From the NCBI GenBank assembly GCA_030038295.1, contig JASHPF010000151.1:1-64000 (forward strand): DNA of 64,000 bases, written 5' to 3'. The position numbers were made by a program, and so were the translations under genes. Positions 1 through 64,000 of this stretch are shown here, piece by piece (the stretch's first letter is position 1; each line of letters starts with the position of its first letter). The notes beneath the pieces were generated by a model. It was not told the origin of the DNA. It saw only the letters and a program-made list of their open reading frames with translations, and did no database searches. This stretch comes from Streptosporangiaceae bacterium. GTDB lineage: Bacteria; Actinomycetota; Actinomycetes; Streptosporangiales; Streptosporangiaceae.

Positions 1-138
1 CGCCCACGGCAACCCTGGGTGACACGTGACGCTCACCCACCCGCCGTTCGGGTCGCCTTCGGCAAGAAACCCGCGGCGCCCCGGCTCGAACTCCAGGAAC
101 CCGGCGTTGCGTAGCTCTAACCGGACTCGGGCAGCCAT
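1..138 (-). CDS. hypothetical protein, partial (runs off the left edge)
   Basis: An open frame of 46 codons starts with ATG at 138 and runs off the window edge without a stop. I do not recognise the family. The N-terminus is basic and then reads like a small beta-rich domain (LELRNAGFLEFEPGRRGF). The frame is the same as that of the upstream small gene at 184-306 and stays open back to that gene's TAG, so in-frame GTG codons at 162 and 153 are alternative starts. There is no clear ribosome binding site. It could be a short real gene or a spurious frame; the missing 3' sequence would decide. Confidence 0.3.
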   Translation of the reverse strand, partial: MAARVRLELRNAGFLEFEPGRRGFLAEGDPNGGWVSVTCHPGLPWA

Positions 139-183
139 GGCGCTAACGTCCACGCACAACACATACCACCAGTCCTGGGCCAG

Positions 184-306
184 CTAGTGGTCGAGCACGT
201 GCTGCATGTTTCGCAATTCCAGGTACTGCTTGAGGTCAGGTACCGACCGCACGATCACCGCGACGACCGTGATGAGCAGCGCTGCCGTGACCAGCTTCCC
301 GATCAT
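184..306 (-). CDS. DUF6893-type tiny membrane protein (40 aa)
   Basis: This 40-residue protein has an N-terminal hydrophobic helix (about residues 4-19, LVTAALLITVVAVIV), then RSVPDLKQYLELRNM and a short polar tail. A hydrophobic helix followed by an R-x-x-P-D-L/I-x-x-Y-L-x-x-R/K pattern is how I remember the DUF6893 family of small actinobacterial proteins, whose function is unknown. The start is well supported: a GGAGG sits about 8 nt before the ATG. It would be a single-pass membrane protein with a short cytoplasmic tail. The family assignment is from memory and is less certain than the existence of the gene. Confidence 0.6.
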   Translation of the reverse strand: MIGKLVTAALLITVVAVIVRSVPDLKQYLELRNMQHVLDH

Positions 307-419
307 TGAAACCTCCCTCCGCTACGTGTGTGCCGCCGAGCGGTACGGTTCGACGAGATCGACCCAGCGCGGTTGCCCGCGCCTGCGACCAGCACACGGC
401 GGGCACCGGGCACAGACCG

Positions 420-905
420 TCAAGGGAGCCGAAGGATGAGCTCTTCTTCCCAGTGATCCGGCTCGTCCGGCCGCACCAGCTGGCGACCGCCCGTCGGGCC
501 GAAACCCAGCCGCCGGTAGAACGCGCGCGCCCGGTCGTTCACCTCCGTCACCCAGAGCGTGACGGAAGTGGCCCTCGACTGCCTGGCCAGCTCGCACACG
601 GCCGCCACGAGGCGATCGGCGACGCCGGTGCCGCGCGCCTTCGGCGACACCCACATGCCCACGAGATGCCAGTCACCGCCGTCCTCGGGCCGCCCAGTCG
701 CCAGCCCAACGACGGTGTCACCCTCCCAGGCGGCAAAGGTCCGGCCGGACCCGGCTCGCTCCCGCCAGGTCTGCTCGGTGAACTGCTGCTCGCGCGCCAG
801 CGTGGAGGCGAACGCGTACGGCGCCTCCGCGAGCGCTGCCAGCCGCGCCGCGCGCAGCGCCGCCCAGTCGTTCACCGTTAGCCGCCGTATCTGCGGGTCG
901 GTCAT
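420..905 (-). CDS. GNAT family N-acetyltransferase
   Basis: This 161-residue protein is a single GNAT domain, of the kind that moves an acetyl group from acetyl-CoA to an amine. The acetyl-CoA pyrophosphate loop is visible as RGTGVA (residues 91-96) after the strand LVGMWVSPKA, and the C-terminal NDRARAFYRRLGF is the usual motif B helix and strand. The substrate cannot be read from the sequence. The ATG at 905 lies 5 nt downstream of the helY stop with no good ribosome binding site of its own, so it is probably translated by coupling on the helY transcript. Confidence 0.85.
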   Translation of the reverse strand: MTDPQIRRLTVNDWAALRAARLAALAEAPYAFASTLAREQQFTEQTWRERAGSGRTFAAWEGDTVVGLATGRPEDGGDWHLVGMWVSPKARGTGVADRLVAAVCELARQSRATSVTLWVTEVNDRARAFYRRLGFGPTGGRQLVRPDEPDHWEEELILRLP

Positions 906-910
906 GGCGG

Positions 911-3607
911 TTACTCGACCGAGGAGTAGGCGACGACGCCACGGCGCAGCGCGTCGGCGGCCGTGCGGGCCGTCCGGCTCAGCTCGCCGCCGACGACGGC
1001 GACCTGCCCCAGCAAGTCAATGAGCTGCTTCATCGCGCGGACGAAGTCACCGGCGCCGAGATCCGGGCCGACGAGCTCCTCCAGCGGAGCGCCCCGTGCC
1101 CACGCGTAGGCCGTCCAGGCGAAGCGGAGGTCCGGCTCGCGCAGGAACGACAGATGGTGACGGTCCTCCACCGCTGACAGCTCGGTCCAGACGGCGGTCA
1201 TCTCCGCGAGCACCTCGCGCGCCCGGCCTGGCGGCAGCCGTCCCGCGCCGCCGTCCTCTCGACGCGACTCGTACGTCAGCGCGGATACGCACGCCGCCAG
1301 CTCCGGCGGGGTGAGGCCGGCCCACGTGCCGCGGCGCAGGCACTCGGCGGCGAGCAGATCGAGCTCCGTATACAGCCCCGCGAGCCGAGTGCCGTCGGCC
1401 GTGACGTCGTCGCCCGCGACGTAGCCGAGCTCGGTCAGCACCGCGCAGACCCGGCCGAAGGTGCGTGCCAGCACGTGCGAGTGGCCCGCCACCCGCTGCT
1501 CGAGCTTTTCCGCCTCGCGGTCCAGTCGGGCCCTCCGGCTCAGGTCACGCAGATGAACCTGCAGGTCGGGGCAATCGTGGCAGGAGTGCCTGCGCAGCCG
1601 CCGCCGGAGCTCGTCGACGGCCTTGCCATCCCGCTCGGCGCCGCGCCGATCACGGCCGGGTACCTCGCGGCCGGCCAGCTTGTTCCGCACGGTCGACGCG
1701 AGATCGCGCCGGTCGCTCGGCGAGCGAGGGCTGAACCAGGATGGGATCCTGATCCGCTCGATCGGGCTGACGGGCACCGGGAAATCGGCCAGCGACAGCC
1801 GCTTGACCTGCCTGCCCGCAGTCATCACCAGCGGCTGCGGCCCGCCGGCCGCGGCGGCCCGGCCGGGCTGCAGCACGACTGCTATCCCGGCCCGCCGGCC
1901 GCCCGGCACGCTGATGATGTCACCCGGCCGCAGCTTCTCCACCGAGGCGATGGCCTCCGCCTGGCGCGCCGCCGACCGCTGCCGTGACTCCTCGCGCTCG
2001 AGCTGGCTGAGCTCGCGCCGCAGCTGGTCGTAATCCTCGATGTCGCCGTGCTCGCACGTCACCGCCAGGCCGGCGATCTGCGCGCGCAGCCCAGCTGCCT
2101 CCCTGGCGAGCCCCACGACCCCGCGATCGGCCTGGAACTGCGCGAACGACGACTCCAGCAGCTTCGCCGCGCGTGCCCGGCCGAGCTGCCCGACCAGGTT
2201 CACCGCCATGTTGTAGGTCGGCCGAAAGCTCGAGGTCAGCGGGTAGGTCCGGGTCCCCGCGAGGCCCGCCACCGCGGCTGGGTCCATGGCGGGCTGCCAG
2301 ACCACCACGGCGTGGCCTTCGACGTCGATGCCGCGGCGGCCGGCCCGCCCGGTCAGCTGGGTGTACTCCCCAGCGCTCAGCTCGGTGTGATGCTCGCCGT
2401 TCCACTTGTCGAGCTTTTCGATCACCACGGTTCTGGCGGGCATGTTGATGCCCAGGGACAGGGTCTCGGTGGCGAACACCGCGCGGATCAGCCCGGCCGT
2501 GAACAGCTCCTCGACGACCTCCTTGAACGTCGGCAGCAGCCCGGCGTGGTGCGCGGCGATGCCCCGCCGCAGGCCGTCCAGCCACTCCGCGTACCCCAGC
2601 ACGGCCAGGTCGGCGTCGGCCAGCCCGGCGGTTCGCGCGGCCGCGATCCTGGCGATCTCCGCGGACTCCTCCGGGGTGGTCAGCCGCAGCCCGGCCGCCA
2701 GGCACTGCTGCACCGCGGCGTCGCAGCCGGCCCGGCTGAAAATGAAGGTGATGGCCGGCAGCAGGCCCGCAGCGTCCAGCCGTTCGATCACGTCGGGGCG
2801 GCTCGGCCGTCGGTAGCGCACAGCACTCCTGCCCCGGCCGCCGCTGCCGCGGCCGCCGCCAACCCGGCCGGATCCGCCCGACTGCCGGTCCGCCCCGAAC
2901 CGCTGCGTGGCCCGTCGCAGCTCGGGATCGACCGCACCGCGCGAGGTGAACAGGTCGTACAGCCGCCGGCCGACCAGCATGTGCTGCGACAGCGGCACGG
3001 GCCTGACCTCGTCGACGACTACCGCCGTCCCGCCGCGCACCTGCTCGAGCCACTCGCCGAATTCCTCGGCGTTACTCACCGTCGCGGACAAGGCGACCAC
3101 CTGAACGGACTCGGGCAGCTGGATGATCACCTCTTCCCACACCGCACCGCGCAGGCGGTCGGCGAGGTAGTGCACCTCGTCCAGCACGACGTAGCCGAGC
3201 CCGTCCAGCGTCAGCGACCCCGCGTACAGCATGTTCCGCAGCACCTCGGTGGTCATGACCACCACGGGCGCCTCGCCGTTGATGCTGTTGTCGCCGGTCA
3301 GCAGGCCGACCCTGGCGGCCGAATAGCGCGCCACCAGGTCGGCGTACTTCTGGTTTGACAGCGCCTTGATGGGGGTGGTGTAGAAGCACTTGCGCCCCTC
3401 GGTGAGCGCCTGGTGCACGGCGAACTCGCCGACGACCGTCTTCCCCGACCCCGTGGGCGCCGCGACCAGCACGCCGTGGCCGTCCTCCACCGCGGCGCAG
3501 GCGATCACCTGGAAGTCGTCAAAGTCAAAGTCATAAAGGCGACGGAACGCGGCCAGCCCGGGCCGGTCAACCGCCTCGCCAGGCCGCGGACCCGCCAGCG
3601 AGCTCAT
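911..3607 (-). CDS. helY: HelY/Mtr4-like DEAD/DEAH-box RNA helicase
   Basis: This 898-residue superfamily 2 helicase is related to mycobacterial HelY and eukaryotic Ski2/Mtr4, and probably unwinds structured RNA for processing or decay. Motif I is APTGSGKT (50-57), motif II DEVH (143-146) and motif III SAT (174-176). A Q-R-x-G-R-x-G-R-like motif VI appears as QLTGRAGRRG. The C-terminal ~180 residues match the helical DSHCT domain of Ski2-like enzymes. A basic Gly/Arg/Ser-rich insertion lies near residues 240-270. A -10 hexamer TAGTCT ends 7 nt before the ATG, so the mRNA is probably leaderless. helY lies next to tat and paf genes in many actinobacteria. Confidence 0.9.
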   Translation of the reverse strand: MSSLAGPRPGEAVDRPGLAAFRRLYDFDFDDFQVIACAAVEDGHGVLVAAPTGSGKTVVGEFAVHQALTEGRKCFYTTPIKALSNQKYADLVARYSAARVGLLTGDNSINGEAPVVVMTTEVLRNMLYAGSLTLDGLGYVVLDEVHYLADRLRGAVWEEVIIQLPESVQVVALSATVSNAEEFGEWLEQVRGGTAVVVDEVRPVPLSQHMLVGRRLYDLFTSRGAVDPELRRATQRFGADRQSGGSGRVGGGRGSGGRGRSAVRYRRPSRPDVIERLDAAGLLPAITFIFSRAGCDAAVQQCLAAGLRLTTPEESAEIARIAAARTAGLADADLAVLGYAEWLDGLRRGIAAHHAGLLPTFKEVVEELFTAGLIRAVFATETLSLGINMPARTVVIEKLDKWNGEHHTELSAGEYTQLTGRAGRRGIDVEGHAVVVWQPAMDPAAVAGLAGTRTYPLTSSFRPTYNMAVNLVGQLGRARAAKLLESSFAQFQADRGVVGLAREAAGLRAQIAGLAVTCEHGDIEDYDQLRRELSQLEREESRQRSAARQAEAIASVEKLRPGDIISVPGGRRAGIAVVLQPGRAAAAGGPQPLVMTAGRQVKRLSLADFPVPVSPIERIRIPSWFSPRSPSDRRDLASTVRNKLAGREVPGRDRRGAERDGKAVDELRRRLRRHSCHDCPDLQVHLRDLSRRARLDREAEKLEQRVAGHSHVLARTFGRVCAVLTELGYVAGDDVTADGTRLAGLYTELDLLAAECLRRGTWAGLTPPELAACVSALTYESRREDGGAGRLPPGRAREVLAEMTAVWTELSAVEDRHHLSFLREPDLRFAWTAYAWARGAPLEELVGPDLGAGDFVRAMKQLIDLLGQVAVVGGELSRTARTAADALRRGVVAYSSVE

Positions 3608-3614
3608 AGGGCCA

Positions 3615-3620
3615 AGACTA
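3615..3620 (-). promoter_or_regulatory. -10 element of helY (leaderless)
   Basis: TAGTCT on the minus strand is separated by 7 nt from the helY ATG, which places the transcription start at or next to the start codon. No convincing -35 is visible. Confidence 0.45.
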
Positions 3621-3698
3621 GGCGGTGTCTTCGTGGTCTGTGGCGGCGCGGATCCGCGGCGCTCGTCCCGCCCAGGCGTTCGGCTGCGGCGGCGACGG

Positions 3699-4349
3699 TC
3701 AGCGCAACACGCAGCTGGCCAGCCAGTAGTAGTCCAGCTCGGTCCAGTCCACGTCGGTGGCGGCGGCTTCCAGGTCGGCCGCCAGCTGCTCGCGGGTCGG
3801 GAAGTTCTTCAGTACCTCGTACTCGCGGCCGTCGGTCAGCAGACGACGCTGATAGGTGTCGCCGTCCGGCCCGGTCCGGCTGATCGGCGTGCTGCTTCCC
3901 GGCACGTAGCGGTTGTCGACCAGCACGAGCACGGTGCCGGGCCCGGTCCGGCCGCGCACGCCGGCCAGGAACCGGGCGATGTCGGCGCGCGCGATGTGGG
4001 ACCACCAGAACCCGCAGAAGACCAGGTCGAACTCACCCGGCACGGTATCCAGGCGGTAACCGTCGGCGGTGCGCAAGCTGACCGGCGCCGGGCCGTACTC
4101 ACGCTGCGCGGCGATGGCGATCGTCTCGGCGTTGACGTCGGTCGCGGTGATGGCGGCCGCGGTGCTGGCCAGCGCCTGGGTCCAGTAGCCGGTGCCCGCG
4201 GCGATCTCCAGCACTCGCGCGCCCGCGACCAGCGGCGGCAGCAGCTGCTTCAGCCTGGCCAGGTCGGCCTGACGCTCCGGCTTGCGGTAGACCTCGTCGT
4301 ACTCGGCCGCCCGGTCGGCGTAGTAGTCGGCCAGCGAGCAGGCAGACAT
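3699..4349 (-). CDS. class I SAM-dependent methyltransferase
   Basis: This 216-residue protein is a Rossmann-fold methyltransferase. Motif I is VLEIAAGTGYW (46-56) and the acidic residue that should bind the SAM ribose is D71 in TATDVNAE. FDLVFCGFWWSH is the post-II region. The substrate is unknown. The frame opens further upstream into tatC, but the ATG at 4349 is preceded by a clean AGGAGG and begins the conserved part (ADYYADRAAEYDEVY), so I use it. It follows tatC closely and may be in the same operon. Confidence 0.85.
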   Translation of the reverse strand: MSACSLADYYADRAAEYDEVYRKPERQADLARLKQLLPPLVAGARVLEIAAGTGYWTQALASTAAAITATDVNAETIAIAAQREYGPAPVSLRTADGYRLDTVPGEFDLVFCGFWWSHIARADIARFLAGVRGRTGPGTVLVLVDNRYVPGSSTPISRTGPDGDTYQRRLLTDGREYEVLKNFPTREQLAADLEAAATDVDWTELDYYWLASCVLR

Positions 4350-4395
4350 CAGACAGCCTCCTGTTCCTGGCGGCCGCCGGAACCCTGAGTCGAGC

Positions 4396-5334
4396 TTACT
4401 TGGGAGCGCCGGCCTGCTCGCCGAGCGGCTTGTCGAGGCCGTACGCCGCGACCTCGGCATCGGTCAGGCCGGGGAACTCGAGGCTGCCTCGGCTGGCGCG
4501 GCGGCGGTCGTTGGCCCAGACGAACACCTCGGCCGCCTCGACCAGCACGACGCACGGGATTGCGAGCAGCAGCATGGTGAGCGGGTCGGGGCTCGGCGTG
4601 AAGACCGCGGCGAACGCGAACACCAGGAAGATGATCACCCGGCGCCACTTCCGGAACCGTGCGTGGGTGAGCACGCCGGCCAGGTTCAGCAGCACGATCA
4701 CCAGCGGCATCTCGAACGCGACCCCAAAGATCACCAGCATGGCACCCGCGTAGCTGAGGTAGGTGTTGATCGTGATCAGCGCCGTGACGTCCGACGGGAG
4801 CATGTAGTGCACCAGGAACCGCAGGCCCCGCGTCATCGCGAAGTAGGCGATGGTCGCTCCGATGCCGAAGAGCGGCAAGGCCGCGCCGACGAAGTAGTAC
4901 GCCCACCGCCGTTCCCGCTTATACAGGCCGGGCGCGATGAAAGCCCACAGCTGGTAGAGCCAGATCGGCAGCGAGATGATCGCACCGGTGGCGATCGCGA
5001 TCTGCATGCGCAGGAAGAACGCGTCGAACACGCCGGTCACGTACAGCTGGCAGTGCGGGCCGAGCGCGCCCGCCGAGCGCGCGAGTGCCGACGCCACCGG
5101 AGACGACACCTGGGCCTTGCAGTAGGGCGCCTTGATGAAGTTCCAGACCCACGGGTAGACAAACCAGCCGGCGATCGAGCCGACCGCGAGCGCGATGGCG
5201 GCCTTGATGACCCGGCTTCGCAGCTCGCGAATGTGCTCGAGCAACGGCATCCGGGCCTCCGGGTTGGCCCGGCGGGTAAGGCCCAGGTCCTGGTGGACCG
5301 GCTCGTCGGCCAGCCCGTCGTCTGCGGCGGCCAT
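4396..5334 (-). CDS. tatC: Sec-independent protein translocase TatC
   Basis: TatC is the polytopic receptor of the twin-arginine pathway, which binds RR signal peptides and exports folded proteins. The family signature begins at MPLLEHIRELRSRVIKAAIA, followed by about six hydrophobic segments and the conserved FVFAFAAVFTPSPDP stretch. The 312-residue length includes a 28-residue extension before MPLLEH; Met29 (ATG at 5250) is a possible alternative start. The gene follows tatA by 9 nt, and no strong ribosome binding site precedes either start, so translational coupling is likely. No tatB is visible, which is common where TatA-type proteins suffice or tatB lies elsewhere. Confidence 0.95.
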   Translation of the reverse strand: MAAADDGLADEPVHQDLGLTRRANPEARMPLLEHIRELRSRVIKAAIALAVGSIAGWFVYPWVWNFIKAPYCKAQVSSPVASALARSAGALGPHCQLYVTGVFDAFFLRMQIAIATGAIISLPIWLYQLWAFIAPGLYKRERRWAYYFVGAALPLFGIGATIAYFAMTRGLRFLVHYMLPSDVTALITINTYLSYAGAMLVIFGVAFEMPLVIVLLNLAGVLTHARFRKWRRVIIFLVFAFAAVFTPSPDPLTMLLLAIPCVVLVEAAEVFVWANDRRRASRGSLEFPGLTDAEVAAYGLDKPLGEQAGAPK

Positions 5335-5343
5335 CGGCAGAAG

Positions 5344-5700
5344 CTAGAGCGGCTGGTGCGTCTGCGGCTGCCCAGCCTCGGTCTGCCCGGCCTGCCCGTT
5401 GCTGACGGAGGCGGCCTGCCGCTGCAGGTCCGCTACCTGTCGCTGCAGGTCAGCCAGCTGCTGCTGGGTGGCGTCCGGAGCGGCCGGCGGAAGCGCGGCC
5501 GACGGGAACGTGGTCACGCCGGGGCCCGGATTCGCCGCGGTGTCCTGCTGGTCCGGGTTCAGGCCCTGGACCGATCGCTTGAAGATGTGCATGGACTCGC
5601 CGAGCGACTTGGCCGCACCGGGCAGTCGCCTGGCTCCGAACAGCAGCACCAGCACAATCACCAGGATGATGATGTGCCAGGGAGCAAGTGCATCGCCCAT
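5344..5700 (-). CDS. tatA: Sec-independent protein translocase TatA
   Basis: TatA forms the pore of the twin-arginine translocase. This 118-residue protein has one N-terminal transmembrane helix (about 9-20) that ends in the conserved FG (21-22), followed by the amphipathic helix ARRLPGAAKSLGESMHIFKR. The C-terminal half is acidic, Pro/Ala/Gln-rich and probably disordered, with a short QRQVADLQRQ coiled stretch. GGGGA precedes the ATG by about 7 nt. It lies directly upstream of tatC, as in mycobacteria and streptomycetes. Confidence 0.95.
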   Translation of the reverse strand: MGDALAPWHIIILVIVLVLLFGARRLPGAAKSLGESMHIFKRSVQGLNPDQQDTAANPGPGVTTFPSAALPPAAPDATQQQLADLQRQVADLQRQAASVSNGQAGQTEAGQPQTHQPL

Positions 5701-5887
5701 CTCAGTGTCCCCATTCAGCAGAGCGTCCCGGACTGCGGAGCCGGCCTCTCTCGGACCAGAGTTTACACACGGTCCCCATCGAAGCCACCGCTCGTGTCCG
5801 CCCGGCGGCTGGCCGGTGACCAGCGAGTTACCGGCATGAGATAAGTCCGGCTACCTGGGTGATCCACTCCGTCGGCGGCATTGACGA

Positions 5888-6886
5888 TCATTCGCGCCAG
5901 CTGTCGTAGTTGGCGAGCGCCGCGGTGGCATCCGCGAGCACCTGCTCGGCGAGCTCGGGCGGCGCCACCAGGCGCCCCTCCTCGCCCAGCCGCAACGCTA
6001 GCCTGCGGACCCACCGGGTGTCCGGCGTCCGCAGCTGGACCCGGAGCCAGCCGGCCGGCAGCTCGGTGACCTCCTCGCCCGGGTAGTAGTCGGCTACCCA
6101 CCGGGCCGCCGGGCCCAGCTCGAGCACGACGGACACGTCCTGCGGGGACGGCCGGAACAGTCCCCGGTCCACGTCGCGCTGCTCAGCGCTGGCCGGGACG
6201 TCCTTGGGCACGTCGAGCTCCTCGATGGCCAGGATCCGGTCCAGCCGGAACAGCCGGACCGCGTCCGCCCGCCGGCACCAGCCTTCGAGGTAGCTATGGC
6301 CCTCGACCACCAGCAGCCGCATCGGGTCGACATCCCGCTCGGTGGCCTCGTCCCGGCCGGGCACGTAATAGGAAATGTGGAGCCGCCGGCCATGGTCGAG
6401 CGCGGCCGCGACGGAGGCCGCCGCGGAGCGCGCCGTCACGTCATCAACCTCGACGGCCACCTGGGCACTGGGTCCGGCTGCGGCACCCGCGGCGGCCTCG
6501 AGCTTGGCAATAGTCCTCCGCAGGGCCGGACCGTTGCCGACGTCGGGCAGCTCGGTGAGCATGCGCAGGGCGATCAGCAGCGCGCACGCCTCGTCGACGC
6601 CGAGCCGGAGCGGCCGGTCGATGGCCTCGGCCTCGCTGACCACGATCTCGCCGCCCTCGTAGGAGAGGTCGATCGGGCAGTACGGGTCGGGTGACCGCAG
6701 CTCCACGCACCAGAGCAGGTTGAGATCGTCCACCAGCTCGTGCTCGGTGATGCCGAAGGCCGCCGCGGTCTCTGCCATCCCGGCCACGTTCCTGCTGACG
6801 ACGTACGGCACCAGGGCCAGCAGCCGCTGCAGCCGGTCCGTCGCGGTCTCGCCCGCAGGGCGGGCCGCAGCGCCCGCCCTGGTCAC
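5888..6886 (-). CDS. pafC: WYL-domain transcriptional regulator PafC
   Basis: This 332-residue protein has an N-terminal winged-helix region (about 15-60, RLQRLLALVPYVVSRNVAGM) and a WYL domain, here with the sequence HSYLEGWC followed by RLFRLDRI. In mycobacteria PafB and PafC act together as activators of DNA-damage genes. The start is the GTG at 6886, which overlaps the pafB stop as GTGA. The frame is open upstream but only as a shadow of pafB. The 4-bp overlap suggests coupled synthesis of the two subunits. Confidence 0.9.
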   Translation of the reverse strand: MTRAGAAARPAGETATDRLQRLLALVPYVVSRNVAGMAETAAAFGITEHELVDDLNLLWCVELRSPDPYCPIDLSYEGGEIVVSEAEAIDRPLRLGVDEACALLIALRMLTELPDVGNGPALRRTIAKLEAAAGAAAGPSAQVAVEVDDVTARSAAASVAAALDHGRRLHISYYVPGRDEATERDVDPMRLLVVEGHSYLEGWCRRADAVRLFRLDRILAIEELDVPKDVPASAEQRDVDRGLFRPSPQDVSVVLELGPAARWVADYYPGEEVTELPAGWLRVQLRTPDTRWVRRLALRLGEEGRLVAPPELAEQVLADATAALANYDSWRE

Positions 6887-7845
6887 GCCAGCACCCCCTT
6901 CAGCCGGCCGATCACCGCGTCCCGCAGGTCGGTCGGCTCCAGCACGACCACATCGGCACCAAATGAGGCGATGTGCTCGCTCCACCAGGCGGTATCGGAG
7001 TAGCTCAGGGTGACCAGGTCCCAGCCAGGGAACCGGTCTGCCGTGATCGCCTCTGCGTACCGGCGCAGGCCATGACCGGCGCCCGCGCGCACCCGGAGCA
7101 GGCACGTGCGCGGCGCCGCGGTCTCGTAATCCCAGTCCCGGACGGCCGCCCGCACGTCGGTACCGGGCGGCACGGTGACCGACCCGGCCGGGCCGGTAAA
7201 GCTGACCGCGCCCTCGACCCGGCTGAGCCGGAACACGCGCTCCGCGTCGCGGTCGGTGTCGTGGCCGACGACGTACCAGCGGCCGCGGCGATAGGCAACG
7301 CCCCACGGCTCAAGGTTCCGGCGGAGCGCGGCGCCACGGCCAGGCGCCCGGTATCCGAAGGCGACCGGCCGCCGGTCCCTGACGGCCTGCCACAACGGCC
7401 CGAACGCGGGCTCTGCCGTCTGGACCCGCGGCTCAATCCTGGGCTGGCTCAGGGCGTCCTGCGCGTCGACCCCCGCAGCGCGGAGCTTGAGCAGCGCGCC
7501 GTCCGCCGCCCCGGCCAGCTCCGCCCGGCGCCAGACCCTGGCCGCCAGCCCGAGCATGGCCACCTCGTCCGGCTCCAGCCTGATGTCGGGCAGCTCGTAG
7601 GCCTGCCGCGAGATCCGGTAGCCGACCTCCTCGTCGGCGACCGAGTTGGTGCCGGTCTCCAGCGGGATTCCCAGCTCGCGCAGCTCGTCCTTGTCCCGCT
7701 CGAACATCCGCTTAAAGGCGTCGAACGACTCCGGGTACCCGGGCACGGCCGCCCTGATCTGGGTGGCGGTCAGGTACCGGCGCGCCGACAGCAGGCAGAC
7801 CACGAGGCTGAGCAGCCGCTCCGTCTTGCGCCTGGACATCCCCAT
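6883..7845 (-). CDS. pafB: WYL-domain transcriptional regulator PafB
   Basis: This 320-residue protein has an N-terminal helix-turn-helix (about 1-60) and a C-terminal WYL domain (VAYRRGRWYVVGHD, then ERVFRLSRV). PafB pairs with PafC as a ligand- or DNA-responsive activator of the LexA/RecA-independent damage response in mycobacteria. The first two Met codons (7845 and 7839) are both possible; AAAGGATGGGG fits the second slightly better. Its promoter, TAGCGT at 7861-7866, overlaps the -10 of the divergent DUF3866 gene. Confidence 0.9.
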   Translation of the reverse strand: MGMSRRKTERLLSLVVCLLSARRYLTATQIRAAVPGYPESFDAFKRMFERDKDELRELGIPLETGTNSVADEEVGYRISRQAYELPDIRLEPDEVAMLGLAARVWRRAELAGAADGALLKLRAAGVDAQDALSQPRIEPRVQTAEPAFGPLWQAVRDRRPVAFGYRAPGRGAALRRNLEPWGVAYRRGRWYVVGHDTDRDAERVFRLSRVEGAVSFTGPAGSVTVPPGTDVRAAVRDWDYETAAPRTCLLRVRAGAGHGLRRYAEAITADRFPGWDLVTLSYSDTAWWSEHIASFGADVVVLEPTDLRDAVIGRLKGVLA

Positions 7846-7860
7846 CCTTTCCCGCCACCG

Positions 7861-7870
7861 ACGCTACCCT
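7861..7870. promoter_or_regulatory. overlapping divergent -10 elements of pafB and the DUF3866 gene
   Basis: On the minus strand TAGCGT (7861-7866) precedes pafB by about 15 nt. On the plus strand TACCCT (7865-7870) precedes the GTG at 7877 by 6 nt. The two hexamers share two base pairs, so RNA polymerase could occupy only one at a time. Confidence 0.35.
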
Positions 7871-7876
7871 GCCGGA

Positions 7877-9442
7877 GTGATCAGGTGGCGAAGTGGCGAA
7901 GTTTCCGCGCTCGGCCGGGCGTGGCGGGGCGCCCAGGAACTCCAGGTCCGGGTCGGCGAGGTCAGCGTGCTGGCGCTCGCCTACCCCGCGCTGACCGGGA
8001 CGCCGCGGCCGGGCGACCGGGTACTGCTCAACACGACCGCCCTGGACCTCGGCCTCGGCACCGGGGGGTACGCGCTGGTCGTGGCGATCCCAGACCGTCT
8101 GCCGCCCGATCCGGACGGCGCTGGCCACCTGGTCAAGGCGCGCTATACGCCGCTCCAGGCCTGTGTGGCCGGAGCGGACGAGCCAGGCTCGCCATTTCAC
8201 GAGGCGCTGCGCGATGCCGACGACCTGGCCGGGCTGCCGGTCGTGGTCGCCGACCTGCACTCGGCCGTGACCGCCATCGCGGCCGGTTACCTGGCGAGCC
8301 GGCCAGGCGCTCGCATCGGGTACGTGATGCAGGACGGCGGCGCGCTGCCGGCCTGGTTCTCCCGGTCGGCGGCGGCGCTGACCGACGCGGGCTGGCTGAC
8401 GGGGACCGTGACGGTAGGCCAGGCGTTCGGCGGCGACGTCGAGACCGTCAGCCTGCACAGCGGGCTGCTGGCGGTGCGGCACGTGCTGGACGCCGAGCTC
8501 GCGATCGTGGCGCCGGGTCCGGGCAACCTGGGCACCGGTACCCGGTGGGGGTTCTCCGGCGTCGCCGCCGGAGAGGCGGTCAACGCCGCGGCGGTGCTGC
8601 ACGGCCGGCCCGTCGGCTCGCTGCGGATCAGCGGGGCCGACCGGCGCGACCGGCATCGCGGCATCTCGCACCACAGCCTGACCGCCTACGGCCGGGTGGC
8701 GCTGGCCCCGGCCGATGTGGTCGTGCCCGAGCTCGCCGGCGACCTCGGCGCGGAGGTGCGGGCGGCCGCCGCGGGGCTAGCCAGCCGGCATCACCTGGTG
8801 TTCGTGCCCGTTGCCGGGCTGGACGAGGCGCTGCGAGGCAGCCCGGTCGACCTCCAGACGATGGGCCGCGGACTGGCCGAGGAGCAGCCCTACTTCCTGG
8901 CGGCGGCGGCCGCCGGGCGGCACGCCGCGGCCCTGACCGCCGAGCGCCCGAGCTACGACGTGGAGCGGTCCTGCGTCCGGATCGTGCTCCGCGACCGCGA
9001 CGGCCGGATCCTGCTGCTGCGGGCCGAGCTGGCATCCCGCGCGGCCGGCCACTGGTGGGAGCTGCCGGGCGGCGGGATCGAGTCTGGTGAGGGCTACGCC
9101 GACGCCGCCGTGCGCGAGCTCGCCGAGGAGACCGGGCTGGTGATATCGCCCGCCCAGGTCGGGCCGCCGCGCTGGCGGCGCAGCTCGACCTGGACGGCGC
9201 GCGGCCTGCGCCGGCTCCAGCACGAGGTGGTGGTCGGCGTGGATCTGGACGCGGTTGCCCCGCCGGTTACCGGCAGCGCGCGGACCGCCGAGGAACGCGA
9301 GGAGTACACCGGATCGCGCTGGTGGCTACCCTCCGAGGTGCTCTCGAGCAGCGAGCGGTTCTACCCCGGCCGGCTCCCGGAGCTGCTGCCCGCATTCCTG
9401 GCCGGCGCGGAGCTCACCGAGCCGTTCGAGCGCTGGAACTGA
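7877..9442 (+). CDS. DUF3866 protein fused to a Nudix hydrolase domain
   Basis: This 521-residue protein has two parts. Residues 1 to about 365 match DUF3866, an actinobacterial family of unknown function often found near proteasome and recB genes; it begins with the typical IRWRSGEVSALGR. From about residue 375 a Nudix domain follows with a perfect Nudix box at roughly 397-419: G-x5-E-x7-REL-x-EE-x-GL. Such domains hydrolyse nucleoside diphosphates linked to another group. The frame extends 77 codons upstream, but the GTG at 7877 starts the family sequence and lies 6 nt after a -10 hexamer. I remember DUF3866 proteins as stand-alone, so the fusion is unusual. The domain calls are firm; the joint function is unknown. 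Confidence 0.8.
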   Translation: MIRWRSGEVSALGRAWRGAQELQVRVGEVSVLALAYPALTGTPRPGDRVLLNTTALDLGLGTGGYALVVAIPDRLPPDPDGAGHLVKARYTPLQACVAGADEPGSPFHEALRDADDLAGLPVVVADLHSAVTAIAAGYLASRPGARIGYVMQDGGALPAWFSRSAAALTDAGWLTGTVTVGQAFGGDVETVSLHSGLLAVRHVLDAELAIVAPGPGNLGTGTRWGFSGVAAGEAVNAAAVLHGRPVGSLRISGADRRDRHRGISHHSLTAYGRVALAPADVVVPELAGDLGAEVRAAAAGLASRHHLVFVPVAGLDEALRGSPVDLQTMGRGLAEEQPYFLAAAAAGRHAAALTAERPSYDVERSCVRIVLRDRDGRILLLRAELASRAAGHWWELPGGGIESGEGYADAAVRELAEETGLVISPAQVGPPRWRRSSTWTARGLRRLQHEVVVGVDLDAVAPPVTGSARTAEEREEYTGSRWWLPSEVLSSSERFYPGRLPELLPAFLAGAELTEPFERWN

Positions 9443-9443
9443 G

Positions 9444-10406
9444 CTAGCTGCTCCCGGCCGGCAGCGATCCGATCACGTCCACGATGAACACGAGGCTGTC
9501 GTTCTTCTCGATGCCGGCGCTGGAGTTGCCGCCCTCCGGGCCGTAGCCCAGCGACGGCGGGATCACCACCATCACCCGGCTGCCGACTGTGACGCCGGTC
9601 AGGCCTTCCGACAGGCCGGTCAGCACGTCGCCGCCGATCCGGAAGCTGAACGGGGCCCCGTCCGGCTGGTCCGTCGCGGGCCAGGTGCTGGCGAACACCT
9701 GCCCGGTCCGCCAGATGGCGCCGACGTACTGCGCGACCACGGTGTCGCCCGTGGCGAGGGTGCGCCCGGTGCCCTTGATGAGCGTGGTCACCGACAGCTT
9801 GCCGGGCGGTGCGGTCTTCGGGATCGTGACCACGGGGGCCTGGCCTGGCTTCGCGGTCACGGTCGGCAGCGCTCCGCCGCCGCTCGACACCTGGGTACCG
9901 GACGCCGACTGGGTGCTCGGGTACTGCTGGAGCAGGTCGATGACCCATACCAGCGTGTCGCTGCCGGTAACGCCGAGCGACGACTCGCCAGACGTCCCGT
10001 ACCCGTACTTCGGCGGGAGCACGGCCACCACCCGGCTGCCCAGCCGGGCGCCTTTCAGCGCGGTAATCAGGCCCGGCAGCCCGTTATCGGCCGGGATCAT
10101 CTGCGGGCCGGTGCCGAAGGTGGAGTCGACCAGGCTGTGGCTGGTACCGCTCCACTTGTAGACGGCGACGTTGGCGAGCGTCGCGTCGCCCGCCTTCAGC
10201 GCCGCGCCGCTGCCGTGGATCGGCTTGCTGATGACCAGGTTGGTGCTCGCCGGCTCGGCCGGGATGGTCACGGTGGGGGCCTTGTTGAAGCTGCCCGTCA
10301 CCTTCACGGCGTCGTTGGCGTTGCCGGATGAGCCTCCTCCGCCGCAGCCCGCGAGGACGGCGACCGCGGCGATCGGGGCAAGTACAGCTATGGCGATGCG
10401 GCGCAT
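9444..10406 (-). CDS. lipoprotein with two FKBP-type peptidyl-prolyl isomerase domains
   Basis: This 320-residue protein begins with a lipoprotein signal ending in LAGC (Cys21), so it should be lipid-anchored outside the membrane. Two FKBP domains follow. The first is around 85-175 (SRVVAVLPPKYGYG) and the second around 205-317 (TVVAQYVGAIW, RVMVVIPPSLGYGPEGG). FKBPs speed cis-trans isomerisation of Xaa-Pro bonds and assist folding of secreted proteins. The first domain is more divergent and may be less active. A TAGGCT -10 sits 7 nt before the ATG. It ends 1 bp from the convergent DUF3866-Nudix gene. Confidence 0.9.
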   Translation of the reverse strand: MRRIAIAVLAPIAAVAVLAGCGGGGSSGNANDAVKVTGSFNKAPTVTIPAEPASTNLVISKPIHGSGAALKAGDATLANVAVYKWSGTSHSLVDSTFGTGPQMIPADNGLPGLITALKGARLGSRVVAVLPPKYGYGTSGESSLGVTGSDTLVWVIDLLQQYPSTQSASGTQVSSGGGALPTVTAKPGQAPVVTIPKTAPPGKLSVTTLIKGTGRTLATGDTVVAQYVGAIWRTGQVFASTWPATDQPDGAPFSFRIGGDVLTGLSEGLTGVTVGSRVMVVIPPSLGYGPEGGNSSAGIEKNDSLVFIVDVIGSLPAGSS

Positions 10407-10413
10407 GGCGGCC

Positions 10414-10419
10414 AGCCTA
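10414..10419 (-). promoter_or_regulatory. -10 element of the FKBP lipoprotein gene (leaderless)
   Basis: TAGGCT on the minus strand is separated by 7 nt from the ATG at 10406. Confidence 0.4.
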
Positions 10420-10433
10420 CCGCCGCTCGCCAG

Positions 10434-12092
10434 CTACCCGGTCGCGACAGGGTTGGCCGGCGAGAGCAGCGGGAGCAGGTTGCGGTGCCAGACCAGCACG
10501 GTGTAGGCGGGCAGCACGTACACGCTGACCGGCTGCCCGAAGCTCTTCACGATCGCATAGGCCGCCGGGTTCTGCCGCCAGTCCCCCGGCCCCGTCATGA
10601 TGACGAAGTTCGCCGAGTGCGTCCTGGCCGAGTACCAGCTGAGATTGATCTCCCACGGGTTGGGCTGGACGCTGCGGCCAGACGTCTGGACGGTGCGCAC
10701 CGCGACCGCGCCGCCGCTGTCCACCGTCGTGGCGTTTCCGATCCAGTAGCTGGGCGTCAGCCCGTAGTGGAGCCGGTGCTCGGTCAGCCAGCTGGCCAGC
10801 GTCTGGTTGTTGGCGGGCACCGGAGGCCGCGTCGCGTAGAACGTCAGGCCGGCCAGGTAGATGGCGAGCACCGCCGCGAGCGCCGGGACGAGCCGGGCGC
10901 GGCGCAGCCGGCCCGCGAGCAGCCGGCCAGCCAGCGCCGCGCCGACCGGGAGAACCGCGGCGATCTCGCGGCTGGACTGCGCGTTCAGGGCGTTTGGGCC
11001 GATCAGGTATGCCAGCACGGTGATGCAGACCGACGCGGCCATCAGCTGCACCGCGATCGGCAGCCGCCACAGTCGCCGGGCGGCGATGCACACCGCCCAC
11101 AGCACGAGCGCGATGCCGAGCAGGTGCAGCAGGCCGTCGGCGGCGACCAGTCCGACCTGGTGACCGGGGAAGTTCGCGCCGAAGAGCACGAGCAGGCCCT
11201 GGATCGTCTCCAGCAGGTTGTGCGGCAGCGTGTCGAACCAGGCGAGCTGGTTGTTGACCGGGCTCAGCCGGAAGCCGCCGCTCTCCCTGATCCGCCGCAG
11301 GGTCCGCTCAGCGGTGAACGCGCCCGCGAGCGCAGCCGCCACGAGGCCAAGCTCGAACCAGGCCGGCCAGCCCTTGCGGCCGAGCACGACGAGCCGGCGG
11401 TAGCCGCGCAGCAGCCCTACCAGGATCAGCGGCGCGATCATCGTGATCAGGATCACCTGGTCGGCGACGAGCGCCCACGCAACCAGCAGATAGGCGAGCA
11501 GCGGCACGAACCACCTGCGACCCGCCCGGTCGAGCACCAGCACCAGCAACAGGACCGGGACCGCGCTGCCCACGTGATCCGGCTCGAGCATGAGCACGTA
11601 CACGCTGCCCTGCGGCGGCGCCACCATGATGCCGACCGCGAGCGCGGCGCGCAGCAGGCCCTCGCGGCCGGACGCGCGGCCCTTGGCCACGACCGCAGCC
11701 AGCAGCACCAGCAGGGTGTACGTCATCGCGGCCGCGATGTGCATGTCATCCGGCGTCAGGCCGTGCACCCACTCGATGATCATGTATTGCGGCAGCTCGG
11801 TCGTGTAGAACGCCACGTCCGACAGCCACCACCCGCGCAGCAGCAGATTCCCGTGCAGCATCGCCCACGCCTGGAGGGCGATAGACGCACCGTCCGAATT
11901 GGCGGGAACCGTGCGCGACAGATGCAGATAGCAGGTGAACAGCGCCACCGCAGCCAGCACCCAGGCGGCTAGTACCAGGGCGGTCCTGGCAGGCCGTGGC
12001 AGGTTGCGGTACCACGGTGTCCGGTCAGCGGTGCGGACCGGCGCCTCGTCCGGTCGGGACAGCGGCCGCAGCCCCAGGGGCAGCCGTGACAT
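10434..12092 (-). CDS. polytopic membrane protein, glycosyltransferase-like (unknown)
   Basis: This 552-residue protein has about ten hydrophobic segments and a C-terminal soluble region of ~130 residues (from about RPPVPANNQTLASWL). The first external loop after helix 1 contains ANSDGASIALQAWAM, and a DxD-like acidic position there resembles GT-C type lipid-linked glycosyltransferases. I see no specific family signature, so that link is only a resemblance. The ORF is open upstream to 12218, but that part is low-complexity; the ATG at 12092 (MSRLPLGLRPL) starts the plausible protein. It lies between pafA and the FKBP gene, which are neighbours in other actinobacteria. Confidence 0.7.
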   Translation of the reverse strand: MSRLPLGLRPLSRPDEAPVRTADRTPWYRNLPRPARTALVLAAWVLAAVALFTCYLHLSRTVPANSDGASIALQAWAMLHGNLLLRGWWLSDVAFYTTELPQYMIIEWVHGLTPDDMHIAAAMTYTLLVLLAAVVAKGRASGREGLLRAALAVGIMVAPPQGSVYVLMLEPDHVGSAVPVLLLVLVLDRAGRRWFVPLLAYLLVAWALVADQVILITMIAPLILVGLLRGYRRLVVLGRKGWPAWFELGLVAAALAGAFTAERTLRRIRESGGFRLSPVNNQLAWFDTLPHNLLETIQGLLVLFGANFPGHQVGLVAADGLLHLLGIALVLWAVCIAARRLWRLPIAVQLMAASVCITVLAYLIGPNALNAQSSREIAAVLPVGAALAGRLLAGRLRRARLVPALAAVLAIYLAGLTFYATRPPVPANNQTLASWLTEHRLHYGLTPSYWIGNATTVDSGGAVAVRTVQTSGRSVQPNPWEINLSWYSARTHSANFVIMTGPGDWRQNPAAYAIVKSFGQPVSVYVLPAYTVLVWHRNLLPLLSPANPVATG

Positions 12093-12139
12093 CAACCCGA
12101 CCCCCCGTGTCCCGCTGTGTCCGTGTCCGTCCAGGGCGA

Positions 12140-12190
12140 AACGACCCCCGGACCCCCGACAAGGCAGCCGGGGAACGACCCCCGGACCCC
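12140..12190. repeat. two 17-bp direct repeats
   Basis: The 17-mer AACGACCCCCGGACCCC occurs at 12140-12156 and again at 12174-12190, a period of 34 bp. The repeats lie between the pafA stop and the start of the downstream membrane-protein gene. Their function is unknown. Confidence 0.6.
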
Positions 12191-12262
12191 GATAATGCGC
12201 CCGCAACGCCACCGTCACCGGCTACCTGCCAGTAACGGATGCCCTACCGTGCGTGCGTGGCG

Positions 12263-13621
12263 TTACATACCCGCGATGAGCTTCTCCACCCGCTCATCGA
12301 CCGCACGGAACGGGTCCTTGCACAGCACGGTCCGCTGCGCCTGGTCGTTCAGCTTGAGGTGCACCCAGTCGACGGTGAAGTCCCGGCGGCGTTCCTGCGC
12401 TCTCCGGATGAACTCGCCGCGCAGCCGGGCCCTGGTCGTCTGTGGCGGAATGTTCTTCGCCGCGAAGATGTCGAGATCCCGGCAGACGCGCTCGACCGCG
12501 CCCCGCTTTTGCAGCAGGTAGTACAGGCCGCGGCCCCGGTGCACGTCGTGGTAGGCGAGGTCGAGCTGGGCTACCCTCGGCGAGGCGAGCGGCAGGTCGT
12601 GCTTAGCCCGGTAGCGCTCGATGAGTTCCAGCTTGGTGACCCAGTCGATCTCGCGCGAGACCAGGCTGAGGTCGCCGGTCTCGACCGCCCGCAGCGTTCG
12701 CTCCCATAGCTCGAGCACGCGGCTGGTGATCTTGTCCGCGCCCTTGCGCGCGGTGAAGTCCTGAGCCTTGGCCAGGTACTCCGTCTGCACGTCGAGCGCG
12801 CTGACCTCGCGGCCGTTCGCCAGCCGCACCTTGCGGCGCCCGGTCATGTCGTGACTGACGTCCCTGATGGCCCGGATCGGGTTCTCCAGCGTCAGGTCGC
12901 GCATCACGATGCCGGCTTCGACCATCCGCAGCACCAGGTCGGTGGCCCCGACCTTGAGCAGCATCGTGGTCTCGCTCATGTTGGAGTCGCCGACGATGAC
13001 GTGCAGCCGCCGGAACCGCTCGGCATCCGCGTGCGGCTCGTCGCGTGTGTTGATGATGGGCCGGGACCGGGTGGTCGCCGACGACACGCCCTCCCAGATG
13101 TGCTCGGCGCGCTGGCTCACGCAGTAGACGGCACCGCGCGGGGTCTGCAGCACCTTGCCTGCACCGCAGATGATCTGCCGGGTAACCAGGAAGGGGATCA
13201 GCACGTCCGCCAGCCTGCCGAACTCGCCGTGCCGGCCGACGAGGTAGTTCTCATGGCATCCGTAGGAGTTGCCGGCCGAGTCGGTGTTGTTCTTGAACAG
13301 GTAGATGTCGCCGGCGATGCCTTCCTCGCGGAGCCGGGTGTCGGCCTCGACGAGCAGGCCCTCCAGGATCCGCTCGCCCGCCTTGTCATGCGTGACGAGG
13401 TCGATCAGGTTGTCGCACTCCGGCGTCGCGTACTCCGGGTGGCTGCCGACGTCCAGGTACAGCCGGGCACCGTTGCGCAGGAACACGTTGCTGGACCGGC
13501 CCCACGACACCACCCGCCGGAACAGGTACCTCGCCACCTCGTCCGGGGACAATCGGCGCTGCCCGCGGAAGGTGCAGGTAACGCCGTACTCGTTTTCCAG
13601 CCCGAAGATCCTTCTGTCCAT
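12263..13621 (-). CDS. pafA: Pup--protein ligase PafA
   Basis: PafA uses ATP to activate the C-terminal glutamate of Pup and join it to lysines of target proteins. The 452-residue length equals that of the mycobacterial enzyme as I recall it. The nucleotide/Mg loop GLENEYGV (7-14, with E9) and the conserved Asp57 in [12 protein letters not shown] are present, as is [18 protein letters not shown]. The frame opens to 13696, but ATG at 13621 ([13 protein letters not shown]) is the family start. It follows the aldehyde dehydrogenase gene by 4 nt. Confidence 0.95.
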
Positions 13622-13625
13622 CCTG

Positions 13626-15098
13626 CTACCAGTCCACGGCGATGTACTTGGTCTCGGTGTACTCGAGCAGTCCGTCGTGCGCGCCCTCGCGACCAAGACC
13701 TGACTGCTTCACGCCGCCGAACGGCGCCGCCGGGTCGGACACCACCCCCCGGTTGATCCCGATCATGCCCGCTTCGAGCGCCTCCGCAACCCGGAGGCAG
13801 CGCCGCAGGTCCGTCGAGTACAAGTAGGACACCAGGCCGTACTCGGTCGCGTTGGCGAGCGCGATGGCCTCATCCTCGGCCGCGAACCTGACGATCGGTG
13901 CCACCGGTCCGAAGATCTCCGTCGAGAGGATGCCGGCCGCTGGCGGCACGGCGTCCAGCACCGTCGGCGCGTAGTAGTAGCCCACCCGGTCCGGCGCGTG
14001 CCCGCCGGTCAGCACCGCGGCCCCGTCGTCGGTCGCCGCCGCCACCAGGCCCGCCACCTTGTCCCTGGTGTCGGCGTTGACGAGCGGCCCGAGGTCGACG
14101 CCGTCCTCGAGGCCCGGTCCGACCCGAAGCGCGGCGAGCCGCGCGCTGAGCTTGGCGCCGAACTCATCCGCCACGCGCTCGTGCACGTAGAAGCGGTTTG
14201 CTGCGGTGCACGCCTCACCGCCGTTGCGCATCTTGGCGAGGAACGCGCCGTCGACCGCGGCATCCACGTCAGCGTCGTCGAAGACCAGGAACGGCGCGTT
14301 GCCGCCGAGTTCCATCGAGCAGTTCGTGACGTAGTCCGCGGCCTGCTTGAGCAGCACGCGGCCGACCTCCGTGGAACCGGTGAAGGACAGCTTGCGGACC
14401 CGCGGGTCGGCGAGCACGGCCTCGGTCAGCGGACCGGGCTTGGTCGTCGGCAGCACGTTGATCACGCCGTCCGGCACGCCCGCCTCGGTGAGCACCTCCG
14501 CCACCGCCAGCGCGGTCAGCGGGGTCTCCTTGGCGGGCTTGAGCAGGACGGTGCAGCCGGCCGCGAGGGCTGGGCCGATCTTGCGGGTGGCCATCGCCGC
14601 CGGGAAGTTCCAGGGCGTGATCAGGTAGCTGACGCCCACCGGTTGCCTGATGACCATGATGCGGTTGGCGCCGGACGGCGCGATCGACAGCGAGCCGTCG
14701 ATCCGGACGGCCTCTTCGGCGTACCACCGGAAGAACTCGGCCGCGTACGCGATCTCACCGCGGGCATCCCGCAGCGCCTTGCCGTTCTCCAGCACCATCA
14801 GCCGGGCGAGGTGCTCCGACCGCTGAATCATCAGCTCGTACGCCCGGCGCAGGCACTCGCCGCGCTCCCTGGGGGGCCGGGCCGCCCAGCCCGGCAGCGC
14901 CCGCGCGGCAGCCGCCACGGCATCAAGCGCGTCCTCCGGGCTCGCGTCGGCGACCTGCGTGATCGCGGCCTCCGTCGCCGGATTCATCACCGGCATGCGC
15001 CCAGCGCGTCCCGTCGACCACTGCCCGCCGATCAGCAGGCCGGTCGGCGCCTCGATGCCGATGATGCTCGCCAGGTCGGATGTCACAGTGCCCTCCAT
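13626..15098 (-). CDS. NAD(P)-dependent aldehyde dehydrogenase, succinate-semialdehyde type
   Basis: This ~490-residue aldehyde dehydrogenase oxidises an aldehyde to the acid. The catalytic Glu is in [10 protein letters not shown] and the catalytic Cys in [27 protein letters not shown] binds the cofactor. Overall it reads like the succinate-semialdehyde dehydrogenase group (GabD/SSADH), which is common in actinobacteria, but the substrate is inferred. Start choice is open: ATG 15098 is used here, GTG 15101 is adjacent, and GTG 15086 (VTSDLASII) has the best ribosome binding site (GGAGGG). It is inserted between pafA and prcA, where most actinobacteria have no such gene. Confidence 0.88.
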
Positions 15099-15214
15099 CA
15101 CGCCGCGTCCTCGCGCGAAGCCTGCCTGCCTCCTGCTGGCGGGGACCCTACGTCAGTCGAGGCTACCAACGGCGCCGGGCGCCGTCACGGGACGCGAGCG
15201 GCGGCTGGCCGTGG

Positions 15215-15997
15215 TCAGTCGGCGTCGGCCGGGCTGGCGGTTTCCCCGCCGTCGGCCGGGCTGGCGGTTACCCCGCCGTCGGCTTCCCCGCCGTCGGCCC
15301 TGGCCTCGGCCAGCAGGGCATCGAGGCGCGTGCCGATAATGCGGCGGAACGCCCGGTGTGGCCGGTCGCGCTCGAGCAGCGCCACCTCGAGCTCCCCGCT
15401 GGTCAGCGGCTCCGTGCCGGCGGAGCCCTGGCCCGCGAGCGACGCGATCGCGAGGCGCATGGCCGCGGTCAGGGACATCGACGCGGAGTACTGCTCCTTG
15501 ATCACCGCGGCCACCCGGTCAGCCTGCCCGCCCATCACCACGAACCCGTGCTCCTCGGCGACCGAGCCGTCAAAGATGATCCGGTAGAGCTCGTCGTCAT
15601 CGGTGGTCTTGCCCACCTCGGCGACGACGATCTCCACCTCGTACGGCTTCGGGCTTTCGGTGAACAGCGAGCCGAGCACCTGTGCATACCAGTCGGCGAG
15701 GCCGCGCGCGGTCACGTCGCGCCGGTCGTACTGGTATCCGGTCATATCCGCGTACCGCACCCCGGCCTTGCGCAGCGTCTCGAACTCGGGGTAGCGACCG
15801 ACCGCGGCGAACGCGATCCGGTCGTAGAGCTCGCTGAACTTGCGCAGCGCCCGGTACGCGTTGGGTGCCACGAACAGGATCCCGGCCTCGCAGCTGAGTA
15901 CGACGCCGCTGCGGATCTGGGTGATACGCCGCTGGACATAGTCGGCCTTGTCCTTCATCACCTGCTCGGGTGACACGTAACCGAACGGCATCGACAC
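15215..15997 (-). CDS. prcA: 20S proteasome alpha subunit PrcA
   Basis: PrcA forms the outer rings and gate of the 20S proteasome. The 260-residue protein starts MSMPFGYVSPEQVM, close to other actinobacterial alpha subunits, and keeps SELYDRIAFAAVGRYPEF, YDRRDVTARGLADWYAQ and ESPKPYEVEIVVAEV. After about residue 230 comes an acidic Ala/Asp/Gly tail with a repeated SPADGGET unit, encoded by 27-bp repeats (15224-15277). AAGGAAG precedes the start region. It lies 36 nt downstream of prcB in the same orientation, so the two subunits are probably made from one transcript. Confidence 0.95.
   Translation of the reverse strand: MSMPFGYVSPEQVMKDKADYVQRRITQIRSGVVLSCEAGILFVAPNAYRALRKFSELYDRIAFAAVGRYPEFETLRKAGVRYADMTGYQYDRRDVTARGLADWYAQVLGSLFTESPKPYEVEIVVAEVGKTTDDDELYRIIFDGSVAEEHGFVVMGGQADRVAAVIKEQYSASMSLTAAMRLAIASLAGQGSAGTEPLTSGELEVALLERDRPHRAFRRIIGTRLDALLAEARADGGEADGGVTASPADGGETASPADAD
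15224..15292. repeat. 27-bp tandem repeat in the 3' end of prcA
   Basis: A 27-bp unit beginning GTCGGCCGGGCTGGCGG is present at 15224-15250 and 15251-15277 with one mismatch. A 15-bp partial unit follows at 15278-15292. It encodes the repeated ASPADGGE segment in the C-terminal tail. Confidence 0.8.
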
Positions 15998-16033
15998 CGC
16001 GGACGCTTCCTTACGTGAGTGAGGGTTGCTGGG

Positions 16034-16909
16034 TCAGGATGCGGACGTCCGCAGTGGCGCGGCGGGGCCGTCTGGCAGCTGCATCCGCTCGGTGATCACG
16101 GCCTCGGCGTACCGGCCCGCCTCCTCGTCGGTCAGCCGCTGGTAGCCATCCGCCGTGACGGTGGCGACGACGGGGTAGATCCGCCGCGACACGTCGGGGC
16201 CGCCGGTAGCCGAATCGTCGTCGGCAGCGTCGTACAGGGCCTGCATGAGCGCGAGCACAACGTCCTGCGCGGTCATGCCGTCCCTGTACAGCTTCTTGAG
16301 CGAGCCGCGGGCGAACACGGAGCCGGAGCCGATCGTCGCGAACCGCTGCTCTTCGTACTTGCCGCCGACCACGTCGAAGCTGAAGATCCGGCCCCGGCCG
16401 GTCTCCTCGTCGTAGCCGGCCAGCAGCGGCACCGAGACCAGCCCCTGCATGGCGAGGCCGAGGTTTGCCTTGACGAGCCCGGCTAGCCGGTTCGCCTTGC
16501 CCTCAAGGGACAGCGACCGGCCTTCCAGCTTCTCGTAGTGCTCGAGCTCCACGGCAAACAGCCGGACCAGGTCGACGCCCACGCCGGCCGCGCCGGCGAT
16601 GCCGACGCACGAGTACTCGTCGCTGCGGAACACCTTCTCGATGTCGCGCTGGGCGATCATGTTGCCCGCGGTTGCCCGCCGGTCGCCCGCCATCACGGCG
16701 CCGACGTCGCACACCGCGGTGACGATGGTGGTGCCGTGCGCGACTCCGACCGCCGCGCCGCCACCGCCGGGCGCCGCCTGACCGTCCGCGTGCTGCGCGC
16801 GCGGCAGCAGGTCCGGCGCGGCCATGGTCAGGAAGTCGGCGAAGGATGAGGATCCGGCGGCCAGGAACGCCGCGGCCTGCCACCGCCCCTGAGGTTCAAA
16901 GCCGCCCAC
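16034..16909 (-). CDS. prcB: 20S proteasome beta subunit PrcB
   Basis: PrcB carries the proteolytic site of the proteasome. The precursor is 291 residues. Autocleavage is expected between Gly59 and Thr60 in [11 protein letters not shown], leaving Thr60 as the catalytic N-terminal nucleophile. [10 protein letters not shown] follows, with the Asp and Lys/Arg positions expected for an Ntn hydrolase, then [16 protein letters not shown] and the late [13 protein letters not shown]. The 59-residue propeptide is of normal size. It lies upstream of prcA and downstream of pup. Confidence 0.96.
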
Positions 16910-16998
16910 CGCGAAATCCCTCCGCTGATCCGGTCGCTACCGGGAACGCGCGTCGTGCACCGGCCCCGGCTAGCCCGTTCCCTCCTGCTGGCAGGACT

Positions 16999-17208
16999 CT
17001 ACTGCCCGCCCTTTTGCACGTACGACCGGACGAACTCCTCGGCGTTTTCTTCCAGCACCTCGTCGATCTCGTCCAGGATCGCGTCCACGTCGTCGGTCAG
17101 CTTGTCCTGCCGCTCCCTGACTTCGTCGGTCTCCTGGACGTCCGTGTCCACGTCTTCCTCGGCGCGCCGAGGAGCCTGCCGCTGGCCGCCGGTGTCCTTC
17201 GTCGCCAT
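16999..17208 (-). CDS. pup: prokaryotic ubiquitin-like protein Pup
   Basis: Pup is the small disordered tag that marks proteins for the proteasome. The 69-residue product is rich in Asp and Glu, has the Mpa-binding coiled segment around 30-50 (RERQDKLTDDVDAILDEIDE), and ends in GGQ. The final Gln must be deamidated to Glu by Dop before PafA can use it. The ATG at 17208 has GGAGG 7 nt upstream; the ORF upstream of it is noise. A TTGACA at 17241-17246 (minus strand) could be a -35, but it sits very close to the start. Confidence 0.97.
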   Translation of the reverse strand: MATKDTGGQRQAPRRAEEDVDTDVQETDEVRERQDKLTDDVDAILDEIDEVLEENAEEFVRSYVQKGGQ

Positions 17209-17451
17209 GCCATACCTCCGTACTTCGCGGTGCCGCGCAGTGTCAACGCTATCCTCGCCTGCTGGTACGCCGTCCAACCCCGGCCGCACTGCATCGGTAT
17301 CACGCTGAGACAACTCGTGGCCAGAATAGACACACCGGACCCGGTGCTGGCTGCCGCTAAGGTCGGTTAAGAGATGGTATGACCGTCTTGTCGGCGAGAC
17401 ATCAGCCGTAGGCAGAACGGCCGGGCCAGTTGCCGCAAAAGGGCAGCGACG

Positions 17452-18966
17452 TCACTGCCCGGTGAGCGCGGCCACGAGGTCCCCGGCGGTTGCACAGGTG
17501 TCCAGCAACCGCCCCACGTGCGCCCTGGTCCCCCGCAGCGGCTCCAGGGTGGGCACCCGCTGCAGCGACTCCCGGCCGGGGATGTCGAAGATCACCGAAT
17601 CCCAGGACGCCGCGGCGACCGCGTCCGGGTACTGCCGCAGGCAGCGGCCCCGGAAGTAGGCCCGGGTGTCCTCCGGCGGCTCGTCAACGGCCCGGATGAT
17701 GTCGGCCTCGGTGGTCAGCCTCGTGAACCGGCCGCGGTCGGCCAGGCGGTTGTACAGCCCCCGGTCGAGCCGGACATCGGCATACTGCAGGTCGACCAGC
17801 TGCAGCCGCGGATGACCCCAGGCCAGCCCGTCCCTGGCCCGGTAGCCTTCCAGGATTTCCAGCTTGGCCACCCAGTCCAGTTCCCTGGACAGCTGCCGCG
17901 GATCGTCGGCCAGCCGGGTCAGCACGCTCTCCCAGCGACGCAGCACGTCCGCGGTGATGTCGTCGACGTCGGTGCCGTACTTGTCCTCGGCGTACTTGCG
18001 AGCCAGCTCCAGGTACTCCATCTGCAGCTGGACCGCCGTCATCCGGCGGCCGTCACGCAGCGTCACCAGGTGCCTCAGGCCGGGGTCATGCGAGATCGCC
18101 CGCAGCTCCGCCACCGGTGCCTCGATGGCGAGGTCGGCGGCCAGGAACCGGTCCTCGATCATGGCCAGCACCAGCGCGGTGCTGCCCAGCTTGAGGTAGG
18201 TGGAGATCTCGCTCATGTTCGCGTCGCCGATGATTACGTGCAGACGGCGGTATTTGTCCGGGTCGGCGTGCGGCTCGTCGCGCGTGTTGATGATCGGCCG
18301 CTTGAGCGTCGTCTCCAGGCCGACCTCGACCTCGAAGAAGTCGGCCCGCTGGCTGATCTGGAAACCGTCCTCGCGGCCGTCCGCCCCCACGCCGACCCGG
18401 CCAGCCCCGCAGACGACCTGGCGGGAGACGAAAAACGGCGTCAGGTGCCGCACGATGTCCCCGAACGCGGTGGCGCGGTTCATCAGGTAGTTCTCGTGAC
18501 AGCCGTAGGACGCGCCCTTGTTGTCGGTGTTGTGCTTGTAGAGCTGAATGGGCTGGCCACCGGGCATGCTCGAGGCGCGCGCCGCCGCCTCCGCCATGAC
18601 CCGCTCGCCAGCCTTGTCCCAGATCACGGCGTCCAGCGGGTTCGTGCACTCGGGCGCGGAGTACTCGGGGTGAGCGTGATCAACGTAAAGCCGAGCGCCG
18701 TTGGTGAGGATGACGTTGGCCAGGCCTAGATCCTCGTCGGTGAGCTGCGAGGAGTCCGCCGTCTCCGCGGCCAGGTCGAAGCCGCGGGCGTCGCGGAGCG
18801 GGTTCTCCTCCTCAAAGTCCCACCTCGGCCGCCTGGCTCGCGCGGCCGTGGCCGCCTGGTAGGCATTCACGACCTGCGACGAGCTGACCATGGCGTTGAC
18901 GCCCGGCTGTCCGGGCACGGAAATGCCGTACTCGGTCTCGATGCCCATGACCCGGCGCGCGCTCAT
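17452..18966 (-). CDS. dop: Pup deamidase/depupylase Dop
   Basis: Dop deamidates the C-terminal Gln of Pup and removes Pup from conjugates. The 504-residue protein shares the glutamine-synthetase-like fold with Paf[10 protein letters not shown] (8-16), [18 protein letters not shown] with the key Asp, and [20 protein letters not shown]. The Dop-specific loop is present around 40-80 ([17 protein letters not shown]), which distinguishes it from PafA. A TAGGCT -10 lies 7 nt before the ATG, so dop is probably leaderless and has its own promoter downstream of mpa. Confidence 0.96.
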
Positions 18967-18973
18967 GCCTAAG

Positions 18974-18979
18974 AGCCTA
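18974..18979 (-). promoter_or_regulatory. -10 element of dop (leaderless)
   Basis: TAGGCT on the minus strand is 7 nt from the dop ATG at 18966. Confidence 0.45.
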
Positions 18980-19024
18980 AGCCGCGCACGCAGTCGGCCG
19001 CACGCGGCGCCCCGCCGGAACCTG

Positions 19025-20827
19025 CTACAGGTACTGCCCGGTGTTGGACACGGTGTCGATCGAGCGGCCCGCCTCCGTGCCGCTCTTGCCCGAGATAAGC
19101 GTGCGGATGTAGACGATCCGCTCGCCCTTCTTGCCGGAGATCCTGGCCCAGTCGTCCGGGTTCGTGGTGTTCGGCAGGTCCTCGTTCTCCTTAAACTCGT
19201 CGATGCACGCAGTGAGCAGGTGCGCGACGCGCAGGCCCTTCTGACCCGTCTCCAGGAACTCCTTGATGGCCATCTTCTTCGCCCGGTCGACGATGTTCTG
19301 GATCATCGCACCGGAGTTGAAGTCGCGGAAGTACAGCACTTCCTTGTCGCCGTTGGCGTACGTCACCTCGAGGAACTTGTTCTCCTCGGTCTCGGAGTAC
19401 ATCCGCTCGACCACGCGCTGGATCATCTCGGCCACCGTCGCGTCCGCGAGCCCGCCATGCTCAGCCATATCGTCGGGGTGCAGCGGCAGGTTGGGCAGCA
19501 CGTACTTGGAGAAGATGTCGCGGGCGGCCTCGGCGTCCGGGCGCTCGATCTTGATCTTCACGTCGAGCCGGCCCGGCCGCAGGATGGCCGGGTCGATCAT
19601 GTCCTCGCGGTTGGAGGCGCCGATCACGATGACGTTCTCGAGTCCCTCCACGCCGTCGATCTCGCTGAGCAGCTGCGGCACGATCGTGTTCTCCACGTCG
19701 CTCGACACGCCCGAGCCACGGGTGCGGAAGATCGAGTCCATCTCGTCGAAGAACACGATGACCGGCATGCCCTCGCTGGCCTTTTCCCTGGCGCGCTGGA
19801 ACACCAGCCGGATGTGCCGCTCGGTCTCGCCCACGTACTTGTTGAGCAGCTCCGGGCCCTTGATGTTGAGGAAGAAGCTGCGCCGCTCCTTGGCCGGGCC
19901 CGCCTCCGCCGACAGCGCACCGTCGCCGTCTAGCGCGGCGCGCGCCGCGACCTGCTTGGCCAGCGAGTTCGCCACCGCCTTGGCGATGAGCGTCTTGCCG
20001 CAGCCGGGCGGGCCGTACAGCAGCACCCCCTTCGGGGGCCGCAGCTGGTGCTCGCGGAACAGGTCTGCGTGCAGGTACGGCAGCTCGATGGCGTCCCTGA
20101 TCTGCTCGATCTGCGGAGCGAGGCCGCCGATCTCCGAGTAAGAGATGTCCGGGACTTCCTCGAGGATGAGCTCCTCGACCTCGGCCTTCGGGATGCGCTC
20201 GTAGACATAGCCAGATCGCGGCTCGAGCAGCAACGAGTCGCCCGCGCGCAAGGTGGAGCCGCGCAGCGGCTCGGCCAGCCGGGCGATGCGCTCCTCGTCG
20301 GCGTGCGAGATGATGAGCACGCGGTCGCCATCCTCCAGCAGCTCCTTGAGCATGACGACCTCGCCGACCGACTCGTAGCCCTGGGCGATGACGACGTTCA
20401 GCGCCTCGTTCAGCACCACTTCCTGGCCGGGCTTCAGGTCGGCCAGCTCCACCCCGGGGCTGACGCTGACCCGCATCTTGCGCCCGCCGGTGAACACGTC
20501 GGCGGTGCCGTCAGGCGTGGCCTGCAGGAAGATGCCGAAGCCGCTCGGCGGCTGGGCGAGCCGGTCGACCTCTTCCTTGAGCGCGACGATCTGGTCTCGC
20601 GCCTCCCGCAGGGTGGCGGCCAGCCGCTCGTTCTGGCTCGTCAGCGCCGACAGGCTGGACTCGGCCTCGCGGAGCCGCTGCTCCAGCAGGTGGGTCTGGC
20701 GGGGCGTGTCGGCCAGCCGGCTGCGCAGGGCGGCGACCTCCTCTTCCAGGAAGGAGACCTGCGTGGTCAGGACCTTGACCTCGTCATCGTGCCGCCCGGA
20801 GTGGACGCTCTCGTCACGAGAGGCCAT
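19025..20827 (-). CDS. mpa: proteasomal AAA ATPase Mpa/ARC
   Basis: Mpa (also called ARC) is the hexameric unfoldase that binds Pup and threads substrates into the proteasome. The 600-residue protein has an N-terminal coiled coil (about 15-95), OB domains (about 97-225), and an AAA module with Walker A GPPGCGKT (272-279) and Walker B FFDEMD (359-364). It ends in GQYL, the C-terminal motif that opens the proteasome gate. A ~20-residue Ala/Gly-rich insertion lies near 296-316. ATG 20827 is preferred; GTG 20836 lies just upstream and the AGGAGGG between 20838 and 20846 could serve either. Confidence 0.96.
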
Positions 20828-20955
20828 GCCCCTCACCCCCTCCTGAAGAGCTGAGTTACCTAGACCCTACCTATCCGCGCCCGATACGTAACCCGGCGAC
20901 GTGCATCGAGTCCGCATCCCACGGTTACGATCGGAGAAACTCGCTGGCTGCCGCG

Positions 20956-21942
20956 CTATTCCCGGCCAGCCGTCCCGGCAACCCCGCCCGTCTCACCGGT
21001 AACTTCCGCACTGGGGTGCGGAATCTCCGCCGCTCGCGCCGTGGCCGCCGTCTCGGCCGTCTGGCGAGCTGCCGTCGCCTCTGCCGTCGCCTCTGCCGCG
21101 GCCGCTTCCGCCCCGCTGGACGGCCGCCGCCGCCGCGGCGGCGCGACCACGCCAGGCGCCAGCCGCCTGGCCGTCATGAGGAACCCCGTGTGGCCGACCA
21201 TGCGGTGCTCCGGCCGGACCGCCAGCCCGTCCACGTGCCAGCCGCGCTGGAGCGTCTCCCAGGCCGCAGGCTCGGCGAAGCCGCCCTGCTCGCGCACCGC
21301 GGTCACCATCCTCGCCAGTTGCGTCGTCGTCGCCACGTAGCAGCACAACAGCCCGCCTGGCCGCAGCATGCTGGCCGCCGCCGCCGCGTACTCCCAGGGC
21401 GCGAGCATGTCCAGCACAACGCGGTCGGCGTCGGCGAGGCCGGACGGATCCAGGTCACCGACGATCAGCCGCCATGCCGGGTGCGGCCCGCCGAAGTACC
21501 GCTGGACGTTGGCGGCGGCGATCTCGGCGAAGTCCGGCCGCCGCTCGAACGAGGTGAGTCGCCCCGCCTCGCCGACCGCCCGCAGCAGCCAGCACGACAG
21601 CGCGCCCGAGCCCGCGCCGGCCTCCACCACGTGCGCGCCAGGGAAGATGTCGGCGAGACCGACGATCTGCGCCGCGTCCTTCGGGTACACCACGGCGGCC
21701 CCGCGCTCCATCGCCAGCGCGTAGTCGGCCAGCAGCGGCCGGAACGCGAGGTACGGCGTGCCGCCCGCGGACGTCACCAGGCTGCCCTCGGGCCTGCCGA
21801 TCAGGTCGTCGTGCGCCAGCGCGCCGCGGTGGGTGTGAAACGACTTGCCGGGGCTCAGCACGAGCCGGTGCTGGCGGCCCTTCGGATCGGTCAGCTGCAC
21901 CTGATCGCCGACCGCGAACGGGCCGCGAGGCGGAGTGATCAC
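20956..21942 (-). CDS. trmI: tRNA (adenine-N1)-methyltransferase TrmI
   Basis: TrmI methylates N1 of adenine-58 in the tRNA T-loop. The conserved N-terminal RNA-binding region (FHTHRGALAHDDLIGRPEG) and the SAM motif VVEAGAGSGALSCWLLRAVG are clear, with FERRPDFAEIAAANVQRYFG for ribose binding. The 328 residues include a ~55-residue Ala/Glu/Thr-rich tail not needed for the fold. The GTG at 21942 lies 6 nt after TAGCCT, so the gene is probably leaderless. That hexamer includes the stop codon of the upstream protease gene. trmI is a frequent neighbour of mpa in actinobacteria. Confidence 0.9.
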   Translation of the reverse strand: MITPPRGPFAVGDQVQLTDPKGRQHRLVLSPGKSFHTHRGALAHDDLIGRPEGSLVTSAGGTPYLAFRPLLADYALAMERGAAVVYPKDAAQIVGLADIFPGAHVVEAGAGSGALSCWLLRAVGEAGRLTSFERRPDFAEIAAANVQRYFGGPHPAWRLIVGDLDPSGLADADRVVLDMLAPWEYAAAAASMLRPGGLLCCYVATTTQLARMVTAVREQGGFAEPAAWETLQRGWHVDGLAVRPEHRMVGHTGFLMTARRLAPGVVAPPRRRRPSSGAEAAAAEATAEATAARQTAETAATARAAEIPHPSAEVTGETGGVAGTAGRE

Positions 21943-21948
21943 GGCAGC

Positions 21949-21954
21949 AGGCTA
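21949..21954 (-). promoter_or_regulatory. -10 element of trmI, overlapping the stop codon of the M50 protease
   Basis: TAGCCT on the minus strand lies 6 nt before the trmI GTG. Its first three bases are the TAG stop of the upstream gene. Confidence 0.4.
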
Positions 21955-23172
21955 GCCCGCGAACGCGTGGTCGAGGTCGGCAGTGGACAGCACCCCGTAG
22001 ACCTGCCCAGAGGGTTCCACCAGCAGGTACTCCGAGGCCGGCGCGCGCCGGACGGCCTCGATCAGATCCATGCCTGACAGGTCCGCGGACAGGATCATGT
22101 CCGGATCCAGGGTCCGCGCCAGCGAGCCCGCATCGACCCACGGGCGTCGCTGCTCAGGAGTCGCGATGACGGCGCTCTCGTTGACGATGGCGATGGGCTT
22201 TGCCTGGTGGTCGACGACCACGAGCGCCCGCGCTTGCGCGAGGTCGGCGCGCCTGATCGCCTCGGCGAGCGGCAGGCTGGCCGGAATCGGGATCGCGCGC
22301 CTGGCCAGCGCGCGCGCCTGCAGCGCAGGCAGCCGCTCGCGCACCCGGGACGACCGCAGCGCCTGGCCGGCGCTCAGCCACATGAACGCGGCCACCGCGA
22401 TCAGCCAGATGCCGTAGCCATCGGAGATGCCAAAGGCGCTCTCCGGCCGGCTCAGCACGGCGACGACGAGGGCCAGCGCGATGATCCGCCCGGCCCACGC
22501 GGCGAGCACGGTCGCGTAGCCGGCGCGGCCGGTTAGCTTCCACAGCCCCGCCCGGAGCAGCCGGCCGCCGTCGAGCGGCAGCCCCGGCAGCAGGTTGAAC
22601 ACGCCCACGACGCCGTTGGCCAGGATGAGCCAGTCGAGGAGTACCTGCGGGATGCCGTGCGGGGCGGCGAGCACGTTGACAGCGATGCCCAGGCCGGCCA
22701 GCGCCAGCGACATGGCCGGCCCGGCCGCCGATACCAGGAACTCCCGGCCGGGTGTCGACGGCTCCTGCTCGATCTCGGAGAATCCCCCCAGCGGGTACAG
22801 CAGAATGCGCCGCACCGGTAGCTTGAGCCGGACCGCGACGAGGCTGTGACTCAGCTCGTGCAGCAGAACGGACAGGTAGAGCAGCACCACGAAGGCGACG
22901 GCGATCAGGTACCTCGGCACCGTGCCTTGCACGATGCCGGATAGCTCGACCGGCCCGCCGCCGAGCCGGGTCATGAGCGTGGCCAGCGCCGGCAGCGTGC
23001 TGGAATTGGAATACAGCACGACCAGCACGGCGGCGACCAGGAACCAGTATGGCGAGATGAACACGGGGATGCCGAACGGCCTGGCGATCATGATGCCAAG
23101 CCCAGGCCTGGACCGCGGCGAAGTCGGCCGCCCCGGCTGCTGCGGTCCGCCCGACTGCGTACCATCTGCCAC
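21952..23172 (-). CDS. site-2 protease (M50) with CBS domains
   Basis: This 406-residue polytopic metalloprotease cuts peptide bonds inside the membrane. The zinc motif is HELSH (105-109), and the third ligand is in NLLPGLPLDGG (193-203). After the last helix (about 255-275) a cytoplasmic region of ~125 residues holds a pair of CBS motifs, the second ending YGVLSTADLDHAF, which usually bind adenine nucleotides. This is the Rip3-like subgroup. Substrates are unknown. GTG 23172 follows the -10 TAGCAT by 6 nt. Confidence 0.9.
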   Translation of the reverse strand: MADGTQSGGPQQPGRPTSPRSRPGLGIMIARPFGIPVFISPYWFLVAAVLVVLYSNSSTLPALATLMTRLGGGPVELSGIVQGTVPRYLIAVAFVVLLYLSVLLHELSHSLVAVRLKLPVRRILLYPLGGFSEIEQEPSTPGREFLVSAAGPAMSLALAGLGIAVNVLAAPHGIPQVLLDWLILANGVVGVFNLLPGLPLDGGRLLRAGLWKLTGRAGYATVLAAWAGRIIALALVVAVLSRPESAFGISDGYGIWLIAVAAFMWLSAGQALRSSRVRERLPALQARALARRAIPIPASLPLAEAIRRADLAQARALVVVDHQAKPIAIVNESAVIATPEQRRPWVDAGSLARTLDPDMILSADLSGMDLIEAVRRAPASEYLLVEPSGQVYGVLSTADLDHAFAG

Positions 23173-23178
23173 GCATCG

Positions 23179-23184
23179 ATGCTA
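23179..23184 (-). promoter_or_regulatory. -10 element of the M50 protease gene (leaderless)
   Basis: TAGCAT on the minus strand is 6 nt from the GTG at 23172. Confidence 0.4.
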
Positions 23185-23275
23185 CGCGGCATGGGGCGCT
23201 GTCAGCCCCGCTGCGGAACGGATCTGGCCGGCGCGCCGGCCTGCTTGCCGGCCCGCCATTGTCACAGCCGTCGCC

Positions 23276-23281
23276 TAGGCT
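23276..23281 (+). promoter_or_regulatory. -10 element of the RecB-type nuclease gene (leaderless)
   Basis: TAGGCT is 7 nt before the GTG at 23289 and supports that start over the upstream in-frame GTG at 23259. Confidence 0.45.
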
Positions 23282-23288
23282 CACAGAC

Positions 23289-24269
23289 GTGAGCGACACT
23301 CTCGCCGAGCCCGTGGTCCGGGCGGCAGCCGAACCGGACGGGCTCACCACGACGGACGAGCTCACCACGACGGACGGGCTCACCACGACGGACGAGCTCA
23401 CCACGACGGACGGGCTCACCACGACGGACGGGCCGCCCGAGCCGGACGGGCTCGCCGAGCAGCCGGCCGGCCCGAGCCTCTCGCCATCCCGCGCCGCCGA
23501 CTTCATGACCTGCCCGCTGCTGTACCGGTTCCGGGTCATCGACCGGCTGCCCGAGCCGCCGAGCCCGGCGGCCGCCCGTGGCACGCTCGTGCACGCGGTG
23601 CTGGAGCGGCTGTTCGATGAGCCCGCAGGCGCTCGGACCCCCGCCGCCGCCCGCACACTGCTGCCGGGTCAGTGGGACCGGCTGGTGGCGGAGGTACCGA
23701 CGCTGGCCGAGCTGTTCGACGACGCGACGGAGCAGGTCGCCTGGCTGGACGAAGCCGCGCTGATGCTCGATCGCTACTTCACGCTGGAGGACCCCACCCG
23801 GATCGAGCCGAGCTACCGCGAGATGTCCGTGCAGGCGCTGCTGGAGTCGGGACTGACGCTCCGCGGCTACATCGACCGGCTGGACATCGCGCCGACCGGC
23901 GAGATCCGCATCGTCGACTACAAGACCGGCCTGGCCCCGCGCGAGGAGTACGAGGCGAGGGCGCTGTTCCAGATGAAGTTCTACGCGCTCGTGCTGTGGC
24001 GGACCCGCGGCACGATCCCGCGTCTGCTGCAGCTCGTCTACCTGGGTAACGGGGAGCTCGTCCGGTACGCGCCCGACGAGGCCGACCTGCTCGCCACCGA
24101 GCGCAAGATCAACGCGCTGTGGCAGGCCATCGACCGGGCCACCACGTCAGGCGACTGGCGGCCACGGCCGAGCAGGCTGTGCGAGTGGTGCTCGTACCAG
24201 GCCCTGTGCCCCGCCTACGGCGGGACGCCTCCGCCGCTGCCGGTGCCGGGCGCCCCAGTAGTCCCGTAG
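23289..24269 (+). CDS. RecB-family PD-(D/E)XK exonuclease with Fe-S cluster cysteines
   Basis: This 326-residue nuclease resembles the RecB/AddB C-terminal domain and Cas4. The core reads SPSRAADFMTCPLLYRF, GTLVHAVLERLF, GYIDRLDI and IVDYKTG, with QMKFYALVL as the following helix. Cys74, Cys298, Cys301 and Cys307 (CEWCSYQALC) fit the four ligands of a 4Fe-4S cluster. It is a stand-alone enzyme with no helicase. The first ~50 residues are a repeat (D-G/E-L-T-T-T, five copies) before the fold begins. It lies between the M50 protease and the peptide transporter and converges on the latter with a 5-bp gap. Confidence 0.9.
   Translation: MSDTLAEPVVRAAAEPDGLTTTDELTTTDGLTTTDELTTTDGLTTTDGPPEPDGLAEQPAGPSLSPSRAADFMTCPLLYRFRVIDRLPEPPSPAAARGTLVHAVLERLFDEPAGARTPAAARTLLPGQWDRLVAEVPTLAELFDDATEQVAWLDEAALMLDRYFTLEDPTRIEPSYREMSVQALLESGLTLRGYIDRLDIAPTGEIRIVDYKTGLAPREEYEARALFQMKFYALVLWRTRGTIPRLLQLVYLGNGELVRYAPDEADLLATERKINALWQAIDRATTSGDWRPRPSRLCEWCSYQALCPAYGGTPPPLPVPGAPVVP
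23337..23426 (+). repeat. five 18-bp tandem repeats in the RecB-type nuclease gene
   Basis: Five consecutive copies of GACGGGCTCACCACGACG occur, with G and A alternating at one position, so the true period is 36 bp. They encode DGLTTT/DELTTT near the N-terminus. Confidence 0.9.
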
Positions 24270-24274
24270 CGCGG

Positions 24275-25330
24275 TCAGGCGGCCGCGGTGTTCTCCGGGA
24301 AGTGGCACGCCACCGTGTGACCCGGTACCAGCTCGGTCAGCTGGGGTTCGACCGTCCGGCAGACCTCCTGCGCCTTCCAGCACCGGGTGTGGAACCGGCA
24401 GGCCGGCGGCGGGTTCAGCGGACTCGGCACGTCGCCGGCGAGCCGGATGCGCTCGCGGCGCTCGCGGGCACCGCCCTCGCCACGGACCGGCTCGGGTACC
24501 GGCACCGCCGACATGAGCGCGACCGTGTAAGGGTGCCGCGGCGCCGCGTACAGCTCGTCCCGGCCCGCCACCTCCATCAGCTTGCCCAGGTACATCACCG
24601 CCACGGTGTCGCTGATGTGCCGGACAACCGACAGGTCGTGGGCGATGAGCACGTAGGTCAGGTTGAGCTCCTGCTGGAGGTCCTCAAGCAGGTTGACCAC
24701 CTGCGCCTGGATCGACACGTCCAGCGCCGATACCGGCTCGTCGGCGACGATCAGCCTGGGCTTGAGTGCCAGCGTGCGCGCGATGCCGATGCGCTGCCGC
24801 TGGCCGCCGGAGAACTCGTGCGGGTACCTGTTGTAGTGCTCGGGGTTGAGGCCGACGAGCTCGAGCAGGTCCTGCACCGTTCGCCTGATGCCCTGCTCGG
24901 TCTTCACGCCCTGCAGCCGGAACGGCGCCCCGACGATCGTCCCCACGGTGTGCCGCGGGTTCAGCGAGGAGTACGGGTCCTGGAAGATCATCTGGATGTC
25001 GCGCCGGAGCGGTCGCATCGCGCCCATCGACAGGTGCGTGATATCGCGCCCGTCGAACAGGATCTGCCCGCCCGTGGGCTCGAGCAGCCTGGTCAGCAGC
25101 CGTCCGGTGGTGGTCTTGCCGCAGCCGGACTCGCCGACCAGTCCGAGCGTCGTGCCTGCCGGGACCGCGAAGTCGATACCGTCGACCGCCTGCACGGCAC
25201 CGACCCGATGCCGGAAGATGATGCCGCGCGTCACCGGAAAGTGCTTCTGCAGACCGGTCACGCGCAACAGCGCATCGCCCTCGGCGCCGACGTCTCCGGT
25301 CACCGCCGGCGTGCTGGCCGGGGCGCTCAT
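24275..25330 (-). CDS. oligopeptide/dipeptide ABC transporter ATP-binding protein (OppF type)
   Basis: This 351-residue ATPase is one of two that power the peptide importer encoded here. Walker A is GESGCGKT, the signature is [12 protein letters not shown] and Walker B is LIVADEP. The C-terminal oligopeptide/HPY extension carries [14 protein letters not shown], typical of OppD/OppF. The ATG at 25330 overlaps the stop of the upstream ATPase gene (ATGA), so the longer upstream ORF is a shadow. It is the last gene of the operon. Confidence 0.92.
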
Positions 25331-26484
25331 GCGTCCTCCCCGTCGCCGCCGGCGAGAGTGCCCACCCGCTCGGTTCGCAGCGTCGCGCGCTGCTGGCTGG
25401 TGAGGTGACAGGCCACCCGGTGGCCCGGCTCGATCTCGCGCAATTCTGGTATCTCCGTCTGGCTCCGGCCGCCGGTCATGCCTGCGTAGTCGCAGCGCGG
25501 GTGGAACGGGCAGCCCGGCGGCACGTGAATCAGGCTCGGCGGCGTGCCCCTGATCGGAATCAGCCGCTCGGCCCTGGCCTCGTCGATCCGCGGCATCGAG
25601 CTCAGCAGGCCCCAGGCGTAGGGGTGGGCGGGCCGCCAGAAGATGTCCTCCGCCGAGCCGTACTCGGCGACCCGGCCGCTGTACATGACCAGGATGTCGT
25701 CGGACAGCTCGGCAACCACGCCCAGGTCGTGCGTGATGATGATGACCGCGGAGCCGAATTCGCGCTGCAGGTCGGAGATCAGGTCCAGGATCTGCGCCTG
25801 AACCGTCACGTCGAGCGCCGTGGTCGGCTCGTCTGCGATCAGCAGCTCGGGGTTGCAGCACAGCGCCATCGCGATCATCGCCCGCTGTCGCATGCCGCCC
25901 GAGAACTGGTGGGGGTAGTCGTCGACCCTGGCGGCCGGCTGCGGGATGCCGACCCGGCCGAGCATGTCGATGGTGTGCTGGCGGGCCGCCTTCTTGCTCA
26001 CCTTGTTGTGGATCAGGAACGCCTCGCTGATCTGCGAGCCGATCGTGAAGTACGGATGCAGCGCGGACAGCGGATCCTGGAAGATCATGGCCATCTTGCT
26101 GCCGCGCAGCTGGCGGACCCTGGCGGGCCCCGCGGTGAGAAGTTCCTCGCCGTCCAGCCAGATCTGTCCGGTGATCTCCGCGCTCGTATGCTCGTGCAGC
26201 CCGAGAATGGCCAGACTGGTGACGCTTTTGCCCGAGCCGGACTCCCCGACGATCCCCAGCGTCTTGCCGCGCGCCAGCGAGAACGACACCCCGTCGACGG
26301 CCTTCACCAGGCCATCGTCGGTCGGGAAGCTGACCCGCAGGTCGCGGACGTCGACCAGGGAAGCGGTGCCGGGCGCGGCCGCGGCGGCCGCCGCCGAAGG
26401 CTCGGTCTGGGTGGCGACGGCCCCACGGCCGCGCAGCAGCCTGCGCGCCGTGCCGCTCGGCCCGGTCCGACCAGTTGCCGTCAT
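25327..26484 (-). CDS. oligopeptide/dipeptide ABC transporter ATP-binding protein (OppD type)
   Basis: This 385-residue ATPase has Walker A GESGSGKS, signature [12 protein letters not shown], Walker B LLIADEP and an HPY-type C-terminal extension ([11 protein letters not shown]). The first ~40 residues are a variable Ala-rich extension. The ATG at 26484 shares one base with the stop of the upstream permease; GTG 26487 is an alternative. Together with OppF it forms the heterodimeric motor. Confidence 0.92.
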
Positions 26485-27488
26485 CACAGCCTCACCCGGG
26501 GATCGACCGCCGCGTACAGGATGTCGACCACCATATTCGCGATGATGATGAAGAACGAGGCCAGCAGCACCACGCCCATGATCTCCGGCAGGTCCTGGTT
26601 ATTGATGGCCTCGATCGTGAACAGGCCGAGACCGTGCAGACTGAACGTCTCCTCGGTCAGGATCGCGCCGCCGAGCAGGAGGCCGAGGTCCATGCCGAAG
26701 ATGGTGAGGATGGGTGTCAGCGCCGCCCGCAGGCCGTGCTTGAAGATCACCGTCCGCTCCGCCAGGCCCTTGGCTCGCGCCGTCCTGATGTAGTCCTCAT
26801 TCATGGTCTCGAGCATCCCGGCTCTGGTCAGCCGCGCATACAGGGCCGAGTAGAGGAACGCGAGGACGATCCACGGCAGGATCAGGTTCCTCGCCCACTC
26901 CAGCGGGTTCTGCGTGACGCCCACGTAGGTCACGTTGAAGATCTGCCAGTGATAGCTGAACAGCAGCAGCGCTATCTGGCCGGTGAAGAAGATCGGCAGG
27001 GACACGCCCGCCAGCGCCGTGCTCATCGAGAGCCGGTCGAAGAAGGTGCCCCGCCTGAGGGCCGACACGACGCCGATTGCCACGCCGCCGATCACCCAGA
27101 TCACCGCGGCGCCGATCGCCAGCGAGGCTGTCACCGGGACGTTGCTGACCAGCAGCGGCCATACCGGCTGCTGGTTGCGCCAGGAATAGCCGAGGCAGGG
27201 TGCGGGACAGTACACCTTGCTCGTGCCGTTGGTGTAGGTCTCCCCGGCCACGATCGCCTTGAGGAACCTGCCGAACTGCACCGGCACCGGCTCGTTCAGG
27301 CCGAGCCTGGCCTCCATGGCAAGGATCTCGGATCGGGTCGGGATCTTGCCTACGTACCTGGCCGCCAGGTCATAGGTTGTCACGCCGGCCAGCCTGGGCA
27401 GCAGGAAGAAGATCGCGTACGTGATGGCGGCGACGATGACCAGCAATATCACGGTGGCGAACAGCCGTCGGACGATGAACGTAATCAC
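26484..27488 (-). CDS. peptide ABC transporter permease (DppB/OppB type)
   Basis: This 334-residue permease has an N-terminal [19 protein letters not shown] helix, a large external loop (about 35-100) and then five helices. The cytoplasmic EAA loop is [20 protein letters not shown]. The loop contains two Cys ([10 protein letters not shown]) that could form a disulfide. It pairs with the DppC-type permease two genes upstream. Confidence 0.93.
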
Positions 27489-27585
27489 GCTGTGCGGAGC
27501 TCCCTGCGCCTGTCGGTCGGGCGTCGGGCGCGCTGGCGACCGGGAGGTCGCCAGCGCGCCCTAGCTGGTTACGCGCCCTACCCTG

Positions 27586-29337
27586 TTACTTCAGTCCGAG
27601 CACGGCGTAGTTGTACATGCCGTAGTACTGGTCCATGTACACGTTCGTCACGTTCGGGTTCCGATACAGCAGCACCTTCTGGTACACGATCGGCAGGATG
27701 TAGGCCCCGGCCATGACGTCCTTGTCCACCTGGGCGTAGATCGCTGTCGCGGTAGCGGAGTTCGTGTCGCCGGCTGCCTGGTTGAACAGCGAGTTGATCG
27801 TCGGGACGTTGATCTCCGAGATATTGGTATTGCCGGCCGGCGCGATGGTGGCACCGTCGGTCAGGTCATACAGGAAGCCGAACCCGTCCGGCCAGTCGGC
27901 TCCCCAGCCGCCGAGCGCGATCCCGATGTTGTGGCTGTGCACGTAAGCCGGGACGCCGGCGTAGTTGCTGTAGTAGTCGCCGGTTGGGTACCCGTCGAGC
28001 GTGACCTTGATGCCGACCGCGCCAAGCGCCGCCTCCAGCGCCGACGCCGCGGCGACGTCGGTCGGCCGGTCGGACCGATATGCCAGTCCGATGGAGAAGC
28101 CGTTGGGCTGACCGCACAGCGACAGTTGCTGCTTGGCCGCCGCGTCGTCCCCGTTCGGCATGCTCAGGGCGTTGTACAGGTCAATCTTCTGGTAGCCGGG
28201 GAAGATCGGCGGGATCACCGTGCTGGCGATCTGGCCGCCCACCACCGGGCCGCCGTAGGCGTCCTGCAGCGTGATCTTGTCGGCCGCGTATTCGATGGCC
28301 TCACGGCAGTGCACGTTCGGAACGACGACGGAGTCGATGTAGGCGAACCGAAGGAAGTTGTTAATCGGGTTGTCCGCGTCCGACTTCAGGGACGGCGTGC
28401 TGAGAATCTTGGCGCGCGCCGCGGTCTGCACGCCGAGGCCCTGCAGGTCCATGTCGGCATAGCCGGCGATCTGGTCCTGATCGACCGTGTTCTGGTTCAT
28501 GTTGAAGTTCACGACGATCTTGTTGACCAGCTGCTTGGCCTCAGGGTCGGTCGCCGCGTTCCAGTACGGGTTGCGTACGAGCGTCAGCTGCTTGTTCAGC
28601 GTGTAGCTCTGGAACTCGTACGGCCCGGTGGAGATCGGGTCGAGCTGGTAGTTCGCCCCGCCGTGCGAGCCGGTGTCCCAGCTCGGCAGCACCGGAGAGC
28701 TCTGCGGGATGGCCACCACGTAGTTGAAGTCGGCGAACGGGGCCGACAGGTGGAACTGGATCGTGGTCGAATTCGGCGTGGTGACCGAGGTAAGGCCCCA
28801 CATGTTCTTGCTCGGGTCGGTGTACGGTCCCGGGTAGCTGGGGTCGTTCAGCAGCGTCTGGTAGTAGACCGGGCCGTTCGGCAGGAGGTTCTTCGCGAAC
28901 GTCCGCTCGACGCCGTACTTGACATCCTGCGAGGTGACGGTGACGCCGTTCTGGAACTTGACGTTTGGCTTGATGTGGTAGGTCCAGATGAGGCCGTTGT
29001 CGCTCACCACGCCGGGACCGGTGGCCAGCTGCGGCTCCAGCTGCAAGCCGCAGGCGCCGGGGCAGGACTTGTAGGTCATCAGCGACATGGTGTACAGCCG
29101 CACGAAGTCCCACATGAACGCGTAATAGGTGTTGTCGGGGTCGGTGGAGTCCGGGGTGACGGCAGCGTCGAAGGTCAGCGTGCCCTTCGTGCTGGTGGCC
29201 GACGGGTTCACCACCGACGTGATGCCCGCGTTGTAGGAACTCGTGGTCTTGGTAGTCGAGCTAGTGCCGCACGCAGCCACGGCGAGTGCCGCGGTTGCGA
29301 CGAGCGCGACGAGCCCGAGGCTCTTGCGTCTGTTCAT
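27586..29337 (-). CDS. peptide-binding lipoprotein of an ABC transporter (SBP family 5)
   Basis: This 583-residue substrate-binding protein captures peptides or similar solutes outside the cell. The signal MNRRKSLGLV...AVAAC puts the lipidated Cys at 23. The family 5 core is clear (WTYHIKPNVKFQNGVTVTSQD, STGPYEFQSY, LGGWGADWPDG). Met at 29337 begins the signal peptide, and the ORF beyond it is not plausible. The nearest ribosome binding site, AGGAGG, is an unusually long ~13 nt from this ATG. The gene sits between the two permease genes. Confidence 0.93.
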   Translation of the reverse strand: MNRRKSLGLVALVATAALAVAACGTSSTTKTTSSYNAGITSVVNPSATSTKGTLTFDAAVTPDSTDPDNTYYAFMWDFVRLYTMSLMTYKSCPGACGLQLEPQLATGPGVVSDNGLIWTYHIKPNVKFQNGVTVTSQDVKYGVERTFAKNLLPNGPVYYQTLLNDPSYPGPYTDPSKNMWGLTSVTTPNSTTIQFHLSAPFADFNYVVAIPQSSPVLPSWDTGSHGGANYQLDPISTGPYEFQSYTLNKQLTLVRNPYWNAATDPEAKQLVNKIVVNFNMNQNTVDQDQIAGYADMDLQGLGVQTAARAKILSTPSLKSDADNPINNFLRFAYIDSVVVPNVHCREAIEYAADKITLQDAYGGPVVGGQIASTVIPPIFPGYQKIDLYNALSMPNGDDAAAKQQLSLCGQPNGFSIGLAYRSDRPTDVAAASALEAALGAVGIKVTLDGYPTGDYYSNYAGVPAYVHSHNIGIALGGWGADWPDGFGFLYDLTDGATIAPAGNTNISEINVPTINSLFNQAAGDTNSATATAIYAQVDKDVMAGAYILPIVYQKVLLYRNPNVTNVYMDQYYGMYNYAVLGLK

Positions 29338-29388
29338 ATGGGGAAAGTGCCTCCTGTCGTTACCGCACGTGGCCGGGTGAGTCATGGG

Positions 29389-30393
29389 TCAGCGGGTTCT
29401 CGGGTCGAGCGCATCGCGCAGCCCGTCGCCGAAGAGGTTGAAGGCCATCACGGTGAGGAAGATGGCCATGCCGGGGATGAACATGTACATCGGATCGATG
29501 TAGTAGTAGCCGTTGGCGACTGCGTTCGAGAGCATGTTGCCCCAGCTGGGCGTCGGCGGGATGATGCCGACGCCGAGGAAGGACAGCGCCGCCTCGAACA
29601 GGATGTTGGTCGGGATCAGCAGGGTGGCGTAGACGAGGATCGGGCCCCACAGGTTCGGCAGCAGCTCCCGGAACAGGATGTACGGCCCGCGGCCGCCGAT
29701 GCTTCTGGCGGCGTCGACGAACTCGCGCTCGCGCAGCGACAGCACCTGACCGCGGATGATCCGGCCCATATACGGCCAGCTGAAGAACCCGATAATGAAG
29801 ATCAGCAAGCCGATGCGCAGCGTGTTGCCGGCTAGCGAGATGCCGAAGAAGCTGGCGCTGGTCGGCAGCACGCCCACCAGCGCGATCGCGAACACCAGCA
29901 GCGGGAATGCGAGGAATACGTCCATCGTGCGGGCGATGAGGCTGTCGAGCCAGCCGCCGAAGTAGCCGGCGATGAGGCCGAAGAACACGCCGATGACGAC
30001 CGCCAGCACCGTGGACAGAAAGCCGATGATGAGCGAGTACCTGGCGCCGTTCACGATCCGGCTCAGCACGTCCCGGCCCGTCTCCGGCTCGACCCCGAAG
30101 GGGTGGGCGACGCTGATGCCGCCGAACGCACCGTTCGGGCTCAGCAGCGTGGGGTTCAGCAGGTTCGCGTGGTAGGTGTCGGGGCTCTGCACCAGGAACG
30201 GCCCGATGACCGCGGCCAGGATCAGGAAGATCACGAAGATGGCGCTGCCCATGGCCACCTTGTCCCGGCGCAGCCGCAACCACGCGATCTGACCCAGGGA
30301 GCGGCCCTCGATCCGCTGCCCGGACAGGCCGGTGGTGATCGCCTCGGGGACCGCCTCGGCGCCGACCGGTGAGACATCAAGCGGCGCCGCCAT
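29389..30393 (-). CDS. peptide ABC transporter permease (DppC/OppC type)
   Basis: This 334-residue permease has the cytoplasmic N-terminal extension of DppC/OppC proteins, a helix at about 48-68, and the EAA loop EFVDAARSIGGRGPYILFRE. It ends FNLFGDGLRDALDPRTR, which is nearly invariant in the family. It is the first gene of the five-gene operon, which is transcribed toward lower coordinates. Confidence 0.93.
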   Translation of the reverse strand: MAAPLDVSPVGAEAVPEAITTGLSGQRIEGRSLGQIAWLRLRRDKVAMGSAIFVIFLILAAVIGPFLVQSPDTYHANLLNPTLLSPNGAFGGISVAHPFGVEPETGRDVLSRIVNGARYSLIIGFLSTVLAVVIGVFFGLIAGYFGGWLDSLIARTMDVFLAFPLLVFAIALVGVLPTSASFFGISLAGNTLRIGLLIFIIGFFSWPYMGRIIRGQVLSLREREFVDAARSIGGRGPYILFRELLPNLWGPILVYATLLIPTNILFEAALSFLGVGIIPPTPSWGNMLSNAVANGYYYIDPMYMFIPGMAIFLTVMAFNLFGDGLRDALDPRTR

Positions 30394-30735
30394 CTAGCTC
30401 CTCACTCCCGCTACCAGAACCGCGTTCCGCGCTGCTGGCCGCGGGGCCGCCACGCAATGTTTCGACCGGATCAGCCACCAGCGCCTGGCGAAACAGACAC
30501 GGCGATGGCCCCCCACAACACTCTTTGTTGGAGGATGCCAAGGTTCGCGTTTAACGCCAAGAAGAACGAATCGGTCGTGGCTGGATTGTGACCGAATGAC
30601 GATCAGGCCGCGATCAGCGCATCCGGGCAGCGGTCAGTGACGCCAGGTGGGCGCCGGGTTCGAGGGGTCTTCAAGCAGCCAGCGCCGCGGCGGAGCTGAC
30701 CCAGCCGGGCCCCGCGAGCTGGACTGGTCAGCGGG
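30394..30735. other. intergenic region upstream of the peptide transporter operon
   Basis: I see no gene in these 342 bp. They should hold the promoter of the peptide-transport operon. The only structure is the short inverted repeat CAACA-CTCTT-TGTTG at 30516-30530, in a locally AT-richer stretch (30516-30600), which could be an operator. A GGGTTCGAGG string near 30656 resembles a tRNA T-loop by chance. Confidence 0.4.
30516..30530. promoter_or_regulatory. short inverted repeat upstream of the peptide transporter operon
   Basis: CAACA-CTCTT-TGTTG is a perfect 5-bp inverted repeat about 125 bp upstream of the DppC-type gene. It may be an operator, but it is short enough to be chance. Confidence 0.3.
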
Positions 30736-31215
30736 TCAGCTGATGCCGTGCTTCTTGAGGATGTCGCGGACGTCGGCGAGGTCATCATCGCCCGCCCCGA
30801 CCGCGGCGGGCTTGTGGGACGACGCGACCGACTTGGGTGACCCGCTGCCGGACCCACCGCCCTCCGCGCCGACCTCCTTCTTGCGCCGCCGCCGTCCGCC
30901 GATCATCGGGATGCCCCCGGACACCAGGAAGAACAGCACCGACACGCCGACGAGGATGACGCCGAGCCAGGCCTCGGGCGAAAGCACGAACCCGGCGGCG
31001 AACCGCACGACCGCCGACACGATCCGGCCGACGAGGCCGAGCGAGTGAGTCAGCCAGGCCGCGGCGGGGAGCAGCGACCAGGCGACGCCCCGGATGCCGC
31101 TGCGCGCACCCTTCCGGCGCCAGGTCAGCCCGCTCAGCACCAGCCCGGCAACCGTGACGGCGACGAAAATCGGACCGGCCCAGTCGCCGGTCACGAAGCT
31201 CAGCCAGCTATTCAC
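30736..31215 (-). CDS. membrane protein of unknown function
   Basis: This 159-residue protein has three or four hydrophobic segments (about 15-30, 45-60, 62-76 and 80-98), then a basic GGRRRRKKE stop-transfer segment and an acidic soluble tail ending LADVRDILKKHGIS. GGGAGG lies upstream of the ATG. I do not recognise the family. It could be part of the HAD phosphatase transcript, since both genes are on the minus strand 77 bp apart. Confidence 0.7.
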   Translation of the reverse strand: MNSWLSFVTGDWAGPIFVAVTVAGLVLSGLTWRRKGARSGIRGVAWSLLPAAAWLTHSLGLVGRIVSAVVRFAAGFVLSPEAWLGVILVGVSVLFFLVSGGIPMIGGRRRRKKEVGAEGGGSGSGSPKSVASSHKPAAVGAGDDDLADVRDILKKHGIS

Positions 31216-31292
31216 CGTCGCCTCCCCTCGAAGCCGCGAGTACGCGTCGCGGCTAAGGCGTCATCTCTCGCATTATCGCACAGTTCGGGGGC

Positions 31293-32018
31293 TCAGCCGC
31301 CGAGCTCCGTCCAAGCGCGCAGTTCGGCCAGCGTCACGCCGGCCAGCGTGCCGACCACCACCCGGCCGGGCCGGTCCGGCACCGGCACGACGCTCGGCAC
31401 CGCGACTACCCGGTACCCGGCCGCCTCGGCCGCGGCGACGCCGTTCGGGGAGTCTTCCAGCGCGATGCACCGCCGCGGGTCCGCCCCGAGCTTCTCGGCC
31501 GCCAGCAGGTAGCCCTCCGGGTCGGGCTTGGTCCGCGCCACGTCGGCGCCGCCGACCACCACATCGAACCGAACATCAAGCCGCGCCAGCACCGCGTCCA
31601 CCACGGCCGGCACGGACGAGGTCACGAGCGCGCACGGCAGCCCGGCCGCCCGCACCTCCGCCAGCAGGCTGGCCGCGCCGGGCAGCACGGCCAGCGGCTG
31701 GGTGCTGATCTGCGCCACCATGCTCTCGATCAGCCAGCGCGCGACGACCGCCGGCGCGGCGGGCCTGCTCGCCTTCGCGAGCAGGTACTCAACCGTCACC
31801 GCCAGCGAGCCGCCGACCAGCGGGTACTGGTCAGCCGGGCCGAAGTCGCCACCGAGCCGGGCCATGACCGCGCTCTCGGCCAGGAACCACAACGGCTCGG
31901 AGTCCACCAGCAAGCCGTCCATGTCGAACGCGACCGCGGCCAGGCGGGCCGGCGTCCCGGGCTCGGCACCGAAGGACTGCGCGGCAGGCAGATCGGGAGG
32001 CTGTCCGGATTGCCGCAT
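31293..32018 (-). CDS. HAD-superfamily hydrolase, beta-phosphoglucomutase-like
   Basis: This 241-residue phosphatase or phosphomutase has motif I DMDGLLVDSEP (nucleophile Asp32, acid/base Asp34), motif II VTSS, motif III Lys in RTKPDPEGY and motif IV LEDSPNG. A helical cap follows motif I, which puts it in subfamily IA and makes it likely to act on small phosphosugars. A TAGAAT hexamer lies 9 nt before the ATG. Confidence 0.88.
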   Translation of the reverse strand: MRQSGQPPDLPAAQSFGAEPGTPARLAAVAFDMDGLLVDSEPLWFLAESAVMARLGGDFGPADQYPLVGGSLAVTVEYLLAKASRPAAPAVVARWLIESMVAQISTQPLAVLPGAASLLAEVRAAGLPCALVTSSVPAVVDAVLARLDVRFDVVVGGADVARTKPDPEGYLLAAEKLGADPRRCIALEDSPNGVAAAEAAGYRVVAVPSVVPVPDRPGRVVVGTLAGVTLAELRAWTELGG

Positions 32019-32027
32019 GATGCTCCC

Positions 32028-32033
32028 ATTCTA
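32028..32033 (-). promoter_or_regulatory. -10 element of the HAD hydrolase gene
   Basis: TAGAAT on the minus strand is 9 nt from the ATG at 32018, so the leader is at most 2-3 nt. Confidence 0.45.
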
Positions 32034-32098
32034 GGCAACCGGCTGCCGGGTCGAGCCCAGCCGGGCTTCTCTTCATCTGCTGGCCGCAGAACGTAGTC

Positions 32099-33010
32099 TT
32101 GACCTTGACGGGCCCCCGGCCGGTGCCGGAACGCGGACGACGAGGGAGGTGGCCGGCGATCGAGCTGGACTCAGTTGGCGAGCTCTCCTCGCCCGTCCTG
32201 ATTGCTGCCTTCGAGGGCTGGAACGATGCCGGCGAGGCAGCCAGCAGCGCCGTCGGCCAGCTCAGCTCGGCCTGGGACGCCAAGGTCATCGGCGCGATCG
32301 ACCCGGAGGACTACTACGACTTCCAGGTCACCAGGCCGGTGATCGAGGTCGCCGACGGCAAGGCGACCGAACTGGTGTGGCCCACGACGCGGCTGGCCCT
32401 CGCGCGGCCGCCGGACTTCGGGCGCGACCTGATCCTGGTGCACGGCATCGAGCCCAACATGCGCTGGCAGGGCTTCACCGCCGAGCTGGTCACCGCGTTC
32501 ACCGAGCTGAAGGTCGAGCTCGTGATCTTGCTCGGTGCGCTGCTGGCCGACTCGCCCCACACCCGCCCCCTCCAGGTGACCGCGGCAACGTCCGGGCCCG
32601 AGATCGCCGCGCAGCTGCACGTGGAGTCGGTGGACTACAAGGGCCCCACCGGGATCGTGGGCGTCCTGCAGCACGCGTGCAGCGCGGCCGGATTGGCCTC
32701 GGTGTCGCTGTGGGCCGCGGTGCCGCACTACGTCGCGCAGCCGCCAAGCCCCAAGGCCACGCTCGCGCTGCTGCGCAGCGTCGAGGACATCATGGACATC
32801 GCCGTACCGCTGGCGGACCTGCCGGCCGAGGCCAGGGCGTGGGAGCGGGGCGTCGACGAACTCGCCGAGCAGGACAGCGACGTGGCCGAGTACGTGCGCA
32901 CCCTCGAGGAAGCCAAGGACGCCACCGACCTGCCGGAGGCTAGCGGGGACGCGATCGCGCGGGAGTTCGAGCGGTACCTCCGGCGGCGCGGCGATAACGG
33001 CGGGCGCTGA
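32099..33010 (+). CDS. PAC2 family protein (proteasome assembly chaperone 2-like)
   Basis: This protein of about 280-300 residues contains the PAC2 core: PVLIAAFEGWNDAGEAASS, DPEDYYDFQVTRP and GPTGIVGVLQHACSAAG. Its C-terminus is SGDAIAREFERYLRRR. In eukaryotes PAC2 helps assemble the proteasome alpha ring; in actinobacteria the role is unproven, though these genes travel with proteasome-containing genomes. The start is unclear. The family normally begins M-I-E-L, but here the codons are GCG ATC GAG CTG, and a strong GGGAGG (32144-32149) lies 9 nt before that ATC (32159). TTG 32099, TTG 32105 and GTG 32123 are in-frame alternatives. Confidence 0.85.
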   Translation: MTLTGPRPVPERGRRGRWPAIELDSVGELSSPVLIAAFEGWNDAGEAASSAVGQLSSAWDAKVIGAIDPEDYYDFQVTRPVIEVADGKATELVWPTTRLALARPPDFGRDLILVHGIEPNMRWQGFTAELVTAFTELKVELVILLGALLADSPHTRPLQVTAATSGPEIAAQLHVESVDYKGPTGIVGVLQHACSAAGLASVSLWAAVPHYVAQPPSPKATLALLRSVEDIMDIAVPLADLPAEARAWERGVDELAEQDSDVAEYVRTLEEAKDATDLPEASGDAIAREFERYLRRRGDNGGR

Positions 33011-33039
33011 CACCCACCCACAGCCGCTGACGGCGCGCT

Positions 33040-33819
33040 CTAGACGGGCGGCCAGGGCACGGCCGGCCAGTCGGCCGGCGGGGACGGGTGCACCTTGCGG
33101 TCGAGCAGCAGCTCGACCCGCCGCCTGGTGGCGGCGATCTCGGTCCGGGTCAGCCACGGCGCCAGCGCGTCCGTCAGGGCACCGCCGGCGAGCAACTCGT
33201 GCGAGGTGCGCAGCGCCGCGAGCGCCGCAGGGGTCAGCCGCTTGCCCCGCCACTGCCAGAGCACCGTCCGCAGCTTGTACTCGGCTCCGAAGCAGACCCC
33301 GTGGTCGCAGCCGTACAGGTGACCCGCGGGCGTAGGCAGCAGGTGACCGATCTTGCGGTCGGCGTTGTTGATCAGCGCATCGAATACGGCCATCTGCCGC
33401 AGCCGTGGGTCTTCTCCGTTGCGGGCGAGCTCCACCAGGTCGACGGACTCGTCCGCGTCGATCCACAGCTGGCACATGCCGGGACCGAACGGCCCGTCGC
33501 GATACACGGTCGGCGGCACCACGTGCCAGCCCGCCGCGCGCGACACCAGATACGCGGCGAGCTCGCGGCCCGCGAGCGTGCCGTCGGGGAAGTCCCACAG
33601 CGGACGCTCGCCGACCACCGGCTTGTAGACGCACGCCGCCTGCCGGCCGGCCGCCGTGATGGTGCAGTAGAGCGTCGCGTTCGAGGCGCCCACGAGCCGG
33701 CCCTCGACGCTCAGCTCCCCGGTCGTGAGCAGCTCGAGGCTAGCCTCCTCATCGACGCCCGGCCGCGGCGACGCTGGGTGGCCGATGTCGCCAGGTACGC
33801 CGGCCGTCGCCTCAGCCAT
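33040..33819 (-). CDS. SCO1664 family protein (PI3/4-kinase-like fold)
   Basis: This 259-residue protein belongs to a conserved actinobacterial family of unknown function with distant similarity to phosphatidylinositol 3/4-kinases. Typical stretches are AACVYKPVVGERPLWDFPDG, DALINNADRKIGHLL and HLYGCDHGVCF. The kinase-like catalytic N and D positions appear in NNADRK and CDHGV. The ATG at 33819 overlaps the DUF3090 stop by 8 bp. It forms a trio with DUF3090 and the phosphomutase upstream, the same set seen in Streptomyces and Mycobacterium. Confidence 0.85.
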   Translation of the reverse strand: MAEATAGVPGDIGHPASPRPGVDEEASLELLTTGELSVEGRLVGASNATLYCTITAAGRQAACVYKPVVGERPLWDFPDGTLAGRELAAYLVSRAAGWHVVPPTVYRDGPFGPGMCQLWIDADESVDLVELARNGEDPRLRQMAVFDALINNADRKIGHLLPTPAGHLYGCDHGVCFGAEYKLRTVLWQWRGKRLTPAALAALRTSHELLAGGALTDALAPWLTRTEIAATRRRVELLLDRKVHPSPPADWPAVPWPPV

Positions 33820-34363
33820 GCCCGACCCGGTGGCCGTTCTGCCGCGGGCAGACGTGGCCTGCCGGGTCGAGAGGCAGCCCGCACAGCGGGCAGGGCGGCC
33901 GCCCGGCGCGCACGATCTGAATCGCACGCCGGGAGAACGCACGCGCCGCCTCGGCGGTGATGCGCACCCGCAGCACCGCAGGTCCGTCGTCGGGGACGTC
34001 CTCGGCGAGCGGCTCCAGCGGTTCCTCGCTCTCCTCCTGCGCCTCGATGATGACCCGCTCGCCGTCGTGGTCCCAGGCCAGCGCGATGGCGCCGACCCGG
34101 AAGTCCTCCGTCAGCGGCAGGTCGAGCGGCCCGTCATCGATCTCGGCGGCCAGGCGTGACGTCGATGCCACGCCGGTGCGCCTGGTTACCTCGTCCAGCA
34201 GTTCGTCCAGCCGTTCGGCGAGCTGGCTTACCTGGCCTTTCTCCAGTGCGACGCTGGTGACCCGGCTGCCCACGGTGGCCTGTAGGTAGAACGTCCGCTC
34301 CCCGGGCTGGCCGACGGTGCCCGCGACGAATCTCTCCGGCGGGTCGTACGTGTAGACCGGCAT
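33812..34363 (-). CDS. DUF3090 family protein
   Basis: This 183-residue protein starts MPVYTYDPPERFVAGTVG, typical of DUF3090. It ends with a zinc-ribbon-like CPLCGLPLDPAGHVCP region, which could bind one metal ion. The function is unknown. GGAGG lies 9 nt before the ATG at 34363; the ORF extends upstream without support. It overlaps the next gene by 8 bp, so the two are probably translated together. Confidence 0.88.
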   Translation of the reverse strand: MPVYTYDPPERFVAGTVGQPGERTFYLQATVGSRVTSVALEKGQVSQLAERLDELLDEVTRRTGVASTSRLAAEIDDGPLDLPLTEDFRVGAIALAWDHDGERVIIEAQEESEEPLEPLAEDVPDDGPAVLRVRITAEAARAFSRRAIQIVRAGRPPCPLCGLPLDPAGHVCPRQNGHRVGHG

Positions 34364-34451
34364 GACCCCTATCCTCCCGCGCCCATCCTCCCGCGCCGAC
34401 GCAGCCCGCTCCCAGGCTACCGGCGCCAGCACCCGGCGGCGTGATCCCTGG

Positions 34452-35234
34452 CTAGCCGCCCGAGCCGCCGCCCACCTGCGCGTCGGCCTGCGCGACGGGC
34501 CGCGCCGCGGCCCTCGGCCTGGCGAGCCCGGCGAGTGCGGCCGCGTCGGCGCCCGTGTCGTTCAGCGCCAGCACGAACGGGCGAAGCGGCGTGTACCGGA
34601 TCACGCTGAGCGAGCACGGGTCGACCTGGATCCGCTGCGACATGTCCAGGTGCATGCCGAGCGCGTCGGCCAGGATCGCCTTGATGACGTCGCCGTGCGA
34701 GCAGACCAGGTAGGCAGCGTGCGGGCCGAGCCGCGCGTTCCAGTCCCGTACCGCCTCGACCGCGCGCTGTTGCATGCCGGTCATGGTCTCGCCGCCCGGG
34801 CCGGGAAACCGGACCGCGCTCGGGTGCGCCTGCACGACCCGCCACAGCGGATTGCGCGCGAGCCTGCGCAGCGACTGGCCGGTCCAGTCGCCGTAGCGGC
34901 ACTCCCCGAGCCGATCGTCGAGCTGCACCGCGATCTGCTCCCCCGCTCCCGCGTGCGGCAGCTGGCCGTTGCCGCTGGCCCGGTCGGCCGCGGGCGCTCC
35001 GTCCGGCGCGGCTGCCTGTGCGGCGTGTCCGGCCGCGATGATCGACGCGGTCTGCGCGCAGCGCTCCAGCGGGCTGCTCACGATGGCCGCGAGCGGTACC
35101 GGTGCCAGCCGGGCCGCGACGGCGGCGGCCTGCGTCTGACCCCGGTCGTCGAGCGAGATGCCGGGCAGCCAGCCGGTGAGCGCCTTGCCGGTCGAGGCCG
35201 TCAGGCCGTGCCGGACGATCAGGACCAGGGTCAT
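34452..35234 (-). CDS. MSMEG_4193 family histidine phosphatase (phosphomutase-like)
   Basis: This 260-residue protein is in the histidine phosphatase superfamily. The catalytic phospho-His is His9 in LIVRHGLT, with SSPLERCAQTA as the second Arg motif, ECRYGDWTGQS following, and the late His in LVCSHGD. An Ala/Gly-rich insertion (about 72-100) separates conserved parts. The substrate is unknown. It belongs with DUF3090 and SCO1664. TAGAGT ends 6 nt before the ATG, so this trio probably starts with a leaderless mRNA. Confidence 0.88.
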   Translation of the reverse strand: MTLVLIVRHGLTASTGKALTGWLPGISLDDRGQTQAAAVAARLAPVPLAAIVSSPLERCAQTASIIAAGHAAQAAAPDGAPAADRASGNGQLPHAGAGEQIAVQLDDRLGECRYGDWTGQSLRRLARNPLWRVVQAHPSAVRFPGPGGETMTGMQQRAVEAVRDWNARLGPHAAYLVCSHGDVIKAILADALGMHLDMSQRIQVDPCSLSVIRYTPLRPFVLALNDTGADAAALAGLARPRAAARPVAQADAQVGGGSGG

Positions 35235-35240
35235 TCCTCG

Positions 35241-35246
35241 ACTCTA
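35241..35246 (-). promoter_or_regulatory. -10 element of the phosphomutase-DUF3090-SCO1664 operon
   Basis: TAGAGT on the minus strand is 6 nt from the ATG at 35234. Confidence 0.45.
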
Positions 35247-35275
35247 GTGCTGGTCGGCCCGGCATCCGCTGGCGC

Positions 35276-35818
35276 TTACCGGTGCCGGTCTGCGACCTCG
35301 AACGTCACCGCGCCGAACGACACCAGATCGCCCGCGGCGAGTCGGCTCCCGGTGGTTACCCGCCAGCCGTTCAGCCGGGTCCCGTTCGTCGACCCCAGGT
35401 CGTCCAGCAGCCAGCTGTCACCGTCGCGGCGCAGGCTGGCGTGCCACCGTGACACCGTCTCGTGGGCGACCGTCAGGTCGCACGCTGGCTCCCGGCCGAT
35501 GGTGAACCGGCGCTGCGGGCCGGACGGCAGCTGCAGCACCGGTGGCCAGCCCCGCAGCCAGCGATCGGCCGACCGCAGCACGCGCCGGCAGGCTGCGCTC
35601 GCCCCGGTGACCGCGGCGCCGAGCCGCCACGGCCGCGGCAAATCGGCGACCACGGCGTGCAGGTCCTCGGCGACGCGCGCCAGCAGCGCCGCCTCGGCCC
35701 GGTGCGCGAAGGTGTCGTCGGTGAGCCGCCCGGCGGCAAAGCCGTCCCTGAGCGTGGCCAGCGCCTTGTCGCGGTCGGCGTCGGACACCCGGACGCCCGG
35801 TTTCGCGGGCCCTGCCAC
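35276..35818 (-). CDS. DUF1707 and FHA domain protein
   Basis: This protein of about 180 residues has an N-terminal DUF1707 domain (VSDADRDKALATLRDGFAAG, LTDDTFAHRAEAAL) and a C-terminal FHA domain. The FHA phosphothreonine-binding residues are visible in TIGREPACDLTV, VSRWHASL and LGSTNGTRLNG. Such proteins read Ser/Thr kinase signals. The track frame opens at TTG 35854, but GTG 35818 lies 6 nt after GATAAT, a good -10, and is the better start. Confidence 0.85.
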   Translation of the reverse strand: MAGPAKPGVRVSDADRDKALATLRDGFAAGRLTDDTFAHRAEAALLARVAEDLHAVVADLPRPWRLGAAVTGASAACRRVLRSADRWLRGWPPVLQLPSGPQRRFTIGREPACDLTVAHETVSRWHASLRRDGDSWLLDDLGSTNGTRLNGWRVTTGSRLAAGDLVSFGAVTFEVADRHR

Positions 35819-35824
35819 ACCTGG

Positions 35825-35830
35825 ATTATC
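35825..35830 (-). promoter_or_regulatory. -10 element of the FHA gene (leaderless)
   Basis: GATAAT on the minus strand is 6 nt from the GTG at 35818 and decides between the two candidate starts. Confidence 0.45.
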
Positions 35831-35923
35831 CGGTCGCGCCCGCGGGCGCCGCAAGCCGCTGGCCGACCCGCCGAGAGCCGCGGCCCGGCGGGGTTGGCGA
35901 GCCAGGTGACCCGCCGTTCCCCC

Positions 35924-36688
35924 CTACGCGCCCATGGCGTGCACGCCGCCGTCCACGTGCACGATCTCCCCCGTCGTCGCCGGGAACCAGTCTGACAGCA
36001 GCGCCACGCAGCCGCGCGCGGCAGGCTCGGCGTCGGCGAGATCCCAGCCGAGCGGCGCCCGGGCCGACCACACCCCCTCGAACCGGTCGAAGCCGGGGAT
36101 GCTACGCGCCGCCATGGTCTTGACGGGTCCAGCCGACACGAGGTTGACCCGGATCCCCTGCGCCCCGAGATCACGGGCGAGGTAGCGCGCGGTGGACTCC
36201 AGCGCAGCCTTGGCGACGCCCATCCAGTCGTAGGCAGGCCAGGCGACGCTCGCATCGAAGTCCAGCCCCACGATGGCCCCGCCCGCCTGCATCAGCGGCA
36301 GCGCCGCCATGGCCAGCGACTTGAGCGAGTACGCCGACACGTGCAGCGCCGACGCCACGTCCGGCCACGGCGCCTGCAGGAAGTTGCCGCCCAGCGCGCT
36401 GGCGGGCGCGTTTCCGATGCTGTGCACCACCCCGTCGAGCCCGGACACGTGCTCTGCCAGCCGCGTCGCCAGCGAACCAAGCTGACCGTCGTCCGTGACA
36501 TCGAGCTCGAGCACCGGCGGCGGGTCAGGTAGCCGCCGCGCGATCCGCTCGACGAGGCTGAGCCGTCCGAATCCGGTGAGGACCACCGTGGCGCCCTCCA
36601 GCTGGGCCAGCCGCGCGACGTGGAACGCGATCGACGCGTCGGTGAGCACGCCGGTGACCAGGACCCGCTTGCCGTCCAGGATTCCCAT
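35924..36688 (-). CDS. fabI: enoyl-ACP reductase FabI/InhA type
   Basis: This 254-residue short-chain dehydrogenase reduces the enoyl-ACP double bond in the last step of each fatty-acid elongation round. GVLTDASIAFHVA is the NADH-binding loop, and the catalytic Tyr and Lys lie in the Y-x6-K motif YDWMGVAK. LVSAGPVKTMAA and LSDWFPATTGEIVHVDGG are close to mycobacterial InhA. ATG 36688 (MGILDGKRVLVTGV) has GAAGG upstream. It follows fabG by 37 bp, as inhA follows mabA. Confidence 0.92.
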   Translation of the reverse strand: MGILDGKRVLVTGVLTDASIAFHVARLAQLEGATVVLTGFGRLSLVERIARRLPDPPPVLELDVTDDGQLGSLATRLAEHVSGLDGVVHSIGNAPASALGGNFLQAPWPDVASALHVSAYSLKSLAMAALPLMQAGGAIVGLDFDASVAWPAYDWMGVAKAALESTARYLARDLGAQGIRVNLVSAGPVKTMAARSIPGFDRFEGVWSARAPLGWDLADAEPAARGCVALLSDWFPATTGEIVHVDGGVHAMGA

Positions 36689-36725
36689 CGCAGTGTGCCT
36701 TCCGGTCTCGAAGGGGAAGGGGCCG

Positions 36726-37430
<705 letters not shown>

Positions 37431-37519
37431 CTAGCTGCCTCCCGCTCCTGCCCTGTGGCGCGACCGCAGTCGGGTCGCGAGCGAGCGTACCGGTCCCGGC
37501 CCGCCGCCGCAGCCTGGGA

Positions 37520-37525
37520 TAGGTT
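37520..37525 (+). promoter_or_regulatory. -10 element of tldD (leaderless)
   Basis: TAGGTT lies 8 nt before the GTG at 37534. No -35 is evident. Confidence 0.45.
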
Positions 37526-37533
37526 GGCAACTC

Positions 37534-39039
37534 GTGGACCACACGACGATAGATCCGGAGTTCACCGCCTATCCGCTGCGACAGCTCGCCGACGCGGCGC
37601 TGCAGCGGGCCGCCCAGCTCGGCGCCGAGCACGCGGACTTCCGCGCCGAGCGGATCAGGGGCCAGCAGATCGGCCTGTCCGACGGCAACCTGGAGACCCA
37701 GTTCGATAGCGACGACCTCGGCCTCGCCGTGCGCGTCGTGGTGGACGGGACCTGGGGATTCGCGGCGGTGGGCGACCTGACGCCGGAGGCCGCCGCCCGC
37801 GCCGCCGCCGACGCCATCGACGTCGCGAAGGTCGCGGCCGCCATCGCCGCCGAGCGGATCGAACTCGCCGACGAGCCGGCCCACGGCGAGGTGACCTGGC
37901 TGTCGGCCTACGAGGTCGACCCGTTCGACGTCGGCGTGGCGGACAAGATCGCGCTGCTGGGCGGGTGGAGCCGCGAGCTGCTCGCCGCCGAAGGCGTGGA
38001 CCACGTCGACGCGTCGCTGTACCAGGTGAAGGAGTGCAAGTTCTACACCGACGGCGCGACCACGGCGCTGCAGCAGCGAGTCCGGGTGCACCCGTCGGTG
38101 ACCGCCGTCGCGGTGGGCGCAGACGGGCGGTTCGAGACCATGCGCACGCTCGCGCCCCCGGCCGGGCGGGGGTATGAGTACCTGACCGGCACCGGCTGGG
38201 ACTTTCCGGCCGAGCTGGCGGAGATCCCGTCGCTGCTGGCAGAGAAGATGGCGGCGCCGTCGGTCCAGGCCGGCCGGTACGACCTGGTGATCGACCCGTC
38301 GAACCTGTTCCTGACCATCCACGAGTCGATCGGGCACGCGACCGAGCTGGACCGGGCGCTCGGCTACGAGGCCGCCTACGCCGGCACCTCGTTCGCGACC
38401 TTCGACAAGCTGGGCACCCTGCCGTACGGCTCGCCGATCATGCACGTCACCGGGGACCGCACCGCCGAGCACGGCCTCGCCACCATCGGCTACGACGACG
38501 AGGGCGTCGTCGCGCAGTCCTGGGACCTCATCGCTGGCGGCGTGCTCACCGGCTACCAGCTCGACCGCAGGATGGCCCGGCTCAAGAGCCTGGGCAGGTC
38601 CAACGGCTGCTCGTTCGCTGACTCCTTCAGTCACATGCCCATCCAGCGGATGGCCAACGTCTCGCTGCAGCCGGCCACGGGTGGTCCGTCGACCGCGCAG
38701 CTGATCGCGTCGGTCACCGACGGGATCTACATCGTCGGCGACAAGAGCTGGTCGATCGACATGCAGCGGTACAACTTCCAGTTCACCGGCCAGCGGTTCT
38801 ACCGGATCAGGAACGGGCAGCTGGCCGGCCAGCTGCGGGACGTGGCGTACCAGGCGACGACCACCGACTTCTGGAACGCGATGGAGGCCGTCGGCGGGCC
38901 GCAGACCTACGTTCTCGGCGGGGCGTTCAACTGCGGCAAAGGGCAGCCAGGGCAGGTGGCGCCGGTGAGCCACGGCTGCCCGTCGGTGCTGATGCGCGGG
39001 ATCAGGATTCTCAACACGGTCGAGGAGGCGGGCACGTGA
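37534..39039 (+). CDS. tldD: TldD-type metallopeptidase subunit
   Basis: TldD is the catalytic half of the TldD/TldE metalloprotease, which trims modified peptides and unfolded segments. The 501-residue protein has the zinc motif HESIGH (263-268), which is the HExxxH of the family, followed by ATELDRALGYE. The conserved GRSNGCSFADSFSHMPIQRM and GCPSVLMRGIRILN also fit. The GTG start lies just after a -10 hexamer. It overlaps the next gene by 4 bp. Confidence 0.92.
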   Translation: MDHTTIDPEFTAYPLRQLADAALQRAAQLGAEHADFRAERIRGQQIGLSDGNLETQFDSDDLGLAVRVVVDGTWGFAAVGDLTPEAAARAAADAIDVAKVAAAIAAERIELADEPAHGEVTWLSAYEVDPFDVGVADKIALLGGWSRELLAAEGVDHVDASLYQVKECKFYTDGATTALQQRVRVHPSVTAVAVGADGRFETMRTLAPPAGRGYEYLTGTGWDFPAELAEIPSLLAEKMAAPSVQAGRYDLVIDPSNLFLTIHESIGHATELDRALGYEAAYAGTSFATFDKLGTLPYGSPIMHVTGDRTAEHGLATIGYDDEGVVAQSWDLIAGGVLTGYQLDRRMARLKSLGRSNGCSFADSFSHMPIQRMANVSLQPATGGPSTAQLIASVTDGIYIVGDKSWSIDMQRYNFQFTGQRFYRIRNGQLAGQLRDVAYQATTTDFWNAMEAVGGPQTYVLGGAFNCGKGQPGQVAPVSHGCPSVLMRGIRILNTVEEAGT

Positions 39040-40451
39040 GCGGCGAGGTCCAGTCGGTACCGTCCCCCCAGGAGGCGGTCGAGCGCGCGCTGGCCGCCGC
39101 CAAGTGCGACGACTGCATCGTCATCGCGGACGAGGGCTCCTCGGCCAACCTGCGCTGGGCGGGTAACTCGCTGACCACCAACGGCGTGTCCAGGGCCCGG
39201 CAGCTGACCGTCGTGGCGATCAGCCGCAGCGGCGACCAGGCGCGGGTGGGGGTCGTATCCCGGGCAGGCGTCCGCACCGATCAGATCGGGGACGTCGTGG
39301 CGGAGGCCGAGGCCGCAGCGGCCGAGGCCTCCCCGGCCGAGGACGCGCAGCCGCTGATCGCGCCCGCGGCCGGCCCGGCCGAGTCGGCGGGCTTCGACCT
39401 GCCGCCGACGGCGACCGAGATCAGCGTGTTCGCCGGCTTCGCCGCCGAGCTCGGTGCTGCGCTCGGCACGGCCGCGAGCGCCGGCCGCAAGCTCTACGGT
39501 TTCGCCGAACACCAGCTGACCTCGACCTACCTGGGCACCTCGGCCGGACTCCGGCTGCGGCACGACCAGCCGACCGGGCGGCTCGAGCTCAACGCCAAGT
39601 CCGCCGATCTGACCCGGTCAGCGTGGGCGGGGGCCGGCACGCGGGACTTCACCGACGTGGACGTCACCACCCTCGAGGCCGACCTCGCGCAGCGGCTCGA
39701 CTGGGCCGCCAGGTCGGTCGAGCTGCCCGCGGGCCGGTACGAGACGCTGCTGCCGCCCACCGCGGTCGCGGACCTGCTGATCTACCTGTACTGGTCGGCC
39801 GGCGCCAAGGATGCCCTCGACGGCCGGACGGTGTTCAGCAAGCCAGGCGGCGGCACCAGGATCGGCGAGGAGCTGGCCAGCCTGCCGCTGTCGCTGCACA
39901 GCGACCCGGCCGAGCCGGGCCTGCAGTGCGCGCCGTTCGTCATCGCGCACGCCTCCTCGAGGGAGTCCTCCGTCTTCGACAACGGCCTGCGGACGGGTCG
40001 AACGGACTGGATCGCGACGGGAAGGCTCGGCGCCCTCACCCAGACCAGGCACACCGCCCGGCTTTCCGGCCAGCCGGTGACCCCGGCGATCGACAACCTC
40101 GTCCTCACCGCGCCCGGCGCCACCGGCTCGGTCGCGGACCTGGTCAGCCGGACCAAATCGGGGCTGCTGCTGACGTGCCTGTGGTACATCCGCGAGGTCG
40201 ACCCGCAGACGCTCCTGCTCACGGGCCTGACCAGGGACGGCGTGTACCTGGTCGAGAACGGCGAGGTGACCGGCGCGGTCAACAACTTCCGGTTCAACGA
40301 GAGCCCGGTCGGGATGCTGAGCCGGATCACCGAGGTCGGCGCCACCGTGCCCACGCTGCCGCGAGAGTGGAGCGACTACTTCACCAGGGCCGCCATGCCG
40401 GCGGTCCGGGTCGAGGGATTCAACATGTCGTCGGTGAGCCAGGCCAGCTAG
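39036..40451 (+). CDS. tldE: TldE/PmbA-type subunit
   Basis: This 471-residue protein is the non-catalytic partner of TldD. It has the same fold (VERALAAAKCDDCIVIADE, STYLGTSAGLRLRHDQPTG, ENGEVTGAVNNFRFNES) but no HExxxH motif. In E. coli the pair is TldD-PmbA, needed for microcin B17 maturation. The GTG start overlaps the tldD stop as GTGA, so the subunits are translationally coupled. It ends 37 bp before a strong hairpin terminator. Confidence 0.92.
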   Translation: MSGEVQSVPSPQEAVERALAAAKCDDCIVIADEGSSANLRWAGNSLTTNGVSRARQLTVVAISRSGDQARVGVVSRAGVRTDQIGDVVAEAEAAAAEASPAEDAQPLIAPAAGPAESAGFDLPPTATEISVFAGFAAELGAALGTAASAGRKLYGFAEHQLTSTYLGTSAGLRLRHDQPTGRLELNAKSADLTRSAWAGAGTRDFTDVDVTTLEADLAQRLDWAARSVELPAGRYETLLPPTAVADLLIYLYWSAGAKDALDGRTVFSKPGGGTRIGEELASLPLSLHSDPAEPGLQCAPFVIAHASSRESSVFDNGLRTGRTDWIATGRLGALTQTRHTARLSGQPVTPAIDNLVLTAPGATGSVADLVSRTKSGLLLTCLWYIREVDPQTLLLTGLTRDGVYLVENGEVTGAVNNFRFNESPVGMLSRITEVGATVPTLPREWSDYFTRAAMPAVRVEGFNMSSVSQAS

Positions 40452-40488
40452 CCCGATCGGCGACCCGGTAGCCTGCCTGCCTGCCCGT

Positions 40489-40538
40489 CATGGGAGCGGG
40501 ATCGCACTGGCTATAGGCAGTGCAATCCCGCTCCCATG
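40489..40538. terminator. bidirectional hairpin terminator between tldE and dodecin
   Basis: Two 21-nt arms (40489-40509 and 40518-40538) are complementary except for one C-A mismatch, with the 8-nt loop GCTATAGG. The stem starts CATGGGAGCGGGAT. There is no T-tract, as is usual in GC-rich actinobacteria. It lies between two convergent genes and can serve both. Confidence 0.75.
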
Positions 40539-40577
40539 CACCGCCGCCAGGGCAGAGAGCGTCCGCGGGCCCTCGGG

Positions 40578-40790
40578 TCACGGATCTTCGAGCCGGAACC
40601 CGATCTTCAGGTCGACCTGGAAGTGGGCTACCTCGCCGTCGACGATCTGCCCGCGGACCTGAGTGACCTCGAACCAGTCGAGGTGCCGGAGCGTCTGAGC
40701 GGCCCGCCGTAGCGCGCCGCGGATCGCGGTCTCGATGCTGTCCGGTGAGGTTCCGACGATCTCGGTGACCCGGTATGTCCGATCAGTCAT
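40578..40790 (-). CDS. dodecin family flavoprotein
   Basis: This 70-residue protein is a dodecin, a small protein that assembles into a hollow dodecamer and stores flavins. YRVTEIVGTSPDSIETAI, TLRHLDWFEVTQVRGQI and AHFQVDLKIGFRLED match the family; the Trp in LDWFEV stacks on the flavin. GGAGG lies 6 nt before the ATG at 40790, so the longer upstream frame is not used. Confidence 0.92.
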   Translation of the reverse strand: MTDRTYRVTEIVGTSPDSIETAIRGALRRAAQTLRHLDWFEVTQVRGQIVDGEVAHFQVDLKIGFRLEDP

Positions 40791-40895
40791 AGGTTTCCTC
40801 CGCGCGAGTGCCAGCGCCGTCACGCCTTCAGCATGCCGGATCGGCTCCGCCGCAGCCGCGCCGTCCCAGCGCTAGCGGCGGGCAGGTGAGCGGCA

Positions 40896-40901
40896 TAACG
40901 T
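40896..40901 (+). promoter_or_regulatory. -10 element of the DUF3099 gene (leaderless)
   Basis: TAACGT lies 7 nt before the GTG at 40909. Confidence 0.4.
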
Positions 40902-40908
40902 GGATGGT

Positions 40909-41250
40909 GTGAAGACGGCTCCGCGCAATCGCGATGAAGCCCACCTGGTGACTGAGGCCAGGCCGGGCTTGTCCGCGGACATCCGCTACCGGGAGCGCCG
41001 CTATCTGATCATGATGGGCATCCGGACGGTGTGCTTCGCGGCCGCGATCCTCATGTTCGTCAACCACCTCGGCTGGCTGACCGCGATCCCTGCGGTCGGC
41101 GCGCTGGTGATCCCGTACTTCGCGGTGGTGTTCGCCAACGGCGGCCGAGAGCCCACGGCGAACCGGACATTCCGCCAGTACGAGCCGAACTCCCCGGCTA
41201 TCTATCGCCCGCCTACCAGGCCGGGCAGCCCGCCGTCGCCCGACAAGTAG
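40909..41250 (+). CDS. DUF3099 family small membrane protein
   Basis: This 113-residue protein has two adjacent hydrophobic helices (about 36-54 and 57-75) and a Pro/Asn-rich C-terminal tail. The sequence RYRERRYLIMMGIRTVCFAAA and PAVGALVIPYFAVVFANGGRE is typical of DUF3099 in actinobacteria. The function is unknown. GTG 40909 is preferred because of the -10 just upstream; GTG 40900 is the alternative. Confidence 0.82.
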   Translation: MKTAPRNRDEAHLVTEARPGLSADIRYRERRYLIMMGIRTVCFAAAILMFVNHLGWLTAIPAVGALVIPYFAVVFANGGREPTANRTFRQYEPNSPAIYRPPTRPGSPPSPDK

Positions 41251-41292
41251 CCGATCTGCCCAGACGCCAGGACTAGCCGCCCATCGCGGCTT

Positions 41293-41307
41293 GATTACCG
41301 CGTAATC
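41293..41307. promoter_or_regulatory. palindrome GATTAC-CGC-GTAATC upstream of the small RNA promoter
   Basis: A perfect 6-bp inverted repeat with a 3-bp centre ends 5 bp before the putative -35 of the small RNA. It could be an activator or repressor site. Confidence 0.5.
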
Positions 41308-41312
41308 CTGTC

Positions 41313-41344
41313 TTGATGCACTAGGGGGACGTTCGGTGTAACAT
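41313..41344 (+). promoter_or_regulatory. promoter of the candidate small RNA
   Basis: A -35-like TTGATG (41313-41318) is followed by TGTAAC at 41337-41342 (18-bp spacer) overlapping TAACAT at 41339-41344. Transcription would begin near 41350, just before the first hairpin. Confidence 0.45.
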
Positions 41345-41349
41345 GCATA

Positions 41350-41465
41350 CCGGTGCTCTGGTCCCCCGCCGGAGCATCAACTGCCGGCGTTCCGGGCCCC
41401 CGTCGGAGCGCCGATGATTGCGACGCCGGGTGGTTTGCCCCCGTAGCCACCCGGCGTCGCTTTAT
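41350..41465 (+). ncRNA. candidate small RNA with three C-loop hairpins (6C-like)
   Basis: Three stem-loops follow one another. Hairpin 1 (41352-41378) closes on the loop CCCCC. Hairpin 2 (41385-41413) has a 10-11 bp stem around GCCCCCG. Hairpin 3 (41420-41460) has a perfect 14-bp stem with a 13-nt loop containing CCCCC, then TTTAT, and is probably the terminator. Stems contain G-U pairs, as expected of an RNA under selection. Repeated C-runs in loops are the hallmark of the actinobacterial 6C RNA. Here the runs are five C, so the match is by architecture. There is no ORF across it on the plus strand that looks real. Confidence 0.6.
41420..41460 (+). terminator. terminator hairpin of the small RNA
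   Basis: The arms GCGACGCCGGGTGG (41420-41433) and CCACCCGGCGTCGC (41447-41460) pair perfectly over 14 bp and are followed by TTTAT. Confidence 0.65.
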
Positions 41466-41710
41466 GCTCGGGGGCTTCGCCCCCTCGCCGTCGGCTCGCA
41501 GTGCTTGCCCCGGGGGACACCCCCCGGAACCCCCCACCACGTCGCTTTATGCTCGGGGCTTCGCCCCCTCGCCGTCGGCTCGCAGTGCTTGCCCCGGGGG
41601 GACACCCCCCGGAACCCCCCACCACGCCGCTTTATGCTCGGGGGCTTCGCCCCCTCGCCGGCGGCTCGCAGTGCTTGCCCCGGGGGGACACCCCCCGGAA
41701 CCCCCCACCA
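41456..41710. repeat. three tandem 85-bp repeats with GC hairpins
   Basis: Copies lie at 41456-41540, 41541-41625 and 41626-41710, nearly identical. Each begins GTCGCTTTATGCTCGGGG (GCC in copy 3). Each holds two very stable hairpins: GGGGGC-TTC-GCCCCC (one pair shorter in copy 2), and CCGGGGGG-ACA-CCCCCCGG (one pair shorter in copy 1). Each ends in ACCCCCCACCA. The first copy overlaps the end of the small RNA. Open frames across it in several directions are artefacts of the repeat. It lies between convergent genes. Confidence 0.88.
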
Positions 41711-41939
41711 ACGCCCGCGCGCGTGCCCCGGCCGAGAAGCCAGCGAGGACTGCGTTACACCCCCGCTGCGCGGCGCCTCGGGAGCTATCGCCTCGCCGTG
41801 CGTGTTGTCTGGCCGCGAGCGGCGAGCGGCCGGGATCCGGTCGGGCCGTTTCCGTTGGCCCGACCGCGGTCCCGGCTGCCCGCCGCGACTACTCAGGCCC
41901 GACCGGTGTGCCGGCCTCATCGCGCGACGCAGAACGGTC

Positions 41940-42860
41940 TTACTCGGTCTTCGCGAACTCCGCGATCGCGATCGACATCATCCCGAGCCCCATGATCCCG
42001 ACGATCCCGAGCGACAGCCACAGCGGCACCGGCCAGCCGACCCAGGTGATGGCCGGCGCGAGGTGCGCGTTGATCGCCGCGGCGACGGGCGCCGGCACGC
42101 TGAGGTGGCTGAAGACCAGGTGCCGCATCGGGCCGACCACGTAGGTCAGCGGGTCGAGCCGGGTGAGGACGGTCAGCCAGGCGGGCAGGCCGTTCAGCGG
42201 GTACAGGGCGCCGGACAGGAAGAACAGCGGCATCACGAGCATCTGCGTCAGCGCCATGAAGGCCTGGAACTGCCTGATCCTCGCCGCCATCATGACGCCA
42301 AACGCGGTCAGCGTGAACGAGAGCAGCAGCAGCATCCCGATCAGGCCGAGGATCAGCAGCGGGTCGTAGGGCACGTGCGCGAACCAGGCCAGGCACAGGA
42401 AGATCACTCCCTGGAAGGTGGCGATAGTCGCGCCGCCGAGGCACTTGCCGATCACGATCGCGCCGCGGCTGACGGGCGCGACCAGGATCTCCCGCAGGAA
42501 GCCGAATTCCCGGTCCCACACGATCGAGGCCGCCGAGAAGATGGCGGTAAACAGCACCGACATGGCCAGGACGCCGGGGAAGATGAACGTCTTGAAGTCG
42601 AAGTTGGCCGCGTGCGGCAGGTTGCTCCCGGCCAGCCTGGACAGCCCGGTGCCGAGGATGAACAGGAACAGGAACGGCTGCACCAGCGAGGTGATGGCGC
42701 GCAGCCGGTCGGTACGGAACCTGATGAGCTCGCGCCGCCAGACGATGCTGATCGCGCGGAAGTCGTGCTTCAGCCCGCGGTCGGGCACCGACACCCGGAT
42801 CCGTTCGACGACGGCGCCGGCGCCGGCGGCCGTCGTGGGCTCGGTTGTCTGCGTCGCCAT
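41940..42860 (-). CDS. ABC-2 type transporter permease (DrrB-like)
   Basis: This 306-residue permease has six hydrophobic segments and the ABC-2 signature region in the fourth and fifth (MLLLLSFTLTAFGVMMAARI, MPLFFLSGALYPLNGLP). The N-terminus is an ~50-residue cytoplasmic stretch before FRTDRLRAITSLVQPFLFL. It resembles daunorubicin-resistance exporters, but the substrate is unknown. It starts 3 bp after the ATPase gene. Confidence 0.9.
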   Translation of the reverse strand: MATQTTEPTTAAGAGAVVERIRVSVPDRGLKHDFRAISIVWRRELIRFRTDRLRAITSLVQPFLFLFILGTGLSRLAGSNLPHAANFDFKTFIFPGVLAMSVLFTAIFSAASIVWDREFGFLREILVAPVSRGAIVIGKCLGGATIATFQGVIFLCLAWFAHVPYDPLLILGLIGMLLLLSFTLTAFGVMMAARIRQFQAFMALTQMLVMPLFFLSGALYPLNGLPAWLTVLTRLDPLTYVVGPMRHLVFSHLSVPAPVAAAINAHLAPAITWVGWPVPLWLSLGIVGIMGLGMMSIAIAEFAKTE

Positions 42861-42862
42861 GG

Positions 42863-43918
42863 CTACCGCCTCCCGCCGGTTCGCATCCGGTGCATGTTGC
42901 GCATGAACTCGTTCCCGGCGCCGCCCTCGGCATCCCTGATCGTCGTGCCGGTGTAGGACATGAACACGTCGTCGAGCGAAGGCCGGGACACGCTGACCGA
43001 CCGGATGGGGACGCTGAGCTCGGCGAACAGCCGGGGCACGAACTGCTCGCCCGAGGTCACCGCGAACGTCACAGCGCCCTCGTGCATGGCCGCCTCGAGG
43101 CCGAAGACCGACTTGAGCTCGGCGATCGCGCCGCGGTCGTCGGCCGTCTGGATCTGCACCCGGTCCTTGCCCACGCTGGCCTTCAGCGCCTCAGGCGTGT
43201 CGATCGCCACGATCTTGCCGTGGTCGATGATCGCGATCCGGTCGCAGTGCTCCGCCTCGTCCATGTAGTGCGTGGTGAGAAAGATGGTGATGTCCTCGCG
43301 CCGCTTCAGGTCGTTGATGTAGGCCCAGATCGATGACCGGGTCTGCGGGTCGAGCCCTACCGTCGGCTCGTCCAGGAACAGCACGTGCGGCGCGTGCAGC
43401 AGGCCCCTGGCGATCTCCAGTCGCCGCTGCATGCCGCCCGAGTACGTGCTGACCAGGCTGTCCTTGCGGTCCCAGAGGCCCACCATCTCCATGACCTGGC
43501 GCATCCGCGGCGCCACCGCGGCCCTCGGCACGCCGTACATCTCGGCGTGGAAACGCAGGTTCTGCTCGGCGGTGAGGTAGGTGTCGAGCGTCGTGTCCTG
43601 GAACACCAGGCCGATTTGCCGCCGCACCGCGTCTCGTTCGGTCGTCGCGTCGAGCCCGTTGACCAGCGCCGTCCCGGCAGTGGCGGTCGCCAGCGTGCAG
43701 AGGATCTTGATAGTCGTGGACTTGCCGGCGCCGTTCGGCCCGAGGAACCCGAAGGTCTCGCCCCTGGCGACGGTGAAGTTGATGCCGCGCACCGCCTCCA
43801 CGTCGCCGTATCTCTTGACCAGGCCGGAAACCGCGATCACGGTCTCCGGCCCGCTGCCGTCAAGCAGCGCCGCCGACGCTCGCGGCCCGGCCTGCGCTGC
43901 CGTTCCCGATGGTGTCAC
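42863..43918 (-). CDS. ABC transporter ATP-binding protein (DrrA-like)
   Basis: This 351-residue ATPase has Walker A GPNGAGKS, signature YSGGMQRRLEIA, Walker B VLFLDEP and the switch His in TTHYMDEAE. The ~80-residue C-terminal extension (AELKSVFGLEAAMHEG) is typical of DrrA-type drug exporters. The GTG at 43918 is the start used. A leader of ~70 nt separates it from a promoter that is covered by two palindromes. With the permease it forms a complete exporter when dimerised. Confidence 0.92.
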   Translation of the reverse strand: MTPSGTAAQAGPRASAALLDGSGPETVIAVSGLVKRYGDVEAVRGINFTVARGETFGFLGPNGAGKSTTIKILCTLATATAGTALVNGLDATTERDAVRRQIGLVFQDTTLDTYLTAEQNLRFHAEMYGVPRAAVAPRMRQVMEMVGLWDRKDSLVSTYSGGMQRRLEIARGLLHAPHVLFLDEPTVGLDPQTRSSIWAYINDLKRREDITIFLTTHYMDEAEHCDRIAIIDHGKIVAIDTPEALKASVGKDRVQIQTADDRGAIAELKSVFGLEAAMHEGAVTFAVTSGEQFVPRLFAELSVPIRSVSVSRPSLDDVFMSYTGTTIRDAEGGAGNEFMRNMHRMRTGGRR

Positions 43919-43994
43919 TCCGGATCGAGCCTCCCTGGATCAGCTATCGACGAGCCTAATCGCGGCCGGCGAGCCGTGCTCGTCGGCGCCCGCC

Positions 43995-44038
43995 GTCAAG
44001 TTAAGTTGACGAAGGCGCATGTGTCAACAATAGTTGAC
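43995..44038 (-). promoter_or_regulatory. promoter and twin operators of the drrAB-like operon
   Basis: Two 16-bp palindromes of the form GTCAA-N6-TTGAC lie at 43995-44010 and 44023-44038, with centres 28 bp apart. On the minus strand the first-read one contains the -35 TTGACA (44022-44027). After an 18-bp spacer the second contains the -10 TAACTT (43998-44003). A dimeric repressor bound at both sites would block the whole promoter. The PadR gene just upstream is the obvious candidate regulator. Confidence 0.65.
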
Positions 44039-44088
44039 GATGATCGGCGAGCCGGCCGCGCGACCTCGCGTCGCGGGCCGGCTCGGCG

Positions 44089-44808
44089 TCACTCGCCGTC
44101 GCCGGCGCTCTCCTCGTCTGAGGCGAGAATCCGGTACAGCGCCTTCCTGGTGTCGGTCAGCAGCTGCCGCGCCTCCGCGGCCTGGGCGTCCGTGCCCGCG
44201 CTGACCACCTGCACCGCGGCCATGGCCACCTGGCCGACCAGCCGGCGCATCTCTAGCGCGGCACCGCCGGCCCCGCCGGCCACCACGTCCCACGGAGCGC
44301 GCAGCTCGGACTGGTGCGTCTCCGCGTACTGCCGGCCCTCATCGGTCAGCTGGTACGCGCGGCGCCCGCCGTCGCCCGCCTCGGCCCTGATCAGGCCCTC
44401 GTCCTCGAGCTGCTGCAGGGCCGGGTAGACCGAGCCGGGGCTCGGCCGCCAGACGCCGCCGCTACGCTCGGCGATCTCCTGGATGATCTGGTAGCCGTTC
44501 AACGGCTGCTCAGCCAGCAGCGCAAGCGCCGCCGCCCGCACGTCACCTCGCCGGGCACGCGGCCCGCGCATCCGGTGCGCCTCCTTCAGCCAGGGGCCTC
44601 CGCGCAGCTCAGGGCCGGGAAACCCTGGCCCTGGCGGGAATCCCGGACCGCCAAGCGGGCCGCCGAAGTGCGGCCGCGACCGGAACCGGCCACGTCCGCC
44701 GCCCCGCCGCTCGCCGTCGTCACCGTGCCAGCGACGGTGCTCGCCATCGTCGGCGGGCTCCCACCGGCCCGGTCCGCGACGCCAGTCGCGTTCGTTGTCG
44801 TCACGCAT
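44089..44808 (-). CDS. PadR family transcriptional regulator
   Basis: This 239-residue regulator has a winged helix (about 88-160: GDVRAAALALLAEQPLNGYQ, PSPGSVYPALQQLEDEGLI, GRRAYQLTDEG) and a C-terminal dimerisation helix. The first ~80 residues are Arg/Gly/Pro-rich and look disordered, a long extension for the family. PadR proteins usually repress exporters and respond to the drug exported. It lies upstream of the drrAB-like pair on the same strand. GGGAG lies 6 nt before the ATG inside a hairpin. Confidence 0.9.
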   Translation of the reverse strand: MRDDNERDWRRGPGRWEPADDGEHRRWHGDDGERRGGGRGRFRSRPHFGGPLGGPGFPPGPGFPGPELRGGPWLKEAHRMRGPRARRGDVRAAALALLAEQPLNGYQIIQEIAERSGGVWRPSPGSVYPALQQLEDEGLIRAEAGDGGRRAYQLTDEGRQYAETHQSELRAPWDVVAGGAGGAALEMRRLVGQVAMAAVQVVSAGTDAQAAEARQLLTDTRKALYRILASDEESAGDGE

Positions 44809-44813
44809 GAATT

Positions 44814-44828
44814 ACTCCCTTCGGGAGT
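44814..44828 (-). promoter_or_regulatory. hairpin that sequesters the padR ribosome binding site
   Basis: The mRNA can form ACUCCC-GAA-GGGAGU. The right arm GGGAG is the ribosome binding site, 6 nt before the ATG. The stem could limit translation of the regulator. Confidence 0.5.
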
Positions 44829-44832
44829 GACC

Positions 44833-44877
44833 GTCTGATCCTACTCAGACTGTCACCGTACTTCTTTGATAGGTCAA
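44833..44877 (-). promoter_or_regulatory. padR promoter with palindromic operator
   Basis: On the minus strand TTGACC (44872-44877) and GACAGT (44849-44854) are spaced by 17 bp. The perfect palindrome GTCTGA-N6-TCAGAC (44833-44850) overlaps the -10 and the start point. A GTCAAC half-site, as in the downstream operators, covers the -35. Confidence 0.45.
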
Positions 44878-45004
44878 CGATATATCTAAATAGCTCGCGA
44901 CGCAAACGCAGCTGGGTAGCTGGCGGACCGGGGAGCGATCGGAGCAGCCGCCGAGCAGGCGACCGCTCGCTCACGGCGGCGGGTCAGCGTCACGCAGGAA
45001 GCGG

Positions 45005-46006
45005 TCAGCCGCCGATGGCCGACATCGGCCGCGCGGGCTGCAAGAAGCCAGGGTCGTTGATGCCGTGGCCAGGCAGCTTGGCGGCCAGGCACCGCTGCCA
45101 GCGATCGGCGAGCTCGTCGTCGGAGGCCCCGGCCCGCAGCGGAGTCCGCAGATCGCTCTCGCTCGTGGCGAACAGGCAGTTGCGTAGCTGCCCGTCGGCG
45201 GTCAGCCGGACCCGGTCGCAGGCTCCGCAGAATGGCCTGGTCACCGACCCGATGATGCCCACGGTCTGTGGCCCGCCGTCCACCAGGAAGATCTCGGCCG
45301 GGGCCGAGCCGCGCTCTGCCGGGTCGGCCGGCGTCAGCCGGAATTCTGCTTGCAGCGTCGCCAGGATCTCGTCGGCGGTGACCATCTCCGCGCGCCGCCA
45401 GCCGTGCTGAGCGTCCAGCGGCATCTGTTCGATGAACCGCAGCTCGTAGCCGCCGCCGAGACAGAATCGCAGCAGATCCCCGGCCTCGTGATCGTTAACG
45501 CCGCGCATCAGCACCGCGTTCACCTTCACCGGCGCGAGGCCGGTCTCCGCGGCTGCAACCAGGCCCTTGAGGACGTCCCCCAGCCGATCCCGGCGGGCCA
45601 GCGCGACGAAGGTCTCCGGCGACAGCGTGTCCAGCGACACGTTGATCCGGTCCAGGCCGGCGGCGTGCAGAGGTCCGGCCAGCTTGTCCAGCCCGATGCC
45701 GTTCGTGGTCATGGAGATCTGCGGCCGCGGCCGCAGTGCGGCCACCCGCTCGATGATTCCGGCCAGACCGCGCCGCAGCAGCGGTTCGCCGCCGGTGAAT
45801 CGCACCTCGGTAATGCCGAGCCGGGTAACCGCCAGCCTCACCAGGGCGACGAGCTCATCGTCGGTAAGCAGCTCCGGTCGGGGCAGCCAGTCGAGCCCCT
45901 CGGCCGGCATGCAGTACGCGCAGCGGAGATTGCACCGGTCGGTCACCGAGACGCGCAGGTCGGTGGCTACCCGTCCGTACGAATCGGTCAGCGCCACAAT
46001 TTCCAC
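45005..46006 (-). CDS. moaA: GTP 3',8-cyclase MoaA
   Basis: MoaA is the radical SAM enzyme that rearranges GTP in the first step of molybdenum cofactor synthesis. The 333-residue protein has the SAM cluster C25-x3-C29-x2-C32 in DRCNLRCAYC, FTGGEPLL, and the C-terminal cluster cysteines in FCGACDRVRL and LRNC. It ends in the conserved GG. The start is GTG 46006 (VEIVALTDSYGR); the longer frame overlaps mgsA and is noise. No other mo genes are in the window. Confidence 0.93.
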   Translation of the reverse strand: MEIVALTDSYGRVATDLRVSVTDRCNLRCAYCMPAEGLDWLPRPELLTDDELVALVRLAVTRLGITEVRFTGGEPLLRRGLAGIIERVAALRPRPQISMTTNGIGLDKLAGPLHAAGLDRINVSLDTLSPETFVALARRDRLGDVLKGLVAAAETGLAPVKVNAVLMRGVNDHEAGDLLRFCLGGGYELRFIEQMPLDAQHGWRRAEMVTADEILATLQAEFRLTPADPAERGSAPAEIFLVDGGPQTVGIIGSVTRPFCGACDRVRLTADGQLRNCLFATSESDLRTPLRAGASDDELADRWQRCLAAKLPGHGINDPGFLQPARPMSAIGG

Positions 46007-46121
46007 CTTAAGGCCCGTCCGTCCCGGGCACACCAGCACCCGCCACGGCCGGTGCAGCAAAGCCGGCGCCAGAATGCTTCCCGTGGCGGCCACCACGTTA
46101 GGGGAACGGGGCCGTCTCGGG

Positions 46122-46607
46122 CTAGGCGACTTGGTCGGCGCTCGCCGCGAGGGCGGACCAGCCCCGGTTCGCATAATCGGCGAAATCAGGCTGCCGTCGT
46201 TCATATCGCCGGGCGAACAGCGGCGACGAGATCATGTAGTCAGCGCTCGACCGGTTGCACGCAACCGGGATGTTCCAGGCCACCGCGAGCCGTAGCAGCG
46301 CCTTGACGTCGGGATCATGCGGATGCGGCTCGAGCGGATCCCAGAAGAAGATGAGCATGTCCACCGCGCCGTCCGCGATCCGGGCGCCGATCTGCTGATC
46401 ACCGCCGAGCGGCCCGGAGCGCAGGCAGGTAACCGGAATACCCAGCTCGGCTGCCAGCAGCTGGCCGGTGGTTCCGGTCGCGACCAGGTCATGCTGCGCG
46501 AGCAGGGCGCGGTTGAACCTGGCCCACTCGGCGATGTCGCGCTTGCAGTTGTCGTGGGCGATCAGCGCGATCCTGCGGCGGACTGGATTCTCCGGATGGC
46601 CACCCAT
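46122..46607 (-). CDS. mgsA: methylglyoxal synthase
   Basis: MgsA converts dihydroxyacetone phosphate to methylglyoxal, a bypass that relieves phosphosugar stress. The 161-residue protein has [12 protein letters not shown], the phosphate-binding ATGTTG, and the catalytic Asp in [12 protein letters not shown] (Asp70). [20 protein letters not shown] completes the family signature. The usual length is ~150 residues. ATG 46607 is used; GGAG lies only 1 nt upstream, so the start is a little uncertain. Confidence 0.93.
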
Positions 46608-46790
46608 GCTCCTAGCTTGCCGTCGCGGCGTTTCCCAGCCGGGAACGCGACGTTGCCTGCATGTTGCGGGTTGGCCATCGTTTCCGGCAGCCCGGCCGGA
46701 CCGCGCCAGGCCGGCCAGTGTCGCGTCGCCTACGATGCAGTCGGCAGCAGCAGGCGTCGTAGCCCGTTCGCCGACCCGGGATGTGGTGTC

Positions 46791-47927
46791 ATGACGGTGA
46801 CCGGCGCCATCTGGCGCGACCAGCTCAGCGGCGACGAGCGCGCCGTGCTCGGCCGCGCCGACGACGGCGTGCCGGGCTCGCGGCCGGATGTGCTCGTCGT
46901 GGGCGGCGGCATCGTGGGCGTCAGCACCGCATTCGCGTGCGCAGACGCCGGGCTCGGCGACGTGCTGCTGATCGAGACGGGCCGACTGGGCGCCGGCGCG
47001 ACCGGCGGCGCCACCGGGCTGCTCATCCCCGAGCCGCACCAGTGGAGTGACCCGGCGCCCTTCGTCGACCTCGAGCGTGCATCGCTGCAACAGTGGCGCG
47101 ACCTGCAGCAGACGCTGCCGGGCGGCGTCGGCCTAGTCGAGCTCGACTGGCTCGGGCTGGCACCGCACGCCAGCGGTTTCGCCGCGCACCAGCCGCGCTA
47201 CGTCGAGTGGCTCAATCCGGGCCAGGTGGCCGAGCTCGTGCCCGGCCTCGCGCGGCCGATGGAGGGCGCGCTCATCCGCCGCCAGGCCCGCGTCAACCCG
47301 CTCCGGGCGGTGGCCAGGCTCGCGACCCGGCTGCCCGCCGTGGCGACCGGAGTCGCGGCCACATCCGTCGACATCCGCGGTGACCGGATCGTCGGCGTCG
47401 GCACGTCCAGCGGCACGATTACCCCCGGCGTGGTGGTATTCGCCACCGGCAGGCCGCCGGTGCTGGACGGGCTGCCGCTGCACATTCCGTCGGACCGGGT
47501 CAAGGGCCACCTGCTGGTGACCGAGCGAACGGAGGTAACGCTGCCCGGCATCGTGGCACCGGTCGGCACCCAGATCGAGAACGGGCAGCTGCTGGCGGGC
47601 GGCACCTTTGACGCGGACGACGAGACCCCTGCGGTCCAGCCCGACGTGATCAACGCGATCGCCGCCAGCCTTGCCGCGGTTCTGCCGCCACTGCGCGGCA
47701 TCGGGGTTGCCTATCAGTGGTGCTGCTTCCGGCCGCGGCACCCGGACCGCCGGCCCGTCATCGACAGGGTGCCCGGCCTCGGCAACGCCTGGCTGACGTC
47801 GGGGCACTTCCGCACCGGAATCCTCAACGCTCCGGCCACGGCGGCCGTGTTGACCAGCTGGATCGCGACGGGCGTCCCGCCAGCCGACGCCCGCACGTGG
47901 TCCGCGACCCGCTTCGGCGGGCGCTAG
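46791..47927 (+). CDS. FAD-dependent oxidoreductase (DAO/ThiO-like)
   Basis: This 378-residue flavoenzyme is in the D-amino acid oxidase/glycine oxidase superfamily. The dinucleotide fold is [15 protein letters not shown] (33-47), and the late FAD motif is [19 protein letters not shown]. The substrate is probably a small amine or amino acid. ATG 46791 is used; the long upstream frame is a shadow of mgsA. A TACGAT hexamer (46731-46736) lies inside a 9-bp inverted repeat (46730-46762) that may fold in the leader. The 3' end overlaps selB by 4 bp, convergently. Confidence 0.85.
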
Positions 47928-49858
47928 CGGTCGAGCGCAGCCGCCGCCGCTGTCGCGTCGGCGGCGACTGACGCGTCCGGGACGCGCGCCGGAGCCGCCG
48001 CTCCGTCCCGGCCGACCGTGGCCCGGAGCACCCTGCGGTCATCGGCCAGCCGCTCGGTGATGCCTGCCGCATCGAGGAACTCCAGCAGCGGGATCGCGGT
48101 CCGCCGGGTAGTACCGAGCGCCTGCCGCGCCTCTGCCGCCGTGAATGGCTGGTCGAGCCCGGACAAGATCGCCGCGGCCGCCTCGTCCGCGCCTGGTGCT
48201 AGCACCACCTGATCGCTGATGCGCAGCAGCTCCCCGGCCCGCACGGCGACGGCGATGCTGCGTGCGTCCAGCCCCAGCTTGCGCAGGCGGCTGGCGTCCG
48301 GAGACGCAAACGGGGCAGCGGCGAGATCGGCGCGCAGCACCTGGATCGCGGCCTGCGCGGACTCCGGCAGCTTCGGCCCGGCCGTCGACCCGCCCAGGCC
48401 GATCTGCACGGCGCCGCAGGAAATCCGGAACGGCGGCCTGGCCAGCGCCGTGACAAGCCGGCGGTCCGGCAGATCAAGGGCCTCCCTGGCCACCTCGATC
48501 GGCAGGCCCGCGGCCAGCGGCTCGGCCGCGGCGTGACTCGCCAGCACCTCACCTAGCTGGTGGGAGAGCGCCCGCCAGCGGTCAGGATCGGCAAGCCACT
48601 CGCCAGTCACTGGCTCGGGCAGCTCCGGCACGCCCATCGCCAGCAGCGCGCTGCCGCGCAGCAATCCGTGCCGGGCGAGCAACTCGGCCGCGGTCGGCCG
48701 GTCCGGCCAGCTGGCGAGCTGTCTCGCGGCCGCGGCGGCGGCCCCGCGGCGAGCTAGCGGCGGCGGCGCGACATCGAGCACGACCGCCCCGCTCACCGGT
48801 GGCCACCAGTCGGGCCGCCGGGTGCCGGGATCGCGCAGCAACAGCCGGTCGCCGACATGGACCGGCAGCGGGTCGGCGAGGCCGAGCCGGGCCAGTCCGG
48901 GTCCCAGCGGGCGCACCCGGGCGATGACCCGGGCAGAACCGACATGAAGCGCGACCGACCGACCGAGCTGGCCAGGTGCCGCGGTCCCGGCGCCCGGTTC
49001 GCCTGCGGCACCCTCGCCGTCCGCAGCGGGCGGCGGAGACACCGCCCCGATCCGCACGTCCAGCACGTCGGTGAGAGTCCACCGGCCGGGCGACACGAGC
49101 GCGGTGCCCCGGTGCAGCGTGTCCCGGCTCACGCCGGCCAGGTGCAGCGCCACTCGGGTGGGGCCGGCCGCCGCGTCCACTGGCTTGCCCAGCACCTGGA
49201 GCTCGCGAACCCGGACCGGCCGCATGCCGGGAGTGAGCAGCAGCTGATCGTCCTTGTGCACGGTGCCAGCTGGCAACGTGCCCGTCACGACGGTGCCACC
49301 AGAGACGCTGAACGACCTGTCGATCCAGATCCGTACCGCGGCGCCCGGATCGGGCGCAGCCTGCCCAGCGCACCACTGGTCAAGCGCCGCGACTAGGTCC
49401 GGGACGCCCGCGCTGGTGGCCGAGCTGACCGCGACGGCCGGGACGGCACCGAGCGGGCTGCCCGCGATCCGCGCCGCGGCCTCCGCCAGCGCCGGGCCCG
49501 GATCGGCAAGGTCGCTCTTGGTGACCACGAGCAGCGCCTGGCTGACGCCGAGCGCGCTCACGACCGCCAGGTGCTCCGCGGACTGGGGCATCCAGCCCTG
49601 GTCCGCTGCCACGATGAAGAGGACGGCGGGCACCGGGGCAGCTCCGGCCAGCACGCTGGCGATGAAGCGCTCCGGGCCTCCGGCGTCGACAAGACCCAGC
49701 TGCGCGCCTGAGGGCAGGGTGAGCCAGGCGAACCCCGGTTCGGCGGTGCCGCCGCGCTGGGCGTCGGCTGGTCCGCCGTCGGGCTGTACGCCAGTGAGAG
49801 CGTGAATGAGCGCCGACTTACCGTGGCCGACCTGGCCGGCGGTAGCGACGATCAGCAT
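47924..49858 (-). CDS. selB: SelB-like elongation factor with altered GTPase motifs
   Basis: This 644-residue protein aligns along the whole length of SelB, the factor that brings selenocysteyl-tRNA to UGA codons: G domain (1-170), two beta-barrels, a linker, and C-terminal winged helices (FTAAEARQALGTTRRTAIPL). The GTPase motifs are degraded. G1 is AGQVGHGKS (usual form AGHVDHGKS/T) and G3 is DAGGPERF (usual form DVPGHERF), so the catalytic His is Pro62. TKSD (G4) is intact. No selA, selD or tRNA-Sec is in the window. ATG 49858 has GGAG upstream; GTG 49867 is an alternative. It may have lost GTP hydrolysis or be a paralogue with another role. Confidence 0.85.
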   Translation of the reverse strand: MLIVATAGQVGHGKSALIHALTGVQPDGGPADAQRGGTAEPGFAWLTLPSGAQLGLVDAGGPERFIASVLAGAAPVPAVLFIVAADQGWMPQSAEHLAVVSALGVSQALLVVTKSDLADPGPALAEAAARIAGSPLGAVPAVAVSSATSAGVPDLVAALDQWCAGQAAPDPGAAVRIWIDRSFSVSGGTVVTGTLPAGTVHKDDQLLLTPGMRPVRVRELQVLGKPVDAAAGPTRVALHLAGVSRDTLHRGTALVSPGRWTLTDVLDVRIGAVSPPPAADGEGAAGEPGAGTAAPGQLGRSVALHVGSARVIARVRPLGPGLARLGLADPLPVHVGDRLLLRDPGTRRPDWWPPVSGAVVLDVAPPPLARRGAAAAAARQLASWPDRPTAAELLARHGLLRGSALLAMGVPELPEPVTGEWLADPDRWRALSHQLGEVLASHAAAEPLAAGLPIEVAREALDLPDRRLVTALARPPFRISCGAVQIGLGGSTAGPKLPESAQAAIQVLRADLAAAPFASPDASRLRKLGLDARSIAVAVRAGELLRISDQVVLAPGADEAAAAILSGLDQPFTAAEARQALGTTRRTAIPLLEFLDAAGITERLADDRRVLRATVGRDGAAAPARVPDASVAADATAAAAALDR

Positions 49859-50105
49859 GGCGGTCACTCCGGGCCCGCGCGTTAGCCCGCCGCAGCAGGA
49901 CGCGGGTCAGCGAGGACGACCCCCGCGCGCCGGGGGAGCCTGCGGACGTCCACGACCGCGACCATACCTGCCGGCTGCCGTGGCACGGCAGCGGCTGAAC
50001 AGCTCTTCCGACCCGATTTACCAGCACTTTGCCGAAGGAACCCGCCGCCGAGTGACGAGCATGTGTAAGTCTTTAAAGAACCGATTGCGCGGGGAAGTGG
50101 ATGAC

Positions 50106-50708
50106 ATGAACCCTGAAGGCCGTATTCCGCGACGGCGTGGTGCAGTCTGCGGGCTGCTGCTGATCTTGCTGGGCCTCTGGGGCGGCCTGGCACCGTTCGT
50201 GGGCCCGTATGTTCACTTCGGGTACACGCCGGACAAGACGTGGCTGTACAACCCCGGGCGGCTCTACTACTCGATCATTCCCGGCGCCGCCGTGCTGCTC
50301 GGTGGCCTGGTCATCGCGGTGACCAGGAACCGGGGCGTGGGCGTGTCCGCGGGGCTGCTCGCCGCGCTCGGGGGCGCGTGGTTCGGCCTGGGGCACGACT
50401 TCACCACGATCGTGATCAGGAGGTCAATCGCGGTCGGCAAGCCGATCCTGTGGGCCGGCGCGGGGCCGGACTCGCTCCGCACGTACGTCGAGACGGTCAC
50501 CCTGTTCACCGGGCTTGGCCTGCTGGTTGTCTTCGTGGGCGCAATCGCGATGGGCCGGCTGTCGATGCTCGCCGCGGGCGATCTCCCCGCCGAGGCAGAC
50601 ACCTACTACGGCGACTTCCCGGCGGCCCAGACGGCCGGCTTCCCGTCCGCAACGGGCCAGCTTCCGGACACGACAACGAACATCAGGCCGCCTGACCTGC
50701 TGACCTAG
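50106..50708 (+). CDS. four-helix membrane protein of unknown function
   Basis: This 200-residue protein has four hydrophobic segments (about 12-30, 55-72, 76-95 and 120-145) and a polar C-terminal tail. The external loop GPYVHFGYTPDKTWLYNPGR between helices 1 and 2 and the GGAWFGLGHDF segment are reminiscent of small actinobacterial membrane proteins, but I cannot name the family. ATG 50106 is used; GTG 50097 is in frame. It is divergent from selB across 247 bp with no other gene. Confidence 0.75.
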   Translation: MNPEGRIPRRRGAVCGLLLILLGLWGGLAPFVGPYVHFGYTPDKTWLYNPGRLYYSIIPGAAVLLGGLVIAVTRNRGVGVSAGLLAALGGAWFGLGHDFTTIVIRRSIAVGKPILWAGAGPDSLRTYVETVTLFTGLGLLVVFVGAIAMGRLSMLAAGDLPAEADTYYGDFPAAQTAGFPSATGQLPDTTTNIRPPDLLT

Positions 50709-50726
50709 CCGCGCCAGGCCAGCCGG

Positions 50727-51203
50727 TTACGCCACCCGCCTGGCGGCCGGGCCGGGCAGCGGCGTGACGTCGCGCGCCGAGCCGAGGACGTGCCCGGCGG
50801 CGCACGTCAGCTCCAGCCGCACCGGCGCGCCGCAGTCCCGGTGCGTCAGCAGCACCGGCGCTCCGTCGGGTCCGGCCGCGTACCTGTCGCCCCAGGTCAG
50901 CAGCGCGACGACGAGCGGGAACAGGTCCAGGCCCTTATCGCTCAGCCGGTATTCCTCGCGCGGCCGCTGGCCCTCCTCGCGATAGGGCACCTTGCGCAGG
51001 ATCCCGTCACCAACCAGCCGTGCTAGCCGGTTGCTCAGTACCTGGCGCGGCATGCCGGTCCGCCGCTGCATGTCGTCGAACCGGCGTACGCCGTTAAACG
51101 CCTCGCGCAGCACCAGGAACGTCGACCTCTCCCCCACGACCTCGAGCGCCGCCGCGATGGTGCAGCTGGCGGTGTCGTAGTCGAGGGCCCACGATCGTCT
51201 CAT
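50727..51203 (-). CDS. HxlR family transcriptional regulator
   Basis: This 158-residue regulator has the HxlR winged helix: CTIAAALEVVGERSTFLVLREA, RFDDMQRRTGMPRQVLSNRLARL, and the wing PYREEGQRPREEYRLSDKG. The C-terminal part holds a CGAPVRLELTCAAGH segment whose cysteines could bind metal or sense redox. TAGCCT ends 6 nt before the ATG, so it is leaderless. It diverges from the GNAT gene across 55 bp and probably controls both. Confidence 0.9.
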   Translation of the reverse strand: MRRSWALDYDTASCTIAAALEVVGERSTFLVLREAFNGVRRFDDMQRRTGMPRQVLSNRLARLVGDGILRKVPYREEGQRPREEYRLSDKGLDLFPLVVALLTWGDRYAAGPDGAPVLLTHRDCGAPVRLELTCAAGHVLGSARDVTPLPGPAARRVA

Positions 51204-51209
51204 GCACGC

Positions 51210-51215
51210 AGGCTA
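51210..51215 (-). promoter_or_regulatory. -10 element of the HxlR gene (leaderless)
   Basis: TAGCCT on the minus strand is 6 nt from the ATG at 51203. Confidence 0.5.
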
Positions 51216-51222
51216 GGTCCAC

Positions 51223-51252
51223 TTGACAGACTTAGCAAGCACAGACGATGCT
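51223..51252 (+). promoter_or_regulatory. promoter of the GNAT gene (leaderless)
   Basis: The consensus -35 TTGACA (51223-51228) is 18 bp from GATGCT (51247-51252), which is 6 nt before the ATG at 51259. Confidence 0.5.
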
Positions 51253-51258
51253 GAGTCT

Positions 51259-51831
51259 ATGGATCGAACCCCGGTCGCCGAGCTCCGGCGGGCTGGCCCT
51301 GACGACCTTCCGGGCATCCGTGCGTTCCTGTGCGGGCTGTCGCGACGTTCGCAGTATCTGCGGTTCTTCGCCGCGGTGGCGCCGCCGAGCGGTGGCCTGC
51401 TGCGCGCGCTGGGCGGCGCCACCGGCGCAGACGTGCTGCTCGTCACCGACCAGCGGGGCACCGTGATCGGGCACGGAATGGCCGCCGACACAGCGATCGG
51501 CGGCGGGACCGAGACCAGCATCGGCCTGGTCGTCGGCGACGAGTGGCAGTGCCGGGGCATCGGCACCCAGGTGCTGCGCACCCTCACGGACCGGGCTGCC
51601 CGGCGTGGCGTGGACACGCTCGTGCTCGAGGTGCTTCCAGAAAATCGGCTGATGCTGGGCATCATCGGCCGACGGTGGCCGGACGCGCCGTCCGAGCGCA
51701 CCCTCGACGCCATCGTGTTCCGGCCGTCGATCGGGCCACCAGCCGGTCACTGGGCCGTCCCGCGCCCGCTCACCCTCGGCAATCCCGGCAACCAGGGAGG
51801 TCATGGTGCACGACGCAGACCTGCGGCCTAG
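51259..51831 (+). CDS. GNAT family N-acetyltransferase
   Basis: This 190-residue protein is a GNAT acetyltransferase similar to domains found in Pat-type protein acetyltransferases (LRRAGPDDLPGIRAFLCGLSRR, then SQYLRFFA). The acetyl-CoA loop is EWQCRGIGTQVLRTL, with the Q/R-x-x-G-x-G pattern. The frame opens at TTG 51223, but that is the -35 box, so ATG 51259 is the start. The 3' end overlaps the thioesterase gene by 29 bp. Confidence 0.85.
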   Translation: MDRTPVAELRRAGPDDLPGIRAFLCGLSRRSQYLRFFAAVAPPSGGLLRALGGATGADVLLVTDQRGTVIGHGMAADTAIGGGTETSIGLVVGDEWQCRGIGTQVLRTLTDRAARRGVDTLVLEVLPENRLMLGIIGRRWPDAPSERTLDAIVFRPSIGPPAGHWAVPRPLTLGNPGNQGGHGARRRPAA

Positions 51832-52453
51832 CGAGACTGGCCGCCACGACCCGGCTCGCGACCGCGCGTACAGCTGGGACGATCCGACCGTCGCCGCGGG
51901 AGCCGCCGGCGGCCTCGACGGTATGGCGTTCCTGCAGGCCATCGTCGACGGCGCCCTGCCCGCCCCGCCGCTCGCGCGCACGCTGGACTTCGCGGCAGTC
52001 AGTGTGCGGCCCGGCCAGGTGACCTTCGAGTTCACGCCCGCGGAGTTTCACTACAACCCGATCGGCTCGGTGCACGGCGGAGTGCTGGCCGCGCTGTGCG
52101 ACTCAGCCTGTGGCTGTGCGGTGCACAGCACGCTGCCGGCCGGGACCCACTACACCAGCCTGGACCTCAGCATCAAGTTCCTCCGGCCGGTGACGTCCGC
52201 CGTCGGCCCGATGAGGTGCGAGGGTGCCGTGACGCACGCGGGCCGCCGGTCCGCGCTCGCCGAGGCCCGGCTCACCGACGCCGCCGGCAAGCTGTACGCG
52301 GTCGCGACGAGCACGTGCCTGATCTTCCGGCCGGGCGGCGGCCACGACGCCGCGCCGCACCGCTCGGCCGGGTCAGCTGCGGTACAGCCCGTCGATCACG
52401 TCGGCGTACTTGGCGTGCACGACGCGGCGCTTCAGCTTGAGCGTCGGGGTTAG
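51803..52453 (+). CDS. PaaI-type hotdog thioesterase
   Basis: This 216-residue acyl-CoA thioesterase has a hotdog fold. The catalytic region is YNPIGSVHGGVLAALCDSACG, with the HGG motif and the following Asp, then YTSLDLSIKFLRPV. The usual PaaI/ACOT13 length is ~140; the extra is an N-terminal extension and a C-terminal tail. GGGAGG lies just upstream of ATG 51803 (GTG 51806 is equally possible). Its last 81 bp overlap the end of the convergent acyl-CoA synthetase gene. Confidence 0.85.
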   Translation: MVHDADLRPSETGRHDPARDRAYSWDDPTVAAGAAGGLDGMAFLQAIVDGALPAPPLARTLDFAAVSVRPGQVTFEFTPAEFHYNPIGSVHGGVLAALCDSACGCAVHSTLPAGTHYTSLDLSIKFLRPVTSAVGPMRCEGAVTHAGRRSALAEARLTDAAGKLYAVATSTCLIFRPGGGHDAAPHRSAGSAAVQPVDHVGVLGVHDAALQLERRG

Positions 52454-54220
52454 CTCCTCGCTTTCTGCGGTCCACTCAACCGGCAGCAGCTCCCAGTACT
52501 TCACCTGCTGCACCCTGGCCAGCCTGCCGTTGGCCGCCTCGACGGCGCGACTGACCTCGGCGAGCACCTGCGGATTGCCGGCCAGCTCGGCCAGCGAGGT
52601 CGCCTCGATGCCGTGGGCTCGCGCCCACGCCGGCGCCACCCCGCTGTCGAGGGTCAGCAGCGCGACCAGGTACGGGCGCCGGTCACCGTAGGCCAGCGCC
52701 TGACCGATCAGCGGATGGGCGACCAGCAGGTTCTCCACCGCGGCCGGCGATACGTTCTCGCCCCCGGCGGTGATGATCAGCTCCTTCTTCCGGTCCAGCA
52801 CGCTGACGAAGCCGTCGGCATCGATGCTGCCAACGTCGCCGGTGTGCAGCCAGCCGTCGGCGTCGATCAGGTCGGCGGTCTGCTCCGGCAGATTCAGGTA
52901 GCCGGGCGTCGTCAGCGGTCCGCGGGTGAGGATCTCCCCGTCGCCGGCGATTCGTACCTCCATGCCCGGCACCGGCCGGCCAACAGTGCCGAGCCGAAAT
53001 GCCTGCGGCGTGTTGGTGGTGAACGCCCCGGTCGTCTCGCTCATCCCGTACACGTCGAAGACTTGCATCCCGAGCCCGGCGAAGAACGTCGCTACCTCTG
53101 GCGGGAACGGCGCCGCGCCGCTCGATAGCACCGCCTCGCCGAGGCCGAGCAGCGACCGGATCGGACCCAGCACCTGCTGATCCACCGCCGCGAACCGGTC
53201 GGCCAGCTCGCTGGCGGTGGTCTCGCCGAACTGCAGGCTGCGCACGTACTCGAGGCCGGTCGCCATCGCCTGAGCCACCGCCGCTCGCTTGCCCTCGTCT
53301 TGCTCAGCCGCGAGCAGCGCCTGGATGCCCGCCATGACTTTCTCGTAGATCCGCGGTACGCCGAAGAACGCGGTGGGCCTGGCGTCGGTCAGGGTGCCGA
53401 CGAGCTGGCTCGCCGCGTCGCGACAGAAGTACACGTGCCGGGCGTGGCATACCCCGAGGTACACCGTGAGCATCCGCTCCGCGATGTGGGCGAGCGGCAG
53501 GTAGGAAACGACCCGGGCGTGCATCGGGACGGCCCCGCCGGCCTCGAGGGCGGCCACCTCGTAGAGCACGTTGGCGTGGGTGATGCGGACGCCCTTCGGA
53601 TTCGCCGTGGTACCCGAGGTGTACAGCAGCGTGACCGGGTCGTCCGCTCGGATCGCGGCGATCCGAGCGGACACGGCGTCCGGGCTGGCCGCGTGCCGGG
53701 TCGCGCCGAGCTCGGTCAGGGCGTCCCAGCTCAGGAACGGCGGTTCCGCCGGGCAGGCGGCCGCATCCCTGACGATGATCGTCCGCAGCGACGGCAGACG
53801 CGCCAGCACCTGCTGCCAGCGGCCCAGCTCGCTAGCTCCGTCGAGGACGGCCATGGTCGCACCGCAGTTGGCGGCCACGTACGCGATCTGCTCCGGCGCC
53901 AGCGTCGCGTAGAAGGTCACGGGAGTCCCGCCCGCGTGCAGCACGCCAAGGTCGCCCAGGACGTGTTCGAGCCGGTTTGGGAGCATGAGCGCGACATGAT
54001 CGCCGGGCCGCAGCCCGAGTTCGATGAAGCCCGCAGCGAGCTCCAGGACCCGCTGTCTCGTCTCCGCCCAGGTGAGCGTCTGCCACGGCCCAGCACCGTC
54101 GCGGTCGGACAAGGCCGGCCGCGAGCCGAATCGTCCGGCCGCCTCGGCCAGCGCGTCGCACACTGTCTTGCCCGCCCACTCCGCGCGCATGGCTGCCCGC
54201 TGCGCTGCGATCTCGCTCAT
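52373..54220 (-). CDS. long-chain fatty-acid--CoA ligase (AMP-forming)
   Basis: This 615-residue ligase activates fatty acids to acyl-CoA through an acyl-adenylate. The P-loop is LLYTSGTTANPKG (198-210), the adenine motif is YGMSETTG, the hinge DGWLHTGDVG and the catalytic Lys region LDRKKELIITAGGENVSP. It belongs to the FAA1-like class with the long C-terminal segment LTPTLKLKRRVVHAKY. The adjacent thioesterase performs the reverse chemistry. It could act in beta-oxidation or lipid remodelling. Confidence 0.93.
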   Translation of the reverse strand: MSEIAAQRAAMRAEWAGKTVCDALAEAAGRFGSRPALSDRDGAGPWQTLTWAETRQRVLELAAGFIELGLRPGDHVALMLPNRLEHVLGDLGVLHAGGTPVTFYATLAPEQIAYVAANCGATMAVLDGASELGRWQQVLARLPSLRTIIVRDAAACPAEPPFLSWDALTELGATRHAASPDAVSARIAAIRADDPVTLLYTSGTTANPKGVRITHANVLYEVAALEAGGAVPMHARVVSYLPLAHIAERMLTVYLGVCHARHVYFCRDAASQLVGTLTDARPTAFFGVPRIYEKVMAGIQALLAAEQDEGKRAAVAQAMATGLEYVRSLQFGETTASELADRFAAVDQQVLGPIRSLLGLGEAVLSSGAAPFPPEVATFFAGLGMQVFDVYGMSETTGAFTTNTPQAFRLGTVGRPVPGMEVRIAGDGEILTRGPLTTPGYLNLPEQTADLIDADGWLHTGDVGSIDADGFVSVLDRKKELIITAGGENVSPAAVENLLVAHPLIGQALAYGDRRPYLVALLTLDSGVAPAWARAHGIEATSLAELAGNPQVLAEVSRAVEAANGRLARVQQVKYWELLPVEWTAESEELTPTLKLKRRVVHAKYADVIDGLYRS

Positions 54221-54319
54221 CCCGGCGCCCGTCCTCCCGCCTGCAGTGCTGCCTGACGGTCATGCCACCACGGCGGTCGCATATCCGCAAGACGCAGCGC
54301 GCCGGGCGGCAGGGGGCAG

Positions 54320-54706
54320 TCAGGCGTACCGGCGCGTTGGGACGATCCGGGTGCCGAGCGGCAGCAGCGTGATCGGAATGATCTTGAAGCTGGCGAGGCC
54401 CAGCGGAATGCCGATGATCGTCAGGCACAGCGCGACGCCCGCGATCAGGTGGCCGAGGGCGAGCCACCAGCCGAACAGGATGATCCACAGGACGTTACCG
54501 ATCACCGAGCCCACCCCGGCGTCGGGGCGGCGCTCAGCGGTGCGGCCGAACGGCCACAGCACGTAGCTCGCGATCCGGAACGCCGCTATGCCGAACGGGA
54601 TCGTCACGATCAAAATCAGGCAAATCACTCCAGCTATGACATAGGCGATGGCCATCCAGATGCCTTCAAGCACCAGCCACACGATGTTCAGAAGTGCGTC
54701 GAGCAT
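54320..54706 (-). CDS. YccF domain membrane protein
   Basis: This 128-residue protein consists of two copies of the YccF repeat. Each has a hydrophobic helical hairpin and the conserved TIPFGIAAFRIASYVLWPFG or TIIGIPLGLASFKI. The family is widespread and its function is unknown. The ATG has GGGGGG upstream. It diverges from the AhpD-like gene. Confidence 0.9.
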   Translation of the reverse strand: MLDALLNIVWLVLEGIWMAIAYVIAGVICLILIVTIPFGIAAFRIASYVLWPFGRTAERRPDAGVGSVIGNVLWIILFGWWLALGHLIAGVALCLTIIGIPLGLASFKIIPITLLPLGTRIVPTRRYA

Positions 54707-54730
54707 GGTCCCCCCGTTCCCTTACCGGCC

Positions 54731-54784
54731 GATACCCAGCACTATCCCCCGCTCTGGCGGGTATCAGCTTCACTCTTGGCGGGT
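54731..54784. promoter_or_regulatory. inverted and direct repeats between yccF and the AhpD-like gene
   Basis: GATACCC (54731-54737) and GGGTATC (54760-54766) form an inverted repeat. TGGCGGGT occurs at 54755-54762 and 54777-54784, 22 bp apart, about two helical turns. These could bind a regulator of either divergent gene. Confidence 0.35.
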
Positions 54785-54867
54785 GATGACTGGCGACGCG
54801 GCAGCGCGCAGTGTCGCAGTAGACCGCCGCCAGCCGGGCAGCGGGCAGCGCATTGTTTGGGGGGCAC

Positions 54868-55236
54868 GTGAGCGTTTCCGGGTCTGGCAGGGCGGTCGAC
54901 CGGGCCACCAGTGAGAAGCTGGCGGCGCTGGCCATGGGTGATGCCGGCGTTCTCGGCGAGGCCGCCGACCTAAGAGAACAACTGCGGGCCGACAGCAGCC
55001 TGGATCCCAAGTCCTTCGCGCTGGTGAAGATCGCCGCGCTGGTTGCCATGGACGCGGCGCCCGCGTCGTACCTCTTCCAGGTCCAGGCAGCGCTCGACGC
55101 CGGCGCGGAGCCGCGGGAGATTCTCGGCGTCCTGACGGCGGTGGCACCGCAGACCGGCATGGCCAGGGTCGTGTCGGCGGCCCCGGAGATCATGGTCGCG
55201 CTCGGCCTCGAGCTGCCTGCTGGCACCGACGGCTGA
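54868..55236 (+). CDS. carboxymuconolactone decarboxylase/AhpD-like protein without cysteines
   Basis: This 122-residue helical protein fits the AhpD-like fold: LDPKSFALVKIAALVAMD, SYLFQVQAALDAGAEPREIL and VAPQTGMARVVSAAPEI. Most such proteins have a CxxC redox pair; this one has no cysteine at all, so it is not an AhpD-type peroxidase partner. GTG 54868 follows a G-run that can serve as a ribosome binding site. The SHOCT gene follows 22 bp later. Confidence 0.75.
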   Translation: MSVSGSGRAVDRATSEKLAALAMGDAGVLGEAADLREQLRADSSLDPKSFALVKIAALVAMDAAPASYLFQVQAALDAGAEPREILGVLTAVAPQTGMARVVSAAPEIMVALGLELPAGTDG

Positions 55237-55258
55237 CCGCGCCGGAGAAAGGACGATC

Positions 55259-55555
55259 ATGTACGGAAGACCAGGGCTAGTGCGCCGTCGGCCGCTGCTG
55301 CGCGCGGCGGCGATCGGGGGCACCTTCGCGGCCGGAAGGGCGACCGGCCGCCGCGCGGCGGAGCAGGCCGACGCCGCTGCCTATCAGGACGACAGCCGCG
55401 GGCAGCCGGTGCAGGCGGCCCAGGCCGTCCAAGGCGGCGAGACCGCACCGGCCTCGTCTGCCGACCAGCTCAGCCAGCTAGCTGAACTGCACCAGCAAGG
55501 CGCCCTGACCGACGAGGAGTTCGCCGCCGCCAAGGCGAAGATACTCGGCGGCTAG
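55259..55555 (+). CDS. SHOCT domain small protein
   Basis: This 98-residue protein has a basic N-terminus with one short hydrophobic stretch (LRAAAIGGTFAAG) and a C-terminal SHOCT domain (LSQLAELHQQGALTDEEFAA). SHOCT domains are short helical hairpins found in many membrane-associated proteins. AAAGGA lies 7 nt before the ATG. It is probably transcribed with the AhpD-like gene. The function is unknown. Confidence 0.8.
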   Translation: MYGRPGLVRRRPLLRAAAIGGTFAAGRATGRRAAEQADAAAYQDDSRGQPVQAAQAVQGGETAPASSADQLSQLAELHQQGALTDEEFAAAKAKILGG

Positions 55556-55654
55556 CCGCCGCCGTCGTGCGGCGCCGGACCGGCGGATTGCGTGTCCGGC
55601 TGCCGTCCGGGTCTGCGGGAGAGTGTCGAGCGACGGCCGCGTGGGAGGTCACGC

Positions 55655-56404
55655 ATGGCGCATCCGGTGGTGCACTTCGAACTCAGCGGCCCGGATGACA
55701 GGGAGCTCGCCGGGTTCTACGCGGAGTTGTTCGGCTGGCGGGTGCGCCCGGTGCCGGGCATCAGATACACCCGCATCGATACCGGTGGCGGCATCAACGG
55801 CGGCGTCGCGGCCGCCGCTGACGGCCCGGCCACAGCGACCTTCTACATCGAGACCGACGACCTTCAGGCCGCGCTGGACAAGATCAACCTGATCGGCGGC
55901 AAGACCGTGCGACCCATCACCGAGCTGCCCGGCATGGCGACCTATGCCCTGTTCGAGGATCTGGACGGCCTCGTCGCCGGGCTGGTGCTCGGGGCCGGCG
56001 AGTCCGGCGCGCCGACGGCCGCACAGACCGAGATGCCCGCGGCCGATCGGGCCGACGGCCCCCCGGTGGACTGGTTCGAGGTGCTGGGCACGAACGCGAC
56101 GCGCAGTCAGCGCTTCTACGCCGAGGTCTTCGGCTGGCAGGTGAGCCCGGCCGCCGTCGGCTACGGGATGGTGGACACCGGCACGACCCGCGGGATCCGC
56201 GGCGGCATCGGGGCCGCCGGTCCCGGCCCATGGAGCACCGTCTACGCAGCCGTCAGCGACGTGGCGGCGACCCTCGCCAGCTCCGAACGCCTCGGCGGGT
56301 CACGGGTCCACGGCCCGGTCGTGATCGACGACCACAGGGACATCGGCGCACTGCGTGATCCGGCCGGCAACGTGCTCGGCGTGTACCACCACCGGCCGCA
56401 CTGA
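55655..56404 (+). CDS. two-domain VOC (glyoxalase/bleomycin resistance-like) protein
   Basis: This 249-residue protein contains two vicinal-oxygen-chelate domains (about 1-120 and 130-249), each of the form H-x-E-L/V ... FYAELFGW. HFELSGPDDRELAGFYAEL begins the first and WFEVLGTNATRSQRFYAEV the second. VOC proteins bind a metal or a small ligand between beta-strands. GGAGG lies 7 nt before ATG 55655. It could be an antibiotic-binding protein or a dioxygenase-like enzyme; the sequence does not say. Confidence 0.85.
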   Translation: MAHPVVHFELSGPDDRELAGFYAELFGWRVRPVPGIRYTRIDTGGGINGGVAAAADGPATATFYIETDDLQAALDKINLIGGKTVRPITELPGMATYALFEDLDGLVAGLVLGAGESGAPTAAQTEMPAADRADGPPVDWFEVLGTNATRSQRFYAEVFGWQVSPAAVGYGMVDTGTTRGIRGGIGAAGPGPWSTVYAAVSDVAATLASSERLGGSRVHGPVVIDDHRDIGALRDPAGNVLGVYHHRPH

Positions 56405-56431
56405 ATCGCCGCGCCGGCCCCGTGCCGGAGG

Positions 56432-57298
56432 TCAGCTCGAAACCGACGGGTCCAGCAGGCCGCGGCGGCGGCGGATCGCAAGATCGGCCTTGGTGAAGAT
56501 CATGTCAACCACGATGCCGAGGATCAGGATCACGATGATGATCGAGGTGACTCCCCTGAAGTCCTGGACGCTCTCATCGGTGTTGAGCAGCACTCCGAGG
56601 CCAGGCGGACCGACGATCGACACGACGAGCTCGCCTGCCATGAGGCTGCGCCAGGCGAACGCCCAGCCCTGCTTGAGCCCCGCGACGAAGGCCGGCAGCG
56701 AGGCCGGCACGATTAGGTACCGGTAGAGCGTCACCCCGCGTAGGCCCATCGTCCGTCCGGCCCGCAGCAGCAGCGGTGGCGTGTAGTCGACGCCGGAGAT
56801 CAGGCCGTTGGCGATGGACGGCGCGGCACCCAGGATCATCACGAAGATGATCGCGTCCGTGCCCTGGGTAAACAGGATGATCGCGAACGGATACCACGCG
56901 ATCGAGGGCATCGTTTGCAGGCCGGTGATGATCGAGCCGATCGCGGCGCGGAGCGGCGGGATCCTCGCCACCAGCAGCCCCACGACCGAGCCAACCAGCA
57001 GGGCCACCAGGTAGCCGATGAGCGCGCGCTTCATGGTCACGCCGATGGCCGCCCAGAGCTGGCCGTGGCCGGCCATCTGCCACAGGTCGGACAATACCGA
57101 GCCAGGACCCTGGAGGACGAAGTGCTTCCAGCCGGTCAGGTGCACGATCTGCCAGACGGCGAGCACCAGCCCGACCGCGAGCACCTTCGGCCACGTCTTG
57201 GCCCACGCCCTCCTGGCCAGCCGGGCCGGCCCGCGGTCGTGCGCCGCCCCGCTGAGCTCAAGGCTGTCCAGGCCGTGCAAAGCCTGGTTAGCTGCCAT
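56432..57298 (-). CDS. sulfonate/nitrate/taurine-type ABC transporter permease
   Basis: This 288-residue permease has six helices and the EAA loop AGRTMGLRGVTLYRYLIVPA, typical of SsuC/TauC/NrtB. It ends RRRGLLDPSVSS. ATG 57298 lies inside the end of the ATPase gene (11-bp overlap), so it is translationally coupled to it. It is the last gene of a three-gene operon. Confidence 0.92.
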   Translation of the reverse strand: MAANQALHGLDSLELSGAAHDRGPARLARRAWAKTWPKVLAVGLVLAVWQIVHLTGWKHFVLQGPGSVLSDLWQMAGHGQLWAAIGVTMKRALIGYLVALLVGSVVGLLVARIPPLRAAIGSIITGLQTMPSIAWYPFAIILFTQGTDAIIFVMILGAAPSIANGLISGVDYTPPLLLRAGRTMGLRGVTLYRYLIVPASLPAFVAGLKQGWAFAWRSLMAGELVVSIVGPPGLGVLLNTDESVQDFRGVTSIIIVILILGIVVDMIFTKADLAIRRRRGLLDPSVSS

Positions 57299-58127
57299 GC
57301 CGCCCCATCTCCTCTCGCAGCCGTTCAGTCAGCAGGCCGGCGAGCTGCGCGACCTCGGGACTGTCGGTCCGCCGCGGGCCGCGCGGCGCCGCGTACTCCG
57401 CGATGACCCGGCCCGGCCGACTGCTGAGCACGATCGTCCGGTCCCCCAGCCTCGCCGCCTCCCGGACGTTGTGCGTGACGAACAGCACCGTCAGCGTCCG
57501 GTCCGTGCAGATCCGCTCTAGCTCGTCGTGCAGCAGGTCCCTGGTCATCGCGTCGAGCGCGCCGAACGGCTCATCCATCAGCAGGACGTCCGCGTCCTGC
57601 GCCAGGGCGCGGGCCAGCGCCACCCGCTGCCGCATGCCGCCAGACAGCTCGTGCGGACGCTGGCCGGCGAAGCCCTGCAGCCGCACCGCGGCCAGCAACT
57701 CGGCCACCTGCGCCTGCCGGGCAGCTTTCGGCACCCCCCTAGCGCGAAGCGCTAGCTCGACGTTGCGCCCCGCGGTCAGCCACGGAAACAGGGCCGGCTC
57801 CTGGAACATCAGGCCTACCCGGCGGCCGCCGGCCTCGACGCGCCCCGATGTCGGCTTGTCGAGTCCGGCCACGAGGTTGAGCAGCGTGCTCTTACCGCAG
57901 CCGGAGGCGCCGATGATGCACACGAACTCGCCGTCGCGCACCGTCAGCGACACCCCGTCGAGTGCGAGCAACTGCGTCCGGCCGGTCCCGTAGGACTTGC
58001 TGACGCCGGTGAGCCGGACGGCTTCGGCCGCGGCTGCGGGCGGCGGTGCCTCCTGGTGCGCACCGGGCAAGGCTGACGCCCCCGGCGCGGCCGCTGGGGG
58101 CGTCAGCTGGTTGTCGCGTACCGTCAC
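57288..58127 (-). CDS. sulfonate/nitrate/taurine-type ABC transporter ATP-binding protein
   Basis: This 279-residue ATPase has Walker A GASGCGKS (73-80), signature LSGGMRQRVALA and Walker B VLLMDEP, with THNVREAARLGD as the switch. The first ~35 residues are an Ala/Pro-rich extension. The GTG start overlaps the stop of the binding-protein gene as GTGA. Confidence 0.92.
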   Translation of the reverse strand: MTVRDNQLTPPAAAPGASALPGAHQEAPPPAAAAEAVRLTGVSKSYGTGRTQLLALDGVSLTVRDGEFVCIIGASGCGKSTLLNLVAGLDKPTSGRVEAGGRRVGLMFQEPALFPWLTAGRNVELALRARGVPKAARQAQVAELLAAVRLQGFAGQRPHELSGGMRQRVALARALAQDADVLLMDEPFGALDAMTRDLLHDELERICTDRTLTVLFVTHNVREAARLGDRTIVLSSRPGRVIAEYAAPRGPRRTDSPEVAQLAGLLTERLREEMGRHGS

Positions 58128-59167
58128 GATCCGACCGTCGGCTGGCCGTCCGCAGCCAGCAGCTTGTTCAGCGGCGCGAGGTCGAATATCGCGGTCAGGT
58201 CGCTGACAGGCTTGAGCAGACCCAGTGACACCGCGTGCGAGGCGTCGGCGACGAGCGAGCTCTCGATCGGGTCATCGGTGAAGGTGACCTGGGCGAAGGA
58301 CGCCGCCAGCACGGAGGACTTGAGTCCCTTGCCGGTCAGGCTCGCCAGCTCCGCGTTAGCCGCGCTCTCGGCGGCCGACTTGTGGCTGGCGATGTAGGAG
58401 TTCGCCTCGATCTCGGCCTTCAGCAGGTCACTGACCACGGTGGGGTTGGCGGCCAGGAACGGCTGCGTCACGACGAGCAGCGTGGTCACGAACTGCCCGC
58501 CCGGCCAGAGAGTCGCCTCGTTGACGAGGACGTGCCCGCCGTCGGCGACCATCTCGGTGTCGTAGGGTGCGGGCTCCCAGCCGCCGGCGATCTGGCCGGA
58601 GGCGAACTGCAGCACTGCCGCGGAGTTCGGCGTGATCGGCGTCACGGGCACGTCGCCACCGCCGGTGGGCGTGGTGGTCAGGCCCTGCGTCTTCAGCCAG
58701 TAGCGCAGCGAGACATCCTGAGTATTGCCGAGCGACGGGGTCGCCAGCTTCTGACCCTTCAGCTGGCTGGCACTCGTGATGTTCTTGTTGACGACCAGCT
58801 CTGCGCCGCCCGATGCGGCACCGGAGATGACCTTGATCAGCGTGCCGTTGGACTTCTGCCAGGTGTTGATCGCCGGGTTAGGGCCAACGTAGGCGGCATC
58901 GAGCTGCCCCGCCAGCAGTGCCGTCGCCTCTTCGGTACCGGTGCTGTAGGGATACAGCTTGAGCGTGACGTTCTTCCCCAGGTTCTTGGTGAAGAAGCCG
59001 TCCTTGACGCCGATCAGCGCGGGTGCGTGCGTGATGTTCTCAAGGAAGCCGAGCCGGAGCACAACCTTCTTCGCCGGCGTGCTGCCGGAGCTGGCCACCG
59101 ATGAGCCGCACCCGGCCGCGAGCACAGTCATGCCCGCGACCACGAACCCGGCAAGCAGTCTCCGCAT
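58124..59167 (-). CDS. sulfonate/nitrate/taurine-type substrate-binding lipoprotein
   Basis: This 347-residue protein is a lipid-anchored binding protein of the SsuA/NMT1 type, with Cys20 in VLAAGC. VVLRLGFLENITHAPALIGV and ATALLAGQLDAAYVGPNPAIN match the family. The ligand (sulfonate, taurine or nitrate-like) is not decided by the sequence. ATG 59167 has AGGTGG upstream, and the longer frame is not needed. A 17-bp palindrome lies in the leader. Confidence 0.92.
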   Translation of the reverse strand: MRRLLAGFVVAGMTVLAAGCGSSVASSGSTPAKKVVLRLGFLENITHAPALIGVKDGFFTKNLGKNVTLKLYPYSTGTEEATALLAGQLDAAYVGPNPAINTWQKSNGTLIKVISGAASGGAELVVNKNITSASQLKGQKLATPSLGNTQDVSLRYWLKTQGLTTTPTGGGDVPVTPITPNSAAVLQFASGQIAGGWEPAPYDTEMVADGGHVLVNEATLWPGGQFVTTLLVVTQPFLAANPTVVSDLLKAEIEANSYIASHKSAAESAANAELASLTGKGLKSSVLAASFAQVTFTDDPIESSLVADASHAVSLGLLKPVSDLTAIFDLAPLNKLLAADGQPTVGS

Positions 59168-59182
59168 AGTTCCACCTTTTCC

Positions 59183-59216
59183 TATCGAATAACTCGATAT
59201 TTGCACCAGGAGTTTA
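59183..59216 (-). promoter_or_regulatory. promoter and palindromic operator of the sulfonate-type operon
   Basis: On the minus strand TAAACT (59211-59216) is a plausible -10. The perfect palindrome TATCGA-N5-TCGATA (59183-59199) begins a few bases after the predicted start point and ends 15 bp before the ATG. A repressor there would block elongation or loading. Confidence 0.5.
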
Positions 59217-59304
59217 CATTGCGGTCGGGAGAAGTTCACCTGATGCGCGAGTATCAGCGGGACGGACCAGCGGACGTGGGGCTGACCGCGCCGCGCGTGC
59301 AGCG

Positions 59305-59724
59305 CTAGCTGCCCTCGTCCCCCGCGTCCTCCGGATCGACGCCCTGGACGGCCGTGAACCGCTGCAGGCAGGTCTGCAGCTCGGCGAGATCAGCCGGGGA
59401 GGAGTTGGTCGTGTTGAACCGGATGCCGTACATGATCGCGACGACAGTGTGCTGGGTCGGCAGTGCCATCGGCGGCGTGTTCTGGATGTGCGAGCACTCG
59501 GCCCGGACGTGCAGCGCAGTGGCCTCTGAGGTGTGCGGGCCGAAGTCGACGACCATCCACTGCTGATCGAGGGCGGCGTCCATCTTCGCGCATCCGGTCA
59601 GGACGAGCAGCCCGACGATGCCCGCGAGCGCAGTCACGACCAGGCGGTTACACCCGGTGACTGGTCCGTTGCTCCGCGCCGGAGCGGTACTGGTCAGCCC
59701 GCGCGGCGCTCGTCGTGGTTGCAC
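59305..59724 (-). CDS. small lipoprotein of unknown function
   Basis: This 139-residue protein has a signal sequence with the hydrophobic core VVTALAGIVGLLVLTGC, giving a lipobox LTGC. The mature part (~93 residues) has two more Cys that may form a disulfide (RAECSHIQNT and LQTCLQRFT). TAAAGT lies 6 nt before GTG 59724, which supports this long start and a leaderless mRNA. I do not recognise the family. Confidence 0.7.
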   Translation of the reverse strand: MQPRRAPRGLTSTAPARSNGPVTGCNRLVVTALAGIVGLLVLTGCAKMDAALDQQWMVVDFGPHTSEATALHVRAECSHIQNTPPMALPTQHTVVAIMYGIRFNTTNSSPADLAELQTCLQRFTAVQGVDPEDAGDEGS

Positions 59725-59730
59725 GCGGCC

Positions 59731-59736
59731 ACTTTA
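59731..59736 (-). promoter_or_regulatory. -10 element of the small lipoprotein gene (leaderless)
   Basis: TAAAGT on the minus strand is 6 nt from the GTG at 59724. Confidence 0.45.
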
Positions 59737-59828
59737 CGGCCACGGCCCGGCCGGCGTGCCTCCGGCCGCCGGCACGCTGCATCCCGTGCCACTCTTGATC
59801 CCAGTGACGCGCTGGACCAGGAGGTGCG

Positions 59829-61748
59829 ATGGCGGGACTGATCGAGGACTACGCGCTGATCGGGGACATGCAGACGGCCGCGCTCGTGAGCCGGCACGGC
59901 TCGGTGGACTGGCTGTGCCTGCCCAGGTTCGATTCCGACGCGTGCTTCGCCGCGCTGCTCGGCGACGAGCGCAACGGCCACTGGCGGATCTGCCCCACGA
60001 GCTCCGAGGGCCCCGTGTCCCGGCGCGGCGAGGTCAGCCGGCAGTACCTGGGCGACTCGCTGATCCTGGTCACGACCTGGCGCACCTTCAGCGGCGTCGT
60101 CCGGGTCACCGACTTCATGCCCCCGCGGGACCATGCTGACCCGGTGCTGGTCCGCATCATCGAGGGGGTCGAGGGCAGCGTCGAGATGGAGTCCGTGCTC
60201 AGGCTCCGGTTCGGCTACGGCAAGGTCATTCCCTGGGTACGCCGCAACGGAACCGACATCCGGGCGATCGCGGGCCCCGACTCGGTGTGCTTCCACGGCT
60301 CGATCCGCAGCATCGGGCAGAACATGGCCCACGAGGCGGTGTTCGACGTCAAGGCCGGGGACCGCCAGTGGTTCGCGCTGGCCTGGAAGCAGTCACACCT
60401 GTTCCCCGATCCGTGCGTGATCGCGGCGGTGGCGCTGGACGCCACCAGGGAGTTCTGGTCCGACTGGGCTGCCCGCTGCACCTACCGCGGCCCGTATCGC
60501 GACGCGGTCATGCGGTCGCTGATCACGCTCAAGGGGCTGACATACGCGCCGACCGGCGGCATCGTCGCGGCGCCGACGACGTCGCTGCCCGAGGACATCG
60601 GCGGCGTGCGGAACTGGGACTACCGCTACTGCTGGCTCCGCGACGCGACGATCACGCTGGAGGCGCTGCTGCGTACCGGGTACACCGCCGAGGCCGATAG
60701 CTGGCGCCAGTGGCTGGGCCGCGCGATCGCCGGCGATCCCCGCGATGTGCAGATCATGTACGGCGTGGCCGGCGAGCGGCGGCTCGCCGAGTGGGAGGTC
60801 AGCTGGCTCCCCGGCTACGAGCGGTCAGCCCCCGTGCGAATCGGCAACGCCGCCGTCGATCAGCGGCAGCTCGATGTCTACGGCGAGGTTACCGACGCGC
60901 TCACGCTCGGCCGCCAGGCCGGCCTCGGCTTCGACAAGCACACCTGGAGCCTGCAGCGGCAGCTGCTGGGCTTCCTGGAAAAGCACTGGGATGAGCCCGA
61001 CGAGGGAATCTGGGAGGTGCGGGGACCGCGGCGGCATTTCGTCCACTCCAAGGTGATGGCCTGGGTCGCGTTCGACCGTGCCATTCACCTCGTCGAGCAA
61101 GGCAATCCTGGGCCCCTGCAGCGCTGGCGAGACATCAGGGACCAGATCCACGCGCAAGTACTCGACCACGGCTACGACGCCGCCCGCGGCGTGTTCACCC
61201 AGTACTACGGGAGTGCTGAGCTCGACTCCTCCGTGCTGCTGATCCCTGAGGTCGGTTTCCTCCCCCCGGACGACCCGCGCGTGGTGTCCACGGTCCGCGT
61301 ACTGCGGCGCGAGTTGATGCGGGACGGGCTGATGCTGCGCTATACCCAGGCGGGCGGCAGTGGCGGCACCGCCGACGTCGACGGCCTGCCCGGAGCGGAG
61401 GGCGCGTTCCTGGCGTGCAGCTTCTGGCTCGTGAACGCGCTGCACCTGATCGGCGAGTACGACGAGGCGGTGGCCGTATTCGAGCGCCTGCTGGCCCTGC
61501 GGAATGATCTCGGGCTGCTCAGCGAGGAATACGACCCGCGGTACGGACGCCAGGTCGGCAACACGCCCCAGGCGTTCAGCCATGTTCCGCTGATTCAGGC
61601 AGCGCTGAACCTCGAGGGCCACGCCACCGACCACTGCCGCCGGCGCGGTGGCGACCAGGACGGCACGGCCGACGAGCGCGGTGCTGTCCCGGCTGAGGCC
61701 GGCCACGACGGCGGCGGTCGGGGCGGCGCGACGGTGACTCCCGGCTAG
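59829..61748 (+). CDS. glycoside hydrolase family 15 protein (trehalase/glucoamylase-like)
   Basis: This 639-residue enzyme hydrolyses an alpha-glucosidic bond. The N-terminal domain starts IEDYALIGDMQTAALVSRHG, as in actinobacterial GH15 trehalases. The catalytic (alpha/alpha)6 barrel contains GGVRNWDYRYCWLRDATI and the late Glu in LLSEEYDPRYGRQVGNTPQA. It has no signal peptide, so it is cytoplasmic. The last ~35 residues are a Gly/Asp/Ala-rich tail. GGAGG lies 5 nt before the ATG. Trehalase is the commonest activity in such mycobacterial relatives; glucoamylase is possible. Confidence 0.9.
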   Translation: MAGLIEDYALIGDMQTAALVSRHGSVDWLCLPRFDSDACFAALLGDERNGHWRICPTSSEGPVSRRGEVSRQYLGDSLILVTTWRTFSGVVRVTDFMPPRDHADPVLVRIIEGVEGSVEMESVLRLRFGYGKVIPWVRRNGTDIRAIAGPDSVCFHGSIRSIGQNMAHEAVFDVKAGDRQWFALAWKQSHLFPDPCVIAAVALDATREFWSDWAARCTYRGPYRDAVMRSLITLKGLTYAPTGGIVAAPTTSLPEDIGGVRNWDYRYCWLRDATITLEALLRTGYTAEADSWRQWLGRAIAGDPRDVQIMYGVAGERRLAEWEVSWLPGYERSAPVRIGNAAVDQRQLDVYGEVTDALTLGRQAGLGFDKHTWSLQRQLLGFLEKHWDEPDEGIWEVRGPRRHFVHSKVMAWVAFDRAIHLVEQGNPGPLQRWRDIRDQIHAQVLDHGYDAARGVFTQYYGSAELDSSVLLIPEVGFLPPDDPRVVSTVRVLRRELMRDGLMLRYTQAGGSGGTADVDGLPGAEGAFLACSFWLVNALHLIGEYDEAVAVFERLLALRNDLGLLSEEYDPRYGRQVGNTPQAFSHVPLIQAALNLEGHATDHCRRRGGDQDGTADERGAVPAEAGHDGGGRGGATVTPG

Positions 61749-61836
61749 GTGCCCGGCTAGGCCGGACCACGCGCTCGCGGCCGCGAGGGCGGGCCGTCCG
61801 GGCAGCACGGTGGCAATGACACACTGATGGGTAGCC

Positions 61837-62724
61837 ATGCCACCTCGCCCACACATTCTGGTCGTTAACGGTCGTAAGGTCCACCGGCCGGTGTTCGTCC
61901 TCGGGGCGCCACACTCCGGTGCCGACCTGATCGGCTGCGCGCTCAAGCGGTCCCCTGGCTTTCACGTGACCATTGGCCAGGAGATCGTGCAGAGCGTGGT
62001 CTACGCCTTCGCCCGGAGTCCGTCGATCCAGCACGGTCGCGGCGCGGCGGCCGCGACGGTGCTGCGCGACGCGCTCGCGCAGGGCTGGCTGGTGACCGCG
62101 CACGGCTGCCTGACGTGCTCGGCCGTATGCCGGCGCGCGGGCGGGGTCACCGGCCCCGCCTGCTGCGTTTCCGAACGCCAGATCGTCAGGTACGGCGACG
62201 CCAGCCCCGACCTCATGTACTGCACCGCCGCGCTGATGGCCGCGTTTCCCGACGCCCGGCTCGTGCAGATCATCAGGGACGGCAGGGACGTCGTGGCGGC
62301 GATGCTAGCTGACCCGCAGGCGCTGAGCTGGTTCAAGGCCGGCGTCGCCAATGTGGAGACGGAGTTCCCCAATCCGTTCCTCGGCGTGGAGACCGAGGAC
62401 GACCGGGCCCTGTGGCCCCGGCTCAGCGTCGTCGGCAAGTGCGCGCTGCGGTGGCGCGGGTCGGTGCGGGCGATGGCCAGGCTGCGCGCGGCCATGTCCG
62501 CCGATCAGCTCACCACGCTGCGATACGAGAACGTCGTCAGCCAGCCGGCCGCGACCGCGGCTGCGCTCGCCGGATTCGTCGGCGGGGAGGTCGGCCGGGT
62601 CGACCTGCCGACCGGGCCGGATGCCGAGCCCGGGTGCTGGCGGCGGGTGCTCACCTCCGCCCAGCTCGCCGAGCTCGACTCCGTGGCCGGGCCGGACCTG
62701 CGACGGGTCGGCTACCTAGACTGA
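61837..62724 (+). CDS. sulfotransferase family protein with a cysteine-rich insert
   Basis: This 295-residue protein resembles PAPS-dependent sulfotransferases. The 5'-phosphosulfate loop is FVLGAPHSGADLIG (20-33) and the 3'-phosphate motif is LVQIIRDGRDVVAAML. An insert around 88-115 carries Cys91, 94, 98, 109 and 110 (HGCLTCSAVC), not typical of the family. The acceptor is unknown. It converges on the ABC exporter gene with a 9-bp overlap. Confidence 0.8.
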   Translation: MPPRPHILVVNGRKVHRPVFVLGAPHSGADLIGCALKRSPGFHVTIGQEIVQSVVYAFARSPSIQHGRGAAAATVLRDALAQGWLVTAHGCLTCSAVCRRAGGVTGPACCVSERQIVRYGDASPDLMYCTAALMAAFPDARLVQIIRDGRDVVAAMLADPQALSWFKAGVANVETEFPNPFLGVETEDDRALWPRLSVVGKCALRWRGSVRAMARLRAAMSADQLTTLRYENVVSQPAATAAALAGFVGGEVGRVDLPTGPDAEPGCWRRVLTSAQLAELDSVAGPDLRRVGYLD

Positions 62725-64000
62725 CGCTCTCACGGGGGCGGTGCTGGACGGCGCCGTCTGCTGCCGGGCGAACTGCGTTTCGTACAGGTCGGCGTACAGG
62801 CCGCCCGCTGCCAGCAGCTCCGCGTGCTGGCCCGCCTCGACCACCCGGCCGCCGTCGATCACCAGGATCTGGTCTGCCTCCCGCACGGTTGACAGCCGGT
62901 GGGCGATGACAAGCGAGGTCCGCCCGGCGAGCGCGGTCTTCAGCGCCCGCTGCACAGCCGCCTCGGACTCGGAGTCCAGGTGGGCCGTGGCCTCGTCGAG
63001 GACGACCACCGAGGGCGCCTTCAGCAGCAGCCTGGCCAGCGCGACCCGCTGTTTCTCGCCGCCCGACAGCCGGTAACCCCGGTCGCCGACGACGGTGTCG
63101 AGGCCATCAGGGAGCACCGCGATCAAGTCCCAGATCTGGGCGGCCTGGCAGGCCAGGATGAGCTCCTGCTCGGAAGCCGCGGGGCGGGCGTAGCGCAGAT
63201 TGGCCCGGATCGTGTCGTGATACAGGTGCGCATCCTGGGTCACCACGCCGACGACATCGTGCAGCGAGTCCAGTGTGACGTCCCTGATGTCGGTCCCGCC
63301 GATGGACACGACCCCGTCGGTCGGGTCGTACAGGCGCGCCACCAGGTGCGTGATCGTCGTCTTGCCTGCCCCGGACGGGCCGACCAGGGCGGTCAGCTTG
63401 CCGGCCGGGGCGACAAAACTCACGTCCGTCAGCGCCTGCTGGCCCGGTCCGGTCCGCTCCGGTGCCGGCAGGGCGATCGACTCGAGCGAGGCGAGCGAGA
63501 CCTCTGAAGCCGTCGGGTACCGGAAGCTGACGTGATCGAACTGGATGTCCGGCGCCGCCCCGGAGCCGCCGGAGCCGCCGCGCCCGGCCGCCGGGAGCGG
63601 CGTCGCGTCCGGCTTCTCATCGATGATCGGCTTCAGGTCCAGCACCTCGAATACCCGGTCGAAGCTGACCAGCGCGGTCATGTAGTTGACCTGCACGTTC
63701 GACAGCGACGTGATCGGCCCGTAGAGCCGGGTCAGCAGGGTGGCAAGGGCCACCATGCTGCCGATCTGCAGCGCCCCGTGGATAACCAGCTCGCCGCCGA
63801 GTCCGTAGGCCACCGACTGCGACAGGGTGGCCAGCAGGCTGAGCCCGGTCACGAGTGCGCTGCCCCACAGCGCGGTGAGCACGCCGATGTCCCTGACCCG
63901 AGCCGCCCGGCCGGCGAACAGGCCGAGCTCGTCCGCCGGGCGACCGTACAGCTTGGCCAGCATGGCGCCCGCCACATTGAAGCGCTCCGTCATCGTGGTG
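62716..64000 (-). CDS. ABC exporter with fused membrane and ATPase domains, 5' end missing
   Basis: The last ~428 codons of a type-1 half-transporter are present; the start lies beyond the window. The fragment begins TTMTERFNVAGAMLAKLYG, part of the membrane domain, with helices to ~120. The ATPase domain follows with Walker A GPSGAGKT, signature LSGGEKQRVALA, Walker B VVVLDEA and H-loop IAHRLS. The substrate (lipid, drug or peptide) cannot be told. Partners often come as a second half-transporter upstream. Confidence 0.92.
   Translation of the reverse strand, partial: TTMTERFNVAGAMLAKLYGRPADELGLFAGRAARVRDIGVLTALWGSALVTGLSLLATLSQSVAYGLGGELVIHGALQIGSMVALATLLTRLYGPITSLSNVQVNYMTALVSFDRVFEVLDLKPIIDEKPDATPLPAAGRGGSGGSGAAPDIQFDHVSFRYPTASEVSLASLESIALPAPERTGPGQQALTDVSFVAPAGKLTALVGPSGAGKTTITHLVARLYDPTDGVVSIGGTDIRDVTLDSLHDVVGVVTQDAHLYHDTIRANLRYARPAASEQELILACQAAQIWDLIAVLPDGLDTVVGDRGYRLSGGEKQRVALARLLLKAPSVVVLDEATAHLDSESEAAVQRALKTALAGRTSLVIAHRLSTVREADQILVIDGGRVVEAGQHAELLAAGGLYADLYETQFARQQTAPSSTAPVRASV

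Follow-up and report, generated by a model that had tools for sequence, protein, structure and literature searches.

The selB-like gene and its surroundings

The window (the whole analysed stretch of 64,000 nucleotides from a Streptosporangiaceae genome bin, contig JASHPF010000151.1) contains a gene for a full-length SelB-like protein, called SelBx here, together with the places at which related genomes carry the other genes of selenocysteine (Sec) incorporation:

46317-47927, forward strand: FAD-dependent (DAO) oxidoreductase, a conserved neighbour of native selB
47924-49858, reverse strand: SelB-like paralogue SelBx, 644 aa, full length, start codon ATG at 49858
48017-48757, reverse strand: domain IV, four winged helices (SECIS-binding in SelB), Pfam PF09107, evolving at the canonical rate
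49867-49870, reverse strand: Shine-Dalgarno-like GGAG, 8 nt ahead of the ATG at 49858, predicted from the sequence
49868-49960: site of selA in the congeners, between selB and a membrane-protein gene; selA is absent in the window
50709-50726: site of tRNA-Sec in the congeners, between the HxlR and membrane-protein genes; 18 bp remain
50727-51203, reverse strand: HxlR-type regulator, the conserved neighbour on the other side of selB
54221-54322: site of selD in the congeners; selD is absent in the window
55400-59300: site of the Sec-formate dehydrogenase operon in the congeners; a glyoxalase-family gene and an NMT1-type ABC transporter are found instead

The first-pass annotation had placed a SelB-type reading frame with the motifs AGQVGHGKS and DAGGPERF at 47924-49858 of the reverse strand, and both the place and the residues are correct. 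The best start is the ATG at 49858, which together with the ribosome-binding site is intact. An MGS-domain reading frame (46122-47090, reverse strand) overlaps that of the oxidoreductase, and the true starts of the two probably lie further in.

Pfam identifies an EF-Tu-type GTPase domain and, above the respective cut-offs, the SelB beta-barrel and winged-helix domains, domain IV scoring 57.2 bits against a cut-off of 23.2 (PF09107). The score for the SelB equivalog TIGR00475, 198.3 bits, is below the cut-off of 242; part of this shortfall may reflect the divergence of the lineage. The predicted structure is that of a complete SelB (best PDB match 4zu9, followed by 5lzb), with mean pLDDT 82 against 81 for a canonical control, switch I being poorly ordered in both, so that the predicted structures of SelBx and the canonical SelB control are not distinguishable.

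Changes in the GTPase motifs

The G-motifs of SelBx are as follows (residue numbers in the numbering from M1, all on the reverse strand):

49814-49840: G1/P-loop AGQVGHGKS (residues 7-15); His9 replaced by Gln and the catalytic Asp11 by Gly, Walker A GxxxxGKS kept
49730-49756: G2/switch I RGGTAEPGF (35-43), canonically RGMTIDLGF; Thr kept, the preceding residue replaced by Gly
49664-49687: G3/switch II DAGGPERF (58-65), canonically DVPGHERF; catalytic His62 replaced by Pro
49511-49522: G4 TKSD (113-116), intact

The catalytic pair of E. coli SelB, Asp10 and His61, thus corresponds to Gly11 and Pro62. These residues were compared across 87 different SelBs, drawn from the window's GTDB family and class. 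The G3 His is kept in 85 of them, the exceptions being SelBx and the protein of one congener (genome G001), and all 85 others have AGH in the P-loop. The first-pass annotation would have taken the G3 sequence for a normal actinobacterial variant if all relatives with working Sec insertion shared it; the His in 85/87 SelBs rules this out, and the variant is real. It is restricted to these two species.

The G001 protein has the P-loop AGQPDHGKS and G3 DVPGLDRF, and RGMT of switch I is missing. The substitutions H9Q, R19H and L41P are identical in both proteins, and the catalytic His is lost in both, to Pro in SelBx and to Leu in G001. The P-loop Lys and Ser and TKSD are retained in both. In total, SelBx carries changes at 14 of 55 near-invariant positions in the G domain, the G001 protein at 14/55, and six canonical congeners at none, while in domains II-III the corresponding numbers are 1/31 for SelBx and 6/31 for G001. 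Hence the P-loop and Pro62 changes noted at first are real, but the three residues then listed understate the extent of change, which includes switch I; of the remainder described as intact, TKSD and the winged helices are so, switch I is not.

Both the His of switch II and the Asp of the P-loop are described in a review as universal and as crucial to GTP hydrolysis on the ribosome in EF-Tu and SelB (PMC5311926), in agreement with the earlier statement that SelB and EF-Tu need this His; release of tRNA by SelB requires the hydrolysis (PMC5311926). As two universal catalytic residues are gone, loss of GTP hydrolysis is expected, and SelBx has probably lost its ribosome-stimulated activity, judging by the motifs.

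The ancestral Sec locus and its dismantling

In seven other congeners a canonical selB is found in the same gene neighbourhood, accompanied by selA, and where sampled, tRNA-Sec, selD and the Sec-formate dehydrogenase (FDH) genes are present in a fixed order. In G003 and G006 this order is Sec-fdhA operon, selD, AMP-ligase, GNAT, HxlR, tRNA-Sec, membrane protein, selA, selB, FAD oxidoreductase, MGS/MoaA, and the fdhA product reads ...NQARI-U-HSATVPG. The flanking genes in the window keep the order of the congeners. In G001 selA and tRNA-Sec are likewise absent from the locus, and the contig ends short of the selD and FDH region. A search with PF00384 finds Sec-type FDH genes (with one in-frame TGA) in G003, G006, G007 and G008 and none in the window genome (G000) or G001, both of which are incomplete. 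G007 and G008 have two Sec-formate dehydrogenases each, with nearly identical SECIS elements (L113, L114, L119, L120).

SelBx is orthologous to the selB of the congeners, as follows from the same neighbours and from the tree, in which SelBx and its G001 counterpart are joined in a single clade with support 100 within the actinobacterial congeners. As the comparison with the congeners shows, the window holds the ancestral Sec locus of the genus, with only selB retained.

A second sel cassette on other contigs

The absence of selA, selD and tRNA-Sec near SelBx, as noted in the first-pass annotation, holds for the window, where a scan for tRNA genes found none and hence no tRNA-Sec, but not for the genome. 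The genome search proposed there for these genes and for a second selB finds tRNA-Sec (66 bits, anticodon TCA), selD and selA together on a 3.9 kb contig (C357), while contig C62 begins with the C-terminal part of a second selB (112 aa, with 57% identity to the matching part of SelBx). Loss of the Sec system from the genome is thereby rejected: the paralogue coexists with selD, tRNA-Sec, selA and a partial second selB, and therefore the Sec system has been replaced, not lost. Genome G001 carries the same two pieces (contigs C408 and C383).

Downstream of the second selB, C62 contains mobA, an aldehyde:ferredoxin oxidoreductase-like gene, fdhA with Cys (TRLCHASSV), and nuoEF-like and moeA-like genes, the names being a reading of the translations. 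A sel cassette thus lies beside a Cys enzyme, second selB being followed by mobA, AOR and an fdhA whose Cys takes the position of Sec in other FDHs (L056, G000:C62 402-6034; L060, G001:C383). Both assemblies break inside selA and selB of this cassette, so the link between C357 and C62 and the N-terminal part of the second SelB are inferred. The same stretch is missing in G000 and G001, the contigs ending in selA or selB (L055 3146-3871 and L056 1-340; L084 and L060 1-586). Since both ends of the second selB lie exactly at contig ends, a technical cause for its truncation is most likely. Phylogenetic trees built for the SelA and SelD of the second cassette do not single out an origin for it. 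In G008 two different selA pieces occur at an apparently single native locus (L063 3-881, G008:C291; L085 3-800, G008:C418), and one of them matches the second-cassette SelA with 87% identity across residues 204-339, which may reflect recombination or a mixed bin.

As the N-terminal part of the second SelB is unassembled in both species, neither G000 nor G001 shows a canonical G domain directly, and this would allow SelBx to be still the Sec elongation factor, with a slow or altered cycle, the second selB being a fragment or redundant. We regard this as decidedly unlikely, as both universal hydrolysis residues are gone in SelBx and a deletion in G001 removes the switch I Thr, selA, tRNA-Sec and selD have vanished from the side of SelBx but accompany the other cassette, and the second selB is cut exactly at contig ends.

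An artefact of assembly or binning, with the window contig or the second cassette coming from another organism, is extremely improbable. The genome is indeed a bin of 423 contigs, 87% complete and with about 6% contamination, but G001 has a broken selB in the same place, the same losses of selA and tRNA-Sec and the same second cassette, and most of the neighbouring genes are 85-92% identical in it.

Selection on SelBx

In the G domain, SelBx and the G001 protein differ from canonical congeners at 35-41% of positions, compared to 6-22% among the canonical proteins themselves; in the winged helices they differ from the congeners as much as canonical ones do. Codon models with branch lengths shared across domains give the same picture. 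Foreground/background omega is 0.132/0.043 for the G domain (p 1.8e-6) and 0.108/0.047 for domains II-III (p 3.3e-4), with no difference in winged helices 1-2 (0.044/0.062) and 3-4 (0.066/0.046). Since synonymous sites are near saturation, the absolute values are rough and the ratios count more. Stem-branch omegas are not identifiable; on each of the two terminal branches omega=1 is rejected in all three domain blocks (p <= 2e-9). Plain codon-position counts, free of any model, agree: differences between the window and G001 in the three codon positions are 0.20/0.17/0.44 in the G domain and 0.13/0.10/0.42 in the winged helices. The reading frame is open in both species.

The GTPase and tRNA-binding domains thus show a 2-3 fold relaxation of constraint, and domain IV, where purifying selection on SelBx is strongest, shows none. 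A pseudogene, with omega near 1 and a broken frame, is rejected by the codon models and the codon-position differences. The first-pass annotation had offered three options, namely a protein that needs no hydrolysis to work, one with a novel function, or a paralogue in decay that outlived the true Sec system. The paralogue part of the last stands, the Sec loss does not, and the strong purifying selection seen in each of the two species with this variant contradicts decay. A slowly decaying relic with no function would fit the loss of the partner genes from the locus, the 14/55 changed G-domain positions and the faster protein evolution of the GTPase domain. Still, it is very unlikely, given the open frames, the rejection of neutrality in every domain on both terminal branches, the codon-position bias, the canonical rate of domain IV, and a start codon and ribosome-binding site that are both intact.

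Some constraint persists in the relaxed G domain and domains II-III (omega about 0.1), and therefore a role that still uses nucleotide or tRNA is possible. One form of it is a GTPase-independent binder of aminoacyl-tRNA resembling the archaeal aSelBL proteins, in which GTP and tRNA binding are kept and aminoacyl-tRNA is guarded or delivered without hydrolysis. This is consistent with the P-loop Lys and Ser and TKSD being kept in both species, with the single broken near-invariant position of 31 in domains II-III of SelBx, and with the properties of aSelBL MM1309, which binds GTP and Cys-tRNACys without detectable GTPase activity and has Tyr in place of the catalytic His (PMC4329189). On the other hand, it is domains II-III that are relaxed compared to canonical SelB (p 3e-4), not domain IV, six of the 31 positions are changed in G001, and aSelBL has no domain IV (PMC3037878), which makes a binder of this kind rather unlikely.

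Search for an RNA partner

The SECIS of the congeners' Sec-FDH genes (TGACACTCCGCCACCGTCCCCGGTCTGGGGAC...) was used as a covariance model (R1), with which these elements score 75-78 bits; it is not found in G000 or G001. The best match, 24.9 bits in contig C236, was rejected, as it lacks the stem and is antisense to another gene. The native SECIS is accordingly rejected as the RNA partner of SelBx, nothing credible being present in the two genomes, and any RNA ligand of SelBx would therefore be another one. Hairpins with GGUCU-type loops are no more frequent in the window than by chance (2 seen, 3.3 expected). A SECIS-like hairpin with an AGGUCU loop, AGCTGCAGGTCTTGCAGCT, lies at position 12064 of C62 (L056/L199), antisense to a trpB-like gene, and is probably a chance occurrence.

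Proposed history and function

SelBx would be the original selB of the genus. In the common ancestor with G001 the native Sec locus would have been dismantled: the Sec-formate dehydrogenase, selD, tRNA-Sec and selA would have disappeared from it, and the second cassette, elsewhere in the genome, would have taken over Sec decoding. Freed of tRNA delivery, SelBx would then have lost GTP hydrolysis, through both catalytic residues here and through the His and the switch I Thr in G001, yet it is kept as a folded, probably nucleotide-binding protein that would bind GTP but not hydrolyse it on the ribosome. Its domain IV would most likely bind a SECIS-like RNA hairpin, and SelBx would act as a regulator or competitor and not as an elongation factor. 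RNA-level control by SelB has a precedent, since E. coli SelB autoregulates through a SECIS-like RNA (Thanbichler and Boeck 2002, as cited in PMC8124441).

The pattern of selection suggests recruitment of SelBx for a new job rather than simple decay. We hold the whole account, from the ancestral gene in a dismantled locus to a hydrolysis-dead RNA-binding regulator or competitor, tentatively, at slightly less than an even chance. That a SelB turned into a GTPase-dead RNA-binding regulator after takeover by a second cassette, with its delivery parts relaxed and its SECIS-recognition domain fully constrained, is plausible, with the balance tilted somewhat towards doubt.

Comparison with known systems

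No report of a GTPase-broken SelB paralogue in bacteria was found in the literature searched. In a survey of translational GTPases no more than a single duplication of SelB is counted for bacteria, or two if CysN is included (PMC4342817), and in a 2026 review of prokaryotic selenoproteomes the words "paralog" and "duplicat" are absent (PMC13188914).

Compared to bacterial SelB (TIGR00475; 4zu9, 5lzb), SelBx is, judged by its position and the tree, directly orthologous to the selB of the congeners, with 66-68% identity, and shares the full layout of domains G, II, III and IV. It differs in the lost catalytic Asp and His, the altered switch I, the lack of adjoining selA, selD and tRNA-Sec, and the score under the equivalog cut-off; SelBx is descended from SelB but, as defining features tested here fail, stands outside the active SelB family. 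In E. coli, hairpin-bound SelB controls expression, but SelB there is normal and active (Thanbichler and Boeck 2002, via PMC8124441). A Bacteroides EF-G paralogue, as cited in PMC12775393 (Han et al. 2023), is a translational GTPase paralogue also kept without GTP hydrolysis, though of another family (EF-G) and with another function (translocation).

The locus documents replacement of a Sec system with selB alone retained. As the RNA domain is kept, the locus can be compared gene by gene with the congeners and a second cassette is present, a SelB function free of GTP hydrolysis becomes testable here.

The nearest parallel to SelBx is archaeal aSelBL (PMC3037878; MM1309, structure 2ELF, PMC4329189), a SelB paralogue with a broken GTPase and an unsolved role. 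Like SelBx, it is conserved and SelB-derived, with a disrupted G domain and the catalytic His lost. Unlike aSelBL, which has no C-terminal mRNA-recognition domain (PMC3037878), SelBx has domain IV, and it also keeps the P-loop length and G4. aSelBL is archaeal, while SelBx is of independent bacterial origin and found in two species only, being a bacterial case in which the RNA-recognition domain is present.
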